64,000 nt of DNA from Actinoplanes sp. L3-i22 (GTDB lineage Bacteria; Actinomycetota; Actinomycetes; Mycobacteriales; Micromonosporaceae). The stretch covers positions 9,950,001-10,014,000 of the forward strand of contig NZ_AP024745.1 of assembly GCF_019704555.1 (NCBI RefSeq), in the 5' to 3' direction. The notes beneath the pieces are model-generated. The model had not been told where the DNA came from, ran no database searches, and was given only the letters and a program-made list of their open reading frames with translations. A program made the position numbers and the translations under genes. Within the stretch, counting starts at the first letter, position 1; each line of letters starts with the position of its first letter. This document shows, one piece after another, positions 1-64,000 of the stretch.

Positions 1-40
1 TTCCCCGGCGTGCTGCCCTGCGTCGGGGAACGGCCCTTTT
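1..40 (+). terminator. Hairpin with T-rich tail at window edge
   Basis: Bases 1-7 (TTCCCCG) pair perfectly with 24-30 (CGGGGAA), and CCCTTTT follows at 35-40. This looks like the 3' end of an intrinsic terminator for a gene that lies left of the window. The stem may continue outside the window, so the full structure cannot be judged. Confidence 0.4.
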
Positions 41-56
41 CGCGCACGCCGCTGCC

Positions 57-110
57 GGCTGCGGCTGCGGCTGCGGCTGCGGCTGCGGCTGCGGCTGCGG
101 CTGCGGCTGC
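57..110. repeat. Nine perfect GGCTGC hexamers
   Basis: Nine uninterrupted copies of the 6-bp unit GGCTGC lie in the non-coding stretch before the EamA permease gene. Perfect identity suggests recent expansion by slippage. No gene call covers it. The rest of 1-315 holds the edge hairpin, a TAGGGT box and a possible 13-codon ORF. Confidence 0.85.
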
Positions 111-156
111 GGGAGAACCGGCTGGTCGGGTGGGTGGGTTCGCGGAGGTGGTCGGT

Positions 157-210
157 TAGGGTGGGCGCGTGAGTCCGTTTCCCGGCGTTCTGCCGCCGCC
201 CCGCGACTGA
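157..210 (+). promoter_or_regulatory. Leaderless-type promoter with 13-codon ORF
   Basis: TAGGGT at 157-162 is followed six bases later by GTG at 169. This is the spacing used by leaderless actinobacterial genes and is seen repeatedly in this window. The frame from GTG reads MSPFPGVLPPPRD and stops at 208-210. It could be a leader peptide for the permease that starts at 316, or the remains of a truncated gene. No product is recognised. Confidence 0.3.
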
Positions 211-315
211 GCGGGGCGTGCGCCTCGCCGCCTGAGCGCTGCTCGGGCGGCGTCGTCGTGCTGCGTTCCGCTTGCCGATCCCGCCAGGACCGACTCACTC
301 TCACGCGGAGCGTGC

Positions 316-1278
316 ATGTTGTCGTTCTTCTCACCCAGCGCCCCGGCCGGGGCGCGGCTGAGCCTTCTCCAACTGTCCGTCGCCGGGGTGCTCTGGGGCA
401 CCGCCGGCGTTGTCGTCCAGGTCGTCGCGGGCCGTACCGGGCTCGGTGCCGTGGCGATCGGGTTCTACCGGCTGCTGTTCGCGGCCGGGACCATGCTGAT
501 CCTCGGGCTGCCCGCCCGCCGGCAGATCTGGGCCGCCGTCCGGTCCGCCCCGGCCGCGGTCATCGCCGCCGGGGTCGGGCTCGCGGCTTATCAGGCGTTG
601 TACTTCATCGCCGTACGGCTCACCGGGGTCAGCATCGCGACCGTGGTCAGCCTCGGCCTCGCGCCGGTGCTGCTGAGCGTCTGGGAGACGATCCGTACCC
701 GGCAGCGACCCGGGAACGCCGAGCTCGCCGCGTCGGCCGCCGCCGTGGTCGGCCTGGTGCTGATCTCCACGGTGACCGGCGAAGCAGCCACCGGCGGGGC
801 CGGGGCGACGGCGACCGGGCTGGGGCTGCTCGCGGCGGTCGCGTCCGGCACGGTCTACGCCGCGTCGACGGCGTTGAGCCGGCGGACGACCCAGGGCGTA
901 CCCCCGCTGATCCTGACGACGCTCTCCTGCACGATCGGTGCGATCACGCTGGCGCCGATCGCCGTGTTCCAGGGCGTGGCGTTCACGCCGAGTCTCACCC
1001 CGATCGCGCTGCTCGCCTACCTGGGCGCGATCACTACGGCGCTGGCGTACGCCTGCTTCTACACCGGGTTGCGACACACCACCGGCAGTGTCGCCGTGGT
1101 GGTCACGCTCTTGGAGCCGTTGACCGCCGCGGTGCTCGCGGTCGTGCTCATCGGCGAGCCGCTCGCCCTGCCGACGATCGTCGGCGGGCTGCTCCTGATG
1201 GGTGCGGTGACCACGTTGTACCTGGGTGCCGGCCGCCCCGCCGGGAAACCGCAGGAGGAGCCCGCCGCCCGGACGTGA
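316..1278 (+). CDS. EamA-family (DMT superfamily) permease
   Basis: A 320-residue integral membrane protein with two EamA repeats, roughly residues 15-145 and 165-300, and about ten hydrophobic helices. The family exports or exchanges metabolites such as amino acids, but the substrate cannot be read from sequence. GGAG sits five bases before the ATG. The tail (residues 305-320) is hydrophilic and cytoplasmic. The stop codon lies inside the first copy of a 25-bp tandem repeat, so the C-terminal residues are encoded by repeat sequence. Confidence 0.85.
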   Translation: MLSFFSPSAPAGARLSLLQLSVAGVLWGTAGVVVQVVAGRTGLGAVAIGFYRLLFAAGTMLILGLPARRQIWAAVRSAPAAVIAAGVGLAAYQALYFIAVRLTGVSIATVVSLGLAPVLLSVWETIRTRQRPGNAELAASAAAVVGLVLISTVTGEAATGGAGATATGLGLLAAVASGTVYAASTALSRRTTQGVPPLILTTLSCTIGAITLAPIAVFQGVAFTPSLTPIALLAYLGAITTALAYACFYTGLRHTTGSVAVVVTLLEPLTAAVLAVVLIGEPLALPTIVGGLLLMGAVTTLYLGAGRPAGKPQEEPAART

Positions 1279-1360
1279 CGCCCCGCCCGCCGCCCGGACG
1301 TGACGCCCCGCCCGCCGCGCGGAGGTGACGCCCCGCCCGCCGCGCGGAGGTGACGCCTCC
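1261..1360. repeat. Four 25-bp tandem repeats
   Basis: Copies occupy 1261-1285, 1286-1310, 1311-1335 and 1336-1360. Each starts CCCGCCGC and contains GGTGACG or CGTGACG. Copies 1 and 2 are identical, copies 3 and 4 share variant bases, and the last three bases of copy 4 diverge. The stop codon of the permease gene lies in copy 1. No spacers separate the units, so this is a minisatellite and not CRISPR. Confidence 0.9.
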
Positions 1361-1506
1361 GTGCGGTGGGCGAACGGCCGCGCCGGCGCGGGCATCCGGT
1401 GCGGGCACAGAGTCCCCGGCAGCATCGCAGAAAGCCGGAAGATCAGGTGCCTGCCCTGTGGACGAAGCGCCACTGTGGATAACTCCGGAGGGCCTCGAAA
1501 TCCCGC

Positions 1507-1843
1507 TACGCTGATGGCCGTGAGCAGCGCATTCACCGTTTCCACCGAGCTCGCGGCGGCCGTCCGGGACGCCGTCGGCATCCGGCTGCGCGGTCGCGCC
1601 GATTCGGTCGGCGCGACCGAAGCAGCCGGGCGAACACCCCGGCGACCGGCTGGCGACCGACGAACAAAGCCGTTCCCTGATGGCCGACAGGTAGAGCACG
1701 GCGCTGCCGGCCGACAGGTAGAGCAGGGCGCTGCCGGACGACAAGTGGAGCAGCGCGCTGCCGGCCCACGAACAGAGCAGAAGATCAGCGGACGTCGAGA
1801 GGCAGCCGCACCAGGACCGTTGTCCCGTTGTCGTCACCGGTGA
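1507..1843 (+). CDS. Possible small leaderless ORF with repeated tail
   Basis: TACGCT at 1507-1512 precedes a GTG at 1520 by seven bases, a leaderless arrangement. The frame reads VSSAFTVSTELAAAVRDAVG and runs 107 codons to 1843. The first ~25 residues look protein-like. The rest is low-complexity and is encoded by 27-bp repeats (1682-1783), and the end overlaps the opposing kinase gene. It may be a decayed gene whose original 3' end was lost or frameshifted. No family is recognised. Apart from this ORF and the repeats, 1361-1784 shows nothing definite. Confidence 0.25.
1682..1783. repeat. 27-bp tandem repeats, three and a part copies
   Basis: Units at 1682-1708, 1709-1735 and 1736-1762, with a partial unit at 1763-1783. 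Each carries GACAGGTAGAGCA or a variant followed by GCGCTGCC. Divergence rises towards the histidine kinase end. The unit length is a multiple of three, so every frame stays open across the array, which explains the spurious ORFs on both strands. Confidence 0.85.
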
Positions 1844-3974
1844 GGGAGATGCTGCCGTGATGCCGTTCCACCACCGCGCGGCTCAGCGTGAGCCCGAGCC
1901 CGCTCCCCGGCAACGTCCGATCATGCCCACGACTGGTCCGGTACCGGCCGGTGAAGAGCTTCTCCCGCTCGTCCCGGGGCACGTCCGCGGCCGCGTCCCA
2001 GACCGCCAGTTCCGCGGCGCGGCCGTCGCGGCGCAGGCTGACCTCGACGTGACCGCCGTCCGGGCTGTAGCGGATGGCGCTGCCGATCAGGTTCTCCACG
2101 ATCTGCCGCAGCCGGTCCCGGTCGCCGGGCACGATCAGCTCGCCGGGCAGATCGGTGTCGATCACGACCGGGGCGGCGCCGATCGCGTCCCGGGTCCGGT
2201 CGACCACGTCGCGGACGACTTCGGCCAGGTCCATCGGGGTGCGCCGGACGTCGGCGTGCCCGGCGTCGAGCGCGGAGAGTTCCAGCAGCTCGTTGATGAT
2301 CTCGCGGAGTTGCAGGGCGTTGCGCTCGACCACGGCGATCAGTCGCGGACCCTCCCGGACCAGGGTGGCCTCGTCCGCCTCGCGGAGCAGTTCGGTGTAC
2401 GCGCTGATCGACGTGAGCGGTGTGCGCAGCTCATGCCCGATCAGCGCCAGGTACTCGTTCTTGCTCCGCACCAGCTGGCGTCGCAGATCCTCGACCCGGC
2501 GCCGCTCGACGAACTGTCCCAGGTGCGCGGCTATCCCGGACATCAGCGCGACCAGCTCGTCCTCGGGGTCCTCGACCGCGTCGGCGAAGACGGTCAGCAC
2601 GCCGATCGTCCCGGTCCCGTCGTGCACCGGGATGGCGAGCGCGGTGTGCAGGCGTTCCCGCGTGGTGTCCGGGGAGATCAGGCTCTGCGGCCGGCCCACG
2701 TCCCGGATCCACAGCGGCTTGTCGACCTGCCAGGCCCGGCCGGCCAGCCCCTGGCCGTAGGTCAGCTGATCCGGCACCGGGATCCCGGTCGGCCAGCCCG
2801 GCGTGCTCCAGCGCGCCGCGGCCCGGATCGCCCCGGCGGCCGCGTCGACCATCCACAGCTCGGCGTGCACCCAGTCGAGGGTGGCGACGACGGCTTCGAG
2901 GACGCGTGGCCCGGCCGCCTCGATGCTGGGCGTCTCGGCGAGCGCGGTGGTCACCGCGAGCTCGCACGAGCGGAACCGTTCGGCCCGGCGCTGGCGGGTC
3001 ACGTTCTGCATGGCCTGGACGGCGCCGACGACGCGCCCGTCCGGCCCGAGGATCGGCTGCGCGTCCATCAGGTAGTGCCGGGTCCGTTTGGTCCGCCCGG
3101 CCCGGACGACCGGCTCGTCCCGGAGACGTTCGCCGCCGAGCGCCCGGAACAGGCCGGGCTCGTCGGTGCCGGCCGGGTCGTCGGCCCAGAGCCGCCGCAT
3201 CCGCTCGTTGGCGAAGACCACGTTCCCGGCGTCGTCGCAGGCGGTCACCCCGTCGTGCAGGCTCTCCAGCACCGCGTCCAGGAACCGATGCTGCTGTTCC
3301 AGCTCGTGCCGGGCGAGTTGCTCGCCGATCAGCAGCGTCGCCACCTCGGCGGCCTCCGCGACCGCGGACATCTGCTCCGGCGTCCACTCCCGGGGCCGCA
3401 GGTCGTAGGCGCAGCACACCCCGAGCACCTGCCCGAGCCGGTCGTGCACCGGATAGCCGAGGTAGGCGCCGCCGTGCTTGCGGACCACCCCGGGCGGCAC
3501 GCGCTCGTCGGCGGTGGCGTCGTCGACGATCACCCCTCCGCCGCCGCGGACCACGAGCCCGCCGAGCGACCCGTCGAGGGCGGTGTCGGCGATCGCGTCC
3601 CAGTCGGCGGAGACCCCCCAGCTGCCGTAAAGCCGGAGCCGGTCCCCCTCGACGAACTGGATGCAGGCGCTGGGTGTCTGCGCGCCGCGGGCGGTCAGGG
3701 CGGCGAGCTGATCCGCGGTTCCGCTGGTCAGCACGCCCCGGTGCAGGTCCGGGTGGGCGCCGAGCACGTCCCGCAACGACGGGGGCCGCCGTTCCCCGCC
3801 GGACTGCGGCGGGGCGCCGATCGACCGCGGTTCGGTGGCGGCCGTCGCCGAGACAGGATGCTCGTCGACGGCCGTCCCCCCGTAAAGCTCGGCCGGGCGT
3901 GCGAGTGCCGCGGCTTCCGCCGCCCGGGTCCGTCCGGACCGCCCGGCGCCGGGGCCGGAGTCTTCTCGCCGCAT
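1785..3974 (-). CDS. Sensor histidine kinase, GAF-PAS-GAF-HisKA-HATPase
   Basis: A 729-residue cytoplasmic kinase without membrane helices. Order: disordered N-terminus (1-60), GAF (about 80-218), PAS (228-330), GAF (335-490), HisKA with phospho-acceptor His in LIGHELRTPL (near 510), and an ATPase domain with N box ENLIGSAIRYSPDGG (near 625) and G2 box GSGLGLTLS (near 690). The G1 box reads DAAADV, where DxGxG is expected, so both glycines are missing and nucleotide handling may be altered. No response regulator is adjacent, which makes it an orphan. GGAGG precedes the ATG, with TAGGCT further upstream. The signal sensed by the GAF domains is unknown. Confidence 0.9.
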   Translation of the reverse strand: MRREDSGPGAGRSGRTRAAEAAALARPAELYGGTAVDEHPVSATAATEPRSIGAPPQSGGERRPPSLRDVLGAHPDLHRGVLTSGTADQLAALTARGAQTPSACIQFVEGDRLRLYGSWGVSADWDAIADTALDGSLGGLVVRGGGGVIVDDATADERVPPGVVRKHGGAYLGYPVHDRLGQVLGVCCAYDLRPREWTPEQMSAVAEAAEVATLLIGEQLARHELEQQHRFLDAVLESLHDGVTACDDAGNVVFANERMRRLWADDPAGTDEPGLFRALGGERLRDEPVVRAGRTKRTRHYLMDAQPILGPDGRVVGAVQAMQNVTRQRRAERFRSCELAVTTALAETPSIEAAGPRVLEAVVATLDWVHAELWMVDAAAGAIRAAARWSTPGWPTGIPVPDQLTYGQGLAGRAWQVDKPLWIRDVGRPQSLISPDTTRERLHTALAIPVHDGTGTIGVLTVFADAVEDPEDELVALMSGIAAHLGQFVERRRVEDLRRQLVRSKNEYLALIGHELRTPLTSISAYTELLREADEATLVREGPRLIAVVERNALQLREIINELLELSALDAGHADVRRTPMDLAEVVRDVVDRTRDAIGAAPVVIDTDLPGELIVPGDRDRLRQIVENLIGSAIRYSPDGGHVEVSLRRDGRAAELAVWDAAADVPRDEREKLFTGRYRTSRGHDRTLPGSGLGLTLSRAVVERHHGSISLTGDDNGTTVLVRLPLDVR

Positions 3975-4254
3975 GGCCGACCTCCACGTTCAGCCTAGAG
4001 GCGCGAAAACCCTAAAACCGGCAAATCCCTCGGCCAGGCGAGCTTTCTTCCCACGCTCCGCCGCACTCGTTCTTCACCCATTTGCCGGTACGACCGAAGC
4101 CCCGCCCACGGGACGAAAGGAGGCATTTCACGCAGAACGCCGACGGAAAGTCACGCTGCGAGGCGACGAGTGGGAAGGCGGCACTCCACGCATGGCGCGC
4201 CGCGGGGCACCGCATTCCTCGGGGGTGACCTTTGGGGGCGTACCCAGGGAGGTT
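3975..4254. other. Intergenic gap between kinase and trmB
   Basis: About 280 bases with a somewhat lower GC content than the flanking genes. It holds the kinase promoter (TAGGCT on the minus strand near 3994-3999). No convincing gene, strong terminator or repeat was seen in the remainder. Confidence 0.5.
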
Positions 4255-4932
4255 TTAGATTTTGGCGAAGCGTAGGTCGGTGATGGGGCGGCCGGCCTCG
4301 GTGCCTCGGCGTTCGAACTTCGTCTCGGGGCGGGGGTGCGGCCCCGCCGGGAGGGGGGTCAGGAACGGGTCGGCGGTGAGGGTCTCGGTCATCGCCTCGG
4401 CGTACTCCGGCCAGTCGGTGGCGCAGTGCAGGATGCCGCCGGGGTGCAGGCGGTCGCGGAGCAGGGCTACGTTCGCGGGCTGGATCAGGCGGCGTTTGTG
4501 GTGGCGGGCCTTGGGCCACGGGTCCGGGAAGTAGACGTGCACGGCGGCCAGGGACTCCGGGGCCAGGCGGTGGACCAGCTGCATGGCGTCGCCCTCGGCG
4601 GCCCGGACATTCGTCAGGCCCAGCTCGCCGACCAGGGCCAGCAGGTTTCCGATGCCGGGGGTGTGCACCTCGATGCCGAGGTAGTTCCGGTCCGGGTCGG
4701 CGGCGGCCATCGCGGCGGTCGCGTCGCCCATGCCGAAGCCGATCTCGAGGACCGTGGGGGCGTCGCGGCCGAAGAGTTCCGGCAGGTCCAGCGGGGTGCG
4801 GTCGCCGTCGAGGACGGTCAGGCCGTAGCGGGGCCAGAGGGCGGCGTGGGCGTCGGCGTGCCGGAGGCTCATCCGCCCGCGGCGGGGGTGGAAGGTCCGG
4901 ATTGGGCGGGCGGCGGCGGCGGAGTCAGTCAT
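4255..4932 (-). CDS. trmB: tRNA (guanine-46-N7)-methyltransferase
   Basis: TrmB transfers a methyl group from SAM to N7 of G46 in the tRNA variable loop. The SAM-binding motif LEIGFGMGDA and the family signature DPWPKARHHKRRLIQP (substrate and catalytic region) are both present, and the length of 225 residues is typical. I chose ATG at 4932 because TATCGT lies ten bases before it. The alternative GTG at 4944 falls inside that box. No operon partner is evident; the next gene upstream is transcribed from its own promoter. Confidence 0.92.
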   Translation of the reverse strand: MTDSAAAARPIRTFHPRRGRMSLRHADAHAALWPRYGLTVLDGDRTPLDLPELFGRDAPTVLEIGFGMGDATAAMAAADPDRNYLGIEVHTPGIGNLLALVGELGLTNVRAAEGDAMQLVHRLAPESLAAVHVYFPDPWPKARHHKRRLIQPANVALLRDRLHPGGILHCATDWPEYAEAMTETLTADPFLTPLPAGPHPRPETKFERRGTEAGRPITDLRFAKI

Positions 4933-4997
4933 GGCGGCCACCACGATACGTCGTCACCGGAGCAGCCCCCAGGCAGCGGCGGGGTCGGGGCGGGGTG

Positions 4998-6137
4998 TCA
5001 GCGGAGTTGGGGTGTGGGCTGGGAGCCGGGGTGGAGGGGGGTGCGGGTGCCGGTTCGCAGGTCGATCAGGGTGACGCAGGAGCCGGACTTGGACTGGGCG
5101 GTGAGCAGGGCGCGGTTCGTGTCCAGGTAGGTCAGTTCGCGGTCCATCGGGGTGCCGATCGTGCGTTTCTTGCCGGTCCGTAGGTCCAGTTCGACGACGT
5201 GGATCGGCTCGTTGCCGGCTTTGGTCTCGCCCTCCTGGTAGGCGGTGTAGGCGAGTCGGGTGCCGTCCGGGCGCCAGGACGGGACTACGGCGAAGCCTCG
5301 GTTCTGGAGACTGCCGCCGCCGTAGGCCGCGATCATGCGTTCGGCGCCGGAGCCTACGGTTCCGATGGTCAGGCAGGCGTCGTAGACGGCGTCGCACTCG
5401 CCGCCGCGGAAGGCGATCTGTTTGCCGTCCGGGGACCAGGCGACCGCGTCGTCGACACGGAGGCGGTCGGCCAGGGTGCCGGTCACCGGTTCCGGAGTCG
5501 ATTCGTCCGGAAGGTCCTCGCCCCGGCAGTCCCGCGGAAACAACACCTCGGGCTGCGCTGGGGCCGAAGAAGGCGAGACGGCGGAAGGCGAGGCCGCCGA
5601 ACCCGAGGCCGCGGAAGGCGAGGCCGCGGAAGGCGAGGCCGCGGAAGGCGAGGCCGCGGAAGGCGAGGCCGCCGACACCGGGGCCGCGGCGGGGGGAACC
5701 GGGGCGGCCGGGGCTTTCGGGGCCGGGGAAACGGAGGCTGGGATCCGGTAGACGCCTGGGCCGCCCGTGCAGGACAAGGAGGAAAAAGCCAGCCACTTGC
5801 CGTCCGGGGACCAGGAGGGGCCGGATGCTGGGCGGGTGGTGAGGCGACGCAAGGCGGTGCCGTCGGGCTTCATGGTCCACAACTGACCTTTTCGGATCAC
5901 GGCCAGCTGTTTGCCGTCGGGGGCGAACCGGGGGCGGGCGAACCCGCCCCCGGTGGTGAGGCGCTTCTCGGTCGGGCCGCTGCTGAGGTAGATGTCGCCG
6001 CTGCGGACGTACGCAATCGGGGTGGTTGGGGTTGTCGCATCAGCGGACCTTGCCGGAACAGCGGACGCCGAGGCCGGCGCCGGAGTGAGAACGAGACCGG
6101 CCAGAACCGCCGCCGCGCCCGCTGCCGTCTTGATCAT
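4998..6137 (-). CDS. Secreted TolB-like beta-propeller (PD40) protein
   Basis: A 379-residue exported protein. A signal peptide covers the first ~25 residues (hydrophobic AAGAAAVLAGLVL ending ASA). It is followed by WD40-like PD40 blades with motifs such as RPRFAPDGKQLAV, GPSWSPDGKWLAF and AVAWSPDGKQIAF. The propeller is interrupted by a low-complexity AASPS-rich loop (about residues 155-190) built from 15-bp DNA repeats. A GGGGAAGG ribosome site precedes the ATG at 6137. The protein probably binds a ligand or partner outside the membrane. There are no Tol genes nearby, so a Tol role should not be assumed. Confidence 0.75.
   Translation of the reverse strand: MIKTAAGAAAVLAGLVLTPAPASASAVPARSADATTPTTPIAYVRSGDIYLSSGPTEKRLTTGGGFARPRFAPDGKQLAVIRKGQLWTMKPDGTALRRLTTRPASGPSWSPDGKWLAFSSLSCTGGPGVYRIPASVSPAPKAPAAPVPPAAAPVSAASPSAASPSAASPSAASPSAASGSAASPSAVSPSSAPAQPEVLFPRDCRGEDLPDESTPEPVTGTLADRLRVDDAVAWSPDGKQIAFRGGECDAVYDACLTIGTVGSGAERMIAAYGGGSLQNRGFAVVPSWRPDGTRLAYTAYQEGETKAGNEPIHVVELDLRTGKKRTIGTPMDRELTYLDTNRALLTAQSKSGSCVTLIDLRTGTRTPLHPGSQPTPQLR
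5581..5670. repeat. Six in-frame 15-bp repeats in TolB-like gene
   Basis: Units GCGGAAGGCGAGGCC repeat six times; the second is a variant. On the minus strand they encode AASPS-type pentapeptides. The unit is a multiple of three, so copy number can change without breaking the frame. They form a flexible linker between propeller blades. Confidence 0.9.
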
Positions 6138-6345
6138 GCTGACCTTCCCCCGCCTGCGTTTACGTCCTGCACCATCGTCGCAACCGACCCGCACCATTAG
6201 CGGTTTCCGCCGCGCGGATGGACCACGACCACCGATCCGTGTCTCAGCGGCGCGAATGGATCACCCGCACCGCCCCGCGCTTCAGCCGCCCGAGCCGCGT
6301 GGCCGGGCCGCCGCCGCGTGGCCGGGCCGCCGCCGCCGACCCGGA

Positions 6346-6526
6346 CCTCAGCCACGCGGATTGGGCCGCCGCTGAGCCGGGCCTCAGCCAACGCGGATTG
6401 GGCCGCCGCCGACCCGGACCTCAGCCGCGCGGATTGGGCCGCCGCTGAGCCGGGCCTCAGCCACGCGGATTGGGCCGCCGCCGACCCGGGCCTCAGTCGC
6501 GTGGATGGACCACCGCCGCTGAGCCG
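6346..6526. repeat. 36/37-bp tandem repeats reaching into GGT gene end
   Basis: Units at 6346-6381, 6382-6418, 6419-6454, 6455-6490 and a diverged 6491-6526. Each starts CCTCAGYC and contains GCGGATTGGGCCGCCGC. The units alternate between two subtypes, GCTGAGCCGG and GCCGACCCGG, which suggests expansion of a two-unit block. The last copy overlaps the 3' end of the gamma-glutamyltransferase gene and supplies its stop codon. The remaining sequence from 6138 to 6345 is GC-rich with further partial copies and no gene. Confidence 0.85.
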
Positions 6527-8277
6527 CTGCCGCGGCGGACCGGCTCGGCGACTGCCAGCTGGCCGCCGTGGGCGGTGAACTCGATCGCTGTCGCGGCGCC
6601 GATCTCCGGAGCGTCCGCCCCGAAGACGTGACCGAGAGCGGTCAGCGCCGGCCCATACGTCGTGTGGAACGCCGGCTCCGCCTGGATCCCGGCCGTGTTG
6701 CGCTGTGCCGCCCGCGGCGCGGCGAGGGCCTGCGGCAGCGTGAGCCCCAGGTCGGTCCGCCCGTAGATGATCTGCAGGACGGTCGTGATGATCGTCGAAC
6801 CGCCGGGCGCGCCGACCGCGAGGAACGGCTTGCCGTCCTTGAGCACGATCGTCGGCGACATCGAGCTGCGCGGCCGCTTGCCGGGGCCGGGCAGGTTCGG
6901 GTCGTCGAAGGTGCCCTGCGTGCCGGTGAAGTTGAAGTCGGTCAGCTCGTTGTTGAGCATGAAGCCGCGCCCGGGCACGACCATCCCGTTGCCGCCGAAC
7001 TGCTCGAGGGTCAGCGTGTACTCGACGACGTTGCCCCATTTGTCGGCGACGGTGAGGTTGGTGGTGCTCATCCCGTTGTCCAGCGCCGCGGTGGCGGGGG
7101 CCGGCGTGCACCCGGAGGCGCCGAGGATGCCCGGCCCGACCGGCTTGGCCAGCGCCTTGTCCGGGGAGATCTGGCAGGCCCGCTGCCCGGCCCAGCGGTC
7201 CGAGAGCAGGGTCCGGAGCGTGGACTGCGGGGTGTACGCGCCCACGTACCGCCCCCGGTCGGCGAACGCCAGCGCGGACGCCTCGAGGTAGTAGTGCAGC
7301 TTCTCCACGGTCGTCGCGGAGTCGAGCGGCGACGCCTCCAGGATGTTCAGCGCCTCCCCCACGGTGCTGCCGCCACTGGACGGGGTGGACATGCCGTACA
7401 CGGACAGGCCCTTGTAGTCGGCCTTGGTCGGTCCGGGGTGCCGGACCTGGTACTTGGCCAGATCGGCGGCGGTCAGCACACCGGGCCGGATCGGGTAGGC
7501 CCACGGCGACGACGGGGTGGCCGAGACGGCCGGGTGCGCCACCGTCTTCAGCAGGTCCGCGCCGACCGCGCCGCGGTAGAACGCACCGGTCCCCTGCCGG
7601 GCGATCAGCCGGTAGGTCGCGGCCAGGTCCGGGTTGCGGATCGTCGTCCCGACCGCGGGCGGCGCGCCGTCCGGCAGGTACAGCGCCTTGGTCGCGTCGA
7701 ACTGCCCGAACGCGGCGGCGTTCTCGGTGACCTGCCGGCGGAACTCGCCGTCCACGGTGTACCCGCGGTCGGCGACCTTCGCGGCGTCGGTGAGGGCGCC
7801 GCTCAGCGACCGGGTCCCCCACTGCTTCGCCGCCGACTCCCAGGTGGCCAGGGTGCCGGGCACGCCGACCGAGAGGCCGCTGACCCGGGCCTCGTCGAAG
7901 GCGTACGGCTGCCCGGTCGCCGGGTTCACGAAGTAGGCCGGGGTCATCGTCGCCGGGCCGGCCTCCCGGCCGTCGATGGTGAAGACCTGCCGCTTGCGGG
8001 CGTCGTAGTAGACGAAGAACCCGCCGCCGCCGATCCCGGAGGCGAACGGCTCGGTCACGCCGAGGGTGGCGGCCGCCGCGACCGCCGCGTCGACCGCGTT
8101 GCCGCCGCGCCGCAGGACCTCGAGCCCGGCGGCGGTCGCGGTGGCGTCCACGGTCGCGATGGCTCCGCCGTACCCCTGGGCAGTTGGGGTTTTCTCGAAA
8201 GCTTCGGAAGCGGAGGCCGGCGTCGCCAGCCCCAGCGTAGTGAGCGAAAGCGCAGCCAGCGCCGTAAGGAACCGCAT
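6493..8277 (-). CDS. ggt: Gamma-glutamyltransferase, secreted
   Basis: A 594-residue Ntn hydrolase precursor that cleaves gamma-glutamyl bonds, for example in glutathione, outside the membrane. A signal peptide ends near residue 24 (ATPASAS). The autoprocessing site lies in GMSTTNLTVADKWGN, with the first Thr of TTN as the catalytic nucleophile exposed after cleavage. PGPGKRPRSSMSPTIV matches the family substrate region. GGAGGG precedes the ATG at 8277. The minus strand also shows TTGTGC-N17-TAGGCA upstream of it. The last ~12 codons lie in tandem-repeat DNA, so the C-terminus may have been altered by repeat invasion. Confidence 0.92.
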   Translation of the reverse strand: MRFLTALAALSLTTLGLATPASASEAFEKTPTAQGYGGAIATVDATATAAGLEVLRRGGNAVDAAVAAAATLGVTEPFASGIGGGGFFVYYDARKRQVFTIDGREAGPATMTPAYFVNPATGQPYAFDEARVSGLSVGVPGTLATWESAAKQWGTRSLSGALTDAAKVADRGYTVDGEFRRQVTENAAAFGQFDATKALYLPDGAPPAVGTTIRNPDLAATYRLIARQGTGAFYRGAVGADLLKTVAHPAVSATPSSPWAYPIRPGVLTAADLAKYQVRHPGPTKADYKGLSVYGMSTPSSGGSTVGEALNILEASPLDSATTVEKLHYYLEASALAFADRGRYVGAYTPQSTLRTLLSDRWAGQRACQISPDKALAKPVGPGILGASGCTPAPATAALDNGMSTTNLTVADKWGNVVEYTLTLEQFGGNGMVVPGRGFMLNNELTDFNFTGTQGTFDDPNLPGPGKRPRSSMSPTIVLKDGKPFLAVGAPGGSTIITTVLQIIYGRTDLGLTLPQALAAPRAAQRNTAGIQAEPAFHTTYGPALTALGHVFGADAPEIGAATAIEFTAHGGQLAVAEPVRRGSGSAAVVHPRD

Positions 8278-8355
8278 CGGCCCTCCAGACAGGACAGTGT
8301 CGGTTGTCAATCCCTGCCTACCGCTGATCACAGCCCGGCACAACCTTTGCAACGA

Positions 8356-9855
8356 CTAACCGATACCGAACGGCTCGGGTTCGACTGCCGGGCACGTGGC
8401 GCCGGGGACCGGGAGCGTGAGGTCGATCAGGTAGCGCTCGACCGCCGTCTTGACGCAGGGGCTGTGCGAATACGCGACGTGCCCCCAGCCCTGATAGGTC
8501 AGCAGGCGCGCGGACGGCCCGAGCTGCGCGGCCACCTGCTGCGCCCAGGCGTGCCCGGTCGCCGGGTCGTGCAGCGCGTTGACCAGCAGCATCGGCATCT
8601 TCGCCGGGGCCAGCCGGCGCTGCGGCGTGGCCGGCGGGCTCGGCCAGCCGACGCAGCCCGCGGCCGCCGACAGGGCGATCGGCGAGGCGCGGACCTGCGG
8701 CGCGATCTTCGCGAGGGCATCAATTCTTTTTCGGTACGCGGTGAAATCGCCGACCGGAAGTGACCAGTCCCCGCAGAACACCGCCGGGAAGCTGTTCGGG
8801 GTGATGTCGATCGGCGGCACCGCGGCGCGCCCGGACGCCTTCCCCGGATAGGCGGCGTCCTCCAGGTAGTGGGCGAAGGAGAACCACTGCGGGTCGTAGA
8901 ACGCGCTGAACGCGGCCGAGATCAGCTCCCACTCACCGAGCTTGGCCGGCGGGTCGTACGGATCCTCGAGCGTCCCGGCCCGCGCCCGCACCATCAGGTT
9001 CGCCCAGAGCTGCGGGATGTTCCGGCCGCGCAGCACGCACCGGGCGTCCCGCGCGCACCAGGTCACGAACTCGTTGAAGGAGTCCTGCACGGACGCGGTC
9101 TCCTGGGTGAGGAACGTGTCCACGTCGACGCTGTGGTCCATCACGCTGTCCAGCACCACGGCCCGGGTGGTGCCCGGGTACGTGTCGCCGTAGAGCTCGC
9201 CGATCAGCGAGCCGTAGGACGCCCCGAAGATGCTGACCTTCGGCTCGCCGAGCGAGGTCCGCAGCGCCTCGACGTCCCGGACCACGCTGCCGGTGTCGGC
9301 GTGCCGGACGACCGGCCCGCTGCGTGCGGTGCAGTCGGCGGCCAGCCGGCGGTTGTAGTCGGCGAGGGCGGCGAACCCGGCCGCGCTGCCGACCAGCGGC
9401 GACGGTTTCGCGTCGACCAGGGTCTGCGAGCAGAGCACCGGCGCGCTGCGGCCCACCCCGCGCGGGTCGAGCCCGATGATGTCGAACCGTTTCCGCACCT
9501 CGGGGCTGAAGAAGTCGCCGTCCAGCGCCATGTTGACGGCCGAGCCGCCGGGGCCGCCGGGGTTGACGACCAGGACGCCGATCCGGCGGGCCGGGTCGGT
9601 CGCCTTCCGCCGGGCCATCTGCAGCTCGATCGACGACCCGTAGGGATCCTTCCAGTCGGCGGGCACCCGCATCTTCCCGCACTCGACCTGGGCGTCCTCG
9701 GGACAGACCGCCCAGGTCACCACGGGGGTGGCCAGCGCCGGCCGGGCGAACCCGGACAGGCCGGCAAGGGTGAGGATCGCGACCGTGGCCGGCCACCGCA
9801 AAGCTCGCAAAACCCGACTCTCCGCCCTGCGCGGCGGGTGTCGGCCGCGCGGCAC
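8356..9855 (-). CDS. Secreted alpha/beta hydrolase (tripeptidyl aminopeptidase type)
   Basis: A 499-residue serine hydrolase. The N-terminus is basic, then a hydrophobic segment (ATVAILTLAGLSGFA) acts as signal peptide. The oxyanion strand is VVNPGGPGGSA, the nucleophile elbow is GASYGS, the acid is in HDPATGHAW, and the His is in GWGHVAYSHSPC. This set resembles the Streptomyces SlpD/TAP family, which removes tripeptides or processes secreted proteins. The exact start is uncertain: GTG at 9855 gives a long basic leader and a later TTG is possible. Its start lies about 100 bases from the divergent sugar dehydrogenase gene. Confidence 0.85.
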   Translation of the reverse strand: MPRGRHPPRRAESRVLRALRWPATVAILTLAGLSGFARPALATPVVTWAVCPEDAQVECGKMRVPADWKDPYGSSIELQMARRKATDPARRIGVLVVNPGGPGGSAVNMALDGDFFSPEVRKRFDIIGLDPRGVGRSAPVLCSQTLVDAKPSPLVGSAAGFAALADYNRRLAADCTARSGPVVRHADTGSVVRDVEALRTSLGEPKVSIFGASYGSLIGELYGDTYPGTTRAVVLDSVMDHSVDVDTFLTQETASVQDSFNEFVTWCARDARCVLRGRNIPQLWANLMVRARAGTLEDPYDPPAKLGEWELISAAFSAFYDPQWFSFAHYLEDAAYPGKASGRAAVPPIDITPNSFPAVFCGDWSLPVGDFTAYRKRIDALAKIAPQVRASPIALSAAAGCVGWPSPPATPQRRLAPAKMPMLLVNALHDPATGHAWAQQVAAQLGPSARLLTYQGWGHVAYSHSPCVKTAVERYLIDLTLPVPGATCPAVEPEPFGIG

Positions 9856-9951
9856 TCATCTTGGGCCGCGGTTGCGCAACGATTCCGAAGAATGCCCGAT
9901 TGTGCATCATATGGGGCATTCCTGCGTCGATGGGCGTGGCATCGTTTAACG

Positions 9952-11049
9952 ATGCCGACCGTCACACGCCTGGCTCTCGCCGCCGCCGGCGCCGCGATGC
10001 TGACCGCCTGCTCCACCGACCAGCCCACCGCCGCCCCCACCGTCGATCCGGTGCCGTCGGCCGCGGCCGTCTCCACCGCGCCGAGCGCGGGCGCGGCGGC
10101 CCGGAAACCGGATCTGAGCGCCACCCCGGAGACGATCGCCACCGGCATCCAGGTGCCGTGGGGTCTGGCGTTCCTGCCGGACGGCAGCGCGCTGGTCGCC
10201 GAGCGGCAGACCGGCGACATCTACCAGGTCCGGCCGGGCGCCGAGAAGAAGAAGGTCTACACCGTCGCCGGGGTGCGGCCCGGCGGCGAGGGTGGCCTGC
10301 TCGGGCTCGCGGTCCGGGACGACTGGGTGTTCGCGTATTTCACCGGGGAGAACGACAACCGGATCGTCCGCTTCCGGCTGACCGGGAACGACGATCCTCA
10401 GGTGATCTTCAAGGGGCTGGACCGCGGCGGCCGGCACAACGGCGGGCGGCTCGCGATCGGGCCGGACGGGATGCTCTACGTCGGCACCGGGGACGCCGGC
10501 GACGAGTCGCAGTCGCAGAACCGCGACGATCCGAACGGCAAGATCCTCCGGCTGACCGCGGAGGGTAAGCCGGCGCCGGGGAACCCGTGGCCGGGCTCAC
10601 CGGTCTGGAGCCTGGGCCACCGCAACGTGCAGGGCCTGGCCTGGGACGCGCAGGGCCGGATGTACGGGATCGAGTTCGGCCAGGACACCTGGGACGAGGT
10701 GAACATCATCCAGCCGGGGAAGAACTACGGCTGGCCGGAGGTCGAGGGCAAGGCCGGTGACGCGCGGTTCACCGACCCGATCGTGCAGTGGCGCACCGAC
10801 GACGCGTCCCCGAGCGGGGCCGCCGTCTCCGGCGACACGCTCTACGTGGCAGGCCTCAAGGGCGAACGGTTGTGGACCGTCCCGCTGGGTGGCGGGACGG
10901 CCAAGGCGGAACTGAGCGGTAGGTACGGACGGCTGCGCACGGTCGCCGTGGCCGCCGATGGTTCGCTGTGGCTGACCACCTCGAACACCGACGGCCGCGG
11001 CGACCCGCGCGACGGCGATGACCGGATCCTTCGATTCCCGGCCCGATGA
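9952..11049 (+). CDS. PQQ-dependent sugar dehydrogenase-type lipoprotein
   Basis: A 365-residue lipoprotein with lipobox LTAC (Cys near residue 18), a Thr/Ala/Pro linker, then a six-bladed propeller of the soluble glucose/aldose dehydrogenase family (YliI-like). Signatures include VPWGLAFLPDGSALV, GRHNGGRLAIGPDGMLYVGTGD, the catalytic His in RHN, and NIIQPGKNYGWP. The family oxidises aldose sugars with PQQ at the outer membrane face or cell surface. No PQQ synthesis genes are in the window. ATG at 9952 is chosen because it gives a canonical lipoprotein signal. Its 3' end almost touches the next convergent gene. Confidence 0.85.
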   Translation: MPTVTRLALAAAGAAMLTACSTDQPTAAPTVDPVPSAAAVSTAPSAGAAARKPDLSATPETIATGIQVPWGLAFLPDGSALVAERQTGDIYQVRPGAEKKKVYTVAGVRPGGEGGLLGLAVRDDWVFAYFTGENDNRIVRFRLTGNDDPQVIFKGLDRGGRHNGGRLAIGPDGMLYVGTGDAGDESQSQNRDDPNGKILRLTAEGKPAPGNPWPGSPVWSLGHRNVQGLAWDAQGRMYGIEFGQDTWDEVNIIQPGKNYGWPEVEGKAGDARFTDPIVQWRTDDASPSGAAVSGDTLYVAGLKGERLWTVPLGGGTAKAELSGRYGRLRTVAVAADGSLWLTTSNTDGRGDPRDGDDRILRFPAR

Positions 11050-11053
11050 CGCC

Positions 11054-11308
11054 TCAGCGATTGCTGTTCGGCGGGATCTGTGGGAGGGACGCGATGGCCT
11101 GCGCGTAAATCGCCATCTGTTTCGCGTTGGGGACCACGCCGTAGACCCGGAGCTGGTCCTGCAGGGCCTGCTTGACCTGGTCCTCGGCTTGACCCCGATG
11201 GGTCTGGGAGACACGGTTGACGACGTAGTCGACACGGAGCTGCACCTGCCAGCCAGCGGTGCGCTGGCCGCCCGAGGCGAGGCTGCTGATAGAGGCGAGG
11301 GGTTCCAT
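11054..11308 (-). CDS. Unrecognised small soluble protein, 84 residues
   Basis: The frame from ATG 11308 reads MEPLASISSLASGGQRTAGW and ends IPPNSNR. It has no cysteine and no membrane segment, and codon third positions are strongly G/C as in neighbouring genes, so it is probably coding. GATTAC lies at -12 to -7 relative to the ATG and could be a weak leaderless -10 box. A 12-bp palindrome sits 19 bases upstream of the ATG. A longer upstream extension would cover the symporter's partner gene and reads poorly. The function is unknown. Confidence 0.55.
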   Translation of the reverse strand: MEPLASISSLASGGQRTAGWQVQLRVDYVVNRVSQTHRGQAEDQVKQALQDQLRVYGVVPNAKQMAIYAQAIASLPQIPPNSNR

Positions 11309-11326
11309 GCCCGGGTAATCGGACGC

Positions 11327-11338
11327 ACAGGTACCTGT
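11327..11338. promoter_or_regulatory. 12-bp perfect palindrome, candidate operator
   Basis: ACAGGTACCTGT is its own reverse complement. It lies just upstream of the 84-residue gene, in the -35 region of its presumed promoter, so it may bind a dimeric regulator. The partner protein is unknown. Confidence 0.4.
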
Positions 11339-11397
11339 CTTGAAGATATGAGGACCCTGTGCAACGAGACCGCACCCGGGGCACACCCCGTCGCATA

Positions 11398-11640
11398 TCA
11401 GGGCTGCGAAACGTCCTCCTCGTCCACCGTTTCCACCGGCTTGGGCGGATTGAGCCGCAGCCAGAGCAGCATGAACAGGCCGAGCGCGAGCATCGCCAGC
11501 CCCATCCACAGGTTGATCCGGACCCCCTGGGCCTTGTCGATCTCGGCGGGGGTGTCGAAGACGCCGATCAGGGTGACGATCACGCCGTACAGGGTGAACA
11601 TCCCGCCGATGATCGCGCGCAGATCAAAGAGTCGATTCAT
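11398..11640 (-). CDS. Small two-helix membrane protein beside symporter
   Basis: An 80-residue protein, MNRLFDLRAIIGGMFTLYG onward, with two membrane helices (about residues 8-27 and 42-62) and an acidic cytoplasmic tail. It starts seven bases after the symporter stop codon and so is co-transcribed. Small hydrophobic partners of this kind accompany SSS transporters in actinobacteria, where they may act as assembly or stability subunits. Direct evidence of a role is lacking. Confidence 0.7.
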   Translation of the reverse strand: MNRLFDLRAIIGGMFTLYGVIVTLIGVFDTPAEIDKAQGVRINLWMGLAMLALGLFMLLWLRLNPPKPVETVDEEDVSQP

Positions 11641-11647
11641 AGCAACC

Positions 11648-13303
11648 TCACCAGAACGGGATGTACAGAACGATGGCCAGGCCCACGGCGATGCCACCGA
11701 GCAGCACCGGGTTACGCCACCAGACCTTGTCGCCGGCGACGATCGTCTCGGCCGAGGTGCTCGAGCCGGCCAGGCCGTAGACCAGGCCGCGCAGCTCCTC
11801 GTCCGGCTTGCTCGGGGTGAACAGGGTGACGATGAACGCCACCACGACCGCGGTGACGAACGCGGCGCCGGCCCCCCAGAAGCTCTCCTCCAGGTCGGAG
11901 TTGAACGCGAAGACGTCGCCGAGGTATCCGAGGTAGAGCGTCAAGGAGGCGAGGAACCCGAGCAACAGGGACCAGAAGCCGGCCCAGGGAGACATCCGCT
12001 TCCAGAACATGCCGACGATGAACGTCGCGAACAGTGGCGCGTTGAACAGCGAGAACAGCGCCTGGATGTAGTTCATGATGTTGTTGAAGTCGGCCGCGAT
12101 GAACGCGGTGCCGATCCCGATCACGACGCCGACGATCGTGGCGATCCGGCCGACCCGCAGGTAGTAGCCGTCGGGGCGGTCCTTGCGGATGTAGGACTGC
12201 CAGATGTCGTACGTGAAGACGGTGTTGAATCCGCTCACGTTGGCCGCCATCCCGGCCATGAACGACGCCACCAGACCGGTCACCGCCACCCCGAGCACGC
12301 CGTTGGGCAGCAGGTCGCGCATCAGCAGCGGGATCGCGTAGTCGTACTTCAACGCCCCCTCGTCCGCGCCCAGGCCCTGCACGGTGACCAGGGCGATCAG
12401 GCCGGGGATCACGGTGACCACGGGAATCAGCAGCTTGGGGAACGCGCCGATGATCGGGGTGCGCCGGGCGGCGTTCATGTCCTTGGCGCTGAGCGCCCGC
12501 TGCACCTCGGCGAAGTTCGTGGTCCAGTACCCGAACGAGAGCACGAAGCCGAGCCCGAAGATGATCCCGATCCAGCTGGCGCCGAGCGGGTTGTCGGTGC
12601 TCGCGGTGTTGCTGAAGGTGTGCAGCGCGGCGTCACCGAGCTTGCTGGACTGCACCTTCTCCACCAGGCCGTGCCAGCCGCCGACCTTGACCAGGCCGAT
12701 GATCGTGATCGGGATCAGCCCGGCCAGGATCACGAAGAACTGCAGCACCTCGTTGTAGATCGCCGAGGACAGGCCGCCGAGCGTGATGTAGGACAACACG
12801 ATCGCCGCGCCGATCACGATGGACAGCCAGAGCGGCCAGCCGAGCAGCGCCTGCAGGATGAGCGCGAGGGCGTAGAGGTTGACGCCGGCGATCAGCACCT
12901 GGGCCACCGCGAAGCTGATCGCGTTGAACAGGTGGGTGGGCCGGTTGAACCGCCGCCGCAGGAACTCGGGGACGCTGCGGACCTTGGATCCGTAGTAGAA
13001 CGGCATCATCACGATGCCGAGGAAGACCATCGCCGGGACCGCGCCGACCCAGTAGTAGTGCAGGGTCATCATGCCGTACTGCGCGCCGTTGGCGGCCATG
13101 CCGATGATCTCGAGGGCGCCGAGGTTGGCCGACACGAAGGCCAGGCCGGTCACCCAGGCCGGCATCGACCGGCCGGAGAGGAAGAAGTCGGAGCTGTTCC
13201 TGATGGCCTGCCGGGCCATGAAGCCGACTCCGAGAACAGTGATGAAATAGATCGCGAGGATCAGATAATCGACGAAGTGCACGTCGAGCCGGAGACCACT
13301 CAC
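11648..13303 (-). CDS. Sodium:solute symporter (SSS family)
   Basis: A 551-residue transporter with about 13-14 membrane helices, of the SLC5-like group. It couples sodium entry to uptake of a small solute. Family features include SDFFLSGRSMPAWVTGLAF near residue 38 and the sugar-transporter-like block SYITLGGLSSAIYNEVLQFF near 170. The SGLT-like character suggests a sugar or polyol substrate, but this is inference. Translation starts at GTG with GGGAGG before it. The downstream small membrane gene completes the operon. Confidence 0.88.
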   Translation of the reverse strand: MSGLRLDVHFVDYLILAIYFITVLGVGFMARQAIRNSSDFFLSGRSMPAWVTGLAFVSANLGALEIIGMAANGAQYGMMTLHYYWVGAVPAMVFLGIVMMPFYYGSKVRSVPEFLRRRFNRPTHLFNAISFAVAQVLIAGVNLYALALILQALLGWPLWLSIVIGAAIVLSYITLGGLSSAIYNEVLQFFVILAGLIPITIIGLVKVGGWHGLVEKVQSSKLGDAALHTFSNTASTDNPLGASWIGIIFGLGFVLSFGYWTTNFAEVQRALSAKDMNAARRTPIIGAFPKLLIPVVTVIPGLIALVTVQGLGADEGALKYDYAIPLLMRDLLPNGVLGVAVTGLVASFMAGMAANVSGFNTVFTYDIWQSYIRKDRPDGYYLRVGRIATIVGVVIGIGTAFIAADFNNIMNYIQALFSLFNAPLFATFIVGMFWKRMSPWAGFWSLLLGFLASLTLYLGYLGDVFAFNSDLEESFWGAGAAFVTAVVVAFIVTLFTPSKPDEELRGLVYGLAGSSTSAETIVAGDKVWWRNPVLLGGIAVGLAIVLYIPFW

Positions 13304-13351
13304 GGGCCCACCTCCCAGGTTCGGCCCGCACCTACCCGGAATGCAGATGTT

Positions 13352-13996
13352 TCACACGCGTTGCGTGATCAACGCCTCCAGGCCGTCGAGAATGCGCTCC
13401 AATCCGAAGTGGAACGCCTGGTCGTGGCCACCGTGGACGGCGATGTCGGCGATCGCGGCGGAGATCGCCGGGAAGCGCGCGGCGTGCTCGGTGATCGCGG
13501 TGAGCAGGCCGCTCTCGGAGGGCTGGACGACCAGGGCGCGGACCTGACCGGCGATCACCGCGACGGCGTCCATCCGCTCGGCGCCGCTCAGCCCCTCGGG
13601 GAGAACCGCCAGGGCGGCCTCCATCCAGGTCAGCTCGTTCGGACCGATCGGGCGGTTGCCGGCGGAGGCCTCGATCGCCCACGGGTGAGCGACAAAAACG
13701 GAGATAAGCGATTCGCTCCAGCGAGTGAGCGCGGCGCGCCAGTCCCCGGCGGACATTTCGGGCGGCACACCCATCCCGCGCTCCAACATCACGGCCACCA
13801 GCTCCGATTTGCCGGGCAAATACCGATATAGCGCCATCTTGGTGAAGCCAACCTCGGCTGCCACCCGCTGCATCGAGACGGCGGCCAGCCCCTCGGCGTC
13901 GGCGATCACGATCGCCGCGTCCGCGATCGCATCCAAGCTCAGCGCCTTCTTCGGCCCCCGCCGGCCGCCCGCGCTCTCCTGCCACAGGAAATCCAT
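13352..13996 (-). CDS. TetR-family repressor
   Basis: A 214-residue regulator. The helix-turn-helix spans about residues 20-65, with LAAVSMQRVAAEVGFTKMAL and YRYLPGKSELVAVML marking the recognition helix and following helix. The C-terminal half is a ligand-binding TetR domain. ATG at 13996 is preferred because GGAGGG lies five bases before it; the GTG at 14008 overlaps that site. It is transcribed divergently from an FAD monooxygenase and shares an 83-bp spacer with matching repeats, so it very likely controls that gene and itself. Confidence 0.85.
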   Translation of the reverse strand: MDFLWQESAGGRRGPKKALSLDAIADAAIVIADAEGLAAVSMQRVAAEVGFTKMALYRYLPGKSELVAVMLERGMGVPPEMSAGDWRAALTRWSESLISVFVAHPWAIEASAGNRPIGPNELTWMEAALAVLPEGLSGAERMDAVAVIAGQVRALVVQPSESGLLTAITEHAARFPAISAAIADIAVHGGHDQAFHFGLERILDGLEALITQRV

Positions 13997-14009
13997 GTTG
14001 CCCTCCACT

Positions 14010-14061
14010 GAAACTGCGTCTACCGTACACAGAAATAACTGAGTCCGACGGACACAGTTTC
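14010..14061. promoter_or_regulatory. Divergent TetR/monooxygenase operator region
   Basis: GTCCGACGGAC (14043-14053) is a perfect 11-bp palindrome. A related 15-bp element occurs twice, at 14018-14032 and 14043-14057, matching in 11 of 15 positions and spaced 25 bp apart. Outer arms GAAACTG (14010-14016) and CAGTTTC (14055-14061) also pair. This is the expected place for TetR dimers to block both promoters. Confidence 0.5.
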
Positions 14062-14079
14062 CTGACCGGAGGAGCAGAC

Positions 14080-15246
14080 ATGGACGTCCTGATCTCGGGC
14101 GCGAGCATCGCCGGCCCCGCCCTCGCCTACTGGCTGGGCCGCTACGGCCACCGCCCGACGATCGTCGAGATCGCCCCGCACCTGCGGACCGGCGGCCAGG
14201 CCGTCGACTTCCGCGGCCCGCTGCACCTGGGCCTGCTGGCCAAGATGGGTGTGCTGGACGAGCTGCGGGCGGTGCAGACGAACGGCATCGCGTTCCGGTT
14301 CATCGACGAGCACGGCGCCAAGCTGATGGAGTGGCCGGCCGGGCTGACCGGCGGCGACCTCGAGGTGAAACGCGGCGACCTGGCCCGCGTCCTGTGCGAG
14401 GCGGGCCAGGGGACCGAGTTCCTCTTCGGCGACCGGATCGCCGCGCTGGACGAGACGCCCGACGGGGTGGACGTCACCTTCGCCTCCGGCAAGCAGCGCA
14501 CGTTCGACCTGGTCATCGGGGCCGACGGGGTGCACTCCGGGGTGCGGCGGCTGACCTTCGGCCCGGAGGAGCAGTTCGTCAAGCACCTCGGCTACTACGT
14601 CGCCACCTGGCCGATCGCCAACGAGTTCGGCTTCGACCAGACAGCGCTGATGCACAACGCGCCCGGCCTGATGATCAGTGCCGCCGCCGATCACCAGGAC
14701 CCGTCCCGGGCCGGGGTGTTCGCCGCGTTCTCCGCCCCCGAGGCGCTGCGCTACAACCGGCACGACCCCGACGAGCAGAAGGCGATCCTGCGCGACCGGT
14801 TCGGTGGCATGGGCTGGCTCGCGCCGCAGCTGCTGGCCGCGCTGGACCAGGTCGACGATCTCTACTTCGACCCGATCTGCCGGGTCGAGGCGCCGGAGTG
14901 GACCCGCGGCCGGGTCGCGCTGGTCGGCGACGCGGCCTGCGGCGCCACCATCGGCGGCCAGGGCACCGGCACCGCGATCGTCGCCGCCTACGTCCTGGCC
15001 GGCGAGCTGGCCGCGGCCGGCGGCGATCACCGGGTCGCGTTCCCGAGCTACGCGCGGCGGATCGCGAAGTTCGCCCGCGGCACCCAGAAGGGCGGGGACA
15101 CCACCGGCCGGTTCCTGGCGCCGCGCACCGACCGGGGCCTCCGGATCCGCAACTACTTGAACAGCAAGCAGTGGTTCCTGGACTTCACTTTCAAGATCGC
15201 CGGGGACCGCAGCACCAATCTCCGGCTTCCGGCCTACCCCCTTTGA
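14080..15246 (+). CDS. FAD-dependent aromatic monooxygenase-type oxidoreductase
   Basis: A 388-residue flavoprotein of the PHBH/TetX group A family. The FAD dinucleotide motif is [17 protein letters not shown] (near residue 7), the DG motif is [11 protein letters not shown] (near 147), and the GD motif is [19 protein letters not shown] (near 280). The family hydroxylates phenolic or polyketide substrates using NAD(P)H and oxygen. Control by the divergent TetR regulator suggests that the substrate or a related toxin is the inducer, possibly a drug-modifying role. GGAGGAG precedes the ATG. Confidence 0.88.
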
Positions 15247-15388
15247 TTCGGTACGTCGTGAGCCGCCCGCCCGCGCCGCTCTCCGCGATCGGACCCCGGC
15301 GCCAGGTCCGAGGCGCGCGTCCCGCCCCCGGGCCGAAAGATCGCGCCGGGCGGTGCACAGAACGGGCCCGGCGCGCGTCTTAGCAGCC

Positions 15389-16417
15389 ATGGATCAGCGT
15401 GCACAGGATGACTCCGATGGTCTCGAACCGACGGGGGTCGGGACCGGACGGCACCGCTCGCGGGACGCCCTCACCGGCGAGACGGTTGTCATCCGTACGT
15501 CGCAAGCTCCCACCGGGATATTCGCGGCCCGGAAGCCGGGGCCGCCGCGGCAACCCACCGCCCGCCCGCCGGCACTTCCCGATCTTGCGGCGCAAGCCGC
15601 GAAAGCCGGCACCGAACCGATCACCGCCCTCGAAACGGAAGAGGAGGACAGCCCCAAACGGGGCGAACGGGTCGTCAAGCTGCGGCCCGAGCAGACCGGC
15701 GAGGGGTATCGCAGCGTCTACTCCGAGCTGACCCGGCCCACCCTGACCTCGCGGATCCGCGGCGGCGTCCGGGTCTCCGGGGAGCTGGCCATGACGCTGG
15801 GGCTGGTCGTGATGCTGTTCGCGGCCTACGAGATCTGGGGCAACGGCGCCGAGGTGCAGGCCCACCAGGACACCCTCTCCAGCGAGCTGGACCAGCAGTG
15901 GGACAACCCGGTGCTCGGCCCGACCGGCCCGAAGGGACCGGCCGCGCCCGGCGGCAGCCTGATCGGCCGGCTCTACATCCCGAAACTCGACAAGGAGTGG
16001 GTGGTCGTCGACGGCGTCCGGGACATCGACATCAAGTTCGGCCCCGGGCACTACCCGGGCACCGCGATGCCGGGTCAGATCGGGAACTTCTCGGTCGCCG
16101 GGCACCGCATCCCGAAGACGTTCTGGCGGATCGACGAGCTCGGGACCGGTGACGTGATCGGCGTCGAGACCCAGGATTTCTGGTACGTCTACCGGGTCTA
16201 CGGCGACGAGACCGTCAAGCCCAGCGCCGTCGAGGTCGTCGCCCCGGTCCCCGACCGGCCCGGCGTCAAGCCCACCAAGGCGCTGCTCACGCTGACCACG
16301 TGCACGCCCAAGGGCAGCCACGCCAAGCGCCTGATCCTGCACGCCGAACTCGCCGCGAAGACCCCCCGCGACGAGTCCCGGCCTGACGCGGGCCGGCCGG
16401 CGGCGCTGCGGTTCTAG
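15389..16417 (+). CDS. Class E sortase
   Basis: A 342-residue transpeptidase that links surface proteins to peptidoglycan. A long disordered cytoplasmic N-terminus (1-125) precedes one membrane helix (about 133-152, [15 protein letters not shown]) and an extracellular sortase barrel. The catalytic triad is visible as His in VAGHRIP (near 237), Cys in LTTCTPKG (near 304) and Arg in AKRLILHA (near 314). The LTTC context fits the actinobacterial class E group. No LPXTG- or LAXTG-tailed substrate is encoded alongside, so its targets are elsewhere. Confidence 0.88.
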
Positions 16418-16481
16418 GCCGCGGGCCGATCCTCGGCGCCGCTGCCTTTCCGGGCGGCGTCGAGGGCCGGCGCCGCTGCCG

Positions 16482-16802
16482 CTACGCGGCGTCCGGGTGG
16501 GCGTCGGGTAGGGCGGCGACCACCCGGAGCAGGTCGGCGACCGAGATCGTGCGGTCCCCACCGGCGCCGGCCAGCCCGGCCAGCACCCAGTCGCGCATCA
16601 GCGCGGTCGGCTTCAGCCCGCGCTCTCCTGCCACCTGGCGGAGCTGCTGGTACGCCTCCACCGGGAGCCGGAACGAGCAGACCACCTTGGGCTCGGTGTC
16701 CGGGGCGGGCGGCAGCGCGGCCGGGCCGTCCCCAAAGTTGATCTCACCGTTGGCGACGGCGTCCGCGGCCGCGGCCAGATCCCTGTCGGCGAAGGTGTTC
16801 AT
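16482..16802 (-). CDS. Antitoxin-like partner of small toxin-like gene
   Basis: A 106-residue protein. The N-terminal half is acidic and probably disordered, and residues 40-80 (CSFRLPVEAYQQLRQVAGER) look like a ribbon-helix-helix type segment followed by GLKPTALMRDWV. Its ATG overlaps the stop codon of the upstream 91-residue gene (ATGA), a standard coupling for toxin-antitoxin pairs. DNA binding to the palindrome at 17082-17103 would fit autoregulation. The family assignment is by layout and fold guess. Confidence 0.6.
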   Translation of the reverse strand: MNTFADRDLAAAADAVANGEINFGDGPAALPPAPDTEPKVVCSFRLPVEAYQQLRQVAGERGLKPTALMRDWVLAGLAGAGGDRTISVADLLRVVAALPDAHPDAA

Positions 16803-17074
16803 GACTGTCCGCCCTCCCACTGCTCGAACTGACCGAGCTGCTTCTCGTCCATCTCGCGGGCTCCGATGATCATGTAATCGAAGTCCCCGACCTGGCGAAC
16901 GACCACGATCAGGGGCCGGCCGATGACGGTCCGGCCCCAGACGGTGATCACCGGCAGCCCGGCGGCCTCGGCCGGCACCGGGCGACGCCGCCTGGCACCG
17001 AGCACCTGGTTCACCTCCGCGGGAGAGATGCCCCGCAGCGCCTGAAGGGCCACCGCGAGCCACTCGTATCCCAC
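16799..17074 (-). CDS. Putative BrnT-like small toxin
   Basis: A 91-residue basic-then-acidic protein. The region ITVWGRTVIGRPLIVVVRQV followed by FDYMIIGAREM resembles the compact beta-sheet of BrnT/RelE-like ribonuclease toxins. Toxin-first order with an overlapping antitoxin is also the BrnTA order. Translation starts at GTG 17074, nine bases after TAATAC, so the transcript is nearly leaderless, and that -10 box is part of a 22-bp palindrome. Toxicity is inferred only. Confidence 0.55.
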   Translation of the reverse strand: MGYEWLAVALQALRGISPAEVNQVLGARRRRPVPAEAAGLPVITVWGRTVIGRPLIVVVRQVGDFDYMIIGAREMDEKQLGQFEQWEGGQS

Positions 17075-17081
17075 GACCCCA

Positions 17082-17103
17082 GCGTATTACGCGCGTAATA
17101 CGC
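17082..17103 (-). promoter_or_regulatory. 22-bp perfect palindrome overlapping promoter
   Basis: The half-site GCGTATTACGC is followed immediately by its exact reverse complement GCGTAATACGC. Read on the minus strand, TAATAC within the second half is the -10 box for the toxin-antitoxin pair. A repressor bound here would cover the core promoter directly. Confidence 0.75.
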
Positions 17104-17127
17104 CGGGGAAGCCTCCGGACGTGCCGC

Positions 17128-17784
17128 TTATCGCAGGCCCGCGACGACCTCGGGCGTGACCTCGGTGACCGCCTTGACCACCAGCGACGCCAGGGCCAGC
17201 GCATCCTCGGCCGGCGGGTAGACGCCGTGCGGGACGGCGATCACGGCCAGCCCGGCGGCGCCGGCCGAGCGCAGGCCGTTGCTGGAGTCCTCGATCGCGG
17301 CGCAGACCGCCGGGGTGAGACCGAGCTTCCGCACCGCGGTCAGGTAGACGTCCGGCGCCGGTTTGCCGCGGGGCACCTCCTCGGTCGACAGGGTGACCTC
17401 GAACTCGTCGGTCAGCCCGGCCGTCGCCAGCACCTTGTCGATCAGGATCCGGGCGGACGAGCTGGCCAGCGCCAGCCGGTACCGCTGCCCGAGGAGGCGG
17501 ACGGCGTCGACCGCGCCCGGGATGAGCGGCAGCGACTCCGCGTACCGCTTCGCCATCCGATCGAGCACCTCCGCCGCGACCCGCGGGGCCGGCACCGGGA
17601 CGCCCACCTCGTCGGCCAGGTGCGCGGACCACTCGGCGGTGCTCATGCCCATCATCCGGTCCTGGGTGTCCGGCAGGAACTCGCGGCCGTGCTCGGCCAC
17701 GTAGCCCCGGCGGACCTCCTCCCAGACCTCCTCGGAGTCGATGATCACGCCGTCCAGGTCGAAGACGATCGCCTCGATGGTCAC
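17128..17784 (-). CDS. HAD-family phosphatase (beta-phosphoglucomutase-like)
   Basis: A 218-residue haloacid dehalogenase superfamily enzyme of subfamily IA with a helical cap. Motif I is FDLDGVIID (nucleophile Asp near residue 9), motif II is ASSSA, motif III Lys is in PRGKPAPDVY, and motif IV is AIEDSSNG. It probably hydrolyses or isomerises a small sugar phosphate. Its GTG start overlaps the TGA of the upstream LLM gene by three bases (GTGA), so the two are translationally coupled. Confidence 0.88.
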   Translation of the reverse strand: MTIEAIVFDLDGVIIDSEEVWEEVRRGYVAEHGREFLPDTQDRMMGMSTAEWSAHLADEVGVPVPAPRVAAEVLDRMAKRYAESLPLIPGAVDAVRLLGQRYRLALASSSARILIDKVLATAGLTDEFEVTLSTEEVPRGKPAPDVYLTAVRKLGLTPAVCAAIEDSSNGLRSAGAAGLAVIAVPHGVYPPAEDALALASLVVKAVTEVTPEVVAGLR

Positions 17785-18647
17785 AGGGCCTCCGCCGCGG
17801 GAATGATCTCGTCGCGGAAGATCTCGAACCGCTTGGTGTCCCACGCGTCCCGGATCCCGCCGTGGGTGACCGTGATGCCCATCCCGGCGAACCCGCGCAT
17901 CGCGTCGACGATCTCGCCGACCCGCTCGCCCCGCTCCCCCGGATCGATGTTGAACATCACCGTCTTCTCGATCTCGTCGTAGTCCCGGCCGACCGTGTCG
18001 CAGTGCGCCCTCAGCACGTCCAGCTTGTGCTGCAGCTCCGGACCGGCGAACAGGTTGCAGGCATCCGCGTACTTCGCGACCAGGAGCAGCGTCTTCTTCT
18101 CGCCGCCGCCCCCGATCAGGATCGGCGGGCGGGCCAGCGGCAACGGGGAGTTGAGCGGGCGGGTGAGGCGATAGTGCGTACCGTCGAAGGGGGTTTCGTC
18201 GCCGTCGAACATCTGCCGGCAGATCTTCAGCGCCTCCTCGAGACGCTCGAACCGTTCCTTCGTCGGTGGGAAGAGCAGGCCCAGGCCGGCCGACTCGTCC
18301 GCGTTCCACGCCGCGCCGATGCCCAGGATCGCCCGGCCCCCGGAGAGCACGTCGAGCGTGGTCACCGCCTTGGCCAGCAGCCCCGGCTCGCGGTAGACCA
18401 CGCCGGTGACCAGGGTCAGCAGCTTCGCGCGGCGGGTGTGGGCGGCGAGGAAACCCAGAGTTGTATACGCCTCGAGCATCTCGTGCTCGGGTGGACCGAT
18501 CACCCCGATCTGCCAGAGGTGATCCATCACGCTGATCCGCTCGAAACCCGCCTCGTCGGCCGCCGAGGCGATCTCGGCGAGCGTCGGCGCGAGCTTGGCG
18601 GGGCCTTCCGGCCAGGTGAAGTTCGAGATGTGGAGCCCCAGCTTCAT
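17781..18647 (-). CDS. LLM-class F420-dependent oxidoreductase
   Basis: A 288-residue TIM-barrel flavin/F420 enzyme of the luciferase-like monooxygenase superfamily. Recognisable blocks are MKLGLHISNFTWPEG at the N-terminus, SVMDHLWQIGVIG, and GGRAILGIGAAWNADE. Actinobacterial members of this subgroup use F420 and not FMN. TAGGGT lies seven bases before a GTG at 18650 that directly precedes the ATG, so the mRNA may start at that GTG. Coupled downstream to a HAD phosphatase. The substrate is unknown. Confidence 0.85.
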   Translation of the reverse strand: MKLGLHISNFTWPEGPAKLAPTLAEIASAADEAGFERISVMDHLWQIGVIGPPEHEMLEAYTTLGFLAAHTRRAKLLTLVTGVVYREPGLLAKAVTTLDVLSGGRAILGIGAAWNADESAGLGLLFPPTKERFERLEEALKICRQMFDGDETPFDGTHYRLTRPLNSPLPLARPPILIGGGGEKKTLLLVAKYADACNLFAGPELQHKLDVLRAHCDTVGRDYDEIEKTVMFNIDPGERGERVGEIVDAMRGFAGMGITVTHGGIRDAWDTKRFEIFRDEIIPAAEAL

Positions 18648-18743
18648 CACAGGACAAACCCTACCGCTTTCGTACGGACGGTGACCGCACCCGGCGACCC
18701 GACCCGAGCCGTCCCGATGATCACGATCCACCGTTCCGATGAG

Positions 18744-18771
18744 TTGCCAGCAGGTTGCGAGCCGGTAGCTT
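18744..18771 (+). promoter_or_regulatory. Promoter for the glycosyltransferase gene
   Basis: TTGCCA at 18744-18749 and TAGCTT at 18766-18771 are separated by 16 bases, a fair match to the housekeeping actinobacterial promoter. The gene start at 18812 lies 41 bases downstream. Confidence 0.45.
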
Positions 18772-18811
18772 CGTGCCGAAGCACCGCACCCGACCTGGGG
18801 AGCCGCCACCC

Positions 18812-19981
18812 ATGCCCGTCCCACCACTACGTCCCTCGTCACCGTCCGTGAGCGTTGTCATCCCGGCCGGGACGGCGGCTCTGCCCGTCCTGCTCGCCGC
18901 CCTGCCCGCGGTCCACGAGGTGATCGTGGTGGTCGGCCGCGACGACGACACCACCATCGCGGTGCCCCGGGCCGCCCGGGTGATCCGGCAGACCCGGACC
19001 GGGGTCGGCAACGCCCTCGCCTGCGGGGTCGCGGCCGGCACCGGCGACATCGTGGTCACGCTGCCCGGCGACGGCACGGGTGACCCGGCCGAGTTGCCGG
19101 GCTACCTGCGGGCGCTGCGGGCCGGCGCGGACGTGGCGCAGGGCACCCGGTTCCCCGGCGGTGCGGCGCCCCGGTTCGGCGAGCGGATGGTGCTCTGGCT
19201 GATGGCGGTGCTCTTCGGGGTGCGGCGCAGCGACCCCGGATTCGGGATCCGGGCGTTCTGGCGGGACTCGGCCGGGGCGATCGGATTCCCCCGGGTGTCC
19301 GGGCTCGAACCGGTCCGCGGGGACGGGGTGGAGATCGAGCCGCTGCTGACCGTGCGCGCCGGGGTGAACGGGCTGCTCGTGACCGAGGTGCCCGCGGGGG
19401 CCGCAGGGTCCTCGGGGGCCGCGCCGGGCGCGGGGGCCGGGCTCGTCGAGGCCGGGTCGGCGCTGATCGGCGAGTACTTCGCGCGGCGGTCGGCGCGGGC
19501 CGGGGAGACCGACAGCATCGTGGTGATGACCGGGCGGGAGCCGGCGGCGCAGGACGGGGTGCTCCGGCGGACCGGGACCGATCATCACCTGATCAATCCG
19601 GTGGCGCGGGCCCGGGCGGCGGCGCCACGGGCCGCCGACGGGGACATCGGGCCCGGTCTCGGGCGGCGCGGGTTCTCGCCGGCGTCGCCGTTCCTCAACG
19701 CCTCGGCCGGTGGCGGCGCCTCGTCGAGCGGCGGGGACGCCGAGCGGCGGCTCGGGGGGCGCGGGGCCGGGGGTGGCGCGGGGCGGACGCTGGGCGAGGT
19801 GACGACCGTGCGGCGGCAGTGGCGCGACAGCGCCGGGGGTGACGTCGGGGGTGGGCGGCGGCGGATGCCGGGGCGGCCCAACCTGCGGGTGATCAACGGC
19901 GAGGGGGATGGGGGCGGCGCTTCGTCTCGTACCGGAAAATTGCGGTCCGTGCCGCCGCAGAACCTGGACAACCAAGGCTGA
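18812..19981 (+). CDS. Family 2 glycosyltransferase-like protein
   Basis: A 389-residue protein. The N-terminal ~210 residues form a GT2-like nucleotide-sugar fold (SVSVVIPAG, VHEVIVVVGRDDDT, TLPGDGTGDP, DPGFGIRAFWRD). The usual DxD metal site is replaced by DGTGD. The remaining ~180 residues are Gly/Ala/Arg-rich and disordered. No membrane helices were seen, so it probably works at the cytoplasmic face. The acceptor is unknown. The stop codon forms part of the following terminator stem. Confidence 0.7.
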   Translation: MPVPPLRPSSPSVSVVIPAGTAALPVLLAALPAVHEVIVVVGRDDDTTIAVPRAARVIRQTRTGVGNALACGVAAGTGDIVVTLPGDGTGDPAELPGYLRALRAGADVAQGTRFPGGAAPRFGERMVLWLMAVLFGVRRSDPGFGIRAFWRDSAGAIGFPRVSGLEPVRGDGVEIEPLLTVRAGVNGLLVTEVPAGAAGSSGAAPGAGAGLVEAGSALIGEYFARRSARAGETDSIVVMTGREPAAQDGVLRRTGTDHHLINPVARARAAAPRAADGDIGPGLGRRGFSPASPFLNASAGGGASSSGGDAERRLGGRGAGGGAGRTLGEVTTVRRQWRDSAGGDVGGGRRRMPGRPNLRVINGEGDGGGASSRTGKLRSVPPQNLDNQG

Positions 19982-20012
19982 TCGCCGCCCGGTCTTCCAG
20001 CCGGGCGGCGAT
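19981..20012. terminator. Bidirectional hairpin between convergent genes
   Basis: Arms ATCGCCGCCCGG (19981-19992) and CCGGGCGGCGAT (20001-20012) pair perfectly around an 8-base loop. There is no T tract on either side. It separates the glycosyltransferase gene from fgd and begins at the last base of the glycosyltransferase stop codon. Confidence 0.6.
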
Positions 20013-20023
20013 TGCGGACGGCG

Positions 20024-21022
20024 TCAGGTGCGGTTGCGGAGGCGGGGCAGGATCTCCGTCGAGTACAGGCGGAGGAAGCGCTCCTGGTCCGGGCCCGGCG
20101 CGTGGAACACCAGGTGCTTGAAGCCCATGTCCAGATACTCCGTCACCTTCGCCGCGTGCTCCTCCGGGTCGGACGAGACGATCCAGCGGGTCGCGGTGCG
20201 CTCGACCGGCAGGGCGTCGGCGAGGCGCTGCATCTCGACCGGGTCCTCGACGCCGGTCTTCTCCTCCGGGGAGAGGGCCAGCGCGCCCCAGTAATGGGTG
20301 TCGTCGCGCGCCCGGTCCAGGTCGTCGTCGAAGGAGACCTTGACCTCGATCAGCAGGTCCAGGTCGTCGATCTTGCGACCGGCCTTCTCGGCGCCCTCGG
20401 TGACCGCGGGCAGCAGCGTGTCGGTGTAGAGCGCGTGGCCCTTGCCGCTGGTGGTGATGAACCCGTCGGCGATCCGGCCGGCCAGCCGGGTCGCGGCCGG
20501 CCCGGAGGCGCCGATGTAGATCGGCACCGTCGTCTCCGGCTTGTCGTAGATGGTGGCGTTCTCGGTCTTGTAGAACTGCCCCTCGTACGTCACCCGGTCC
20601 TCGGCCCACAGCTTCTGGATCAGCAGGACCGCCTCCTTGAGCCGGGCGAACCGCTCCTTGCCGTCCGGCCACGCGGTGCCGAGCGGCACCTCGTTGAGCG
20701 ACTCGCCGGAGCCGACGCCGAGGATCGCGCGGCCCGGCGCGAGGCAGCCCAGGGTGGCGAACGCCTGCGCGACCACGGCCGGGTGGTAGCGGAACGTCGG
20801 GGTCAGCACGCTCGTGCCGACCAGGACCCGCTCGGTCCGTGCGGCCAGCGCGCCGAGCCACGGCAGGGCCGCCGGGGCGTGGCCGCCGTCGTGCCGCCAC
20901 GGCTGCAGGTGGTCGCTGACGAAGACCGAGTCGAAGCCCAGCTCCTCGGCGAGGATGCCGTACTTGAGCAGTTCAGCCGGCGCGAACTGCTCCGCCGACG
21001 CCTTGTACCCGAACCGAATCAT
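20024..21022 (-). CDS. fgd: F420-dependent glucose-6-phosphate dehydrogenase
   Basis: A 332-residue LLM-superfamily enzyme that oxidises glucose 6-phosphate to 6-phosphogluconolactone and reduces F420. It follows the Mycobacterium Fgd1 pattern closely: GYKASAEQFAP, VSDHLQPWRHDGGHAP, GTSVLTPTFRYHPAVVAQAF, GFITTSGKG and HLVFHAPGPDQERFL. The active-site His in SDHLQPW and the Trp beside it are retained. TAGGCT lies seven bases before the ATG, so the mRNA is leaderless. It would supply F420H2 to the two LLM oxidoreductases in the window. Confidence 0.9.
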   Translation of the reverse strand: MIRFGYKASAEQFAPAELLKYGILAEELGFDSVFVSDHLQPWRHDGGHAPAALPWLGALAARTERVLVGTSVLTPTFRYHPAVVAQAFATLGCLAPGRAILGVGSGESLNEVPLGTAWPDGKERFARLKEAVLLIQKLWAEDRVTYEGQFYKTENATIYDKPETTVPIYIGASGPAATRLAGRIADGFITTSGKGHALYTDTLLPAVTEGAEKAGRKIDDLDLLIEVKVSFDDDLDRARDDTHYWGALALSPEEKTGVEDPVEMQRLADALPVERTATRWIVSSDPEEHAAKVTEYLDMGFKHLVFHAPGPDQERFLRLYSTEILPRLRNRT

Positions 21023-21032
21023 GAAATTGAGC

Positions 21033-22847
21033 CTAACCCGCCGCGCGGTACGCCTTACCCGCCTCGGTCGGGCTGTCCCCGTCCTTGTACAGGCCGAAGT
21101 CCACGCTGTCCCCCACGGCCGGGAGCCCGAACCAGGCGTAGCGCTCGACGAACGAGCGTTTCTCCAGGCCGGCGGTGGTGCCCTTGATGAACGTGACCTT
21201 CTGCGCGTCGGTCGGGTACTTCGGCGATCCGGAGAAGTTCATCAGGCCGAACTCGGTGATCCAGATCGGCTTGTTGTACCGCTTGTGCACGGCGTCGACG
21301 TAGCCGAGGAACTGGTTGACCGAGGCGGCGCTGAAGTCCGAGCCGTACCAGTGCAGCGCGATCGCGTCGACCCGGTAGCCCTTGTCCTTCGCGCCGGTCA
21401 TGAAGCGGTCCAGCCAGCCGCCGGCGGTGTCCCCGCCGTACGCGACCGCCGGGCTGACCAGGCGCATCCCGGTCGCCTCCAGCTGTGGCCAGGCGGCCAG
21501 CGCGTCCTCGACGCTCATGTTCGCCTGCCCGCCCATGTCCGGCTCGTTGAAGCCGAGCAGCACCTTGCCCTCGGACTTGGCCTGCTTCAGGGTGGCGCTG
21601 GTGAGGTTCTGCTTGCCCCAGATCATCGGGACGAACTCGACGTCGGCCGGGCCGGGCACGTCGTTGTTCTGCGACGCCCAGTCGTAGTACCAGCCGGCCC
21701 CGACGTCCTGCAGGGCCGCCTTCGACCCGGTGAACTTCCAGACGCCGACCCCCTTCTTGGCCGAGGTGGCGGCGGCCGGCACGGCCGCTTTCGGGGATGC
21801 GGAGGTACGGCGCGGGGTCGGCGACGCGCTGGACGGCGCCACCGACGGGGCCGTCGAGATGATCGTCGACGGGGACGGCGCGACGACCACCTGCGCGGCC
21901 GGGGCGGCCGGGGTGTTCTGCGCGCTCAGCGCGTAGACCGCCGCGCCACCGCCGCCGACCACGCTCACCGCGAGCGCGGTGACCAGTGCCTTCTGTGCGG
22001 CGCCGGCCCCGGCCTTGACGGCGAGCTTGCCGACGACCGCCTTGCCTCCGCTGTACGACGCGGTGCCGGCCGAGCCGGTCAGGCCGGCGGTGAGCGCGGA
22101 CGGCGGCACGATCAGGGCCAGGCCGGCCAGCAGCCGCTCGGCGGCGACCAGGTCCTGCCAGGCCGGGGCGCAGAGCCGGCATTCCCGGGTGTGCCGGGCG
22201 ATCCGCTTGCGCCACAGCGCGTTGGGCCGGTGGTCCCACGGCTCGATCAGCACCGCGAGCTCGCCACAGATCGGCTGGCGGTGCAGCGCCCGGACGACCG
22301 CGCGGGCCGTCTCGAGCTGGCCCTTCATCCGCTGGATCCGGACCGCGGCGTGCTGGCGGCCCAGGCCGGTGCCGTCGACGATCTCGTCGCGGGTCAGCTC
22401 GCCGGAGGCCTCCAGCCACCAGAGCGAGAGCAGCTCCCGGTTCTCCTCGTCCAGCCAGCGGGTCGCCTCGGCGGTCTCCCGGCGCTGGCCGGACAGCTCG
22501 AGGCGGGTGATCGCCAGGTCGGTGAAGTCGGCGCCCGGGTCGCGCAGGTCCGGGTCGAGCGGGGTGTCCGGGGCCGCGCCGCGGATCCGGAACCGGTCGC
22601 GGACCTGGCGCACCGTGATCGCGACCAGCCAGGAGCGGAACGCCTCGGGCTCGCGGAGCTCACCGAGGTTCCGCAGGACCCGGATCATGGTCTCCTGCAC
22701 GACGTCGTCGACGTCGGCGTGCCCCTCCAGCGCCCGGCCCACGATGGTGTAGACGAGCGGGAGATAACCGGCCACGAGCCGGTCCACCGCGGCCGGGTCG
22801 CCGGCTCGTGCGGCCACCACCGTGGCGGTGTCGGGTTGGTTCGCCAT
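21033..22847 (-). CDS. ECF sigma factor fused to ZAS motif, TM helix and GH128 domain
   Basis: A 604-residue multidomain protein. Residues 20-85 are a sigma-70 region 2 (HADVDDVVQETMIRVLRNL) and 115-175 a region 4 helix-turn-helix (TRDEIVDGTGLGRQHAAVRI). Near residue 220, HTRECRLC matches the HxxxCxxC zinc anti-sigma signature. One membrane helix (about 286-305) and a Pro/Ser/Thr linker lead to an extracellular GH128/Asl1-like glycosidase domain (365-604). Both candidate catalytic glutamates are kept, GFNEPDMG (near 433) and ITEFGL (near 530). ECF groups with C-terminal carbohydrate-active extensions are known in actinobacteria. I infer a membrane-held sigma factor that senses beta-glucan or the cell surface. 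GGAGGAAAGGG precedes the ATG. Confidence 0.88.
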   Translation of the reverse strand: MANQPDTATVVAARAGDPAAVDRLVAGYLPLVYTIVGRALEGHADVDDVVQETMIRVLRNLGELREPEAFRSWLVAITVRQVRDRFRIRGAAPDTPLDPDLRDPGADFTDLAITRLELSGQRRETAEATRWLDEENRELLSLWWLEASGELTRDEIVDGTGLGRQHAAVRIQRMKGQLETARAVVRALHRQPICGELAVLIEPWDHRPNALWRKRIARHTRECRLCAPAWQDLVAAERLLAGLALIVPPSALTAGLTGSAGTASYSGGKAVVGKLAVKAGAGAAQKALVTALAVSVVGGGGAAVYALSAQNTPAAPAAQVVVAPSPSTIISTAPSVAPSSASPTPRRTSASPKAAVPAAATSAKKGVGVWKFTGSKAALQDVGAGWYYDWASQNNDVPGPADVEFVPMIWGKQNLTSATLKQAKSEGKVLLGFNEPDMGGQANMSVEDALAAWPQLEATGMRLVSPAVAYGGDTAGGWLDRFMTGAKDKGYRVDAIALHWYGSDFSAASVNQFLGYVDAVHKRYNKPIWITEFGLMNFSGSPKYPTDAQKVTFIKGTTAGLEKRSFVERYAWFGLPAVGDSVDFGLYKDGDSPTEAGKAYRAAG

Positions 22848-22978
22848 CTTCAGCCCTTTCCTCCGGCGCCCGGGGCGCCAGGTAGGGAGACGGGCGCGAG
22901 GAACATGGATAACACGAATCGGGGACGCGGTGTCCCTCCACACGGTTAGCCCTGGTACCGATCGGGCACAGAAATGGC

Positions 22979-23371
22979 ATGCGTATGTCGGTTCGGCTCA
23001 ACCTTCCCCGCGAGGTCGACAGCGTTCCCGCGGTGCGCCGGCTGCTGCGCTGCGCGCTGAGCATCCTGCGGGCCGACGAGCAGGCCGGCTCGGATCTCGA
23101 GATCGCGCTGACCGAGGCGTGCGCGAACGTGGTCAAGCACGCCGACGGCGCCCAGGGCTACGAGGTCCACCTGGAGGTCGGCGAGAACCACTGCTCGATC
23201 GACGTCGTCGACGACGGCAGCGGTTTCGAGCCGGCGGCCGAGCTGGCCCAGTCCGCGACGAACGAGCACGGCCGCGGCCTGTTCCTGATCCGGGCGCTGG
23301 CCGAGAACGTCCGGATGCAGTCGAGCCCGCGCACCGGATCACTGATCCACTTCGAGAAGTCCTTCGCCTGA
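22979..23371 (+). CDS. RsbW-like serine kinase / anti-sigma ATPase
   Basis: A 130-residue GHKL ATPase of the HATPase_c_2 type. The N box is EACANVVKHADG (near residue 47) and the G1 box is VDDGSGF, followed by HGRGLFLIRALAE. In partner-switching systems such kinases bind a sigma factor and phosphorylate an anti-anti-sigma protein. It is divergent from the ECF-GH128 gene and followed 90 bases later by a SpoIIE-type phosphatase, its usual opposing enzyme. ATG at 22979 and 22985 are both possible. Confidence 0.85.
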   Translation: MRMSVRLNLPREVDSVPAVRRLLRCALSILRADEQAGSDLEIALTEACANVVKHADGAQGYEVHLEVGENHCSIDVVDDGSGFEPAAELAQSATNEHGRGLFLIRALAENVRMQSSPRTGSLIHFEKSFA

Positions 23372-23421
23372 CGGATCACGCCGCCGGGCGCGCGGCCGTG
23401 GCGGTGTTCCCGCTTGTCGAT

Positions 23422-23441
23422 TATTTGCCGTATAACAAATA
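23422..23441. promoter_or_regulatory. Inverted repeat over -10 of phosphatase gene
   Basis: TATTTG (23422-23427) and CAAATA (23436-23441) pair around CCGTATAA. The sequence TATAAC within and just after the spacer is a good -10 box. The segment is unusually AT-rich for this genome. It may be an operator controlling the SpoIIE-type phosphatase. Confidence 0.4.
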
Positions 23442-23463
23442 TTGTCCCCGGAGAGGAGTTCAG

Positions 23464-24606
23464 GTGTCCGACCGACCGGTCTCTGTCGGCGTGCTGCTGC
23501 GCGCCACGGCGCCCGACCACCTGCCGGAGGTGACCGCGGAGCACCTGCGCCGCCACTTCGCGGCCGGCCGCGTCGAGGTGCTGGTCCCCGATCTGACCCT
23601 GCGAAGACTCGCGCCGCTGCTCGGCCCGCCCGGGCCGGACAGCGACCCGGGCGCGCTGCGCTGCCTGGGCAGCCAGCGACCGGGTACCGAGACCGACATG
23701 AGCGGCCGGGCCCGGCTGCACCTGCCGCTGACCTGCTGGGGCGAGCGGCTCGGGGTGCTGCGGATGGAGCTGCCCGGCCGGCCCGAGCCGGAGCAGGCCG
23801 ACCAGCTGCGGCTGGTCGCCGACGAGCTGGCGGTGGCGCTGCGCGCGGCCGACCGGATGACCGACCGATATCGCCGGGCCCAGTGCCTGGAGCGGCCCAC
23901 CATGGCCGCCGAGCTGCAGTGGGACCTGCTGCCCGGGCGATCGCTCGGCGACGAGCGGTTCCAGCTGGCCGGGCTGCTGGAACCGGCGTACGACGTGCGC
24001 GGCGACCACTTCGACTGGGCGCTCGGCGGCGATCGGCTCACCATCACCGTGCTCAACGGCGCCGGCGAGGGTCTGGACGCGGCTCTGCTGACCTCGGTCG
24101 CGGTGAACGCGATGCGCAACGCCCGGCGCTGCGGTTCGGACCTCGTCGAGCAGGCCGAGCTGGCGTCCGACGCGCTGCACGCCCGCTACGGCGGCGGCCT
24201 GCACGCGGCCACCCTGCTGCTGGAGGTCGACCTGGTCAGCGGGTGGGTGGACGCGGTCGACGCCGGGTCCCCGCACTGCCTGATCGGCCGGGGCGGCGAG
24301 ATCGAGCAGGTCCGGCTGGAGCAGCAGCTGCCGCTCGGGATGTTCGGCGAGGCGCGCTACGAGATCGAGCGGTTCCGGCTCGAACCCGGCGACCGGGTGC
24401 TCGTGGTGAGTGACGGAGTACACGCGGCGGCACCCGGCGGCGGTCCCACCTTCGGGGAATCTGCCCTGCTCACGGCGTTGCGAAGGACTAGGTTGCAACC
24501 GGCCGGCGAGGCGGTCGGTACGGTGATGCGGAGCCTGCGCGAATTTCACAAGGGCTCCGAGCCGGAGGATGACGCCGTCACGGTCTGCCTGGATTGGCGC
24601 CGCTGA
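23464..24606 (+). CDS. PP2C/SpoIIE-type serine phosphatase
   Basis: A 380-residue phosphatase. Residues 1-150 form a GAF-like sensory region, and 165-380 the SpoIIE catalytic domain (ELQWDLLPGRSLGDERFQLAG, DHFDWALGGDRLTITVLNGA, GDRVLVVSDGV, EPEDDAVTVCLDW). Metal-binding Asp residues are present in DHFDW, VSDGV and EDDAV. It would dephosphorylate an anti-anti-sigma factor and so release a sigma factor. The GTG start has GGAGAGGAG before it. It follows the RsbW-like kinase, but no STAS-domain antagonist is encoded nearby. Confidence 0.85.
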   Translation: MSDRPVSVGVLLRATAPDHLPEVTAEHLRRHFAAGRVEVLVPDLTLRRLAPLLGPPGPDSDPGALRCLGSQRPGTETDMSGRARLHLPLTCWGERLGVLRMELPGRPEPEQADQLRLVADELAVALRAADRMTDRYRRAQCLERPTMAAELQWDLLPGRSLGDERFQLAGLLEPAYDVRGDHFDWALGGDRLTITVLNGAGEGLDAALLTSVAVNAMRNARRCGSDLVEQAELASDALHARYGGGLHAATLLLEVDLVSGWVDAVDAGSPHCLIGRGGEIEQVRLEQQLPLGMFGEARYEIERFRLEPGDRVLVVSDGVHAAAPGGGPTFGESALLTALRRTRLQPAGEAVGTVMRSLREFHKGSEPEDDAVTVCLDWRR

Positions 24607-24682
24607 CAGGTTTGGCGGAGCCACCGGCAGGGTATGAAGTAGTTCTTTGTACGAGATCCGTGACCTCGCGACGGGGAACGCC

Positions 24683-25153
24683 ATGGAGCACGCCACCGAT
24701 GTCGCCGCGGCAATCGAGTCGTCGGTGGAGTCGCTGGCCGCTGTCCTGGAACGGGCCCGGCTCGCCCAGACTCCGGTCCTTCCGCCCGCCCAGCTGCGGG
24801 TGCTGACCATCGTCGCGGAGAACCGGCACACCAACATGAGCCGGCTCGCCGAGGCGCTGGACGTGGTGCCGTCGTCGGCCAGCCGGCTCTGCGACCGGCT
24901 GGAGGCGACCGGCCTGCTGCGCCGGGTCGCCGATCCACGGGACCGGCGCGAGGTGCGGCTGCTGCTCACCACCGCGTCCCGGCGGCTGCTGGCCGACCTG
25001 CGGGAGCGCCGGCGCGCCGCGCTCACCGACGTGCTGGAGCGGATGCCGGTCAGCGCGCGGCAGGACCTGGTCCGGGCGCTGCGCGCCTTCGAGGCGGCCG
25101 CCACCGATCCGGTGGACAACACCGCCGCCGACGACGACCTGCGGACCGCCTAG
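24683..25153 (+). CDS. MarR-family transcriptional regulator
   Basis: A 156-residue winged-helix regulator. The DNA-binding segment is NMSRLAEALDVVPSSASRLC followed by DRLEATGLLRRVADPRDRREV, the typical MarR wing. The C-terminal helices form the dimer interface. It lies 76 bases after the SpoIIE phosphatase gene. Start choice: ATG 24683 with GGGGAA upstream; a TTG at 24647 would add 12 residues. Target genes are unknown. Confidence 0.82.
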   Translation: MEHATDVAAAIESSVESLAAVLERARLAQTPVLPPAQLRVLTIVAENRHTNMSRLAEALDVVPSSASRLCDRLEATGLLRRVADPRDRREVRLLLTTASRRLLADLRERRRAALTDVLERMPVSARQDLVRALRAFEAAATDPVDNTAADDDLRTA

Positions 25154-25240
25154 ACCGTCGAAGCGAGTCGACGGGGCTTCGGCCGTACTCCGATCGCGGG
25201 CGACCGCGAGCACCGCGGAGCGTGAGCCTAGGCTGGGACG

Positions 25241-26122
25241 ATGCGTTTTGGCATCGTCATTCTTCCTGATCAGCGCTGGTCCGAGTCGGCCAAGCGGTGG
25301 CAACTGGCCGAGGAGTACGGCTTCGACCACGCCTGGACCTACGACCACCTGGGCTGGCGCGATCTGATCGACGGCCCGTGGTTCGACGCGGTGCCGACCC
25401 TGACCGCGGCCGCGATGGTCACCAACCAGATCCGGCTGGGCACCTACGTCGCCACGCCGAACTTCCGGCACCCGGTGCACTTCGCCCGGGAGGCGACCGC
25501 ACTCGACGACATCTCCGGCGGCCGGCTCGTGCTCGGGCTGGGCGCGGGCGGGATCGGCTTCGACTCGGCGGTGCTCGGCGGGACCGAACTGACCCCGCGC
25601 GCCCGGGTCGACCGGTTCACCGAGTTCCTGGAATTGCTCGACACGATCCTCGGGCAGCCGTCGACGACGTGGTCCGGCGACTATTTCTCGGCCGTCGACG
25701 CCCGCAGCATCCCGGGACCGGTCCAGCAGCCACGGCCGCCGTTCGTGATCGCCGCGAACGGGCCACGCGCGCTGCGGCTCGCGGCCCGGCTCGGGGACGG
25801 GTGGGTCACCACCGGCCCGCAGTCGGAGACCGCCGAGGAATGGTGGCGGGCGGTCGCGGAGAGCCGTGACCGTTTCGAAGCCGCCCTCGCCGCCGCCGGG
25901 CGGGCCCCGGAAACGGTCGACCGATACCTCAATCTCGACTCGTCACCGGTGTTCTCGATGAGCAGTCTGGACGCGTTCCAGGAAGCCGCCGGACGAGCGG
26001 CCGCACTGGGATTCACCGACGTGATCACGCACTGGCCGCGGCAGTCCAGTTGGTATGCGGGCGACGAGAAGGTACTGGAAGCCGTGGCCGCCGAGCTGCC
26101 GCGCCTGCGCACGACTATTTGA
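25241..26122 (+). CDS. LLM-class F420-dependent oxidoreductase
   Basis: A 293-residue enzyme of the luciferase-like family. Visible blocks are MRFGIVILPDQRW, YGFDHAWTYDHLGW, GGRLVLGLGAGGIGFD and RLGDGWVTTGPQSE. The G-x-GWVTTGP pattern fits F420-binding members. TAGGCT ends six bases before the ATG, so translation is leaderless. It stands alone on its strand, and no substrate can be assigned. Confidence 0.85.
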   Translation: MRFGIVILPDQRWSESAKRWQLAEEYGFDHAWTYDHLGWRDLIDGPWFDAVPTLTAAAMVTNQIRLGTYVATPNFRHPVHFAREATALDDISGGRLVLGLGAGGIGFDSAVLGGTELTPRARVDRFTEFLELLDTILGQPSTTWSGDYFSAVDARSIPGPVQQPRPPFVIAANGPRALRLAARLGDGWVTTGPQSETAEEWWRAVAESRDRFEAALAAAGRAPETVDRYLNLDSSPVFSMSSLDAFQEAAGRAAALGFTDVITHWPRQSSWYAGDEKVLEAVAAELPRLRTTI

Positions 26123-26165
26123 AACCATCCAATTCGGACTCCCCGTGCAATTCCACTGACCGGGG

Positions 26166-26516
26166 TCAGCGGGCGTGGGCGGCCCGATAGGCGTTGCTGA
26201 CCTCCTGCGGAATGCGGCCCCGCTCGGAGATTTTGTGTCCGTTGCCGATAGCCCACTCGCGGATCAGCCGGTTCTCGTCCCGGGAGCCGGCGGTGCGGGC
26301 CGGGGTGGCGCCGCGCGCGGCGACGCGCCCGGCGGAGCTCCGGCCCAGACGCGTTCCCGCGTTGATGTACGGATCCAGCGCCTTGCGCAGCTTTCCGGCA
26401 TTGGCCTCGGAAAGGTCGATCGTGTAGCTGACTCCGTCGAGACTGAACTCGACGGTGCGATCCGCCTTCTTGCCGTCCAGATCGTCGATCAGGGTGGTGA
26501 TTACCTGCCGCGCCAT
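26166..26516 (-). CDS. lsr2: Lsr2 nucleoid-associated silencer
   Basis: A 116-residue xenogeneic silencer that bridges AT-rich DNA. The N-terminal oligomerisation domain begins MARQVITTLIDDLDGKKADR, and the C-terminal DNA-binding domain carries the AT-hook-like SERGRIPQEV and ends SNAYRAAH. A basic, Ala/Arg/Gly-rich linker (residues 52-78) joins them. GGGAG precedes the ATG, and TAAATT further upstream makes a plausible -10. It is probably one of several Lsr2 paralogues in this kind of genome. Confidence 0.92.
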   Translation of the reverse strand: MARQVITTLIDDLDGKKADRTVEFSLDGVSYTIDLSEANAGKLRKALDPYINAGTRLGRSSAGRVAARGATPARTAGSRDENRLIREWAIGNGHKISERGRIPQEVSNAYRAAHAR

Positions 26517-26714
26517 AACGACTCCCGAGAGAATTTAATCGCCCGCCGACAGTCTGGCCCCCGAACCGGTTCCCGCGCAACTCCCCGGCGCGATCCGGCA
26601 ATTATTCGGTCCCGTTGCCGGGTCCCTTATCAGAATGTGCACGGGGTATTCGCGCCGAATCGAAGAGAAAACCCGGTTGGCCTCCGGCCGGGGACTCACG
26701 TTAGGGTCGGCGCC

Positions 26715-27146
26715 ATGCAGGACGAGCACGCCGCCTGGCTGGCGCACCACCGGCAGGCCGTGGCCGGCCGCGCCGCCGCACTGGAGGCCGGGCGCACCGC
26801 CGAGGCCCGGCACGCCGCCGCGCTGCTCGAGGATTTCGTCCGCCGGGCCGGTGAGCACGGGCTCGCCCCGCACCCGCTGATCGCGACCACGTACGACGGC
26901 CGGTGGACCTACAAGACCCGGGTCCGCGGGTGGTACCTGAAGTCGAACCGCTCGGTCGCCGTCGGCGAGGACGGGGAGTTCTACGTGCTCACCGTGCCGG
27001 CGTCGCTGCGCGCCCGGTTCACCGGCGCCGAGCTGTCGCCGAGCATGCCCCGGCTGATCGTCGGAGCCGGCGGCGGGGACGGCGAGACCATGCCGCTGGA
27101 ACATCTGCTGGAACATCGCCTGGACGCCGGAGACCGCTGGCCGTGA
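26715..27146 (+). CDS. Unrecognised soluble protein coupled to dacA
   Basis: A 143-residue protein with no signal peptide. Residues 1-55 are an Ala-rich helical segment (HHRQAVAGRAAALEAG). Residues 60-115 contain TYDGRWTYKTRVRGWYLKSN and a beta-rich region. TAGGGT lies seven bases before the ATG, a leaderless start. Its TGA overlaps the GTG of the carboxypeptidase gene (GTGA), so the two are coupled. A role near cell-wall trimming is possible but unproved. Confidence 0.7.
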   Translation: MQDEHAAWLAHHRQAVAGRAAALEAGRTAEARHAAALLEDFVRRAGEHGLAPHPLIATTYDGRWTYKTRVRGWYLKSNRSVAVGEDGEFYVLTVPASLRARFTGAELSPSMPRLIVGAGGGDGETMPLEHLLEHRLDAGDRWP

Positions 27147-28450
27147 GCCGCCTGCTGACGATCACCCTGACCGCCTTCCTGGCCGTTCCGGGCCTGCCCG
27201 CGGCCGCCGCGCCGAAAGCCGTTCCCGGCCTGCCCGCGGCCGCCGCGCTCAAAGCCCAGGCCGCCGCGCCACAGGCTCAGCGGGCCGAGGTGGGCTCGGC
27301 CGCCGCGAAGGCCGAGACGCCCTGCCCGCATCCGAAGATCGCCAAGCCGAGCGCCCCGCCGCGCCCGGTCCCGCCGGCCGACAATCCGGCGGACATGGTG
27401 GTCGGCGGCGACGACCTGGCCACCCACGGGCTGATCGTGCCGGCCGGGGCGAAGCAGCCGCCGGCGGTCACCGCGACCACCTGGATCGTGGCCGACCTGG
27501 ACACCGGCGAGGTGCTCGGCGCCTGCGGGCCGCACGTCTACCAGACCCCGGCCAGCGTGCAGAAGACGCTGCTGGCGGCCACCGCGATCGACAAGCTCGA
27601 CCCGAACCAGAAGGTCAAGGTCGTGCCGAGCGACCTGGACATCGAGGTGAACAGTTCGGCGGTCGGGATCGTGGTCGGCGGGGTCTACCCGGTCTCCACG
27701 CTCTGGCTCGGGCTGCTGCTGAACTCCGGCAACGACGCGGCCAACGCGCTCGCCCGGATGGCCGGCGGCGGCAAGTCCGACGGGGTGGCGAACACGGTCG
27801 CCGCGATGAACGCCAAGGCGCAGGAGCTGGGCGCGTTCCAGACGCACGCGGTCACGCCGTCCGGACTGGACGGCAAGGGGCAGTTCACCAGTGCGTACGA
27901 TCTCGCGCTGATCGCCCGGGTGGATTTCGCCAACGCGGACTTCCGGAAATACGTGCTCACCAAGACCGCGCAGATGCCCGCGCAGAAGGCCCGCAAGGTC
28001 GGCGGCTTCCAGTTCCAGAACGAGAACAAGCTGATCTACAACTACCCGGGCGCGATGGGTGGCAAGACCGGGTTCACCACGGTCGCCCGGCACAGCTACG
28101 TGGGCGCGGCCCAGCGCGACGGGCGGCGGCTGGTGGTCACGCTGCTCGGGGCGGAGGCGCACCCGATTCGCGGGTGGCAGCAGGGTGCGGCGCTGCTGGA
28201 CTGGGGCTTCGCGCAGCCGGCCGGGTCGTCGGTGGGGCATCTCGTGACACCGGCCGAGGTCGCGGCGTCGGCGCAGAGCGCGACCGCGGAGAAGGCGACC
28301 GCGGGTTCGTCCGGGGTCGCCGCGAGCCCGGTGACCAAGTCGGGCGGGCTGTCCGTGCTCGCCGCCGGGGCGGTCGCCGTGGTGCTCACCGCGATCCCGC
28401 TGCTGCTCCTGCTCACCCAGCGCCGGCGCCGCCGGATGGCGCGCGGCTAG
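27143..28450 (+). CDS. dacA: D-alanyl-D-alanine carboxypeptidase (S11, PBP5-type)
   Basis: A 435-residue penicillin-binding protein that removes the terminal D-Ala from peptidoglycan stems. The signal peptide covers residues 1-25. A partly duplicated AVPGLPAAA segment follows. The S11 active-site motifs are SVQK (near residue 137), SGN in LLNSGNDAANAL, and KTG in GGKTGFT. A C-terminal membrane helix (about 405-428) followed by RRRRR anchors it, replacing the amphipathic helix of E. coli PBP5. The GTG start overlaps the preceding gene's stop. Confidence 0.92.
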   Translation: MSRLLTITLTAFLAVPGLPAAAAPKAVPGLPAAAALKAQAAAPQAQRAEVGSAAAKAETPCPHPKIAKPSAPPRPVPPADNPADMVVGGDDLATHGLIVPAGAKQPPAVTATTWIVADLDTGEVLGACGPHVYQTPASVQKTLLAATAIDKLDPNQKVKVVPSDLDIEVNSSAVGIVVGGVYPVSTLWLGLLLNSGNDAANALARMAGGGKSDGVANTVAAMNAKAQELGAFQTHAVTPSGLDGKGQFTSAYDLALIARVDFANADFRKYVLTKTAQMPAQKARKVGGFQFQNENKLIYNYPGAMGGKTGFTTVARHSYVGAAQRDGRRLVVTLLGAEAHPIRGWQQGAALLDWGFAQPAGSSVGHLVTPAEVAASAQSATAEKATAGSSGVAASPVTKSGGLSVLAAGAVAVVLTAIPLLLLLTQRRRRRMARG

Positions 28451-28500
28451 ATCCGGGGTTTGCGGTTTCTACCGCAACCACCCTCGGACGTCGCCCTGGA

Positions 28501-28539
28501 GGGTCTCGCGTTCTGGGCGCCCCGCGCCCTGCGAGGCCC
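28501..28539. terminator. Hairpin after dacA, convergent with DUF456 gene
   Basis: GGGTCTCGC (28501-28509) pairs with GCGAGGCCC (28531-28539) with one G-T pair, and an inner GGGCGC/GCGCCC stem extends it. There is no T tract. It probably ends transcription from both sides. Confidence 0.5.
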
Positions 28540-28609
28540 GGAAGGGTCCCCGCGGGAGCGACGATCAGTTATCGGCCGCAGCCGAGGCAATGCATAATTT
28601 GATCTTGAA

Positions 28610-29110
28610 TTAGGCGGCGATCAGGCCGAAGACCCAGATCACCGCGATGGCCAGGGCGGCGGCGAACTCGACCAGCAGGGAGAGGCCGACCGCGGCGACC
28701 GCGCGGCGGGTCGAGGGCCAGGCCTGGTCGACGCCGAGGCGCAGCGCCTCCATGGCGTAGATGCCGAGCAGGAAGCCGAGCAGCAGGCCGACGACCGGGA
28801 TCAGGAAGAAGCCGGCCAGGCCGAGCACCCCGCCGACCAGCAGGCTCGGCAGCGGCACGCCGGAGTCCTTGAGCTTGCGGCCCGGCCACAGGAACTTGAC
28901 CACCATCCCGGTGCCGGCGATCACCGTGGCCACCGCCAGGACCAGCCACTTCACCGTGCTGCCGGCGTCTGACAGCAGCGCCCAGAGCAGCACTCCGGCC
29001 CAGCTCAGCAGCAGGCCCGGGATGATCGGCAGGACCACCCCGATCACGCCGGCGACGATCAGCACCCCGGCGATGACGGTGACGCTGGTGCCGCTGTCGC
29101 TCAGTTCCAT
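28610..29110 (-). CDS. DUF456 membrane protein
   Basis: A 166-residue integral membrane protein with four to five helices. The DUF456 hallmarks are VLIVAGVIGVVLPIIPGLLL at the N-terminus, PLPSLLVGGVLGLAGFFLIP in the middle, and a glycine-zipper-like GLLLGFLLGIY. The function is unknown for the family. It stands alone and converges on dacA. The start ATG is followed by an acidic MELSDSG. Confidence 0.85.
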   Translation of the reverse strand: MELSDSGTSVTVIAGVLIVAGVIGVVLPIIPGLLLSWAGVLLWALLSDAGSTVKWLVLAVATVIAGTGMVVKFLWPGRKLKDSGVPLPSLLVGGVLGLAGFFLIPVVGLLLGFLLGIYAMEALRLGVDQAWPSTRRAVAAVGLSLLVEFAAALAIAVIWVFGLIAA

Positions 29111-29142
29111 GCGGCCACCCTGCCCTACCGGTGCAAAAAAGT

Positions 29143-29168
29143 CTCAAGCGGCCGGTGCCGCCGCCGAT
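29143..29168 (+). promoter_or_regulatory. FliA/WhiG-type promoter candidate
   Basis: CTCA (29143-29146), a 16-base spacer, and GCCGAT (29163-29168) fit the flagellar-type sigma promoter pattern (-10 core GCCGAT). It lies about 145 bases upstream of a gene that itself encodes a FliA/WhiG-type sigma factor, so it may be autoregulated or controlled by its paralogue. Confidence 0.5.
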
Positions 29169-29313
29169 CGGCACGGGCAGCACGGAGCGGTTTTCATGCA
29201 ACCGGAGGGCAACGGTGCGTGACCTTCCCTCGCACCCGGACGCCTTCAAAGTTTCTTCCTGTCAGCCGGTGCCCACCCAGCCAGGGGCGCCGACAACAAC
29301 CGGGGGAAACGAC

Positions 29314-30240
29314 ATGACCAGCACCGTGATGACCGCTGCCGACCTTGCCGCCGACACCGCTCCCGCGACGCCGGTTCGCACTGCCCGCGAGCAGGAAGAG
29401 CTGATCCGCACGCACATGCCGCTCGTCGGTCACCTGGTGCGGGACATGCTCAGCCGGATCCCGAACCACATCCACCGGGACGACCTGACCAGCGCCGGCC
29501 TGCACGCCCTGGTCACCGCGGCCCGCGGCTGGGACCCGGAGCGTGGTGTGCCGTTCCACCGCTTCGCCGGCACCCGGATCCGCGGCGGCCTGCTCGACGA
29601 GCTGCGCTCGCTGGACTGGGCGACCCGCTCGGTGCGGTCCAAGGCCCGCAACACCGAGACCACCCGGCAGAACCTGGCCACCAGCCTGGGCCGGACGCCC
29701 ACGCCGGAGGAGCTGGCGCAGGCGCTCGGCACCACCACGTCCGAGCTGAGCCAGACCGACACCGACGTGCAGCGCGCCACCGTGCTGTCGCTGCAGGGCT
29801 TCACCACCAGCAGCGCCGACGACCTGGTCACCGAGCGCACCCCGGGCCCGGAGGAGATGCTGCTGCGCCGGGAGCAGATCGGCTACCTGCACCACGCGAT
29901 CAGCTCGCTGCCGGACCGGCTGCAGACCGTCGTCACCGAGTACTTCCTGAACGAGCGCCCGATGGCGGACATCGCCAAGGACCTCGGCGTCACCGAGTCG
30001 CGCGTCTCGCAGCTGCGGGCCGAGGCGCTGTCGCTGCTGCGCGACGGCCTGAACACGCACCTCGACCCGGAGATGGCCCCGGTCCCGGAGAACCCGGACA
30101 GCATCATCGCCCGGCGCCGCGCGTCCTACTACGCCAACATCGCCAGCAACACCACCATGCACAGCCGCCTGGCGATGACGAACGCCAACGGGCACACCGC
30201 GCTCGGCCGCGGCTCGCGCACCGCGGCGCACGCCGCCTGA
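29314..30240 (+). CDS. FliA/WhiG-family RNA polymerase sigma factor
   Basis: A 308-residue sigma factor with region 2 (LIRTHMPLVGHLVRDMLSRI, FHRFAGTRIRGGLLDELRSL), region 3 (NTETTRQNLATSLGRTPTPEE) and region 4 (SSLPDRLQTVVTEYFLNERP, SESRVSQL-type recognition helix TESRVSQLRAEAL). An extra C-terminal tail (250-308) with ARRRASYYANIAS is shared with the second copy at 34194-35045. Actinoplanes uses several FliA-type factors for zoospore flagella and related genes, and this is probably one of them. GGGGGAAA precedes the ATG. Confidence 0.85.
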   Translation: MTSTVMTAADLAADTAPATPVRTAREQEELIRTHMPLVGHLVRDMLSRIPNHIHRDDLTSAGLHALVTAARGWDPERGVPFHRFAGTRIRGGLLDELRSLDWATRSVRSKARNTETTRQNLATSLGRTPTPEELAQALGTTTSELSQTDTDVQRATVLSLQGFTTSSADDLVTERTPGPEEMLLRREQIGYLHHAISSLPDRLQTVVTEYFLNERPMADIAKDLGVTESRVSQLRAEALSLLRDGLNTHLDPEMAPVPENPDSIIARRRASYYANIASNTTMHSRLAMTNANGHTALGRGSRTAAHAA

Positions 30241-30260
30241 CCGGAAACAACCATGCGACA

Positions 30261-30292
30261 GGGCTCGGCGTCTCCGGACGCCGGGCCCTTTC
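30261..30292 (+). terminator. Terminator after FliA-type sigma gene
   Basis: GGGCTCGGCGTC (30261-30272) pairs with GACGCCGGGCCC (30277-30288) with a single wobble around TCCG, and TTTC follows. It is 20 bases after the stop codon. Confidence 0.7.
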
Positions 30293-30375
30293 GCGGGCCG
30301 TCGCACCCTGACCTATTTGTCGGACGTGCGGTTTATTCGGTGGCGAACCGGGACCGGGTTGCATAGTTTCCGCTC

Positions 30376-31095
30376 ATGCCGGATGCCCTGTTCGCGGACA
30401 CGCGGCTCGCGCCGCTCTACGACGCCTTCGACAGCGACCGGGGTGATCTTCCGGCCTACCTGGCGATCGTCGCGGCGCTGGCGCCGGAGCGGATCGTCGA
30501 CGTCGGCTGCGGCACCGGGACCTTCGCGGCGCTGCTCGCCGGGCTCGGGCACACGGTGTCCGGGGCGGATCCGGCGGCGGCGTCACTGGCGATCGCGCGG
30601 GCCAAGTCGGACGCGGTCACCTGGCTGCCCGCCGGGGCCGCCGACCTGCCGGCGCTCGGCGCGGACCTGGCGCTGATGACCGGCAACGTGGCGCAGGTGT
30701 TCGTCACCGACGAGGAGTGGGCGGCCGCGCTGCGCGGGGTCCACCGGGCGCTGCGGGCCGGCGGGCACTTCGTCTTCGAGGCCCGGCGGCCGGAGTTCCG
30801 CGGCTGGGAGGAGTGGGCCGGCCACAACTCGGGAACCCTGGACATCCCGGGCGCCGGCGTGGTCGAGCGGCGGTTCACGCTCGGTGCGGTGGAGCTGCCG
30901 CTGGTGTCGTTCCGCTACGAGTACCGGTTCCACGCCGACGGGACGGTGCTGACGTCCGACTCCACGCTGCGGTTCCGGTCGCGGGAAGAGATCGAGGCAT
31001 CCTTGCGTACGGCGAACTTCGACGTCCTCGAGGTCCGGGAGGCGCCGGACCGCCCCGGCCGGGAGAACGTCTTCATCACGAAGGCCGTCGCCTGA
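30376..31095 (+). CDS. Class I SAM-dependent methyltransferase
   Basis: A 239-residue methyltransferase of the Methyltransf_11/25 type. Motif I is IVDVGCGTGTFAALLAGLG (near residue 36) and the acidic residue of motif II is in VSGADPA. The C-terminal part has the FRSREEIEASLRTANFDVLE helix seen in small-molecule methyltransferases. TAGTTT lies six bases before the ATG, a leaderless start. The substrate is unknown. It is convergent with the HelR-type gene. Confidence 0.85.
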   Translation: MPDALFADTRLAPLYDAFDSDRGDLPAYLAIVAALAPERIVDVGCGTGTFAALLAGLGHTVSGADPAAASLAIARAKSDAVTWLPAGAADLPALGADLALMTGNVAQVFVTDEEWAAALRGVHRALRAGGHFVFEARRPEFRGWEEWAGHNSGTLDIPGAGVVERRFTLGAVELPLVSFRYEYRFHADGTVLTSDSTLRFRSREEIEASLRTANFDVLEVREAPDRPGRENVFITKAVA

Positions 31096-31113
31096 CCGGG
31101 GCGGACCGCAGCG

Positions 31114-33390
31114 TCAGCCCAGCGAGGCCAGCACCTCCGGGAGCGGCGCGGTGTGCAGGACGCCCAGCCGCTGGGTCGCCCGGGTCACCGCGACGTAGAG
31201 GTCGGAGAGCCCGCGCGGGCTCTCCGCGACGATCTCGTCCGGGCAGACCACCAGGACCGAGTCGAACTCCAGCCCCTTCGCCTGCCGGACGGTCATCAGC
31301 ACCACGTGGTTGAGCAGGTCGGGCTGCTCCCCCACGGCCGCGCCCGGGATCGCCTCGACCAGCGCGGCGCCGAGCACCGGCTCCAGCCGGGCCGGGACCA
31401 GGACGCCGACCCGGCCGGACTCGACCGCGGCGGACTCCTTGCGGACGTCCGCGATCAGCTCCTCGGCGAGCGCCTCGGCCGGCACCGGCCGCGCCCACGG
31501 GTTCACCCCGGACGAGCGGACCGAGCGCGGCGGCTTCAGACCCGGGCCGACCTCGGCCAGCACGTCCGCGGCGACCGCCATCACCTCGGCCGGGGTCCGG
31601 TAGTTGACGCTCAGCTCGACCAGGCGCCAGCGCTGCCCGACGTACGGCTCGAAGACCTGCTCCCAGCTCGTGCTGCCGGCCGGCTCGGAGGTCTGCGCGA
31701 CGTCGCCGACCACGGTCATCGACCGGCTCGGGCAGCGCCGCATCAGCAGCCGCCAGGCCATCGGCGACAGCTCCTGCGCCTCGTCCACGATCACGTGCCC
31801 GAACATCCAGGTGCGGTCGGCCGCCGCGCGCTCGGCCGCGGTCCGGGTGTCGATCACCTCGTGCCGTTCGACGAACGCGCTCGCGTCGACCACGTCGATC
31901 GCCGAGAGGATCTCCTCCTCTTGGTCCTCGAAGTCGAGCGAGCGGGAGCCCTCGACGATCTCCAGGACGCCCTCGGCGTAGTCGATCGCGGCCTCCCGTT
32001 CCCGGGCCGCCTCCCGCTTCTTCAGGGTGTCGTCGATGCCGAGCAGCTCGGCGAGCTCGTCCAGCAGCGGCACGTCGGCCGGGGTCCAGCGGGCGTCCGC
32101 GGCGCGCAGCAGCGCCGGCGGCAGGCCGGCCGACTCCAGCCGGTCGGCGTCGGTGAGCAGGTCCCGCAGCACCTGGCGGGGCGTCAGCACCGGCCAGAAA
32201 TCGAAGAGCACCTGCTGTACGTCGATGTCCTCGCGCAGCTCACGGCGGGTCTCCGCGAGGTCGGCGTCGGAGAGCAGGTTCTCCCCGCCGAGCGGGTCCG
32301 CCCCGATCCGCTCGGCGATCTGCAGCGACAGCGCGTGGATCGCCTCGGTCACGAAGACCGCCCGGGCCACGTTGTGCGGCCGGCCGGACCGACGGGCCAC
32401 CGCCCGGGCGTCCTCGACCAGCGACCGCTCGATGCGCAGCGGATAGCCGTCGTGGTCGACCTCGGCGAACGTCGCCGGCACGGTCTGCCGGTCGGCGACC
32501 GCGTTCTCCAGGGCCGGGAGCATCAGCCGCAGGTCGCCCTTGACCGCCGCGACGTCGTCCGGCTCGTGGCCGCGGGCGCGCACCCCGGGGAACATGTCGC
32601 CGAGGGTGGCGAGCAGCACACCGGTCTCCGCGAGCGACGGCAGGACCTGGGAGATGTAGCGCAGGAACGTCAGGTTCGGCCCGAGGATCAGCACGCCGGA
32701 GCGGGTCAGTTGCTGCCGGTACGTGTACAGCAGGTACGCCGCGCGGTGCAGCGCGACCGCGGTCTTGCCGGTGCCCGGCCCGCCCTGCACGACCAGCGCG
32801 CCGGCCAGGCCGGAGCGGATCACCTCGTCCTGCTCGGCCTGGATGGTCTCGACGATGTCGCGCATCCGGCCGGTCCGGTTCGCGGTCAGCGCGGACAGCA
32901 GCGCGGCCTCGCCGGTCACGTCCTCCCGGCCGGTGCCGTCGCCGGCCGTCAGGTCCAGCACCTCGTCGTCGAGGCCGGTGAGCGTCCGCCCCCGGGTGCG
33001 CAGATGGCGCCGCCGGGTGACCCCCTCCGGATTGACCGCGGTGGCGAGGTAGAACGGCCGGGCCGCCGCGGCGCGCCAGTCGACCAGAAGTGGATCCTGA
33101 TCGCGGTCCTCGGCGAAGAGCCCGATCCGGCCGATGTATTGATTCTTGCGGTCGGTGAAGTCGAGACGGCCGAAACAGAGGCCGTTCTCCACGGAATTCA
33201 TCTGGGCGAGTTGCTCCGCGTAGTGGGCGCGGGTGGCCTCGCGCTGGGTGCGGCCCTGCGGGGTGCCGCCGGCCTCCAGCAGGATCGCCTTGAGCCGGCT
33301 GTCGGCCTGCTCACGCAGCTGATCCAGCCGCTGGTAGAGCGCGGTCAAGTACGCCTGCTCGGAATCGACGTCGGCGTTCGAGCTTGACAA
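31114..33390 (-). CDS. helR: RNA polymerase recycling motor ATPase, HelR/HelD type
   Basis: A 758-residue superfamily 1 ATPase that removes RNA polymerase from DNA; HelR proteins in actinobacteria also protect the enzyme from rifamycins. Walker A is GGPGTGKTAVALH (near residue 200), Walker B is HVIVDEAQELSP, and the motif VSVNYRTPAEV-like block ELSVNYRTPAEVMAV is motif IV/V region. The coiled-coil N-terminus is AYLTALYQRLDQLREQADSR. I prefer TTG at 33390 because AGGGGCG lies just before it and the product then begins like known HelR proteins. ATG 33414 is an alternative. A 24-bp inverted repeat lies 35 bases upstream. Confidence 0.85.
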   Translation of the reverse strand: MSSSNADVDSEQAYLTALYQRLDQLREQADSRLKAILLEAGGTPQGRTQREATRAHYAEQLAQMNSVENGLCFGRLDFTDRKNQYIGRIGLFAEDRDQDPLLVDWRAAAARPFYLATAVNPEGVTRRRHLRTRGRTLTGLDDEVLDLTAGDGTGREDVTGEAALLSALTANRTGRMRDIVETIQAEQDEVIRSGLAGALVVQGGPGTGKTAVALHRAAYLLYTYRQQLTRSGVLILGPNLTFLRYISQVLPSLAETGVLLATLGDMFPGVRARGHEPDDVAAVKGDLRLMLPALENAVADRQTVPATFAEVDHDGYPLRIERSLVEDARAVARRSGRPHNVARAVFVTEAIHALSLQIAERIGADPLGGENLLSDADLAETRRELREDIDVQQVLFDFWPVLTPRQVLRDLLTDADRLESAGLPPALLRAADARWTPADVPLLDELAELLGIDDTLKKREAAREREAAIDYAEGVLEIVEGSRSLDFEDQEEEILSAIDVVDASAFVERHEVIDTRTAAERAAADRTWMFGHVIVDEAQELSPMAWRLLMRRCPSRSMTVVGDVAQTSEPAGSTSWEQVFEPYVGQRWRLVELSVNYRTPAEVMAVAADVLAEVGPGLKPPRSVRSSGVNPWARPVPAEALAEELIADVRKESAAVESGRVGVLVPARLEPVLGAALVEAIPGAAVGEQPDLLNHVVLMTVRQAKGLEFDSVLVVCPDEIVAESPRGLSDLYVAVTRATQRLGVLHTAPLPEVLASLG

Positions 33391-33424
33391 AATCGCCCCT
33401 TTTCGTGCTATCATTCCGGCCGCT

Positions 33425-33448
33425 GGCAACCAATATTCTTTGGTTGCC
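33425..33448. promoter_or_regulatory. 24-bp inverted repeat upstream of helR
   Basis: GGCAACCAA (33425-33433) and TTGGTTGCC (33440-33448) pair perfectly around TATTCT. It is set in an AT-rich patch. On the minus strand it lies upstream of a possible -10 (ATGATA). On the plus strand TTTTCTGTTT follows it, so it could also act as a terminator stem. It does not look like the published rifamycin-associated element as I recall it. The role is uncertain: operator, terminator or both. Confidence 0.65.
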
Positions 33449-33579
33449 TTTTCTGTTTACGGCAAACGACCAGAATAGCCGACCGGGCTGAGGGTTACGG
33501 GCCCGGCGGGCACTGTCAGGAAGCCGTCACGACACGCCGGAGCCGTTACGCGTGACCGGGTGCCGGGCTTAACCAGGCC

Positions 33580-34098
33580 ATGGACATCAACACCCCGTAC
33601 CGACGTCTCGCCGTCCTCGCTCTCGCCGCCGTCGCCACCCTCGGAACCATCTCCGCCTGCTCGTCCGACGACGACGCCCCGGCCGGCAACGCCGCCGCGG
33701 CGGCCGCCGGCGGGCCGGAGCCGAAGACCATCGACGGCGCGAAGACCGCCGCGCAGACCGTGTTCGACCGGTTCAGCGGCGGCGACTTCGCCGGCGCATG
33801 GGACATGTACACCTCGGCCGGCAAGCAGGCGATCAGCAAGGACGACTACGTCAAGCTGAACCAGGTGTGCTCGCGCAAGGGGCTGGCGATCCAGCTGACC
33901 AGCGCCCGGATGGAGGGCACCGACAAGGCGATCGTGATCGCCAAGCAGCTGGTCGCGGCGCAGTCGTACACGATGGCGTACGAGAAGGACGCGTGGAAGC
34001 TGGAGCCGGCGGCCGAGGGGCTCGCGCTCTACAAGCTGGGGGCCGTGAAGGCGATCGCCGTCCAGAAGAAGGCCGGGACCTGCGCGAACAACCAGTAG
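33580..34098 (+). CDS. Unrecognised lipoprotein with NTF2-like domain
   Basis: A 172-residue lipoprotein with signal LAVLALAAVATLGTISACSS, the lipidated Cys in SAC near residue 27. After an Ala/Gly/Pro linker comes a domain with KTAAQTVFDRFSGGDFAGAW, typical of DUF4878/NTF2-like lipoproteins of actinobacteria, and a second Cys pair (VCSRK, GTCANN) that may form a disulfide. TTAACC sits close before the ATG. The function is unknown. Confidence 0.75.
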   Translation: MDINTPYRRLAVLALAAVATLGTISACSSDDDAPAGNAAAAAAGGPEPKTIDGAKTAAQTVFDRFSGGDFAGAWDMYTSAGKQAISKDDYVKLNQVCSRKGLAIQLTSARMEGTDKAIVIAKQLVAAQSYTMAYEKDAWKLEPAAEGLALYKLGAVKAIAVQKKAGTCANNQ

Positions 34099-34147
34099 GC
34101 GGGGCCGGGCCGACGCCGTACCCGAATCAGGTCTCTGCATGGTTTTT

Positions 34148-34174
34148 GGGCCCGCCGCGAACCGCGACGGGCCC
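34148..34174. terminator. Hairpin between lipoprotein and sigma gene ends
   Basis: GGGCCCG (34148-34154) pairs with CGGGCCC (34168-34174), and an inner CGCG/CGCG stem extends it past a one-base mismatch. A T run lies on the 5' side, so it reads best as a shared terminator for convergent genes. Confidence 0.5.
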
Positions 34175-34193
34175 AGCAAACCGGCGAAGTCTG

Positions 34194-35045
34194 TCAGGCG
34201 GCGACCGGCAGGCCGTCCGGGCCGGTGAGGGCCAGGCGGGTGCGCAGCGTGCCACGGCTGGCGATCCGGTCGTAGTAGGCCGCGCGGCGCCGGGCCACAC
34301 AGCCCTCCTTCGGCGGATTCTCGGCGGCCATCGCCGGATCCAGGTGGACGTTCATCCCGTCCCGGAGCAGCACCAGCGCCTCGGCGCGCAGCTGCGACAC
34401 CCGGGACTCGCTGACGCCCAGCTCGGCGGCGATCTCGGCCATCGGGCGCTCGTCGAAGAAGTAGCCCTGGACGACCGCGTGCAGCCGCTCCGGCAGCGCG
34501 TCGACCGCGTGCCGCAGGTAGCCGAGCCGCTCCCGGCGGATCAGCAGCTCCTCCGGCCCGGCGCCCGGCTCGGTGACGATGTCGTCGGCCGTCGCCGTGG
34601 CGAAGCCCTGCAGGCTGAACACCGTGGCGCGGTGCACGTCGTCCTCGGCGTGCTCGAGGTCCTCGACCGTGCAGCCGAGCCGTTCGGCGATCTCCGTCAC
34701 GGTCGGGGTGCGACCGAGCTCGGCGGTCAGCTCCTCGCGGGCCGAATCGGTCCGCCGGGCACGCTGGCGCACCGAGCGACTCGCCCAGTCCAGCCCGCGC
34801 AATTCGTCCAGCAGGGCGCCGCGCACCCGGGCGGCGGCGAACCGCGGGAACGGGACACCCCGCTCCGCGTCGAAACCGCGAGCGGCGGCGACCAGGGCGG
34901 CATAGCCGGCGGACAGCAGGTCGTCGCGGTTGACGTGCGCGGGGACCCGGGCCAGCATCTCGCGGACCAGGTGCCCGACGAGCGGCATGTTCGCTCGCAC
35001 GATGTCCTCGCGACGCCGATCGACGGCAGGCGCTTCACCGTTCAT
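34194..35045 (-). CDS. Second FliA/WhiG-family sigma factor
   Basis: A 283-residue sigma factor of the same subfamily as the one at 29314-30240. Region 2 shows NMPLVGHLVREMLARVPAHV and PRFAAARVRGALLDELRGLD, and region 4 shows LPERLHAVVQGYFFDERPMA with recognition helix SESRVSQLRAEAL. The shared C-terminal tail has ARRRAAYYDRIAS. GAGGAG with an 8-base gap precedes the ATG at 35045; the longer reading from 35153 would run through the hairpin leader of the divergent helicase gene and is less likely. Probably part of the motile-spore regulatory set. Confidence 0.83.
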   Translation of the reverse strand: MNGEAPAVDRRREDIVRANMPLVGHLVREMLARVPAHVNRDDLLSAGYAALVAAARGFDAERGVPFPRFAAARVRGALLDELRGLDWASRSVRQRARRTDSAREELTAELGRTPTVTEIAERLGCTVEDLEHAEDDVHRATVFSLQGFATATADDIVTEPGAGPEELLIRRERLGYLRHAVDALPERLHAVVQGYFFDERPMAEIAAELGVSESRVSQLRAEALVLLRDGMNVHLDPAMAAENPPKEGCVARRRAAYYDRIASRGTLRTRLALTGPDGLPVAA

Positions 35046-35115
35046 CAGGGGTCTCCTCAGTACCGGCCGGAGTGGGGGCGTCCGGCGCTGAGGAAAAAGA
35101 TCTGCGAGGCTGAGT

Positions 35116-35199
35116 GCACCCTGGTTCGATCCCGGGTGCAGAGTGGTTGCCATGGGTAACCAGTAGGATGATCAGTAACTGACCTACGGAGAGTTACCC
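35116..35199 (+). promoter_or_regulatory. Two-hairpin leader upstream of DEAD-box helicase
   Basis: Hairpin A has stem CCTGG (35120-35124) and CCGGG (35132-35136) around TTCGATC, a tRNA T-arm mimic. Hairpin B has outer arms GGGTAAC (35154-35160) and GTTACCC (35193-35199) and inner arms GTAGG (35163-35167) and CCTAC (35183-35187). The ribosome site GGAGAG (35188-35193) lies inside hairpin B. Folding would hide the start region, so the helicase may control its own leader. Confidence 0.5.
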
Positions 35200-35202
35200 C
35201 CT

Positions 35203-36744
35203 TTGACTTCGTTCATCGAGCTAGGCGTCCCGGCCGTCCTGAACGGCACACTCGCCGATCTCGGCATCACCACACCGTTCCCGATCCAGGCGGCGACGCT
35301 GCCGGACTCGCTCGCCGGGCGTGATCTGCTCGGCCGTGGCCGGACCGGATCCGGGAAGACCTACGCGTTCGTGCTGCCCCTCGTGGCCCGTCTGGCCGCG
35401 AAGAAGGCTCCACGACGCCCCGGCCGGCCGCGTGCGCTGATCCTGGCGCCGACGCGGGAGCTGGCCACCCAGATCGAGGCCGCACTGCGCCCGCTCGCCG
35501 AAGCGATGGGCCTCAACACCCTCACCGTCTTCGGCGGCGTCGGTGCGAACCCGCAGATCACCGCCCTGCGCAAGGGTGTCGACGTACTGGTCGCGTGCCC
35601 GGGCCGGCTCGACGACCACATCCGCAACGGGCACGCGTCGCTGGACGCTGTCGAGATCACCGTGCTCGACGAGGCCGACCACATGGCCGACCTGGGCTTC
35701 CTGCCGGTCGTCAAGCGGCTCCTCTCGCAGACCCCGGTCGGCGGCCAGCGGCTGCTGTTCTCGGCGACCCTGGACAACGGCATCGACGTGCTGGTCCGGC
35801 AGTTCCTGCGCAAGCCGGTCACGCACCACGTGGACTCGGCGGCCCAGGCGCCGATCGAGATGGACCACCACGTGTTGCATGTCACACACGACGATCGGTT
35901 CCCGGTGCTCGTCGACCTGCTCGCCGCGCCCGGCCGATCGGTGGTCTTCACCCGCACCAAACGGCGGGCCAAGGTGCTCACCCGGCAGCTCATCCAGGCC
36001 GGGGTGCCGGCCGTCGAGCTGCACGGCAACCTGGCCCAGAACGCTCGTAACCGGAACCTGTCCGCGTTCTCCGACGGGACGGCGGAGACCCTGGTCGCCA
36101 CCGACATCGCCGCGCGCGGCATCCACGTCGACGACGTGACCCTGGTCGTGCACGCGGACCCGCCGGTCGAGCACAAGGCGTACCTGCACCGCTCCGGCCG
36201 GACCGCCCGGGCCGGTGCCCGGGGCACGGTCGTCACGCTGATGACCGACGACCAGCAGGCCGACGTCCGGGACCTGACCCGCAAGGCGGGCATCCGGCCG
36301 ATGACCCGCCGGGCCCGTCCCGGGGATGCGCTGCTGGCCGAGCTGGCGCCGGGCGAGCGGAAGTTCGTCACCCCCGCGCCGGAACCGGTCGCGGCTCGCA
36401 ACACCACGCCGTCGGCCACCGACGCACCGTCCTCGCGACGGCGCCGGGGTGCCGCCGGTGGCGGCGGAGGCGGCGGCCGGACCCGCGGTGCCGCCCCGGA
36501 CGGCGGAACCTCGCCGGATCGCGCGGCGTCTCCCGGTCGCCGGCGGCCCGCCGCCGACGGCGGCTCCGGTTCGCCGGCTCCGCGCAACGGTGGGGGCGGT
36601 GGGCGGTCCGGTTCCGGCACGCCTCGGTCCGGGCAGGGCAAGTCAACTGCCCGTTCCGGTACGCCGCAGCCCCGTCCCGCCGCCGGTGGGGGCGGCGCGG
36701 CCGCGTTCTCGTCGCGGGCGGGTGGGCGGCGCTCCGGGCGCTGA
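35203..36744 (+). CDS. DEAD-box RNA helicase
   Basis: A 513-residue helicase. Q motif FPIQAATLP, motif I GRGRTGSGKTYAF, Ia PTRELATQ, motif II DEADHMADLGF, motif III FSAT, motif V ATDIAARGIHV and motif VI HRSGRTARAG are all present within residues 20-345. The C-terminal ~130 residues are Gly/Arg/Pro-rich and disordered, likely RNA-binding (RGG-like). Such enzymes act in ribosome assembly or mRNA turnover, often under cold. Translation starts at TTG, with GGAGAG upstream inside a predicted hairpin. Confidence 0.92.
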   Translation: MTSFIELGVPAVLNGTLADLGITTPFPIQAATLPDSLAGRDLLGRGRTGSGKTYAFVLPLVARLAAKKAPRRPGRPRALILAPTRELATQIEAALRPLAEAMGLNTLTVFGGVGANPQITALRKGVDVLVACPGRLDDHIRNGHASLDAVEITVLDEADHMADLGFLPVVKRLLSQTPVGGQRLLFSATLDNGIDVLVRQFLRKPVTHHVDSAAQAPIEMDHHVLHVTHDDRFPVLVDLLAAPGRSVVFTRTKRRAKVLTRQLIQAGVPAVELHGNLAQNARNRNLSAFSDGTAETLVATDIAARGIHVDDVTLVVHADPPVEHKAYLHRSGRTARAGARGTVVTLMTDDQQADVRDLTRKAGIRPMTRRARPGDALLAELAPGERKFVTPAPEPVAARNTTPSATDAPSSRRRRGAAGGGGGGGRTRGAAPDGGTSPDRAASPGRRRPAADGGSGSPAPRNGGGGGRSGSGTPRSGQGKSTARSGTPQPRPAAGGGGAAAFSSRAGGRRSGR

Positions 36745-36760
36745 GCATCCGATGATCGAA

Positions 36761-36806
36761 ATCACCGCACTGGCCGGGGCGACCCGGGCAGTGCGGTGAT
36801 GTTTTT
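36761..36806 (+). terminator. Strong intrinsic terminator after helicase gene
   Basis: ATCACCGCACTG (36761-36772) pairs perfectly with CAGTGCGGTGAT (36789-36800), and GTTTTT follows at 36801-36806. The loop contains its own GGCC/GGGC pairing. Confidence 0.9.
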
Positions 36807-36923
36807 GCGGGGCGTCGGTTCAGGGCGTCCAGGACGGCCTGGATGACCCGGACCCGGGCTCGCCCTGACCGGGAGCGCCCCAGGCCCGCAGGAGCGATCT
36901 GAGTCCACTCGCCGGGCGGATCC

Positions 36924-37595
36924 TCACCTGGCCGGGCGGGCCGAATCGGTCTCCGGGACGCTGACCGAGATCTCGTCGCCCAGCAGGAAGCCCGCGTTGA
37001 GCTCCAGCTCGTCGCCCGACCAGAAGCGGCCCGGGTCGTACCAGTTCGCCTTCCGGTTGCGCGGCAGCAGCCCCATGTCCTCGTAGGTGACCGCGACCAC
37101 CTCGGCGCAGTACGCCTTCTCCAGCGTCGCGTTGGACGCCTCGGACGGCTTCCACGGCGGGGTGATCAACGGCACCCGGCCGCGGACCCAGCGCGCGGCG
37201 AGCTGCGACGTGGACGGGAACGGCGTGCCGTCCAGCCGGGCGACCGTCTTGAGCGCCTTGTCCTCCATCGCCCGGGTGGCGCCCGGCTCCAGCTGGCGCA
37301 GCCAGCCGCGCTGGCCGTAGCGCCGGGCCCAGACGGTGACCGCGTCCCGCAGGTCGTGCAGCTGGACGCCGCGCTGGAACGTGCCGGACCACAGGTCGGG
37401 CAGCGACCGGCCCAGCTCGGCGTGCCACATCAGCGGCGGCATGTCCTCGATCACCAGGGACATCCCGACGTGGTTCACCGGGCTGTTGGTGAGTGTCTGG
37501 ATGGCCCGGTCGGGCCCGGAACGGCCACGAAAGATCCAGATGTCACCCGTACGGGTCAGTTCGATGGCCTCGTCGAGGCTGATGTCGGCGTCCAC
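36924..37595 (-). CDS. Permuted NlpC/P60-like (YiiX-type) protein
   Basis: A 223-residue protein. GDIWIFRGRSG opens the fold, His in SPVNHVGMSL (near residue 50) comes before Cys in KAYCAEVVAV (near 170). That order is the circularly permuted papain-like arrangement of YiiX/NlpC-P60 relatives, which act on lipids or amide bonds. No signal peptide is seen. The GTG start at 37595 is 18 bases from the start of the opposite gene, and both appear leaderless. The substrate is unknown. Confidence 0.65.
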   Translation of the reverse strand: MDADISLDEAIELTRTGDIWIFRGRSGPDRAIQTLTNSPVNHVGMSLVIEDMPPLMWHAELGRSLPDLWSGTFQRGVQLHDLRDAVTVWARRYGQRGWLRQLEPGATRAMEDKALKTVARLDGTPFPSTSQLAARWVRGRVPLITPPWKPSEASNATLEKAYCAEVVAVTYEDMGLLPRNRKANWYDPGRFWSGDELELNAGFLLGDEISVSVPETDSARPAR

Positions 37596-37613
37596 GGTGC
37601 CTATTCTCAGCTG

Positions 37614-37784
37614 ATGCGATGGTGGAAGGTAGCGGGACTGGCGGGGCTGGCGGGAGTCGCGGCGACCGGGGTGGTGATCGCGCGGGCCGAACGGAAGCGC
37701 CGGGCGTACACCCCCGACGAGATCCGCGACCGGTTGCACAACCGGGTCGCCGAGGCGGCCTCGGTCGAGAAGGACGTCGAGTAG
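37614..37784 (+). CDS. Tiny single-helix membrane protein
   Basis: A 56-residue protein, MRWWKVAGLAGLAGVAATGV, with one N-terminal helix followed by a charged cytoplasmic tail (ARAERKRRAYTPDEIRDRLH). TATTCT ends six bases before the ATG, so it is leaderless. It is divergent from the YiiX-like gene, and the two start codons are only 18 bases apart. The function is unknown. Confidence 0.7.
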   Translation: MRWWKVAGLAGLAGVAATGVVIARAERKRRAYTPDEIRDRLHNRVAEAASVEKDVE

Positions 37785-37788
37785 GCCA

Positions 37789-38838
37789 TCATTCGGCCAG
37801 GTCGGTGTCGCGGAGCACGGACCAGAGACCGGCGCCGTCCGGGGCGGCGAACCACGTCTTGCCCCCGGACGGCACGGCCTCGGCCGCCTCGGTCGGGCCG
37901 GGCACGGCGCCGGCCAGCACCGCCTGGGTCGGCGAGAGCCGGCGGATCGCCACGGCGGCCACGTTCCTCGGGTGCTCGCGGGCGAACTCGGAGTAGATCT
38001 CCTGGTCGTGCTGGCCGTCGTCGCCGACCAGCAGCCACTTGACCTCCGGGAACTCCTCGGCGAGCCGGCGCAGCGAGTTGCGCTTGTGCTCCTGGCCGCT
38101 GCGGAACCAGCGGTCCGGCGTCGGGCCCCAGTCGGTGAGCAGGATCGGGCCGGCCGGGTAGAGGTGCCGGCTCAGGAAGCGGGTCAGGGTGGGCGCGACG
38201 TTCCACGCCCCGGTGGAGAGATAGATCACCGGGGTGCCCGGGTTCGCGTTGATCAGCCGCTCGTAGAGCACCGCCATGCCGGGCACCGCCATCCTCGCGT
38301 GCTCGTCGAGGACGAACGTGTTCCACGCGGCGAGCAGCGGGCGGGGCAGCGCGGTGACCATCACGGTGTCGTCGATGTCGGAGATCAGGCCGAACTTCAC
38401 CGCCGGGTCGATCACCCGGATCGGCGCGTCGACCGGGGCGGCGCCCTCGCAGTGCAGCCGGACGCTGGCCCAGCCGGGCTCGAGGTCACCCTTGACCCGG
38501 CAGTCCACGTAGCCGCTGCGGTCGGTGCGGGTCTCGGTGACGCTGCCGCCGACCTCGATGCGCACCACGGCGTTGCTGACCGGGGTGGTGGTGAAGCTGC
38601 GCCAGCCGCGCAGCTTCTCCCGCTTGCGGCGGACCAGCCGGGGCCGGGAGAGCAGCACCCGGGCCATCACCCGGGCCCAGCCGGGCGCGCCGTAACCGGT
38701 GTAGGCCGTGATGTACGGTTTCCAGCCCCGGTTGCGCAGCCCGCGCTCGATGACCTGATGCACGGCGTCCTCGACCAAGGCCGCCCGGTGTATTCGGGCC
38801 ACTGCCTTGGACGTCTCCGCCGGTGTCACCGCCACCAT
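37789..38838 (-). CDS. APP1-type phosphatase (DUF2183)
   Basis: A 349-residue protein of the actin-patch/phosphatidate phosphatase family. The HAD-like motif ISDIDDTVMVT (near residue 155) holds the nucleophile Asp, and VIYLSTGAWN, HKRNSLRRL and LVGDDGQHDQEIY supply the other phosphatase motifs. The yeast homologue dephosphorylates phosphatidic acid; the bacterial substrate is not established. The ribosome site GAGGAGG is very close to the ATG, so one of the GTG codons just after it may be the true start. Confidence 0.85.
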   Translation of the reverse strand: MVAVTPAETSKAVARIHRAALVEDAVHQVIERGLRNRGWKPYITAYTGYGAPGWARVMARVLLSRPRLVRRKREKLRGWRSFTTTPVSNAVVRIEVGGSVTETRTDRSGYVDCRVKGDLEPGWASVRLHCEGAAPVDAPIRVIDPAVKFGLISDIDDTVMVTALPRPLLAAWNTFVLDEHARMAVPGMAVLYERLINANPGTPVIYLSTGAWNVAPTLTRFLSRHLYPAGPILLTDWGPTPDRWFRSGQEHKRNSLRRLAEEFPEVKWLLVGDDGQHDQEIYSEFAREHPRNVAAVAIRRLSPTQAVLAGAVPGPTEAAEAVPSGGKTWFAAPDGAGLWSVLRDTDLAE

Positions 38839-38936
38839 CTCCTCCTCGCCGTTCCGGTCCCGCCGCCCGCCGGGGCAACGTTACCGGGCCGGTACGACAG
38901 GCCGCTCGCGAACGTGAGCCTGGTCCAGGTTGGACA

Positions 38937-39641
38937 TCAGGCCGCTGCCGGGAATTCGGCGGTCGTCCATTGCTCGGCCCACCACTGCTGGTCGGCCCGC
39001 TCCGGCGCGTCGACCCGCAGCGGCGCGGTCATCGCCTCGGCGCGCAGGCCGGCCAGGGTCTCGGCGGCCGCCTCGATGCTCCGCCAGGCGGAGCGCTCCC
39101 GCTCGACGGCGTCGTACCAGGCGGCCAGCCGGTGCGCCCGGGCCGCCTGGGCGAGGACCGCCTCCTGGTGGACCGGGTGCAGCCGCGGGTTCCAGCCCCG
39201 GTGCGCGAAGACGTCGTTGAGCTGGTCGATGGAGAGATCCTGGACCCGGCACAGCTCGCTGGCCGCGCGGTGCAGGTAGCGCTGGCGGTCGACGTTCTCG
39301 CCGGGCTTGCGGCGGCGGCTCATCAGCGGGTACGCGCCGGCCGAGGCGATCCGCAGGCAGGCGCGGTCGGCCTTCTCGTACGCCGTCCAGGCCTCGTCGA
39401 CCGCCTCCTGGGCGGCCTCCCACTCGGCGCGGCGCCGCTTCGTGGTGGCGGCCGCGTTCCCGGCGGCGACCGCGACCTCGTCGGCGTACTTCTGCCGCTC
39501 GGTGGCGACCGGGGTGGGTTCGGTCAGCATGCGGGGAATCGAGACGATCGAGACGACCGCCGCGGCGACGGCGAGGAGCAGCACGATGATCAGCCAGATC
39601 GCGACGGCTTGCGGGATGGAACTCAGGAAGGCGGAATCCAC
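38937..39641 (-). CDS. Unrecognised membrane protein with helical domain
   Basis: A 234-residue protein. One N-terminal membrane helix (about 12-36, AVAIWLIIVLLLAVAAAVVS) is followed by a long alpha-helical, charged cytoplasmic or extracellular region with probable coiled coil (KRRRAEWEAAQEAVDEAWTA) and many Trp residues. The start is GTG with GGGGGTG before it. The next gene downstream on the same strand is the APP1-type phosphatase, 98 bases away. The family is not recognised. Confidence 0.65.
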   Translation of the reverse strand: MDSAFLSSIPQAVAIWLIIVLLLAVAAAVVSIVSIPRMLTEPTPVATERQKYADEVAVAAGNAAATTKRRRAEWEAAQEAVDEAWTAYEKADRACLRIASAGAYPLMSRRRKPGENVDRQRYLHRAASELCRVQDLSIDQLNDVFAHRGWNPRLHPVHQEAVLAQAARAHRLAAWYDAVERERSAWRSIEAAAETLAGLRAEAMTAPLRVDAPERADQQWWAEQWTTAEFPAAA

Positions 39642-39704
39642 GGAACACCCCCAGGGCAGCGAAAATGCAACGACGAACCGGCGTACGGAGGAAAGCGCGG
39701 GGCG

Positions 39705-40025
39705 TCAGCGGGTGGGGGGTGCCCGGGAGTCGCCGGTCGGCGGGACGGTGCCGGCGAGGACCGCCGGGACCGGGGCGAGCGGGGCGGCCGGCGCCTCGGC
39801 CGGCGGCGGCTCGGGTGCGGCCTCGGGTGCGGCAGCCTGGTCCTCGGGTGCGGACTCGACCACGGCGACCGCGACCGGGCCGGCGACCGGCTCGGCGCTG
39901 GGCGGCGGGGTGGCCGCGGGCAGGTTCAGCGTCACCGCCAGGGCCAGCATCGCCAGGCCGGTGAGGAACCGCAGCAGGCGGCGACCGTCCCACGGACGGT
40001 TCACCTCACGCGCCTCAGCGGTCAC
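39705..40025 (-). CDS. Small membrane protein with Pro/Ala-rich tail
   Basis: A 106-residue protein. The first 20 residues are basic (NRPWDGRRLLRFL), then comes one hydrophobic helix (LTGLAMLALAVTLNLPA), then a Pro/Ala/Glu-rich tail probably outside the membrane. TAGGTT lies seven bases before the GTG at 40025, a leaderless start. The next gene downstream starts 63 bases away. The function is unknown. Confidence 0.55.
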   Translation of the reverse strand: MTAEAREVNRPWDGRRLLRFLTGLAMLALAVTLNLPAATPPPSAEPVAGPVAVAVVESAPEDQAAAPEAAPEPPPAEAPAAPLAPVPAVLAGTVPPTGDSRAPPTR

Positions 40026-40121
40026 ACCCGTCAACCTACCGGGGCGCAGGTCAACGTGCACCCGTGGTCCGGGTTACGGCCCTCGGACGGAGGTCACCCG
40101 CGGTCACCCGGACGAGGGACC

Positions 40122-40985
40122 ATGGGTGTCATGGACTTCGGCGTGGTGGAGCAGGTGGCCCGGCTGGACGGCTGGCTGGGCGAGGGCGGCGTGGTGGTGC
40201 TCAGCGGTGCGGGGCTCTCCACGGACTCCGGCATCCCGGACTATCGGGGCCCGTCCGGCTCGGCCCGGCGCAACACCCCGATGACCTATCAGGCGTTCAC
40301 CGGCGATCCGGTGGCCCGGCAGCGCTACTGGGCGCGCAGCCACCTCGGCTGGCGCACGATCGGCCGCGCCGCGCCGAACGACGGGCACCGGGCGGTGGCC
40401 CGCTGGCAGGAGCTCGGCCTGCTGCACGGGGTGATCACCCAGAATGTGGACGGGCTGCACCAGGCGGCCGGCGCGCGCGACGTGGTGGAGCTGCACGGCA
40501 ACCTGGCCCGGATCACCTGCCTGGGCTGCGGCACGCTCAGCCCCCGGCAGGAGCTGGAGGCCCGGCTGACCGCGGCGAACCCGGACTTCACCGCGGTCGC
40601 CTCGGCGGTGAACGCGGACGGGGACGTCGAGCTGGACGACGCCGCGCTGGACGGGTTCCGGCCGGTGGACTGCCTCGCCTGCGGCGGGCTGCTCAAGCCG
40701 GACGTGGTCTATTTCGGCGAGACGGTGCCGGCCGGCCGGGTGACCCGGGCGTTCGACCTGGTCGCCGGGGCTCGCACGCTGCTGGTCCTGGGGTCCTCGC
40801 TGACCGTGATGTCCGGCCGGCGGTTCGTGCTGCGGGCCGTCAAGCAGGGCGTCCGGGTAGCGATCGTGAACCGTGGCGTGACCCGCGGGGAGCCGTACGC
40901 GGAGCTGTTCATCGATGCGCCGCTCGGGGTGATCCTTCCCAATCTGGCCCTGGCGACCGAAACGCACCGTTTGTTGCGTCAGTAA
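40122..40985 (+). CDS. Sir2-family NAD-dependent protein deacylase
   Basis: A 287-residue sirtuin, nearest the SIRT4-like class II. The NAD pocket is GAGLSTDSGIPDYRG (near residue 30), the catalytic His is in VVELHGNL following ITQNVDGLHQ, and four zinc cysteines occur as CLGC and CLAC. Class II proteins with GVITQNVDGLH remove acyl groups from lysine or act on lipoyl groups. ATG at 40131 is an alternative start. It stands before the LacI gene on the same strand with a 157-bp gap holding operators. Confidence 0.88.
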   Translation: MGVMDFGVVEQVARLDGWLGEGGVVVLSGAGLSTDSGIPDYRGPSGSARRNTPMTYQAFTGDPVARQRYWARSHLGWRTIGRAAPNDGHRAVARWQELGLLHGVITQNVDGLHQAAGARDVVELHGNLARITCLGCGTLSPRQELEARLTAANPDFTAVASAVNADGDVELDDAALDGFRPVDCLACGGLLKPDVVYFGETVPAGRVTRAFDLVAGARTLLVLGSSLTVMSGRRFVLRAVKQGVRVAIVNRGVTRGEPYAELFIDAPLGVILPNLALATETHRLLRQ

Positions 40986-41073
40986 ACGAACCCGGCTTCC
41001 CCTGGTTACCGGAATGAAACCTAAATAGATCTCACGACCATTGACGTGACCGCGCTCACTGGGGTTGACTGCC

Positions 41074-41097
41074 GGAACCGGTACCGAAACCGGTTCC
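41074..41097. promoter_or_regulatory. LacI-type operator upstream of lacI gene
   Basis: GGAACCGGT (41074-41082) and ACCGGTTCC (41089-41097) form a perfect inverted repeat around ACCGAA. The core AAACCGGTTCC with central CG is the usual LacI-family half-site geometry. It lies 45 bases before the regulator's GTG, so the regulator likely represses itself. Confidence 0.65.
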
Positions 41098-41142
41098 GAA
41101 CCTCCGGCGCAACCAACCGGAAACAATAATCTCGGAGGAGCT

Positions 41143-42150
<1,008 letters not shown>

Positions 42151-42180
42151 GCAGCAACAGCCACATAGGACTTTCCCGTT

Positions 42181-42202
42181 CGACCGGCCACCCGGCCGGT
42201 CG
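42181..42202 (+). other. Intergenic hairpin between lacI and importer genes
   Basis: CGACCGGCC (42181-42189) pairs perfectly with GGCCGGTCG (42194-42202) around ACCC. No T tract follows. It may act as a weak terminator or as a structured leader of the importer mRNA. Confidence 0.5.
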
Positions 42203-42306
42203 TGCGACCCCGCGCGCCTCGGGGCCGGCACCTGCCGGTCACGCGATGCCGCACGCCCTCCGGGCACCCCTCTCACCCGAAATCGCTAATCCGAGGAGAT
42301 TCTCCG

Positions 42307-43992
42307 ATGCAGAGAAGGAAGCTGTTCGCGGTCGCCGTGGCCGGCGTGCTCGCCACGAGCGGCCTGGCGGCGTGCGGTGACTCACCGAACGCCAACAAGG
42401 ACGCCGCGAAGGGTACCGCCGCCGACTTCCTGTCGATCGGCATGCCGAACGGCACGGTCACCGAGAACAACAACCCGTTCGTCGGTACGTCCGCGGGCGC
42501 CTCGCTCGGCTACCGCTGGACCATCTACGAGCCCCTCGGCATGTGGAACAACGTCAAGCCGGCCGACCCAGCCAAGCCGTGGCTGGCCAGCGACATCAAG
42601 TGGGCCGCCGACTACAAGGCCCTCGACGTGACCATCCGGGACAACGCCACCTGGTCGGACGGCCAGAAGCTGACCGCGGACGACGTCGCGTACACGTTCA
42701 ACCTGATCAAGTCGAACGAGGCGCTGAACATCTTCGCGCTCCCGATCGACCAGGTCACCGTGACCGGCAGCAAGGTGAACATCACCTTCAAGTCGTCGCA
42801 GTTCACCACGTGGCACAAGATCATCTCGCAGATCCCGATCGTCCCGAAGCACATCTGGGAGAAGATCGCGGACCCGGCGAAGGACCCGATCAAGGAGCCG
42901 ATCGGCTCGGGCCCGTACACCCTCAAGACGTTCAGCCAGCAGGGCATCGTGCTTGAGCGCCGAGAGAGCGGTTACTGGCAGGACAAGCCGGCCATCAAGG
43001 AACTTCGGTACACGTCGTACACCGACAACAACGCGCAGACCACCGCGCTGGCCACCGGCCAGGCCGAGTGGAGCTTCGTGTTCATCCCGAACTACCAGCA
43101 GACCTTCGTCGCCAAGGACCCGCAGCACTTCAAGGTCTGGGCGCCGGGCGTGCTGGGCATCCACGGCCTCTACATCAACACCACCAAGGCGCCGTTCGAC
43201 GACCCGATCCTGCGTCAGGCGATGAACAAGGTCATCAACCGGGCCGACATCTTCAACCAGGCCGAGGCCGGCTACTTCCACCCGGAGCTGAAGAGCGTCA
43301 CGGGTCTGCCGGAGGGCGCTGGTGACGCGTTCATCACCGACGCCTACAAGGGACAGACGCTGGCGGTCGACGTCGAGGGCGCCAAGACGCTGCTCACCGG
43401 CGCCGGCTACAAGCTGGACGGCACCACGCTGAAGGACAAGGCCGGCAAGCCGGTCACGATCAAGCTCAGCGACCCCGCGCCGTGGTCGGACTACCAGACC
43501 ACGCTCGAGATCATCAAGAGCAACCTGGCCGAGATCGGCATCGCCGCCACGGTCGAGAAGCCGAACCAGAACGTCTGGGACGCCAACGTCCAGAAGGGCG
43601 ACTTCGGCGCCGTCATGCGCTGGACCAACGGTGGCTCGACGCCGTTCGACATCTACCAGACGGTGATGGACGGCGACCTGCTCAAGCCGATCGGCACCGC
43701 CGCTCAGCAGGGCAACTTCGGCCGCTTCAAGAGCCCGGAGGCGACCGCCGCGCTCAAGGCCTACGCGAACGCCACCAGCGACGCGGACCGCACCACCGCA
43801 CTGGCCACGATCCAGAAGATCTTCGTGGAGCAGGCTCCGATGCTGCCGGTCGGCTCGGACAACGTCGGTGGCGCGTACAGCACCAAGAACTGGATCGGCT
43901 GGCCCTCGGAGACCGACCAGTACGCCCCGATGCAGCCCACCCAGTCCGGCGCGCTCGACGTGATCATGCACCTCAAGCCCGCCAACTCCTGA
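42307..43992 (+). CDS. ABC importer substrate-binding lipoprotein (SBP family 5)
   Basis: A 561-residue lipoprotein (lipobox LAAC, Cys near residue 22) of the Opp/Dpp family 5. Characteristic segments are [43 protein letters not shown] and [20 protein letters not shown]. Family 5 proteins bind peptides, but several bind beta-glucosides or oligosaccharides. The LacI and GH1 neighbours favour a sugar ligand here. GAGGAG precedes the ATG. Binding specificity is inference. Confidence 0.85.
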
Positions 43993-44002
43993 TCGCCTGA
44001 CC

Positions 44003-44032
44003 GCGGGCGTCCCGGTTCGCCGGGGCGCCCGC
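44003..44032 (+). other. UUCG-capped hairpin between SBP and ATPase genes
   Basis: GCGGGCGTCCCGG (44003-44015) pairs with CCGGGGCGCCCGC (44020-44032) with one wobble around TTCG, a very stable tetraloop. No T tract follows. Such hairpins protect the 3' end of the binding-protein mRNA or lower downstream expression. Confidence 0.65.
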
Positions 44033-44067
44033 ACCCCCCTGCTCGCCCGCTTTGTAAGGAACCCGGC

Positions 44068-45119
44068 ATGACGTCGATTCCCGACGCGAAAGCGCCGGCC
44101 GGCGAGGTGGTGCTTGAGGCGATCGGCCTGACCAAGCACTTCCCCGTCCGCCGGAAGCTGCGCGACCTGTTCTCGAACCGCAAGGACGCGGTGCACGCCG
44201 TCGACGACGTGAATCTCACGCTACGGCGCGGCAAAGTGGTCGCCCTGGTCGGCGAGTCCGGCTCGGGCAAGTCCACCATCGCCCGGCTGCTCGCCCAGCT
44301 CTACCCCCGCACCGGCGGGGACATCCAGCTGCACGGCGAGACGACCAAGGTCCGAGGGGGCGCGGCGTTCCGCCGGTACTGCTCCCAGGTCCAGATGATC
44401 TTCCAGGACCCGTTCGCGTCGCTGAACCCGACGCACACGATCCGGTACCACCTGACCCGGTCGTTGAAGATCCACGACAACGCCGGGTCGAGCGCCGCGG
44501 ACCTCGACGAGGCCCTGAACGGCCTGCTCGAGCGGGTGCAGCTGACCCCGCCGGAGCGTTACCTGGACAAGTTCCCGCACGAGCTCTCCGGCGGCCAGCG
44601 GCAGCGCGTGGCGATCGCCCGGGCGCTCGGCGCCGAGCCCGAGGCACTGCTCGCCGACGAGCCGGTGTCCATGCTGGACGTCTCGATCCGGCTGGGCGTG
44701 CTGAACCTGCTGCGCGACCTGCGGGACCGGCTCAACCTGGCGATCCTGTACATCACCCACGACATCGCGTCGGCCCGCTACTTCGCCGACGAGACGATGG
44801 TGATGTACGCCGGCCGGATGGTCGAGGGCGGTGACAGCGAGACCGTGACGCAGTCGCCGGCTCACCCGTACACCAAATTGCTCATCGAATCCGCGCCGGA
44901 CCCGGACCGTCTCGCCGGCACGTCCGAAGCCGAAGGCAAGGACGCCGGCAACGGCGAGCCGCCGAGCCTGATCACCCCGCCGTCCGGCTGCCGGTTCCAC
45001 CCGCGCTGCCCGGTCGCGATGGACCGCTGCAAGACCGACCTTCCGGTGCCGCTGGAGATCGGCGACGCGCCCGGACACTGGGCGGCCTGCTGGCTGTACG
45101 ACACCGAAGAGGTGGCCAA

Positions 45120-45123
<4 letters not shown>
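44068..45123 (+). CDS. ABC importer ATPase, OppF/DppF type
   Basis: A 351-residue ATP-binding subunit. Walker [11 protein letters not shown] (near residue 60), signature [15 protein letters not shown], Walker [12 protein letters not shown], and the C-terminal oligopeptide-transporter domain with the [14 protein letters not shown] cysteine cluster are present. It works with the OppD-like subunit encoded last in the operon. AAGGAA precedes the ATG. The stop codon overlaps the next gene. Confidence 0.88.
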
Positions 45124-46100
<977 letters not shown>

Positions 46101-46103
46101 GTA

Positions 46104-47173
46104 GTGACGATCCCTACCTCCAGCATCGAGCAGGTCATTCCGGGCCAGGGCTCGATGGCGCAGCCGGAGACCGGCCGGAAGCCCAAGCGCCAGCGGTTCC
46201 GCTTCGTCAGCAACAAGAAGGCGGCGACCGGCCTGGTCGTGCTCGGCATCTACGTGCTGTTCGCGATCATCGGGCCGTGGGTCGCCCCGTACGACCCGGA
46301 CGCGCGGAGCAACGACCTGATCCAGCCGCCGTCCGGCGCGCACTGGCTCGGCACCACCCACCTCGGCCAGGACGTGTTCAGCCAGCTGCTGGAGGGCACC
46401 CGCGCGGTGATGTTCGTCGGCTTCCTGGCCGGCACCATCGCGACCGTGCTGTCCGTGCTGATCGGGGTGACCGCCGGCTACCTGGGCGGCAAGACCGACG
46501 AGGGCCTGTCCGCGCTCTCCAACGTCTTCCTGGTCATCCCGGCGCTGCCGCTGATCATCATCATCACGTCCACCCTGCAGAACGCCGAGGACTGGCTGGT
46601 CGCCCTGGTGATCGGCTTCACCTCGTGGTCCTGGAACGCCCGGGTGCTGCGCGCGCAGACGCTCTCGCTGCGCCGGCGCGACTTCGTCGACGCGGCCCGG
46701 GCCACCGGCGAGAAGACCTGGCGGGTGGTCGTCTTCGAGCTGATGCCGAACCTGACCGCGGTGATCGCCTCCGGCTTCGTCGGCACGGTCATCTTCGCGG
46801 TGCTCTCCGAGATCACCCTGGCGTTCATCGGCGTCGCCTCGGCCAACACCTGGAACTGGGGCACCATCCTGTTCTGGGCGCAGGGCCAGCAGGCGCTCGC
46901 CCAGGAGGCCTGGTGGTGGTTCATCCCGGCCGGCCTGGCGATCGCGATCCTCGGCACCTCGCTCTCGCTGATCAACTTCGGCATCGACGAGTTCGTCAGC
47001 CCGCGGTTGCGCAGTGTCGGCAAAACCAAGATCAAAACCGTTGACGGACGTACGGTCCGGATGCGCATCGGTTTCACGCCGGTGCTCAGCAACTCCGCCG
47101 ACCCGCACACGCACGCGAAGCCGATGGTCAACCTCAACGGGGCGACCCCTGTCATCAAGAAGGAGGTGTCCCA

Positions 47174-47177
<4 letters not shown>
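46104..47177 (+). CDS. ABC importer permease, OppC/DppC type
   Basis: A 357-residue membrane subunit with an N-terminal cytoplasmic arm (1-45) and five to six helices. Family features are APYDPDARSNDLIQPPSGAH followed by WLGTTHLGQDVFSQ, and the EAA-loop RRRDFVDAARATGEKTWRVV. The long cytoplasmic C-terminus (residues 310-357) is basic and unusual for DppC. The GTG start is coupled to the upstream gene. Confidence 0.88.
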
Positions 47178-48181
<1,004 letters not shown>

Positions 48182-48185
48182 GACA

Positions 48186-48229
48186 GGCGGCCGGCCCCCT
48201 GCCGTCGGGGCCGGCCGCCATTTTTCTTT
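48186..48229 (+). terminator. Strong terminator after importer operon
   Basis: GGCGGCCGGCCCC (48186-48198) and GGGGCCGGCCGCC (48207-48219) pair over 13 bases around an 8-base loop, followed by a T-rich tract at 48221-48229. It separates the transporter mRNA from the GH1 gene, so that gene either has its own promoter or depends on read-through. Confidence 0.9.
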
Positions 48230-48247
48230 CAGCATGGGGGATATTTC

Positions 48248-49564
48248 GTGACATTCACCTGGGGCGTCGCCACCTCCGCCTACCAGATCGAGGGCGCCGC
48301 CGCCGAGGACGGCCGCACGCCGTCCATCTGGGACACCTTCGCGCACACCGTCGTCGGCGAGCACGGCGACGTGGCCTGCGACCACTACCACCGGATGCCG
48401 GACGACGTGCGGCTGATCAAGAGTCTGGGCGTGGACGCGTACCGGTTCTCGGTCTCCTGGACGCGGGTCCAGCCGAACGGGCGGGGGCCGGGCAACGAGC
48501 GTGGTCTGGACTTCTACGACCGGCTCGTGGACGAGTTGCTCGGCAACGGGATCACGCCGTGGTTGACGCTGTACCACTGGGATCTGCCGCAGGAGCTGGA
48601 GGACGCCGGGGGCTGGCCGGTCCGGGACACCGCCTACCGATTTGCCGATTTCTCCGGCATAGTGGCCGATCGACTGCGGGATCGCGTCAAGAACTGGCAG
48701 ACGCTGAACGAGCCTTGGTGTGCCGCCTACCTGGGCTATCAGCACGGGGTGCACGCGCCCGGGCGCCGCTCGTATGACGACGCGCTGAAGGCCACGCACC
48801 ACCTGCTGCTCGCGCACGGGCTTGCCGCCTCTGTCGTGAAAAAGCCGGATAACTCGGTCGGGATCGCGCTGAACATCGGCACGGCGACACCCCACACCGA
48901 CGACCCGCTGGACATCGCCGCCGCCCGGCGCGCGGACGGCAACGTGACCCGGATCTTCCTCGACCCGCTGGTGCACGGCCACTACCCGGCAGACGTCCTG
49001 GAAGACCTGGCCGCCCAGGGCCACACGCTGCCGATCCAGGACGGCGACCTGGCGATCATCAACCAGCGCCCGGACGTCCTCGGCGTCAACTTCTACTTCG
49101 GACAGGACTTCGCCGGCCGCGACGAGCAGGGCAACACCCACGACGCGAACGGGCTGCCGATCGTCCGGGAGATCCGGCCCGACGTGCCGCAGACCGCGAT
49201 GGGCTGGGCGATCACCCCGGACCGGTTCACCACGCTGCTGCTGCGCCTGCACCACGACTACGGCGTGCCGCTCGCGGTGACCGAGAACGGCGCGGTCTAC
49301 GACGACGTCGCCGACGAGACCGGCTTCGTGGCTGATCAGGAACGGACGGCGTACCTGCGCGACCACGTCGAGGCCACCCTTGCGGCCCGGGCGCAGGGCG
49401 CCGACGTACGCGGATATTTCGCCTGGTCCCTGATGGACAACTTCGAGTGGGCCGAGGGTTATCAGCGGCGGTTCGGGCTGGTGGCGGTCGATTACGAGAC
49501 CCAGCGGCGGACGCCGAAACAGAGTGCGCTGTGGTTCCGGGACCGCATACGCTCCGGCATGTGA
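48248..49564 (+). CDS. bglA: GH1 beta-glucosidase
   Basis: A 438-residue retaining glycosidase that cleaves terminal beta-glucosides in the cytoplasm. It begins TFTWGVATSAYQIEGAA, a typical GH1 N-terminus. The acid/base Glu is in QTLNEPWC (near residue 159) and the nucleophile Glu in AVTENGAVY (near 346). GGGGGA precedes the GTG. It completes the uptake and hydrolysis unit behind the Opp-type importer. The next gene begins at an overlapping GTG, and a -10 like TACGCT lies inside its last codons. Confidence 0.92.
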   Translation: MTFTWGVATSAYQIEGAAAEDGRTPSIWDTFAHTVVGEHGDVACDHYHRMPDDVRLIKSLGVDAYRFSVSWTRVQPNGRGPGNERGLDFYDRLVDELLGNGITPWLTLYHWDLPQELEDAGGWPVRDTAYRFADFSGIVADRLRDRVKNWQTLNEPWCAAYLGYQHGVHAPGRRSYDDALKATHHLLLAHGLAASVVKKPDNSVGIALNIGTATPHTDDPLDIAAARRADGNVTRIFLDPLVHGHYPADVLEDLAAQGHTLPIQDGDLAIINQRPDVLGVNFYFGQDFAGRDEQGNTHDANGLPIVREIRPDVPQTAMGWAITPDRFTTLLLRLHHDYGVPLAVTENGAVYDDVADETGFVADQERTAYLRDHVEATLAARAQGADVRGYFAWSLMDNFEWAEGYQRRFGLVAVDYETQRRTPKQSALWFRDRIRSGM

Positions 49565-50385
49565 CCGACTATCTGACCGTCAACCGCGCCAACTGGGACG
49601 AGCGTGCCCCGGCGCACGCCGCGTCGGCCGACTACGGCTTCGACCGCTTCGCGAACGACCCGTCGCACCTCAGCGACGTGGTCAGATTCGACCTACCGAG
49701 GCTCGGCGACATCGCCGGGCAGCGGGCCGTGCACCTGCAGTGCCACATCGGCACCGACACGGTCTCGCTGTCCCGGCTCGGCGCCGAGCTGACCGGTCTG
49801 GACTTCTCCGGCGAGTCCCTCAAGCAGGCCCGCGCCCTGTCCGAGCGGGCCGGCGCGGACATCCCGTTCGTGCAGAGCGACGTCTACGCCGCGCGGGACG
49901 TGCTCGACGGCGAGTTCGACCTGGTCTACACCGGGATCGGCGCGCTGGGCTGGCTGCCGAGCATCAAGCGCTGGGCGGAAACGGTCGCGTCGCTGCTCGC
50001 GCCCGGCGGGCGGCTGTTCCTCCGGGAGGGGCATCCGGTGCTCTGGGCGTGTGAGTACGAGCGGACCGACGGGATCATCGCGCTCCACGAGCCGTACTTC
50101 GAGCAGGCCGCACCGCAGATCTACGACGAGCCCGGCACCTATGTGGACACCGACCACCAGTTCCAGCACACCGTCACGCACGAGTGGAACCACGCGCTCA
50201 GCGAGATCGTCACCGCGGTCCTCGACTCCGGCCTCACCCTCACCGGGCTGGTCGAGCACCAGAGCGTGCCGTGGAACGCGCTCCCCGGCCGGATGACCAA
50301 GCGCCCCGACGGCGAGTGGCAGCTCACCGACCGGCCCGAGCGCCTGCCGCACACCTACACCCTGCAAGCCCGAAAACCGATTTAG
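49561..50385 (+). CDS. Class I methyltransferase overlapping GH1 gene
   Basis: A 274-residue SAM-dependent methyltransferase. Motif I is unusual, VHLQCHIGTDTVSLSRLGA, and fits the small-molecule family with LQCHIGTDT. TGLDFSGESLKQARALS supplies motif II. GTG 49561 overlaps the TGA of the glucosidase gene. TACGCT lies seven bases before the GTG within the glucosidase coding region, so it may have a leaderless transcript of its own. The substrate is unknown; methylated glycosides are one possibility but only a guess. Confidence 0.82.
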   Translation: MTDYLTVNRANWDERAPAHAASADYGFDRFANDPSHLSDVVRFDLPRLGDIAGQRAVHLQCHIGTDTVSLSRLGAELTGLDFSGESLKQARALSERAGADIPFVQSDVYAARDVLDGEFDLVYTGIGALGWLPSIKRWAETVASLLAPGGRLFLREGHPVLWACEYERTDGIIALHEPYFEQAAPQIYDEPGTYVDTDHQFQHTVTHEWNHALSEIVTAVLDSGLTLTGLVEHQSVPWNALPGRMTKRPDGEWQLTDRPERLPHTYTLQARKPI

Positions 50386-50464
50386 CCGTACGCGGTCAGC
50401 CCACGCCCGCCCGAGCCCGGCCCGAGCCGGCGGGCGTGTGCTCACGGCGTACCAAATTGTGGTT

Positions 50465-51946
50465 CTAAAGGGTCTTGACCTGGTTCCGACCGGCCCGCTT
50501 CGCGGCGTAGAGCAGGTCGTCGGCGCGCAGCAGCGCGTCCTTGCGGTCCTCCCCCGGCCGGATCTCGGTCACCCCGATGCTGGTGGTGACCGCGAGACCG
50601 GCCGCGACCTCGCCCCACGCGTGCCCCTCGACCGCGGCCCGCAGCGCCGCGCAGTGCTCGGCCGCCTCCGCCGCGCCGGCCTGGAACACCATCAGGAACT
50701 CCTCGCCGCCGTGCCGCCCGGCGAAGCCCGGCGCCGCGGCGAGCAGACCCGCCACCCGGCGCAGCACCTCGTCCCCGGTGGTGTGCGAGAACGTGTCGTT
50801 GACCTGCTTGAAGTGGTCCAGGTCGAGCAGCGCCACGGAGACCGGACCGCCGGTCGCGAGCGCGGCGGTCAGCTCGACCTCGCAGCGGCGGCGGTTGCCG
50901 AGACCGGTCAGCGGATCCCGCTCGGCCACGTCCCAGGCCTGCTCGAGCGCGAACTGCGCGTGCGCGAACCGGGCCGCCACCGCGCTCTGCTGGGTGCGCA
51001 TCACCTCCCACCGCTCGTGGAACTCGCACATGGTCCGGTAGGCCGACTCGAAGTCCCCGATGTCGGCGTAGCAGCCGGCCAGCGCGCGCAACGCCTCCGC
51101 GTCGGCGTCCTGCCGGTTGTGCTCGGCCGCCAGCTCGCGGCAGCGCAGCAGGGTCCGCACCGCGCCGGCGTGGTCGCCCTGCCGGCGCTCGATCTCGGCC
51201 AGGGTGAGCAGCGCGGCCGGCACCGCGTCAGAGTCGGTGGCCGGCGCGTTGGTGATCGCCTCCTGGATCACCTCGCCGGCCTCCTCCGGGCGGCCGGTCT
51301 CCAGCAGGACCCGGGCGACCGTGTCCGCGCACGACGAGTTCAGCTGCTGCCCGGTCGTCTCCGCCCGCGCCCGCATCCGCTCGACCATCGCCGCGGCCGT
51401 CTCCAGGTCGCCACCCTGGTAGGAGTACCAGGCCCAGTTGTTCAGATTCGCGATCTCCAGCGCCGGCTGCCCGGATGCCTCGGCGTCGCGCTGGGCGGCG
51501 GCGAACTCGGCCGTCTCGAAGTCGTCCAGGCCCTGATCGTTGATCAGCACGGCCAGGATGATCGCGTGGTCGGCGCGGATCGTGATCGGGTCCTCCGGCT
51601 GGAGCATCCGCACCGAACGCAGCGAGTGCCGCACCGCGGTGGCGCTGTCCCCGATCCGCCACACCCCACCGGCGATGATCGCGTGCGCCTTCGCCCGCAC
51701 CAGCCGGTCGTCGCTCGTGCCGAGCATCGTCCGGGCCGTCTCGACCGCCTCCGGCACCCGGCCGTTCCGGTTGTCCAGCTCGGCGGCGATCAGCCGGGCC
51801 AGGTCGGCGCTGCGCCGATCCCCCGCCGCCTCGGCCGCCATGATCAGCGCCGCGGTCCGCTCGGCCAGGCCGTCGTGGGACGTGTAGCAGTCCACGACGA
51901 GCTGCTCGACCTCGGCGAGCAGGCTTCCCAGCGATGTTGGCGGCAC
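50465..51946 (-). CDS. TPR-domain diguanylate cyclase
   Basis: A 493-residue cytoplasmic protein. Residues 1-330 form helical TPR-like repeats, and 335-493 a GGDEF domain. The active loop is RHGGEEF and the metal-binding Asp is in LLDLDHFKQVNDTFSH. The inhibitory I-site RxxD five residues before GGEEF is missing (GFAGRHGGEEF), so product inhibition may be absent. It makes cyclic di-GMP, which controls development in actinobacteria. TPR repeats probably bind a partner. Confidence 0.88.
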   Translation of the reverse strand: MPPTSLGSLLAEVEQLVVDCYTSHDGLAERTAALIMAAEAAGDRRSADLARLIAAELDNRNGRVPEAVETARTMLGTSDDRLVRAKAHAIIAGGVWRIGDSATAVRHSLRSVRMLQPEDPITIRADHAIILAVLINDQGLDDFETAEFAAAQRDAEASGQPALEIANLNNWAWYSYQGGDLETAAAMVERMRARAETTGQQLNSSCADTVARVLLETGRPEEAGEVIQEAITNAPATDSDAVPAALLTLAEIERRQGDHAGAVRTLLRCRELAAEHNRQDADAEALRALAGCYADIGDFESAYRTMCEFHERWEVMRTQQSAVAARFAHAQFALEQAWDVAERDPLTGLGNRRRCEVELTAALATGGPVSVALLDLDHFKQVNDTFSHTTGDEVLRRVAGLLAAAPGFAGRHGGEEFLMVFQAGAAEAAEHCAALRAAVEGHAWGEVAAGLAVTTSIGVTEIRPGEDRKDALLRADDLLYAAKRAGRNQVKTL

Positions 51947-52044
51947 GTCGCTCTCATCGCCATGCCCAGGTCGCAGTTTAGAGATCGGACCGATCCGGGT
52001 ACCTGCGGCGCATCCCCGGTTCCCCCCGGCTATGGAGGCTCTCG

Positions 52045-52245
52045 ATGCGCATTGGTTCGGTCATCATCGTCATCTGGTTGCTGCTCGGGCTCGTCGCGGC
52101 GTACCAGCGCGGCTATTTCAAGGACACCGGCGACGCGAGCTGCGCGGAAGCCGGCACCGTGATCGTCACTACGTTGGCCGGGCCGCTGAACTGGCTCGGC
52201 GTCAACCCGAAGATCAAGTGCGAGGTTCCGCCGCCGTCGAAGTGA
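52045..52245 (+). CDS. Tiny membrane protein, 66 residues
   Basis: One N-terminal helix (MRIGSVIIVIWLLLGLVAAY) is followed by a soluble part with two Cys (ASCAEAG, KIKCEVPP) that may form a disulfide, and a second hydrophobic stretch (VIVTTLAGPLNWLG). GGAGG with a six-base gap precedes the ATG. Small proteins of this look are common in Streptomyces and Actinoplanes with no known role. The region after it, 52246-52431, has no gene and contains repeated CTTTTCGGG-like blocks. Confidence 0.75.
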   Translation: MRIGSVIIVIWLLLGLVAAYQRGYFKDTGDASCAEAGTVIVTTLAGPLNWLGVNPKIKCEVPPPSK

Positions 52246-52393
52246 TGGTGGTGGTTCGCGTGTGGGCTTTCGGGTCTGGGCCGGGTCTTCGTCGCCCCTG
52301 AAGTTGTGGGGGGTGTCGGGGCCCGGCTTTCGGCTTCCGTTTTCGCTTTTCGGGGGCGTGCTTCGCTTTTCGGGCTGGGCTTTCGTTTCGGGC

Positions 52394-52424
52394 TTGAGCT
52401 GGAGCGCGCTCCAGGTCCTAGCGT
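52394..52424 (+). promoter_or_regulatory. MerR-type promoter with 19-bp spacer
   Basis: TTGAGC (52394-52399) and TAGCGT (52419-52424) are 19 bases apart, two more than normal. A 16-bp perfect palindrome CTGGAGCGCGCTCCAG (52399-52414) fills the spacer. This is the layout that MerR regulators untwist. The transcript would start at or close to the ATG at 52432. Confidence 0.8.
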
Positions 52425-52431
52425 CCTGGTC

Positions 52432-53379
52432 ATGGAACTGCGGAACTTCGGGAGACTCGGGCAGATCAGCGCACTCACCCTGGGCGGCGGCGGCATCGGC
52501 GGCGTCTGGGGCACGACCGATCGGCGCGAGGCGGTGGCCACCGTGCACGCCGCCCTCGACGCCGGCATCACGATGCTGGACCTGGCGCCGGCCTACGGCA
52601 CCGACTTCGAGGCGGAACGGGTGGCCGGCGAGGCCCTGCGCGGCTCCGCGACGGACGTCCTGATCACGTCCAAGGTCGGGCTGCCGGACGACACGTCCCG
52701 GGACTTCGCGGCCCGCATCCGGAGCGGCCTCACCGCCAGCCTGGCCCGGATCGGCCGCGACCACCTCGACCTCTTCCTGCTGCACACCCAGATCCGCGCG
52801 GCGGCCGCGGTGCCCGAGACCATCGGGTGGGACGAATATCACGAGGCCGCCGCCGAGTTCGAGCGGCTACGCGACGAGGGCCTGATCCGGGCCTGGGGCA
52901 TCACCGCGGTCGGCCATCCGGACCGGGTGATCGACGCGCTCGGCGACGCGCCCCGGCCGGACGCGGCGCAGGTGATCGTGAACGCGCTCGACCTCAACGG
53001 CTGGTGGTACTTCGACGGCGTCCGGCCGAGGAGCGACGACATCGTCCGCTCCGCGAACGAGAACGGGGTCCAGGTCATGGGCATCCGCGCGGTCGCGGCC
53101 GGGGCACTGACCTCGGGCATTGACCGTACGACCGAGGCCACCGACCCGGTCGCCCACGACTTCGCGCGGGCCGGATCGTTCCGGAAGCTGGCCGCGGAGT
53201 GGGGCACGTCGCCGGCCACGCTGGCGCATCGGTTCGCGCTGTCGGCGCCGGGCGTGTCGACCGTCGTCCTCGGCGTGAAGAACCGTGCCGAGTTGGACGA
53301 GTGCCTGGCGGCGGAGGCGGCGGGGCCGCTGTCGCCGTCCGAGATGGACGCCCTGTGGGCGTTGCGAACCGCCCGCTGA
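52432..53379 (+). CDS. Aldo/keto reductase
   Basis: A 315-residue TIM-barrel oxidoreductase that uses NADPH to reduce carbonyls. Active-site residues are seen as Asp in MLDLAPAYG, Tyr in the same motif, Lys in ITSKVGLP and His in LFLLHTQ. It probably acts on a small aldehyde or sugar derivative. TAGCGT ends seven bases before the ATG, so it is leaderless, and the promoter carries a MerR-type operator. No MerR gene is within the window. Confidence 0.88.
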   Translation: MELRNFGRLGQISALTLGGGGIGGVWGTTDRREAVATVHAALDAGITMLDLAPAYGTDFEAERVAGEALRGSATDVLITSKVGLPDDTSRDFAARIRSGLTASLARIGRDHLDLFLLHTQIRAAAAVPETIGWDEYHEAAAEFERLRDEGLIRAWGITAVGHPDRVIDALGDAPRPDAAQVIVNALDLNGWWYFDGVRPRSDDIVRSANENGVQVMGIRAVAAGALTSGIDRTTEATDPVAHDFARAGSFRKLAAEWGTSPATLAHRFALSAPGVSTVVLGVKNRAELDECLAAEAAGPLSPSEMDALWALRTAR

Positions 53380-53470
53380 CGCGTTCTCGCTTTGGGGCTC
53401 TGCTTTTTGTGGTGCCGGGCGCGTTGCTTGATCGGCAGCGCGCCCGGCGCTCTTTTCCAGGGCTGTTTTC

Positions 53471-53845
53471 TCAGCGCACCCAGGGCGGGCTGATCTTCGT
53501 GCCGTCGGGCATGGCCGCCTCCAAGCCCACGCTGGTGGTCACCCACGCCGCGGCCGGCTCGGCGCTCTCGTTGTCGATCCCGAACTCCGCACCGACCGGC
53601 ACCCGCAGCACGTCCCCCGGCCCCAAGTCCTCGGCCACGCCGTCGAGATGAACCCGGACCTGCCCGCTGAGCACCAGGAACACTTCCTCCCGGCTGACCC
53701 GGTGCCGGACGCCCCCGGTCCCACCGGCGATCTCCAGCCGCCAGGCGCAGAGCTCCGCACTCCCGATGGACGGCGCAACGTACGAGTGAAAGGCCGAACC
53801 GTGCAGACGATGCACCACCGCATCGTCCCGACGACGAATCCCCAT
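53471..53845 (-). CDS. Cupin-domain protein
   Basis: A 124-residue single-domain cupin. Motif 1 is around TGGVRHRVSREEVFLVLSGQ with His and Glu as metal ligands, and motif 2 around LGPGDVLRVPVGA. A GGGGGAAC site precedes the ATG. It is transcribed away from a MarR gene across a 75-bp gap holding two operator-like repeats, so MarR probably controls it. Ligand and reaction are unknown. Confidence 0.8.
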   Translation of the reverse strand: MGIRRRDDAVVHRLHGSAFHSYVAPSIGSAELCAWRLEIAGGTGGVRHRVSREEVFLVLSGQVRVHLDGVAEDLGPGDVLRVPVGAEFGIDNESAEPAAAWVTTSVGLEAAMPDGTKISPPWVR

Positions 53846-53863
53846 CGTTCCCCCTCAGTTTTA

Positions 53864-53900
53864 GTCAAGCTGCTTGACCAAATAGTCAACCAGCTTGACC
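53864..53900. promoter_or_regulatory. Two 15-bp MarR-type operators
   Basis: GTCAAGCTGCTTGAC (53864-53878) is a perfect palindrome around a single central base. GTCAACCAGCTTGAC (53886-53900) is a near copy with one arm mismatch. Their centres are 22 bases apart, two helical turns, so two dimers could bind one face of the DNA between the divergent cupin and marR genes. Confidence 0.7.
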
Positions 53901-53919
53901 GTCATGTCAAACTCATTCC

Positions 53920-54363
53920 GTGCGACGTGATCTTCTAGACCTGCCGGTGCTGCTGCTCGGCGCCGCATCCGCCCTGGTCGACGGCATCCACGAGGGCGTC
54001 CGGGCCCGCGGCTTCACCGACCTGCGCCCGGCCCACGGCTTCGCCTTCGTCCGCCTCGCCCCGGACGGCGCCACCATCGTCGACCTGGCCGACCACCTGG
54101 GCGTCACCAAGCAGGCCGCCAGCCAGATGGCCGACGAGCTGGTCCGCAAGGGCTACGTCGAGCGCCGCCCACACCCGGCCGACGCGCGGGCCCGCCTGCT
54201 CACCCTCACCGACCGGGGCTGGGCCTGCACCCGCGCCGCCGACGAGGCCGCCACCGCCGTCCTGCAGCCGTGGGCCGACGCCCTCGGCCCGGCCCAGCTG
54301 TCAACGGTCCGCGCCGCCCTCACCCGCCTGACCATCCCCGGCCGAATCCGCCCGACATGGTGA
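53920..54363 (+). CDS. MarR-family transcriptional regulator
   Basis: A 147-residue regulator with winged helix GATIVDLADHLGVTKQAASQ and wing VERRPHPADARARLLTLT. Its GTG start is divergent from the cupin gene, with two MarR-type operators between, which fits autorepression and control of the cupin gene. An aromatic or phenolic ligand is common for the family, but nothing fixes the ligand here. Confidence 0.85.
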   Translation: MRRDLLDLPVLLLGAASALVDGIHEGVRARGFTDLRPAHGFAFVRLAPDGATIVDLADHLGVTKQAASQMADELVRKGYVERRPHPADARARLLTLTDRGWACTRAADEAATAVLQPWADALGPAQLSTVRAALTRLTIPGRIRPTW

Positions 54364-54424
54364 CCTCCCCCACTCCCGCCGCTCTTTCCCCCACCCCCGC
54401 CGCCGGCCCCGCGCTCTCCCCAGA

Positions 54425-54454
54425 CCCTGGCTGGCCGGATCCGGCCGGCCAGGG
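54425..54454. terminator. 14-bp-arm hairpin after marR
   Basis: CCCTGGCTGGCCGG (54425-54438) pairs with CCGGCCGGCCAGGG (54441-54454) around AT, with a single T-G pair. The stem is very stable but carries no T tract. It lies 60 bases after marR and probably ends its transcript. Confidence 0.6.
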
Positions 54455-54466
54455 TTCCGTCCGTCC

Positions 54467-54532
54467 CGCTCTCGGCTGGCGCTGAGGGCTGCTTCAGCCC
54501 GGCGGGACAACCCTCAGGACCAGCCGAGAGCG
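54467..54532. other. 66-base multi-stem element, possible ncRNA
   Basis: Outer arms CGCTCTCGGCTGG (54467-54479) and CCAGCCGAGAGCG (54520-54532) pair over 13 bases without mismatch. Inner arms CTGAGGG (54482-54488) and CCCTCAG (54511-54517) pair over seven. A small GGGCT/AGCCC hairpin (54486-54500) can form in competition with the inner stem. Two alternative folds are possible, which is reminiscent of a switch or a mobile palindromic element. Confidence 0.55.
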
Positions 54533-54570
54533 CGACCCGCGCCGCCGGCCGGACCCCACGCCCGCTCGCG

Positions 54571-54720
54571 GGCTGCGGCGCCACGCACACTCGCAGGCTG
54601 CGGCGCCACGCACACTCGCGGGCTGCGGCGGCACGCACACTCGCAGGCTGCGGCGGCACGCACACTCGCGGGCTGCGGCGGCACACACGCACGCGGGCTG
54701 CGGCGGGCACGCGGGCTCGC
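54571..54720. repeat. Six 25-bp tandem repeats upstream of parC end
   Basis: Units start at 54571, 54596, 54621, 54646, 54671 and 54696, each beginning GGCTGCGGCG and ending CTCGCA or CTCGCG in the first four. Units alternate between CTCGCA and CTCGCG ends, which suggests growth by two-unit blocks. No spacers are present, so it is not CRISPR. The location is the intergenic gap between marR and parC. Confidence 0.88.
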
Positions 54721-54805
54721 GCTCGGCCTCGGTCCCGCCGTGAACGGCGGTGCAACGCGAACCGCCCGCCGGGAGGACCCGGCGGGCGGTGGTGAAGCGA
54801 GTGCG

Positions 54806-57328
54806 TCAGTCGCGTTCGATGTGGTGGCCGATCAGCTGCGGCCCCATGATGACCGCCGCCCCGGAGCCGTCCCGCCGGGCGTCCAGCTCGGGAAGCTCGA
54901 CCGGGTCGCCGGTGCTGGTGGCGCCGGCCGGGCGCGGGCCGACCCAGGCGACGACCAGCTCGGTCTCGCCCTTCAGGAAGCGCTGGACCCGGACCCCGCC
55001 GGTGGCCCGGCCCTTCGCCGGGTACGACGCGAACGGCGACACCTTCACCTGGGTGCCGGTCGACGTGACGACCATCGGCTCGCCGTGCGACGCGTCCGCC
55101 GTGTCGACCACGTTGAACGAGATGACCGACGAGTCCACGGTCAGGTTGATGCCGGCCATGCCGCCGCCCTTGAGCCCCTGCGGCCGCACCAGCTTGGCCG
55201 GGAAGCGCAGCAGGCTCGCGTCGGACGTGACGAAGACCAGCGACTCGGCGCCGTCCCGCAGCCAGGTGGCCTGGAGGACCTCGTCACCCTCCTTGAGGGT
55301 GATCACCTCGAACTCGTCGGACCGGACCGGCCATTCCGGGGCGCACACCTTGACCACGCCGTACTTCGTGCCCAGCGCGAGCCCGGGCGAGTCGCCGCCG
55401 GTCAGCGGCGCCAGGCCGACGACCTTCTCGCCCTTCTCCAGCGGCACCAGCTCGGAGGCGGACATGCCGCCGCGCAGCGACACCGTGCCGGACTGCTCGG
55501 GCAGCACCGGCAGCGGCAGCACGTCGGTCTTGAACGCGCGGCCCCGGTTGGTGACCAACAGGATCCGGCCGCGGGCGGTGGAGTGGATGATCGCGCGGAC
55601 CGCGTCGTGCTTGACCCGGCCGCTGCGTTTGCGGCCGCCCTCGGCGGACTCCTCGCTCTCCGCGGCGGTCCGGGCGATCAGCCCGGTGGCGGAGAGGATC
55701 ACCTGACAGGGGTCGTCGGCGACCTCGAGCGGCCCGGCCGGCGCGGACGCGGCGAGCACCTCCTTGAGGTCACCGTCGATCAGCGTGGTCTGCCGGGGGC
55801 GGGCGAACTCACTGGTCACCTCGGCCAGCTCGTCGGAGACGACCTGCTTGAGCACGTCCTCGTTGTCGAGGATCCGGCTCAGCTCGGCGATCTCACCGCG
55901 CAGTTTCTCCTGCTCGGTCTCCAGCTCGATCCGGTCGAAGCGGGTCAGCCGGCGCAGCGGCGTGTCCAGGATGTACGTCGCCTGGATGTCACTGAGCCCG
56001 AACTCGCTCATCAGGGACGCCTTGGCCGCCGCCGCGTCGTCGCTGGCCCGGATGATCGCGACCACCCGGTCGATGTCGATCAGGGCGATGAGCAGGCCGT
56101 CGACCAGGTGCAGGCGGTCCTGACGCTTGGTGCGCCGGAATTCGGTACGGCGGGTGACCACCTCGTACCGATGCTGGACGAAGACCTCGAGCAGCGCCTT
56201 GAGCCCGAGGGTCTGCGGCTGCCCCTCGACGAGCACCAGGTTGTTGATGCCGAACGAGCTCTCCAGCGGGGTCAGCCGGTACAGGTCGGCGAGCAGCGCC
56301 TGCGGGTTGACGCCGACCTTGCACTCGATGACCAGCCGGGTGCCGTGTTCCCGGTCGGTGAGGTCCTTCACGTCGGCGATGCCCTGCAGCCGGGGGGCCT
56401 GCCGCTGCCCCCGGCGCGGGCCGGAGGTGAGCAGCTTGCCCTTCACCTCGTCGGTGATCGCCTCGATGATCTTCTCGGTGCCGATTCCGTACGGCAGTTC
56501 GGTCACCGTGATCGCCTGCCGCCCGCGGCCACCCTCGAGCAGGCCGGTCTGCGCGCGGGCCCGGATGCGGACGACGCCACGACCGGTCTCGTACGCCCGG
56601 CGCACCTCGTCGAGGCCGAGCAGCTGACCGCCGGTGGGCAGGTCGGGCCCGGGCACGAAGCGCATCAGCTCGTCGAGGTCGGCCTCCGGGTGGGTGATCA
56701 GGTGCTGGGCGGCCGCGACCACCTCGCCCAGGTTGTGCGGGATCATGTTGGTGGCCATCCCGACCGCGATCCCGGACGTGCCGTTGACCAGCAGGTTCGG
56801 GAACGCGGCGGGCAGCACCTTGGGCTCGAGGTCGGAGCCGTCGTAGGTGGGCTTGAAGTCGACCGTGCCCTCGCCGAGCTCGCCGACCAGCAGCATCGCC
56901 TCGCGCGACATCCGGGCCTCGGTGTACCGCGAGGCGGCCGGGCCGTCGTCCGGCGAGCCGAAGTTGCCGTGCCCGTCGATCAGCGGCGTGTTCAGCGAGA
57001 AGTCCTGGGCGAGCCGGACCAGGGCGTCGTAGATCGCCACGTCGCCGTGCGGGTGATATTTACCCATCACGTCGCCGACCACGCGGGCCGACTTCACGTA
57101 GGCCCGGTCCGGGCGGTGGCCCTGCTCGGACATCGACCAGAGGATGCGCCGGTGGACGGGCTTGAGCCCGTCACGCGCGTCCGGCAGCGCCCGGGAGTGG
57201 ATGACCGAGTAGGCGTACTCCAGGTAGGAGTCCTCCACCTCGGTGGTGAGCGGATTGTCGATGACCCGGGCGCCGGCCTGGTCGAATGCGGACAGGTCGA
57301 CGCGGTTCTCGGTCTTGCGGCGTGCCAC
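54806..57328 (-). CDS. parC: DNA topoisomerase IV-type subunit A
   Basis: An 840-residue type IIA topoisomerase subunit that cuts and re-joins DNA. The active-site Tyr is Y135 in SRYTEARMS, the winged-helix region is RVVGDVMGKYHPHGDVAIYD, and the C-terminal beta-pinwheel starts near residue 520. At the position of E. coli GyrA Ser83, this protein has Val97 (HGDVAIYD). It lies 14 bases after parE on the same strand and is translated with it. Streptomyces has the same ParE/ParC pair separate from GyrBA. Confidence 0.92.
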   Translation of the reverse strand: MARRKTENRVDLSAFDQAGARVIDNPLTTEVEDSYLEYAYSVIHSRALPDARDGLKPVHRRILWSMSEQGHRPDRAYVKSARVVGDVMGKYHPHGDVAIYDALVRLAQDFSLNTPLIDGHGNFGSPDDGPAASRYTEARMSREAMLLVGELGEGTVDFKPTYDGSDLEPKVLPAAFPNLLVNGTSGIAVGMATNMIPHNLGEVVAAAQHLITHPEADLDELMRFVPGPDLPTGGQLLGLDEVRRAYETGRGVVRIRARAQTGLLEGGRGRQAITVTELPYGIGTEKIIEAITDEVKGKLLTSGPRRGQRQAPRLQGIADVKDLTDREHGTRLVIECKVGVNPQALLADLYRLTPLESSFGINNLVLVEGQPQTLGLKALLEVFVQHRYEVVTRRTEFRRTKRQDRLHLVDGLLIALIDIDRVVAIIRASDDAAAAKASLMSEFGLSDIQATYILDTPLRRLTRFDRIELETEQEKLRGEIAELSRILDNEDVLKQVVSDELAEVTSEFARPRQTTLIDGDLKEVLAASAPAGPLEVADDPCQVILSATGLIARTAAESEESAEGGRKRSGRVKHDAVRAIIHSTARGRILLVTNRGRAFKTDVLPLPVLPEQSGTVSLRGGMSASELVPLEKGEKVVGLAPLTGGDSPGLALGTKYGVVKVCAPEWPVRSDEFEVITLKEGDEVLQATWLRDGAESLVFVTSDASLLRFPAKLVRPQGLKGGGMAGINLTVDSSVISFNVVDTADASHGEPMVVTSTGTQVKVSPFASYPAKGRATGGVRVQRFLKGETELVVAWVGPRPAGATSTGDPVELPELDARRDGSGAAVIMGPQLIGHHIERD

Positions 57329-57342
57329 TTCTCAACAACCCC

Positions 57343-59421
57343 TCAGGCGTCGATCGTCTCTTGGTCGATCCGGCCGGCGGCCTCGATCAACCAGTTCTTC
57401 CGGGGTTCGACCCGCTCGCCCATCAGCAGCTCGAGCGTCGCCTCGGCGCGCTCGGCGTCGTCCAGTGTGATCCGCCGGACGGTCCGGGTGGCGGGGTTCA
57501 TCGTGGTGTCCCACAGCTCGTCGGCGTCCATCTCGCCGAGACCCTTGAACCGGCTCACCGGGGCCAGCGACTTGCCGGCCCGCTGCAGCTTGCCGAGGGT
57601 CGCCTCCATCTCCTGCTGGGTGTAGGTGAAGAAGGTCTCCGGGTTGCGGCCCTTGGTGGTCATCTTGTGCAGCGGCGGCATCGCGGCGAACAGCCGGCCG
57701 TCCTCGATCACCGGGCGCATGTACTTGGCGAACAGGGTGATCAGCAGGGTCCGGATGTGCGAGCCGTCGACGTCCGCGTCGGCCATCAGCATGACCCGGC
57801 CGTACCGCATCGAGCCGATGTCGAAGGTGCGGCCGGAGCCGGCCCCGAGCACCTGGACGATCGCCGAGCACTCGGCGTTGTCCAGGACCTGCTGCATGCT
57901 GGCCTTCTGCACGTTCAGGATCTTGCCGCGGATCGGCAGCAGCGCCTGGTATTCCGAGGAGCGGGCCATCCGGGCGGTGCCGAGCGCGCTGTCCCCCTCG
58001 ACGATGTAGATCTCGCTGCGGGCGATGCCGGTGGTGCGGCAGTCGACCAGCTTGGGCGGCATCGAGGCGCCCTCGAGGGCGGTCTTGCGGCGGGCCGCGT
58101 CCTTCTGCTGCTTCTGGGTCAGCCGGACGCGGGCCGCGTCCACCACCTTCTGCAGGACGGTGCGGGCCTCGGTCTTGGTCCGCCGATCGTCGATCCAGCC
58201 CTTCACGTACGCCTCGACCAGGGCCTGCATGACCCGGGTGACGCCGGCCGTGGAGAGCTCGTCCTTGGTCTGCGAGGTGAACTGCGGCTCCGGCACCCGC
58301 ACGTGGATGACCGCGGTCATGCCCTCCAGGAGGTCGTCCAGGACGGGCGGCTCCTCCTTCGGCTTGAGCAGGCCACGGGCGTTGCGGATGGCCTCGGTGA
58401 GGGACCGCACCAGGGCCCGCTCGAAGCCCTTGCGGTGGGTGCCGCCGTGCACGTTGCGAATGGTGTTGGTGAAGCACTCCACGGTGCGCTCGTAGCCGGT
58501 GCCCCAGCGGAAGGCGATCTCCACCTGGGCCTCGCGGACCACGTTGGACTGCATCACGCCGTTCGCGTCGGCGGCGTTCTCCTTGTACGTCCCCTCGCCG
58601 TTGATCAGCAGGATCCCGGAGACCGGCTTCTCCGCGGCCGGGGTCAGGAACTCCACCATGTCGGTGAGCCCGTTCGGGAAGTGGAACGTCTCGGTGGCCG
58701 GCTCCTCCGCGGTCGCGTCGAAGAGCGTGAACTGCACGCCGGCGACGAGGAACCCGGTGTTGCGCAGCTTGGTCCGGACCGCGTCGACGTCCAGCCGGGC
58801 GCCGGTCTCGAAGTAGCGGGCGTCGTACCAGTACCGCGTGGAGGTGCCGCTGGGCTCGCCGCGCTTCATCCGGCGGGCGATGCGCAGGCCGGCCTGCGGG
58901 GTGAACGGCGCGGTCGGCCCGGGGCCGTCGAACACGCCGGGCACGCCGCGCTGGAAGGAGATCTCGTGCACCTTGCCGTCGCGCTTGACGGTGACGTCGT
59001 AGCGCAGCGAGAGCGCGTTCACCGCGGAGGCGCCGACGCCGTGCAGACCGCCGGAGGCCTTGTAGCCCGAGCCGCCGAACTTGCCGCCGGCGTGCAGCCG
59101 GGTGAGCACCAGCTCGACGCCGCTGAGGCCGGACTTGGCGTGCACGTCGGTCGGGATGCCCCGGCCGTCGTCGTCGACCTGCACCGAGCCGTCGCTGTGC
59201 AGGGTCACCGCGATGCGGGTGGCGTGGCCGCCGACCCCCTCGTCGGTGCAGTTGTCGATGATCTCGTTGGCGAGGTGGTTGATGCCCCGGCTGTCGGTCG
59301 ACCCGATGTACATGCCTGGGCGTTTCCGGACAGCGTCCAGCCCTTCCAGGTGCGTGAGGTCGTCAGCCCCGTACAAGGTCTCTGGCTGTGCGGTCACAGG
59401 CTGGCTCTCCCGGTCGCCCAT
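57343..59421 (-). CDS. parE: DNA topoisomerase IV-type subunit B
   Basis: A 692-residue ATPase subunit. The GHKL N box is ANEIIDNCTDE, G1 is DDDGRGIPTD, the glycine loop is SGGLHGVGASAVNALS, and the TOPRIM motif EGDSALGTARMAR with DADVDGSHIRTLL supplies the metal site. It powers strand passage for chromosome separation. A GTG in frame eight codons later (59397) is another possible start. TAGGCT at 59441-59446 on the minus strand is a probable -10. Confidence 0.92.
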   Translation of the reverse strand: MGDRESQPVTAQPETLYGADDLTHLEGLDAVRKRPGMYIGSTDSRGINHLANEIIDNCTDEGVGGHATRIAVTLHSDGSVQVDDDGRGIPTDVHAKSGLSGVELVLTRLHAGGKFGGSGYKASGGLHGVGASAVNALSLRYDVTVKRDGKVHEISFQRGVPGVFDGPGPTAPFTPQAGLRIARRMKRGEPSGTSTRYWYDARYFETGARLDVDAVRTKLRNTGFLVAGVQFTLFDATAEEPATETFHFPNGLTDMVEFLTPAAEKPVSGILLINGEGTYKENAADANGVMQSNVVREAQVEIAFRWGTGYERTVECFTNTIRNVHGGTHRKGFERALVRSLTEAIRNARGLLKPKEEPPVLDDLLEGMTAVIHVRVPEPQFTSQTKDELSTAGVTRVMQALVEAYVKGWIDDRRTKTEARTVLQKVVDAARVRLTQKQQKDAARRKTALEGASMPPKLVDCRTTGIARSEIYIVEGDSALGTARMARSSEYQALLPIRGKILNVQKASMQQVLDNAECSAIVQVLGAGSGRTFDIGSMRYGRVMLMADADVDGSHIRTLLITLFAKYMRPVIEDGRLFAAMPPLHKMTTKGRNPETFFTYTQQEMEATLGKLQRAGKSLAPVSRFKGLGEMDADELWDTTMNPATRTVRRITLDDAERAEATLELLMGERVEPRKNWLIEAAGRIDQETIDA

Positions 59422-59480
59422 CGGTGGTCAGAACGGCGCGAGCCTACCCGGCCCCTCCGACACTTCTGCCCCAGGCGAGC

Positions 59481-59494
59481 CAGGTCATGACCTG
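59481..59494. promoter_or_regulatory. 14-bp palindrome upstream of parE
   Basis: CAGGTCATGACCTG equals its own reverse complement. It is about 35-50 bases upstream of the probable parE -10 box and next to an AT-rich patch, so it is placed as an activator or repressor site. No known regulator is suggested. Confidence 0.4.
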
Positions 59495-59532
59495 TCAGGC
59501 CGAAAATTCGGGAAAAAGGTTACAAAAAATGG

Positions 59533-60144
59533 CTAGCGAACCCCAACGAGGCGGGAAGACTGGGGGTGTAGCGCACGCCACAGATCCAACGGGTACGACT
59601 TGCCCGGCACCGAGACCGGAGGCATCTCCTGATAGGCGATGAGCTCGTCGGTGACCTCCCGGGTCGCCGAGCAGACCACCACCGTGTCGTGCGGGGCGTA
59701 GGCCTGCAGCCGCGCCGCGGTGGCCACCACGCTGCCGCTGATCATCCCGTAACCGCCGTCGAAGGTCATCAGCGGATCCACGATCACCTCACCGGTGGCC
59801 AGCCCGACCCGGGTCCGCACACGGTGCCTGCCGGCCAGGAGACGCCCCCTCAACGCCCCCTGGACCGACAGGCCCGCGCGCACGGCCGAGGCGGCCGCCT
59901 CCGGCTCGAAGCCGTCCTCGCCGGCGCCGAAAACCGCCATCACCGCGTCGCCGACGTACTTCTCGACGATGCCGCCACACTCCCGGACCACTCCGGCCAC
60001 CGCCGAGAAGTAGTCCCGCTGCAGGGCCCGGACCTCCGCGCAGTCCAGCCGGTCCACCAGGGCGGTGAAGCCGACGATGTCGACGAACAGCACGGTCACG
60101 GTTTGCCGCCGCTCCTGAATGGTGTCGATGGTGATGGTGGTCAT
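59533..60144 (-). CDS. Class III adenylate/guanylate cyclase-like protein
   Basis: A 203-residue soluble, single-domain cyclase. Metal Asp residues are D22 (LFVDIVGFT) and D66 (KYVGDAVMAVFG), and the substrate-selecting Lys is K62. The transition-state Asn expected in GxxVNxAAR is replaced: the motif reads GSVVATAARLQ, keeping the Arg only. Activity may be low or the protein may act as a sensor partner. A GGGGGGAG site precedes the ATG. It is divergent from a LuxR-family ATPase regulator. Confidence 0.82.
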   Translation of the reverse strand: MTTITIDTIQERRQTVTVLFVDIVGFTALVDRLDCAEVRALQRDYFSAVAGVVRECGGIVEKYVGDAVMAVFGAGEDGFEPEAAASAVRAGLSVQGALRGRLLAGRHRVRTRVGLATGEVIVDPLMTFDGGYGMISGSVVATAARLQAYAPHDTVVVCSATREVTDELIAYQEMPPVSVPGKSYPLDLWRALHPQSSRLVGVR

Positions 60145-60320
60145 GTCTCACGCTCCCCCCAGAGCACTGCGTTGACCGGGAGAACGGTGCCAGCCGGGCC
60201 GGGCGCGCGGATCCGCAGAACGACGTATCTCTGACAGCATCAACGCTCGTCATTTTTGTGACGCAGAACAGTCCGAACCGACGACAACGTGGTAGGTCCT
60301 TTCGCATTAGGCTGCCGGAC

Positions 60321-63128
60321 ATGGCCAGCCAGGGGGACGACGGGCCGCTTGTCGGGCGCACCGGCACGCTGGCCGACCTTCAGTCCAACCTGCGCAACGT
60401 CGGTCCTGGTGGGACAGCCGCGGTCTTCCTGACCGGGGAGAGCGGCGTCGGCAAGAGCCGGCTGCTGCGGGAGACCGCCGACGCGTTGCGCGGTGGGGGT
60501 TTCGCGGTGCTCTTCGGCACCTGCCTGGACATCGGCGACGCGTCGCCGCTGCACCCGGTGCTGCAGGCGCTGCGCCGGCACGACAGCGCGCCGGCCACCG
60601 CGGCCGGCGACGCCGGCGCCCTGCTCGAGCGGGTGTCCCGGGACCTGCGCGCGATCGCCGGCGACCAGCGGCTGCTGCTCGTCCTCGACGATCTGCAGTG
60701 GGCCGACCGGAGCACCCGCCAGCTGCTGCTCTACCTGCTCGCCGGGCTGGGCGACGTGCGCGTGTCGGTGCTCGCCGCGATCCGCGCCGAGGCCCTGCAC
60801 GGCACCCATCCGCTGCGCCGGGTGCTGGCCGAGCTGCGCCGGCTGCGCTCGGTGCGGGTGGTCGACCTGGCCCCGCTGAACCAGGACCAGACCCGGGAGC
60901 TGGTCAGCGCGATCGTCGGCCGCGCGGTCGCCGGGGAGGACGCCGACCGGGTCTACAAGCGCAGCGGCGGCAACCCGTTCGTCGTCGAGGAGCTGGCCCG
61001 GGATCTGCGGGACGGCCGGGTGGAGCTCTCCGACACGCTCCGGGAGATCTTCCTGGCCCGCATCGACGAGCTCCCACCGAACGCGCACGCCGTGGTGAAC
61101 GCGCTGGCCGCGGGCGTCGAGCCGGTCGAGCACGCGGTGCTGGCCCGGGTGGTCCGGCTGCCGGAGGACGAGCTGCTGGAGGCGATCCGCTCCGCGGTGG
61201 CCTACCGGTTCGTGGTCGGCGACGGCGAGGGCTACCGGTTGCGGCACCGCCTGGTCGCCGAGGTGCTGGAGCAGGAGGTGCTGCCCGCCGAGGCGATCGC
61301 CCTGCACCGGCGGTACGCGGAGGCGCTGGAGTCGTGCCCGGGTGAGGCGGATCACGCCCGGCTGGCCCACCACTGGCAGCGGGCCGGGCTGCCGGCCCGC
61401 GCGCTGCCGTCGGTGATCGCCGCGGCCCGCTCCGCCGAGGGCCTGTACGGCTTCGCCGAGGCGCATCGCCACTGGACCCTCGCGTTGCGACTGACCGGGG
61501 AGGACTCGGCCGACCGCACCGAGCTGCTGGGCCACGCCGCCGAGTCGGCGCACCAGTGCGGCGAGCACCTGCTCGCGCTCTCCCGCCTGGCCGAGCTGGC
61601 CGGCCGCAAGGACGCGCCGACCGAGTGCGAGCTGCACCTGCGCCGCGCGCGCTACCTCGCGGCGGCCGGCCGTTCGGAGACCGCCGAGCAGGAGTACGAA
61701 CTGGCCCTGAGCTCGCCGGACTGCACGCCCCGGCTGCGCGCCACCGCCGCCGCCTACCTGGCCGAGCTGCTGCTGCACCTGGGGCGCTACGCCGACGCGA
61801 ACCAGCACGCCCGGGACGCGCTGGAGCTGGCGGCGATCAACGGCTCGACCGCCGACCTGGTCCGGGCCAGCGCCGCGCTGGGCTTCAGCGCCGCGTTCCG
61901 GGAGGACCCGGACGCCGGCCTGGCGGTGATCCGGCACGCCGTGGAGATCGCCGAGCGCTCCGGCCACCCGGACGACCTGGGCGTCGCCTACCTGCACCTG
62001 GCCGAGTTGCTCACCGGCCCGCTGAACAGCATCGAGGAGGGTGTCCTGGTGGCCCGCCGGGGCGCCGAGCGGCTGGCGTCGCGCGGCGTCGGCCGCAGCT
62101 ACCAGACCCGGCTGCTGGCGATCGCCGGCAACGGCCTGTTCCGGATCGGTCAGTGGGCCGAGGCGGACTCGGTGCTGGAGGAGGCGATGCGGCACCGCCC
62201 GTCCGGCGCGGACGCGGTGGAGGTGCTGCTCGCCCGGAGCCGGCTCTGGGTCGGGTTCGGCGAGGTCGACAACGCCCGCCGGGACCTGGACGCGGCGGCC
62301 ACCCTGCTGGCCGGCGGCGGGGCGCGGCACGTGCTGCCGATGCTCACGCTGCGCTCCGGCCTGGCGATGTGGCAGAAGGAGCACGCCGCCGCGCGCGCCG
62401 CGGTGCAGCGGGGTCTGACCGAGACCCGCTCCGACGACCTGGTGCTGCTCGGCGTGCTGGCCTGGCACGGGCTGCGCGCCGAGGCCGAGGCGCACGTGGA
62501 CGGCGCGCCGGTCGACCCGCTCGCGCTGCGCCGGCTGCGGACCGTGGTCGGCCGGATCGAGGCCGGGGCGAACGCCGCGCCCGAGGTCCGCGCGGTGCTC
62601 GACGGCTACCTGGCGCTCTGCACGGCCGAGCTGAGCCGGGTCGAGGACCGGCAGGACCCGGAGCAGTGGGCCCGGGCCGCCGCGATCTGGGACCGGCGGG
62701 AGCAGCCCTACCCGGCGGCGTATTCGCGGTTGCGGCATGCCGAGGTAGCGCTGGGCCGCCGGGCCCGGCGGACGGCCGCGGTCACCGGGCTGCGCCAGGC
62801 GTTCGCGACCGCGGTCGCGATGGGCGCCCGCCCGCTGGCGAACGAGATCAAGGGCGTCGCGCAGCGGTTCCGGGTCTCCCTGGTGGAGGACGCGGACACC
62901 GTCGCGATGCTGCCGCCGGAGCCGGATCAGGGTGATGAGCTGGCAGTTCTCACCGGCCGGGAACGTGAGGTGCTGGCCGCGGTCGCGGAGGGCCTGACGA
63001 ACCGGGAGATCGGCGAGTTGCTGTTCATCAGCGAGCGCACGGTCGGCGTGCACCTCGGGCACATCTTCGACAAACTTCAGGTACGTACCCGCGTACAGGC
63101 GAGCCGGGTTTATCTAACCGCGGCGTGA
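60321..63128 (+). CDS. Large ATP-binding LuxR-family regulator (LAL type)
   Basis: A 935-residue regulator. An N-terminal AAA/STAND ATPase has Walker A GESGVGKSRLLRE (near residue 40) and Walker B LLLVLDDLQWAD (near 120). The middle, about 330-830, is helical TPR-like. The C-terminus has a LuxR HTH, LTGREREVLAAVAEGLTNRE and ISERTVGVHLGHIFDKL. TAGGCT ends seven bases before the ATG, a leaderless start. LAL proteins activate catabolic or antibiotic genes. The divergent cyclase might feed a signal to it, but this is conjecture. Confidence 0.9.
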   Translation: MASQGDDGPLVGRTGTLADLQSNLRNVGPGGTAAVFLTGESGVGKSRLLRETADALRGGGFAVLFGTCLDIGDASPLHPVLQALRRHDSAPATAAGDAGALLERVSRDLRAIAGDQRLLLVLDDLQWADRSTRQLLLYLLAGLGDVRVSVLAAIRAEALHGTHPLRRVLAELRRLRSVRVVDLAPLNQDQTRELVSAIVGRAVAGEDADRVYKRSGGNPFVVEELARDLRDGRVELSDTLREIFLARIDELPPNAHAVVNALAAGVEPVEHAVLARVVRLPEDELLEAIRSAVAYRFVVGDGEGYRLRHRLVAEVLEQEVLPAEAIALHRRYAEALESCPGEADHARLAHHWQRAGLPARALPSVIAAARSAEGLYGFAEAHRHWTLALRLTGEDSADRTELLGHAAESAHQCGEHLLALSRLAELAGRKDAPTECELHLRRARYLAAAGRSETAEQEYELALSSPDCTPRLRATAAAYLAELLLHLGRYADANQHARDALELAAINGSTADLVRASAALGFSAAFREDPDAGLAVIRHAVEIAERSGHPDDLGVAYLHLAELLTGPLNSIEEGVLVARRGAERLASRGVGRSYQTRLLAIAGNGLFRIGQWAEADSVLEEAMRHRPSGADAVEVLLARSRLWVGFGEVDNARRDLDAAATLLAGGGARHVLPMLTLRSGLAMWQKEHAAARAAVQRGLTETRSDDLVLLGVLAWHGLRAEAEAHVDGAPVDPLALRRLRTVVGRIEAGANAAPEVRAVLDGYLALCTAELSRVEDRQDPEQWARAAAIWDRREQPYPAAYSRLRHAEVALGRRARRTAAVTGLRQAFATAVAMGARPLANEIKGVAQRFRVSLVEDADTVAMLPPEPDQGDELAVLTGREREVLAAVAEGLTNREIGELLFISERTVGVHLGHIFDKLQVRTRVQASRVYLTAA

Positions 63129-63225
63129 CCAGGCAATCGTTATGCGCCCGTGACATACGTACGCGGAATACGTCGTTCTACCGATCCCCTCGTCCGTCGT
63201 CGGTGAAAGGCTGGGCGCACGGGGG

Positions 63226-63262
63226 AGCACCGCCCGGTGGTCTGGGACCGCCGGGCGGTGCT
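63226..63262. terminator. Hairpin upstream of DUF5995 gene
   Basis: AGCACCGCCCGG (63226-63237) pairs perfectly with CCGGGCGGTGCT (63251-63262) around 13 bases. It is 100 bases after the LuxR-type stop and 40 before the next ATG, so it may end the first transcript or form a leader in the second. No T tract is present. Confidence 0.55.
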
Positions 63263-63301
63263 GGGGGCCCCTCCGCACATCTGCAAGTCGTGGAGGATCC
63301 G

Positions 63302-64000
63302 ATGACCCAGCCCATCTGGGGACCAGTGCAAGCCGAGATGTCCGTGATCCTGCGGGAGCATCCGGACGACGTGCCCGCCGTCGTCGCCCAGCTCGGCGCG
63401 CTGCAGGACGTCCTCTGCCAGGTGCCACCGCTGTTGAACGGCAACCCGCTGGCCGATTTCAACAAGCTCTACCTGGCGATCACCGAGAACGTGCTGGACC
63501 GGCTCTACGCGGGCCGGTTCAAGGATCCGGCGTTCCTGTCCCGGCTGGACGTGGAGTTCGCCGCGCGGTATTTCGACGCCCTGCGCTACTGGACCGAGGG
63601 CAGCCCGGCCTGTCCCGGCGTGTGGGCCGGCCTGTTCCACCGGATTCCCGGGCCGGATCCGCGCCCGCTGCCGTCCGCGGTCGCCGGCGTCAACGCGCAC
63701 ATCAACTTCGATCTGCCGTTCGCGCTGGTCACCACGTTCGACCACCTGGGCTCCGACCCGATCGACGGCAGCGACCAGCACCACGACTACCTGCAGGTCA
63801 ACGACATCTTCGCGGAGGAGATCCCGGGCCTGCGCCGCGGCTATCTGGACCGCTGGCAGCTGCTCATCGACACGATGAACGGCGAGCTCGACGACTGGTG
63901 GCAGGGCGAGATGGTGGACTACACCCGCAACGTCGCCTGGCGCAACGCCCAGAAGATCTGGGCGATCCGGCACGACCTGATCGCGCTCGACACCGAGCGC
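63302..64000 (+). CDS. DUF5995 family protein, 3' end beyond window
   Basis: The frame starts at ATG 63302 with GGAGG five bases before it, and stays open for 233 codons to the window edge, so the protein is incomplete here. Segments such as AGVNAHINFDLPFALVTTFD and QVNDIFAEEIPGLRRGY are typical of DUF5995, a helical family with conserved His/Asp residues and no known function in actinobacteria. No signal peptide is visible. Confidence 0.8.
   Translation, partial: MTQPIWGPVQAEMSVILREHPDDVPAVVAQLGALQDVLCQVPPLLNGNPLADFNKLYLAITENVLDRLYAGRFKDPAFLSRLDVEFAARYFDALRYWTEGSPACPGVWAGLFHRIPGPDPRPLPSAVAGVNAHINFDLPFALVTTFDHLGSDPIDGSDQHHDYLQVNDIFAEEIPGLRRGYLDRWQLLIDTMNGELDDWWQGEMVDYTRNVAWRNAQKIWAIRHDLIALDTER

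Follow-up and report, generated by a model that had tools for sequence, protein, structure and literature searches.

The gene sigGH128 of Actinoplanes sp. L3-i22, a soil bacterium with a 12.0-Mb genome on one contig, encodes in a single chain an ECF sigma factor, a zinc anti-sigma domain, a membrane helix and a GH128 domain. On the basis of its computed architecture, conserved catalytic and zinc residues, synteny and an upstream motif with its genomic sites, we propose, at a probability of roughly 60%, that the protein senses beta-1,3-glucan, a sugar polymer of fungal walls, as a membrane-tethered, self-inhibited ECF sigma factor and is released to act on its regulon as follows. At rest, the zinc domain would grip sigma2 and sigma4 in cis on the cytoplasmic side of the membrane. 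On the outside, the GH128 domain would bind beta-1,3-glucan, whether from the walls of fungi or oomycetes, from callose or from laminarin, and probably cut it too. Engagement of glucan would expose the variable linker to a protease, and intramembrane and cytoplasmic proteolysis would then free the sigma factor. The freed sigma would read TGTTATC-N15/16-CGTCTCC, raising expression of its own operon, including an F420-dependent glucose-6-phosphate dehydrogenase, and inducing putatively secreted beta-1,3-glucanases (GH16 in this strain, GH16 or GH64 in relatives); in other relatives the targets would also take in a SARP regulator and a DUF1996 protein. Such a system would show by what means filamentous soil bacteria perceive glucan of the fungal type.

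Architecture of the one-chain protein

In the window, which is the whole 64,000-nucleotide stretch of DNA analysed, sigGH128 (604 aa) occupies positions 21033..22847 on the minus strand, with its ATG at 22847, its stop at 21033 and a GGAGG 12 nt 5′ of the ATG. A preliminary description of this DNA had read the ORF as a single-polypeptide sigma/zinc/membrane/GH128 protein and had named a frameshift between the domains among the findings that would count against it. The ORF is open throughout and gave Pfam and TIGR02937 matches to its parts, and a full-length orthologue without internal stops is present in all 12 Actinoplanes among the 20 genomes compared (own included), which rules out a frameshift or artefact. 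Actinoplanes missouriensis has the orthologue P0111, and P0014 is the protein of Actinoplanes sp. SE50. The matches listed for the 8 genomes from other families span the sigma region only. The domain order is sigma region 2, sigma region 4, zinc site, membrane helix, Pro/Ser/Ala-rich linker and GH128 subgroup I.

Sigma region 2 (residues 5-90; 22578..22835, minus strand) matched Pfam Sigma70_r2 at residues 24-87 (3e-14), and its PDB sequence matches were SigH, RpoE and SigE. Region 4 (residues 120-190; 22278..22490, minus strand) was assigned from coverage by TIGR02937 (sigma70-ECF, residues 20-179, scoring 54.1 bits where the cut-off is 42.9), from model helices (per-block pLDDT of 88-97 from residue 121 onward) and from Foldseek, which matched the model to SigW in the SigW/RsiW structure (E 6.7e-5); a Pfam scan at E up to 1 returned neither a separate region 4 match nor a region 3 match. 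With sigma2 and sigma4, no sigma3 and TIGR02937 above its cut-off, sigGH128 is an ECF sigma factor. The structure model used was built from 87 diverse rows (mean pLDDT 81), an earlier one from 27 close homologues having been poor (mean pLDDT 56). The VIA-align rows span mainly residues 359-604 and barely cover the sigma and zinc parts. Conservation along the protein is highest in sigma regions 2 and 4 (mean identity 89-90%), nearly equalled by GH128 (82%), while the linker (30%) and the juxtamembrane parts drift.

The cytoplasmic ZAS-like domain (residues 191-245; 22113..22277, minus strand) contains four potential ligands in the arrangement C194-x24-H219-x3-C223-x2-C226. The HxxxCxxC anti-sigma motif pointed out in the preliminary description is thus present as H219/C223/C226, and C194 adds a fourth potential ligand that completes the ZAS-type set. 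All four residues are invariant in 120/120 proteins (the best 120 of 4922 matches, window protein included), in the four paralogues of the same genome and in 87/87 diverse chassis proteins drawn from 237 retrieved; the pattern C-x20-32-H-x3-C-x2-C occurs in all 237, which were pooled from the best 120 of 4922 and the best 120 of 3565 matches. The Pfam zinc-finger model zf-HC2 matched neither sigGH128 nor any of the 10 relatives scanned out of the 237. It is this domain that we infer to inhibit sigma in cis.

The membrane helix (residues 284-305; 21933..21998, minus strand) was placed by Kyte-Doolittle hydropathy, and the model has a low-confidence helix at 284-295. The most hydrophobic window of the protein is 287-305, with a mean of 1.75. 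Among the best 120 of 4922 homologues, a window above 1.6 starts at residues 263-340 in 110, and the overall hydrophobicity maximum falls before residue 265 in 17. We hold with fair, not strong, confidence that sigGH128 has a single membrane helix, which is only moderately hydrophobic. It is followed by a fast-evolving, Ala/Ser/Pro/Thr-rich segment (residues 306-361; 21765..21932, minus strand), assigned by composition as an extracellular linker, with 10 Pro in 56 residues.

The C-terminal domain (residues 362-604; 21036..21764, minus strand) matched PF11790 (Glyco_hydro_cc) at residues 382-600 (2e-54) and is 58% identical to the endo-beta-1,3-glucanase AmGH128_I of Amycolatopsis mediterranei (6uaq), with which it shares the subgroup I fold. 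Both candidate catalytic glutamates that had been reported as kept, E435 (codon 21543-21545) and E532 (codon 21252-21254, both minus strand), pair with E102 and E199 of AmGH128_I by alignment and numbering offset, which are the mutation sites of PDB entries 6uat, 6uas and 6ufl. The two glutamates are present in 120/120 homologues (best 120 of 4922) and in 152/152 sigma-fused GH128 proteins. Judged by its fold and catalytic pair, the outer domain is a member of GH128 subgroup I, and it can probably cut beta-1,3-glucan, which we infer to be its ligand. In contrast to the shared fold and glutamates, the sigma chassis of sigGH128 is rare among the 80 nearest named loci, occurring on two of them, and the remaining 78 show none. 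Among the nearest free GH128 proteins, many start with a signal-peptide-like stretch, so the domain could be a mere surface-anchored enzyme, its free relatives resembling ordinary exported enzymes. Derivation of AmGH128_I itself from a sigma fusion was considered and is unsupported by the nearest named relatives, a list in which A. mediterranei does not figure.

The F420-dependent glucose-6-phosphate dehydrogenase gene (20024..21022, minus strand; TIGR03554 469 bits, cut-off 420) starts 10 bp downstream of sigGH128 and adjoins it on the same strand in 12/12 genomes, and is probably the second gene of a sigGH128 operon. On the other side, an RsbW-like HATPase gene (22979..23371, plus strand; PF13581 1e-19) is divergent from sigGH128 in 12/12 same-genus genomes, as a context gene only. 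In the plus-strand segment 22979-24606 a SpoIIE-type phosphatase comes next after this RsbW-like kinase, the two making up a possible partner-switch system.

The predicted promoter element and its candidate targets

Alignment of the upstream regions of the 12 Actinoplanes orthologues revealed one strongly conserved block, TGTTATC-N15-CGTC(T/C)CCC, which starts 59-98 bp before the ATG and has the N15 spacing in 11 orthologues and N16 in one. In the window this block is a predicted ECF-type autoregulatory promoter, TGTTATC-N15-CGTCTCC, at 22886..22914 on the minus strand, shared by 12/12 upstream regions. A classical AACC-N16-CGTC promoter also seen in the window was rejected, being present in just 1/12 of them. 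Autoregulation through such a conserved element is the standard expectation for an ECF sigma factor, with sigGH128 as the presumed reader. Neither this promoter nor any target gene had figured in the preliminary description, to which the present analysis adds a predicted regulon.

The exact motif occurs twice in the 12.0-Mb genome, before sigGH128 and before a GH16 gene (reversed control 0), and a looser pattern recovered the same two sites and no more. The second site, at 11,084,737, lies 72 bp 5′ of a gene encoding GH16 with a ricin-type lectin, and the top PDB matches of the GH16 protein are glucanases, mostly named beta-1,3-glucanase or laminarinase. A second GH16 gene, with CBM5/12 (L113:757-1491, plus strand), ends just before this copy of the motif.

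Across 40 Actinoplanes genomes, the exact motif was found at 65 sites in 34 genomes, and the reversed pattern and the wrong spacing (N11/12) at none. The sites divide into 32 self, 15 SARP, 6 GH16, 4 DUF1996, 1 GH64 and 7 others, the self matches being partly circular because the motif was built on self promoters. At 6/6 GH16 sites the GH16 match begins 161-181 nt past the motif; these six were assigned by tblastn with the own-genome GH16 protein, and only the own-genome one by Pfam. The GH64 protein behind the motif (L118) is a beta-1,3-glucanase (7e-96). At that locus the GH64 gene and sigGH128 are divergent neighbours with one motif copy each.

The same protein and regulon might instead answer an endogenous glycan or wall or sporangium stress in development, the glucanases remodelling self material, and this is the foremost of the alternatives, although we judge it unlikely. 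It draws on the role in Streptomyces development of the ECF52 protein SCO4117 (available portion of PMC5826349), on the cutting of the Actinoplanes sporangium-matrix polysaccharide by secreted hydrolases (excerpted text of PMC12691653) and on the SARP-type targets, which suggest broader regulation. Both matrix hydrolases, however, are GH5 enzymes regulated by TcrA (same excerpts), the GH16 and GH64 targets fall in beta-1,3-glucanase families, and two paralogues of sigGH128 have plant-polysaccharide-type sensors adjoining matching enzymes; these points speak against this alternative.

Among the non-self sites SARP regulators outnumber glucanases (15 vs 7), and all 15 SARP proteins behind the motif have a BTAD domain. 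They carry the motif in 15/40 genomes (L117, L143 and 13 similar loci), and 11 share a near-identical TGTTATCCATTGACACC... block; strain L3-i22 has no close SARP orthologue, its best match reaching 56%. The DUF1996 proteins are encoded behind the motif at L116, L129, L149 and L154; the domain is also common in fungi. Since related genomes share the non-self sites by orthology, the independent events are few (GH16, GH64, SARP, DUF1996). The seven remaining sites are L119, L128, L130, L136, L144, L148 and L156. At L128 (G028:C1:321348-324553; L128, L177) the element lies about 1.4 kb upstream of sigGH128 with a transposase-like ORF, recognised by eye, between them, so that insertion of a transposase-like gene has apparently displaced a self promoter here. 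L148 precedes a gene that looks glycosidase-like by eye and has no Pfam match, in a genome (G044) that also carries a SARP site.

In 81 genomes of the family, counted irrespective of the presence of sigma-GH128, the looser motif was found in 13 (reversed control 0). Of 19 loci classified, 7 precede sigma-GH128, 2 precede GH16 and 10 match none of five reference genes. Five of the 7 lie outside the genus, in 5 genomes from two genera, and there the sigma-GH128 gene is full length. In three genomes of genus g15 (L200, L201, L202) the motif precedes a membrane-protein-like gene of 182-183 aa, and the same three genomes also have a motif-preceded sigma-GH128; the L202 gene, the sole one of the three scanned, gave no Pfam match. 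Dactylosporangium fulvum (L108:1830) has TGTTATT-N15-CGTCTCC, with identical spacing, before its sigma-GH128 gene, and the element was not found upstream of the relative in Kutzneria sp. 744.

Several non-self sites are without an evident glucan link, and two of the ten unmatched family loci, in genus g47, precede a pectinesterase and a CBM2 protein. Sites of this kind would suit another ECF sigma factor as the reader, sigGH128 being merely one of its targets and the motif not reporting sigGH128 output. We regard this as improbable, given that the element stands before 12/12 orthologues and before sigma-GH128 genes in two further genera, which fits ECF autoregulation, and that the exact and looser patterns are both absent upstream of all four own-genome paralogues. 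The six Actinoplanes genomes lacking an exact site also argue against another reader: five keep sigGH128 with a GGTCTCC variant, one of them with CGTTATC as well (by eye), and the sixth (G037) is without gene, chassis and motif.

Known systems and proposed release of the sigma factor

The preliminary description had suggested that a sigma factor, its inhibitor and a glycan domain in one chain lay beyond what was known. That part of its interpretation falls, while the architecture, the zinc site, both glutamates and the idea of a sensor stand. According to the accessible portion of PMC8999054, ECF48, ECF52 and ECF53 bear, fused at the C-terminus, a zinc anti-sigma domain together with 1-2 membrane helices; SCO4117 (ECF52) of Streptomyces coelicolor further has a carbohydrate-binding domain and a stretch rich in Pro (PMC5826349, in the part available), and some ECF52/53 proteins carry predicted, unvalidated glycosyl hydrolase domains (excerpts of a review, PMC10766802). 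As far as these sources go, all three groups share with sigGH128 an N-terminal ECF sigma, a zinc anti-sigma extension and a membrane helix, and ECF52/ECF53 with SCO4117 also share the Pro-rich stretch, an extracellular carbohydrate-active domain, an actinobacterial host and a proposed proteolytic release. With its zinc site, membrane helix, Pro-rich stretch and carbohydrate-active C-terminal domain, sigGH128 probably belongs, judged by layout, to the ECF52/53 kind. It differs in that its outer domain is a GH128 with an intact catalytic pair and its predicted targets include glucanases, and its motif is TGTTATC-N15-CGTCTCC, where CSGYN-17-SRHA was proposed for SCO4117 (same part of PMC5826349).

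No description of a GH128-sigma fusion, of its promoter or of its targets was found in the accessible parts of the open-licence literature, and subscription papers may well print the layout. The available text of PMC10061750 has both "GH128" and "sigma factor", in unrelated places, and the main text of PMC11205660, on an Actinoplanes sigma factor, does not contain "ECF". The layout is already known, and what is new, within the open-licence literature, is the predicted link from ligand to regulon. The value of the analysis lies in a control-backed predicted regulon and in the matching of sensors to enzymes among the paralogues, rather than in the layout; sigGH128 gains a likely ligand class, a control-backed promoter element and a short target list, which make ligand, release and regulon jointly testable.

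The proteolytic steps that may free sigma from sigGH128 are proposed by analogy only, carried over from IutY and RsgI. Like sigGH128, IutY of Pseudomonas putida is a sigma fused to a membrane anti-sigma, and it is freed by proteolysis (accessible portion of PMC8999054), but it answers a siderophore in a Gram-negative host. The tethered sigma of sigGH128 might instead stay uncut and act in place once the anti-sigma domain opens. We give this rather little credence: in its favour, the chain is continuous with no evident protease site, and conformational activation is listed for other extension groups, yet for sigma-anti-sigma fusions the same part of PMC8999054 describes activation of IutY by proteolysis and expects it likewise for ECF48/52/53, and RsgI sensors operate by stepwise cleavage (excerpts of PMC12203970). 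A non-functional sigma part, leaving only a membrane-anchored beta-1,3-glucanase, is very improbable: it would agree with the signal-peptide-like starts of the free relatives and with a region 4 that Pfam does not recognise, but not with regions 2 and 4 as the most conserved parts, TIGR02937 above its cut-off and a conserved ECF-like promoter upstream.

SigI is not known to be an ECF sigma factor. Clostridium thermocellum has several paralogous SigI/RsgI pairs whose sensors (CBM3, CBM42, PA14, GH10) control enzyme genes (PMC12203970, in the part available), and the sigGH128 family is similar in having multiple paralogues per genome with differing polysaccharide sensors. The clostridial system consists of two proteins, with an autocleaving periplasmic domain in RsgI, whereas sigGH128 is one chain with a zinc anti-sigma domain; an RsgI N-terminal or autocleaving domain was not among the five Pfam matches to sigGH128 at E up to 1. 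By analogy, sigGH128 probably acts as a clostridial SigI/RsgI glycan sensor would if fused into one chain, yet it is not a member of that family.

Paralogues on the same chassis

Four paralogues in the L3-i22 genome match the first 345-368 residues of sigGH128 at 47-51% identity and then diverge. Their outer parts are AbfB in two, which we take to correspond to CBM42, a pectate-lyase-like right-handed beta-helix in one (its pectate-lyase-like matches lie below NCBIfam cut-offs) and no known domain in one. Two of the four adjoin genes for matching polysaccharide enzymes. One AbfB paralogue (L011:9422-10996, plus strand) lies among arabinofuranosidase, GH43, GH10, melibiase and GH127 genes, a match to arabinose/xylan, and the pectate-lyase-like paralogue (L010:8460-10538, minus strand) stands about 200 bp from a divergent pectinesterase gene, a match to pectin. 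The paralogue with no known outer domain (L009/L002) adjoins an alginate-lyase-family gene, and the second AbfB paralogue is at L012/L005.

One chassis with differing outer domains points to a modular receptor family. We tentatively extend this to a wider suggestion, which we think is possible but hold to be doubtful: that Actinoplanes has a repertoire of one-chain sigma receptors with swappable polysaccharide-recognition domains, each inducing the enzymes for its own polysaccharide, as a fused counterpart that evolved apart from clostridial SigI/RsgI, and that in the GH128 member, as a live-enzyme receptor, the signal is gated by cutting of beta-1,3-glucan rather than by mere binding. Swappable sensors could serve to build polysaccharide-responsive gene switches. 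The same chassis is joined to GH128, CAP or alginate-lyase domains in other actinomycetes, with the CAP (SCP) domain in P0138 and many Streptomyces proteins and the alginate lyase in P0218.
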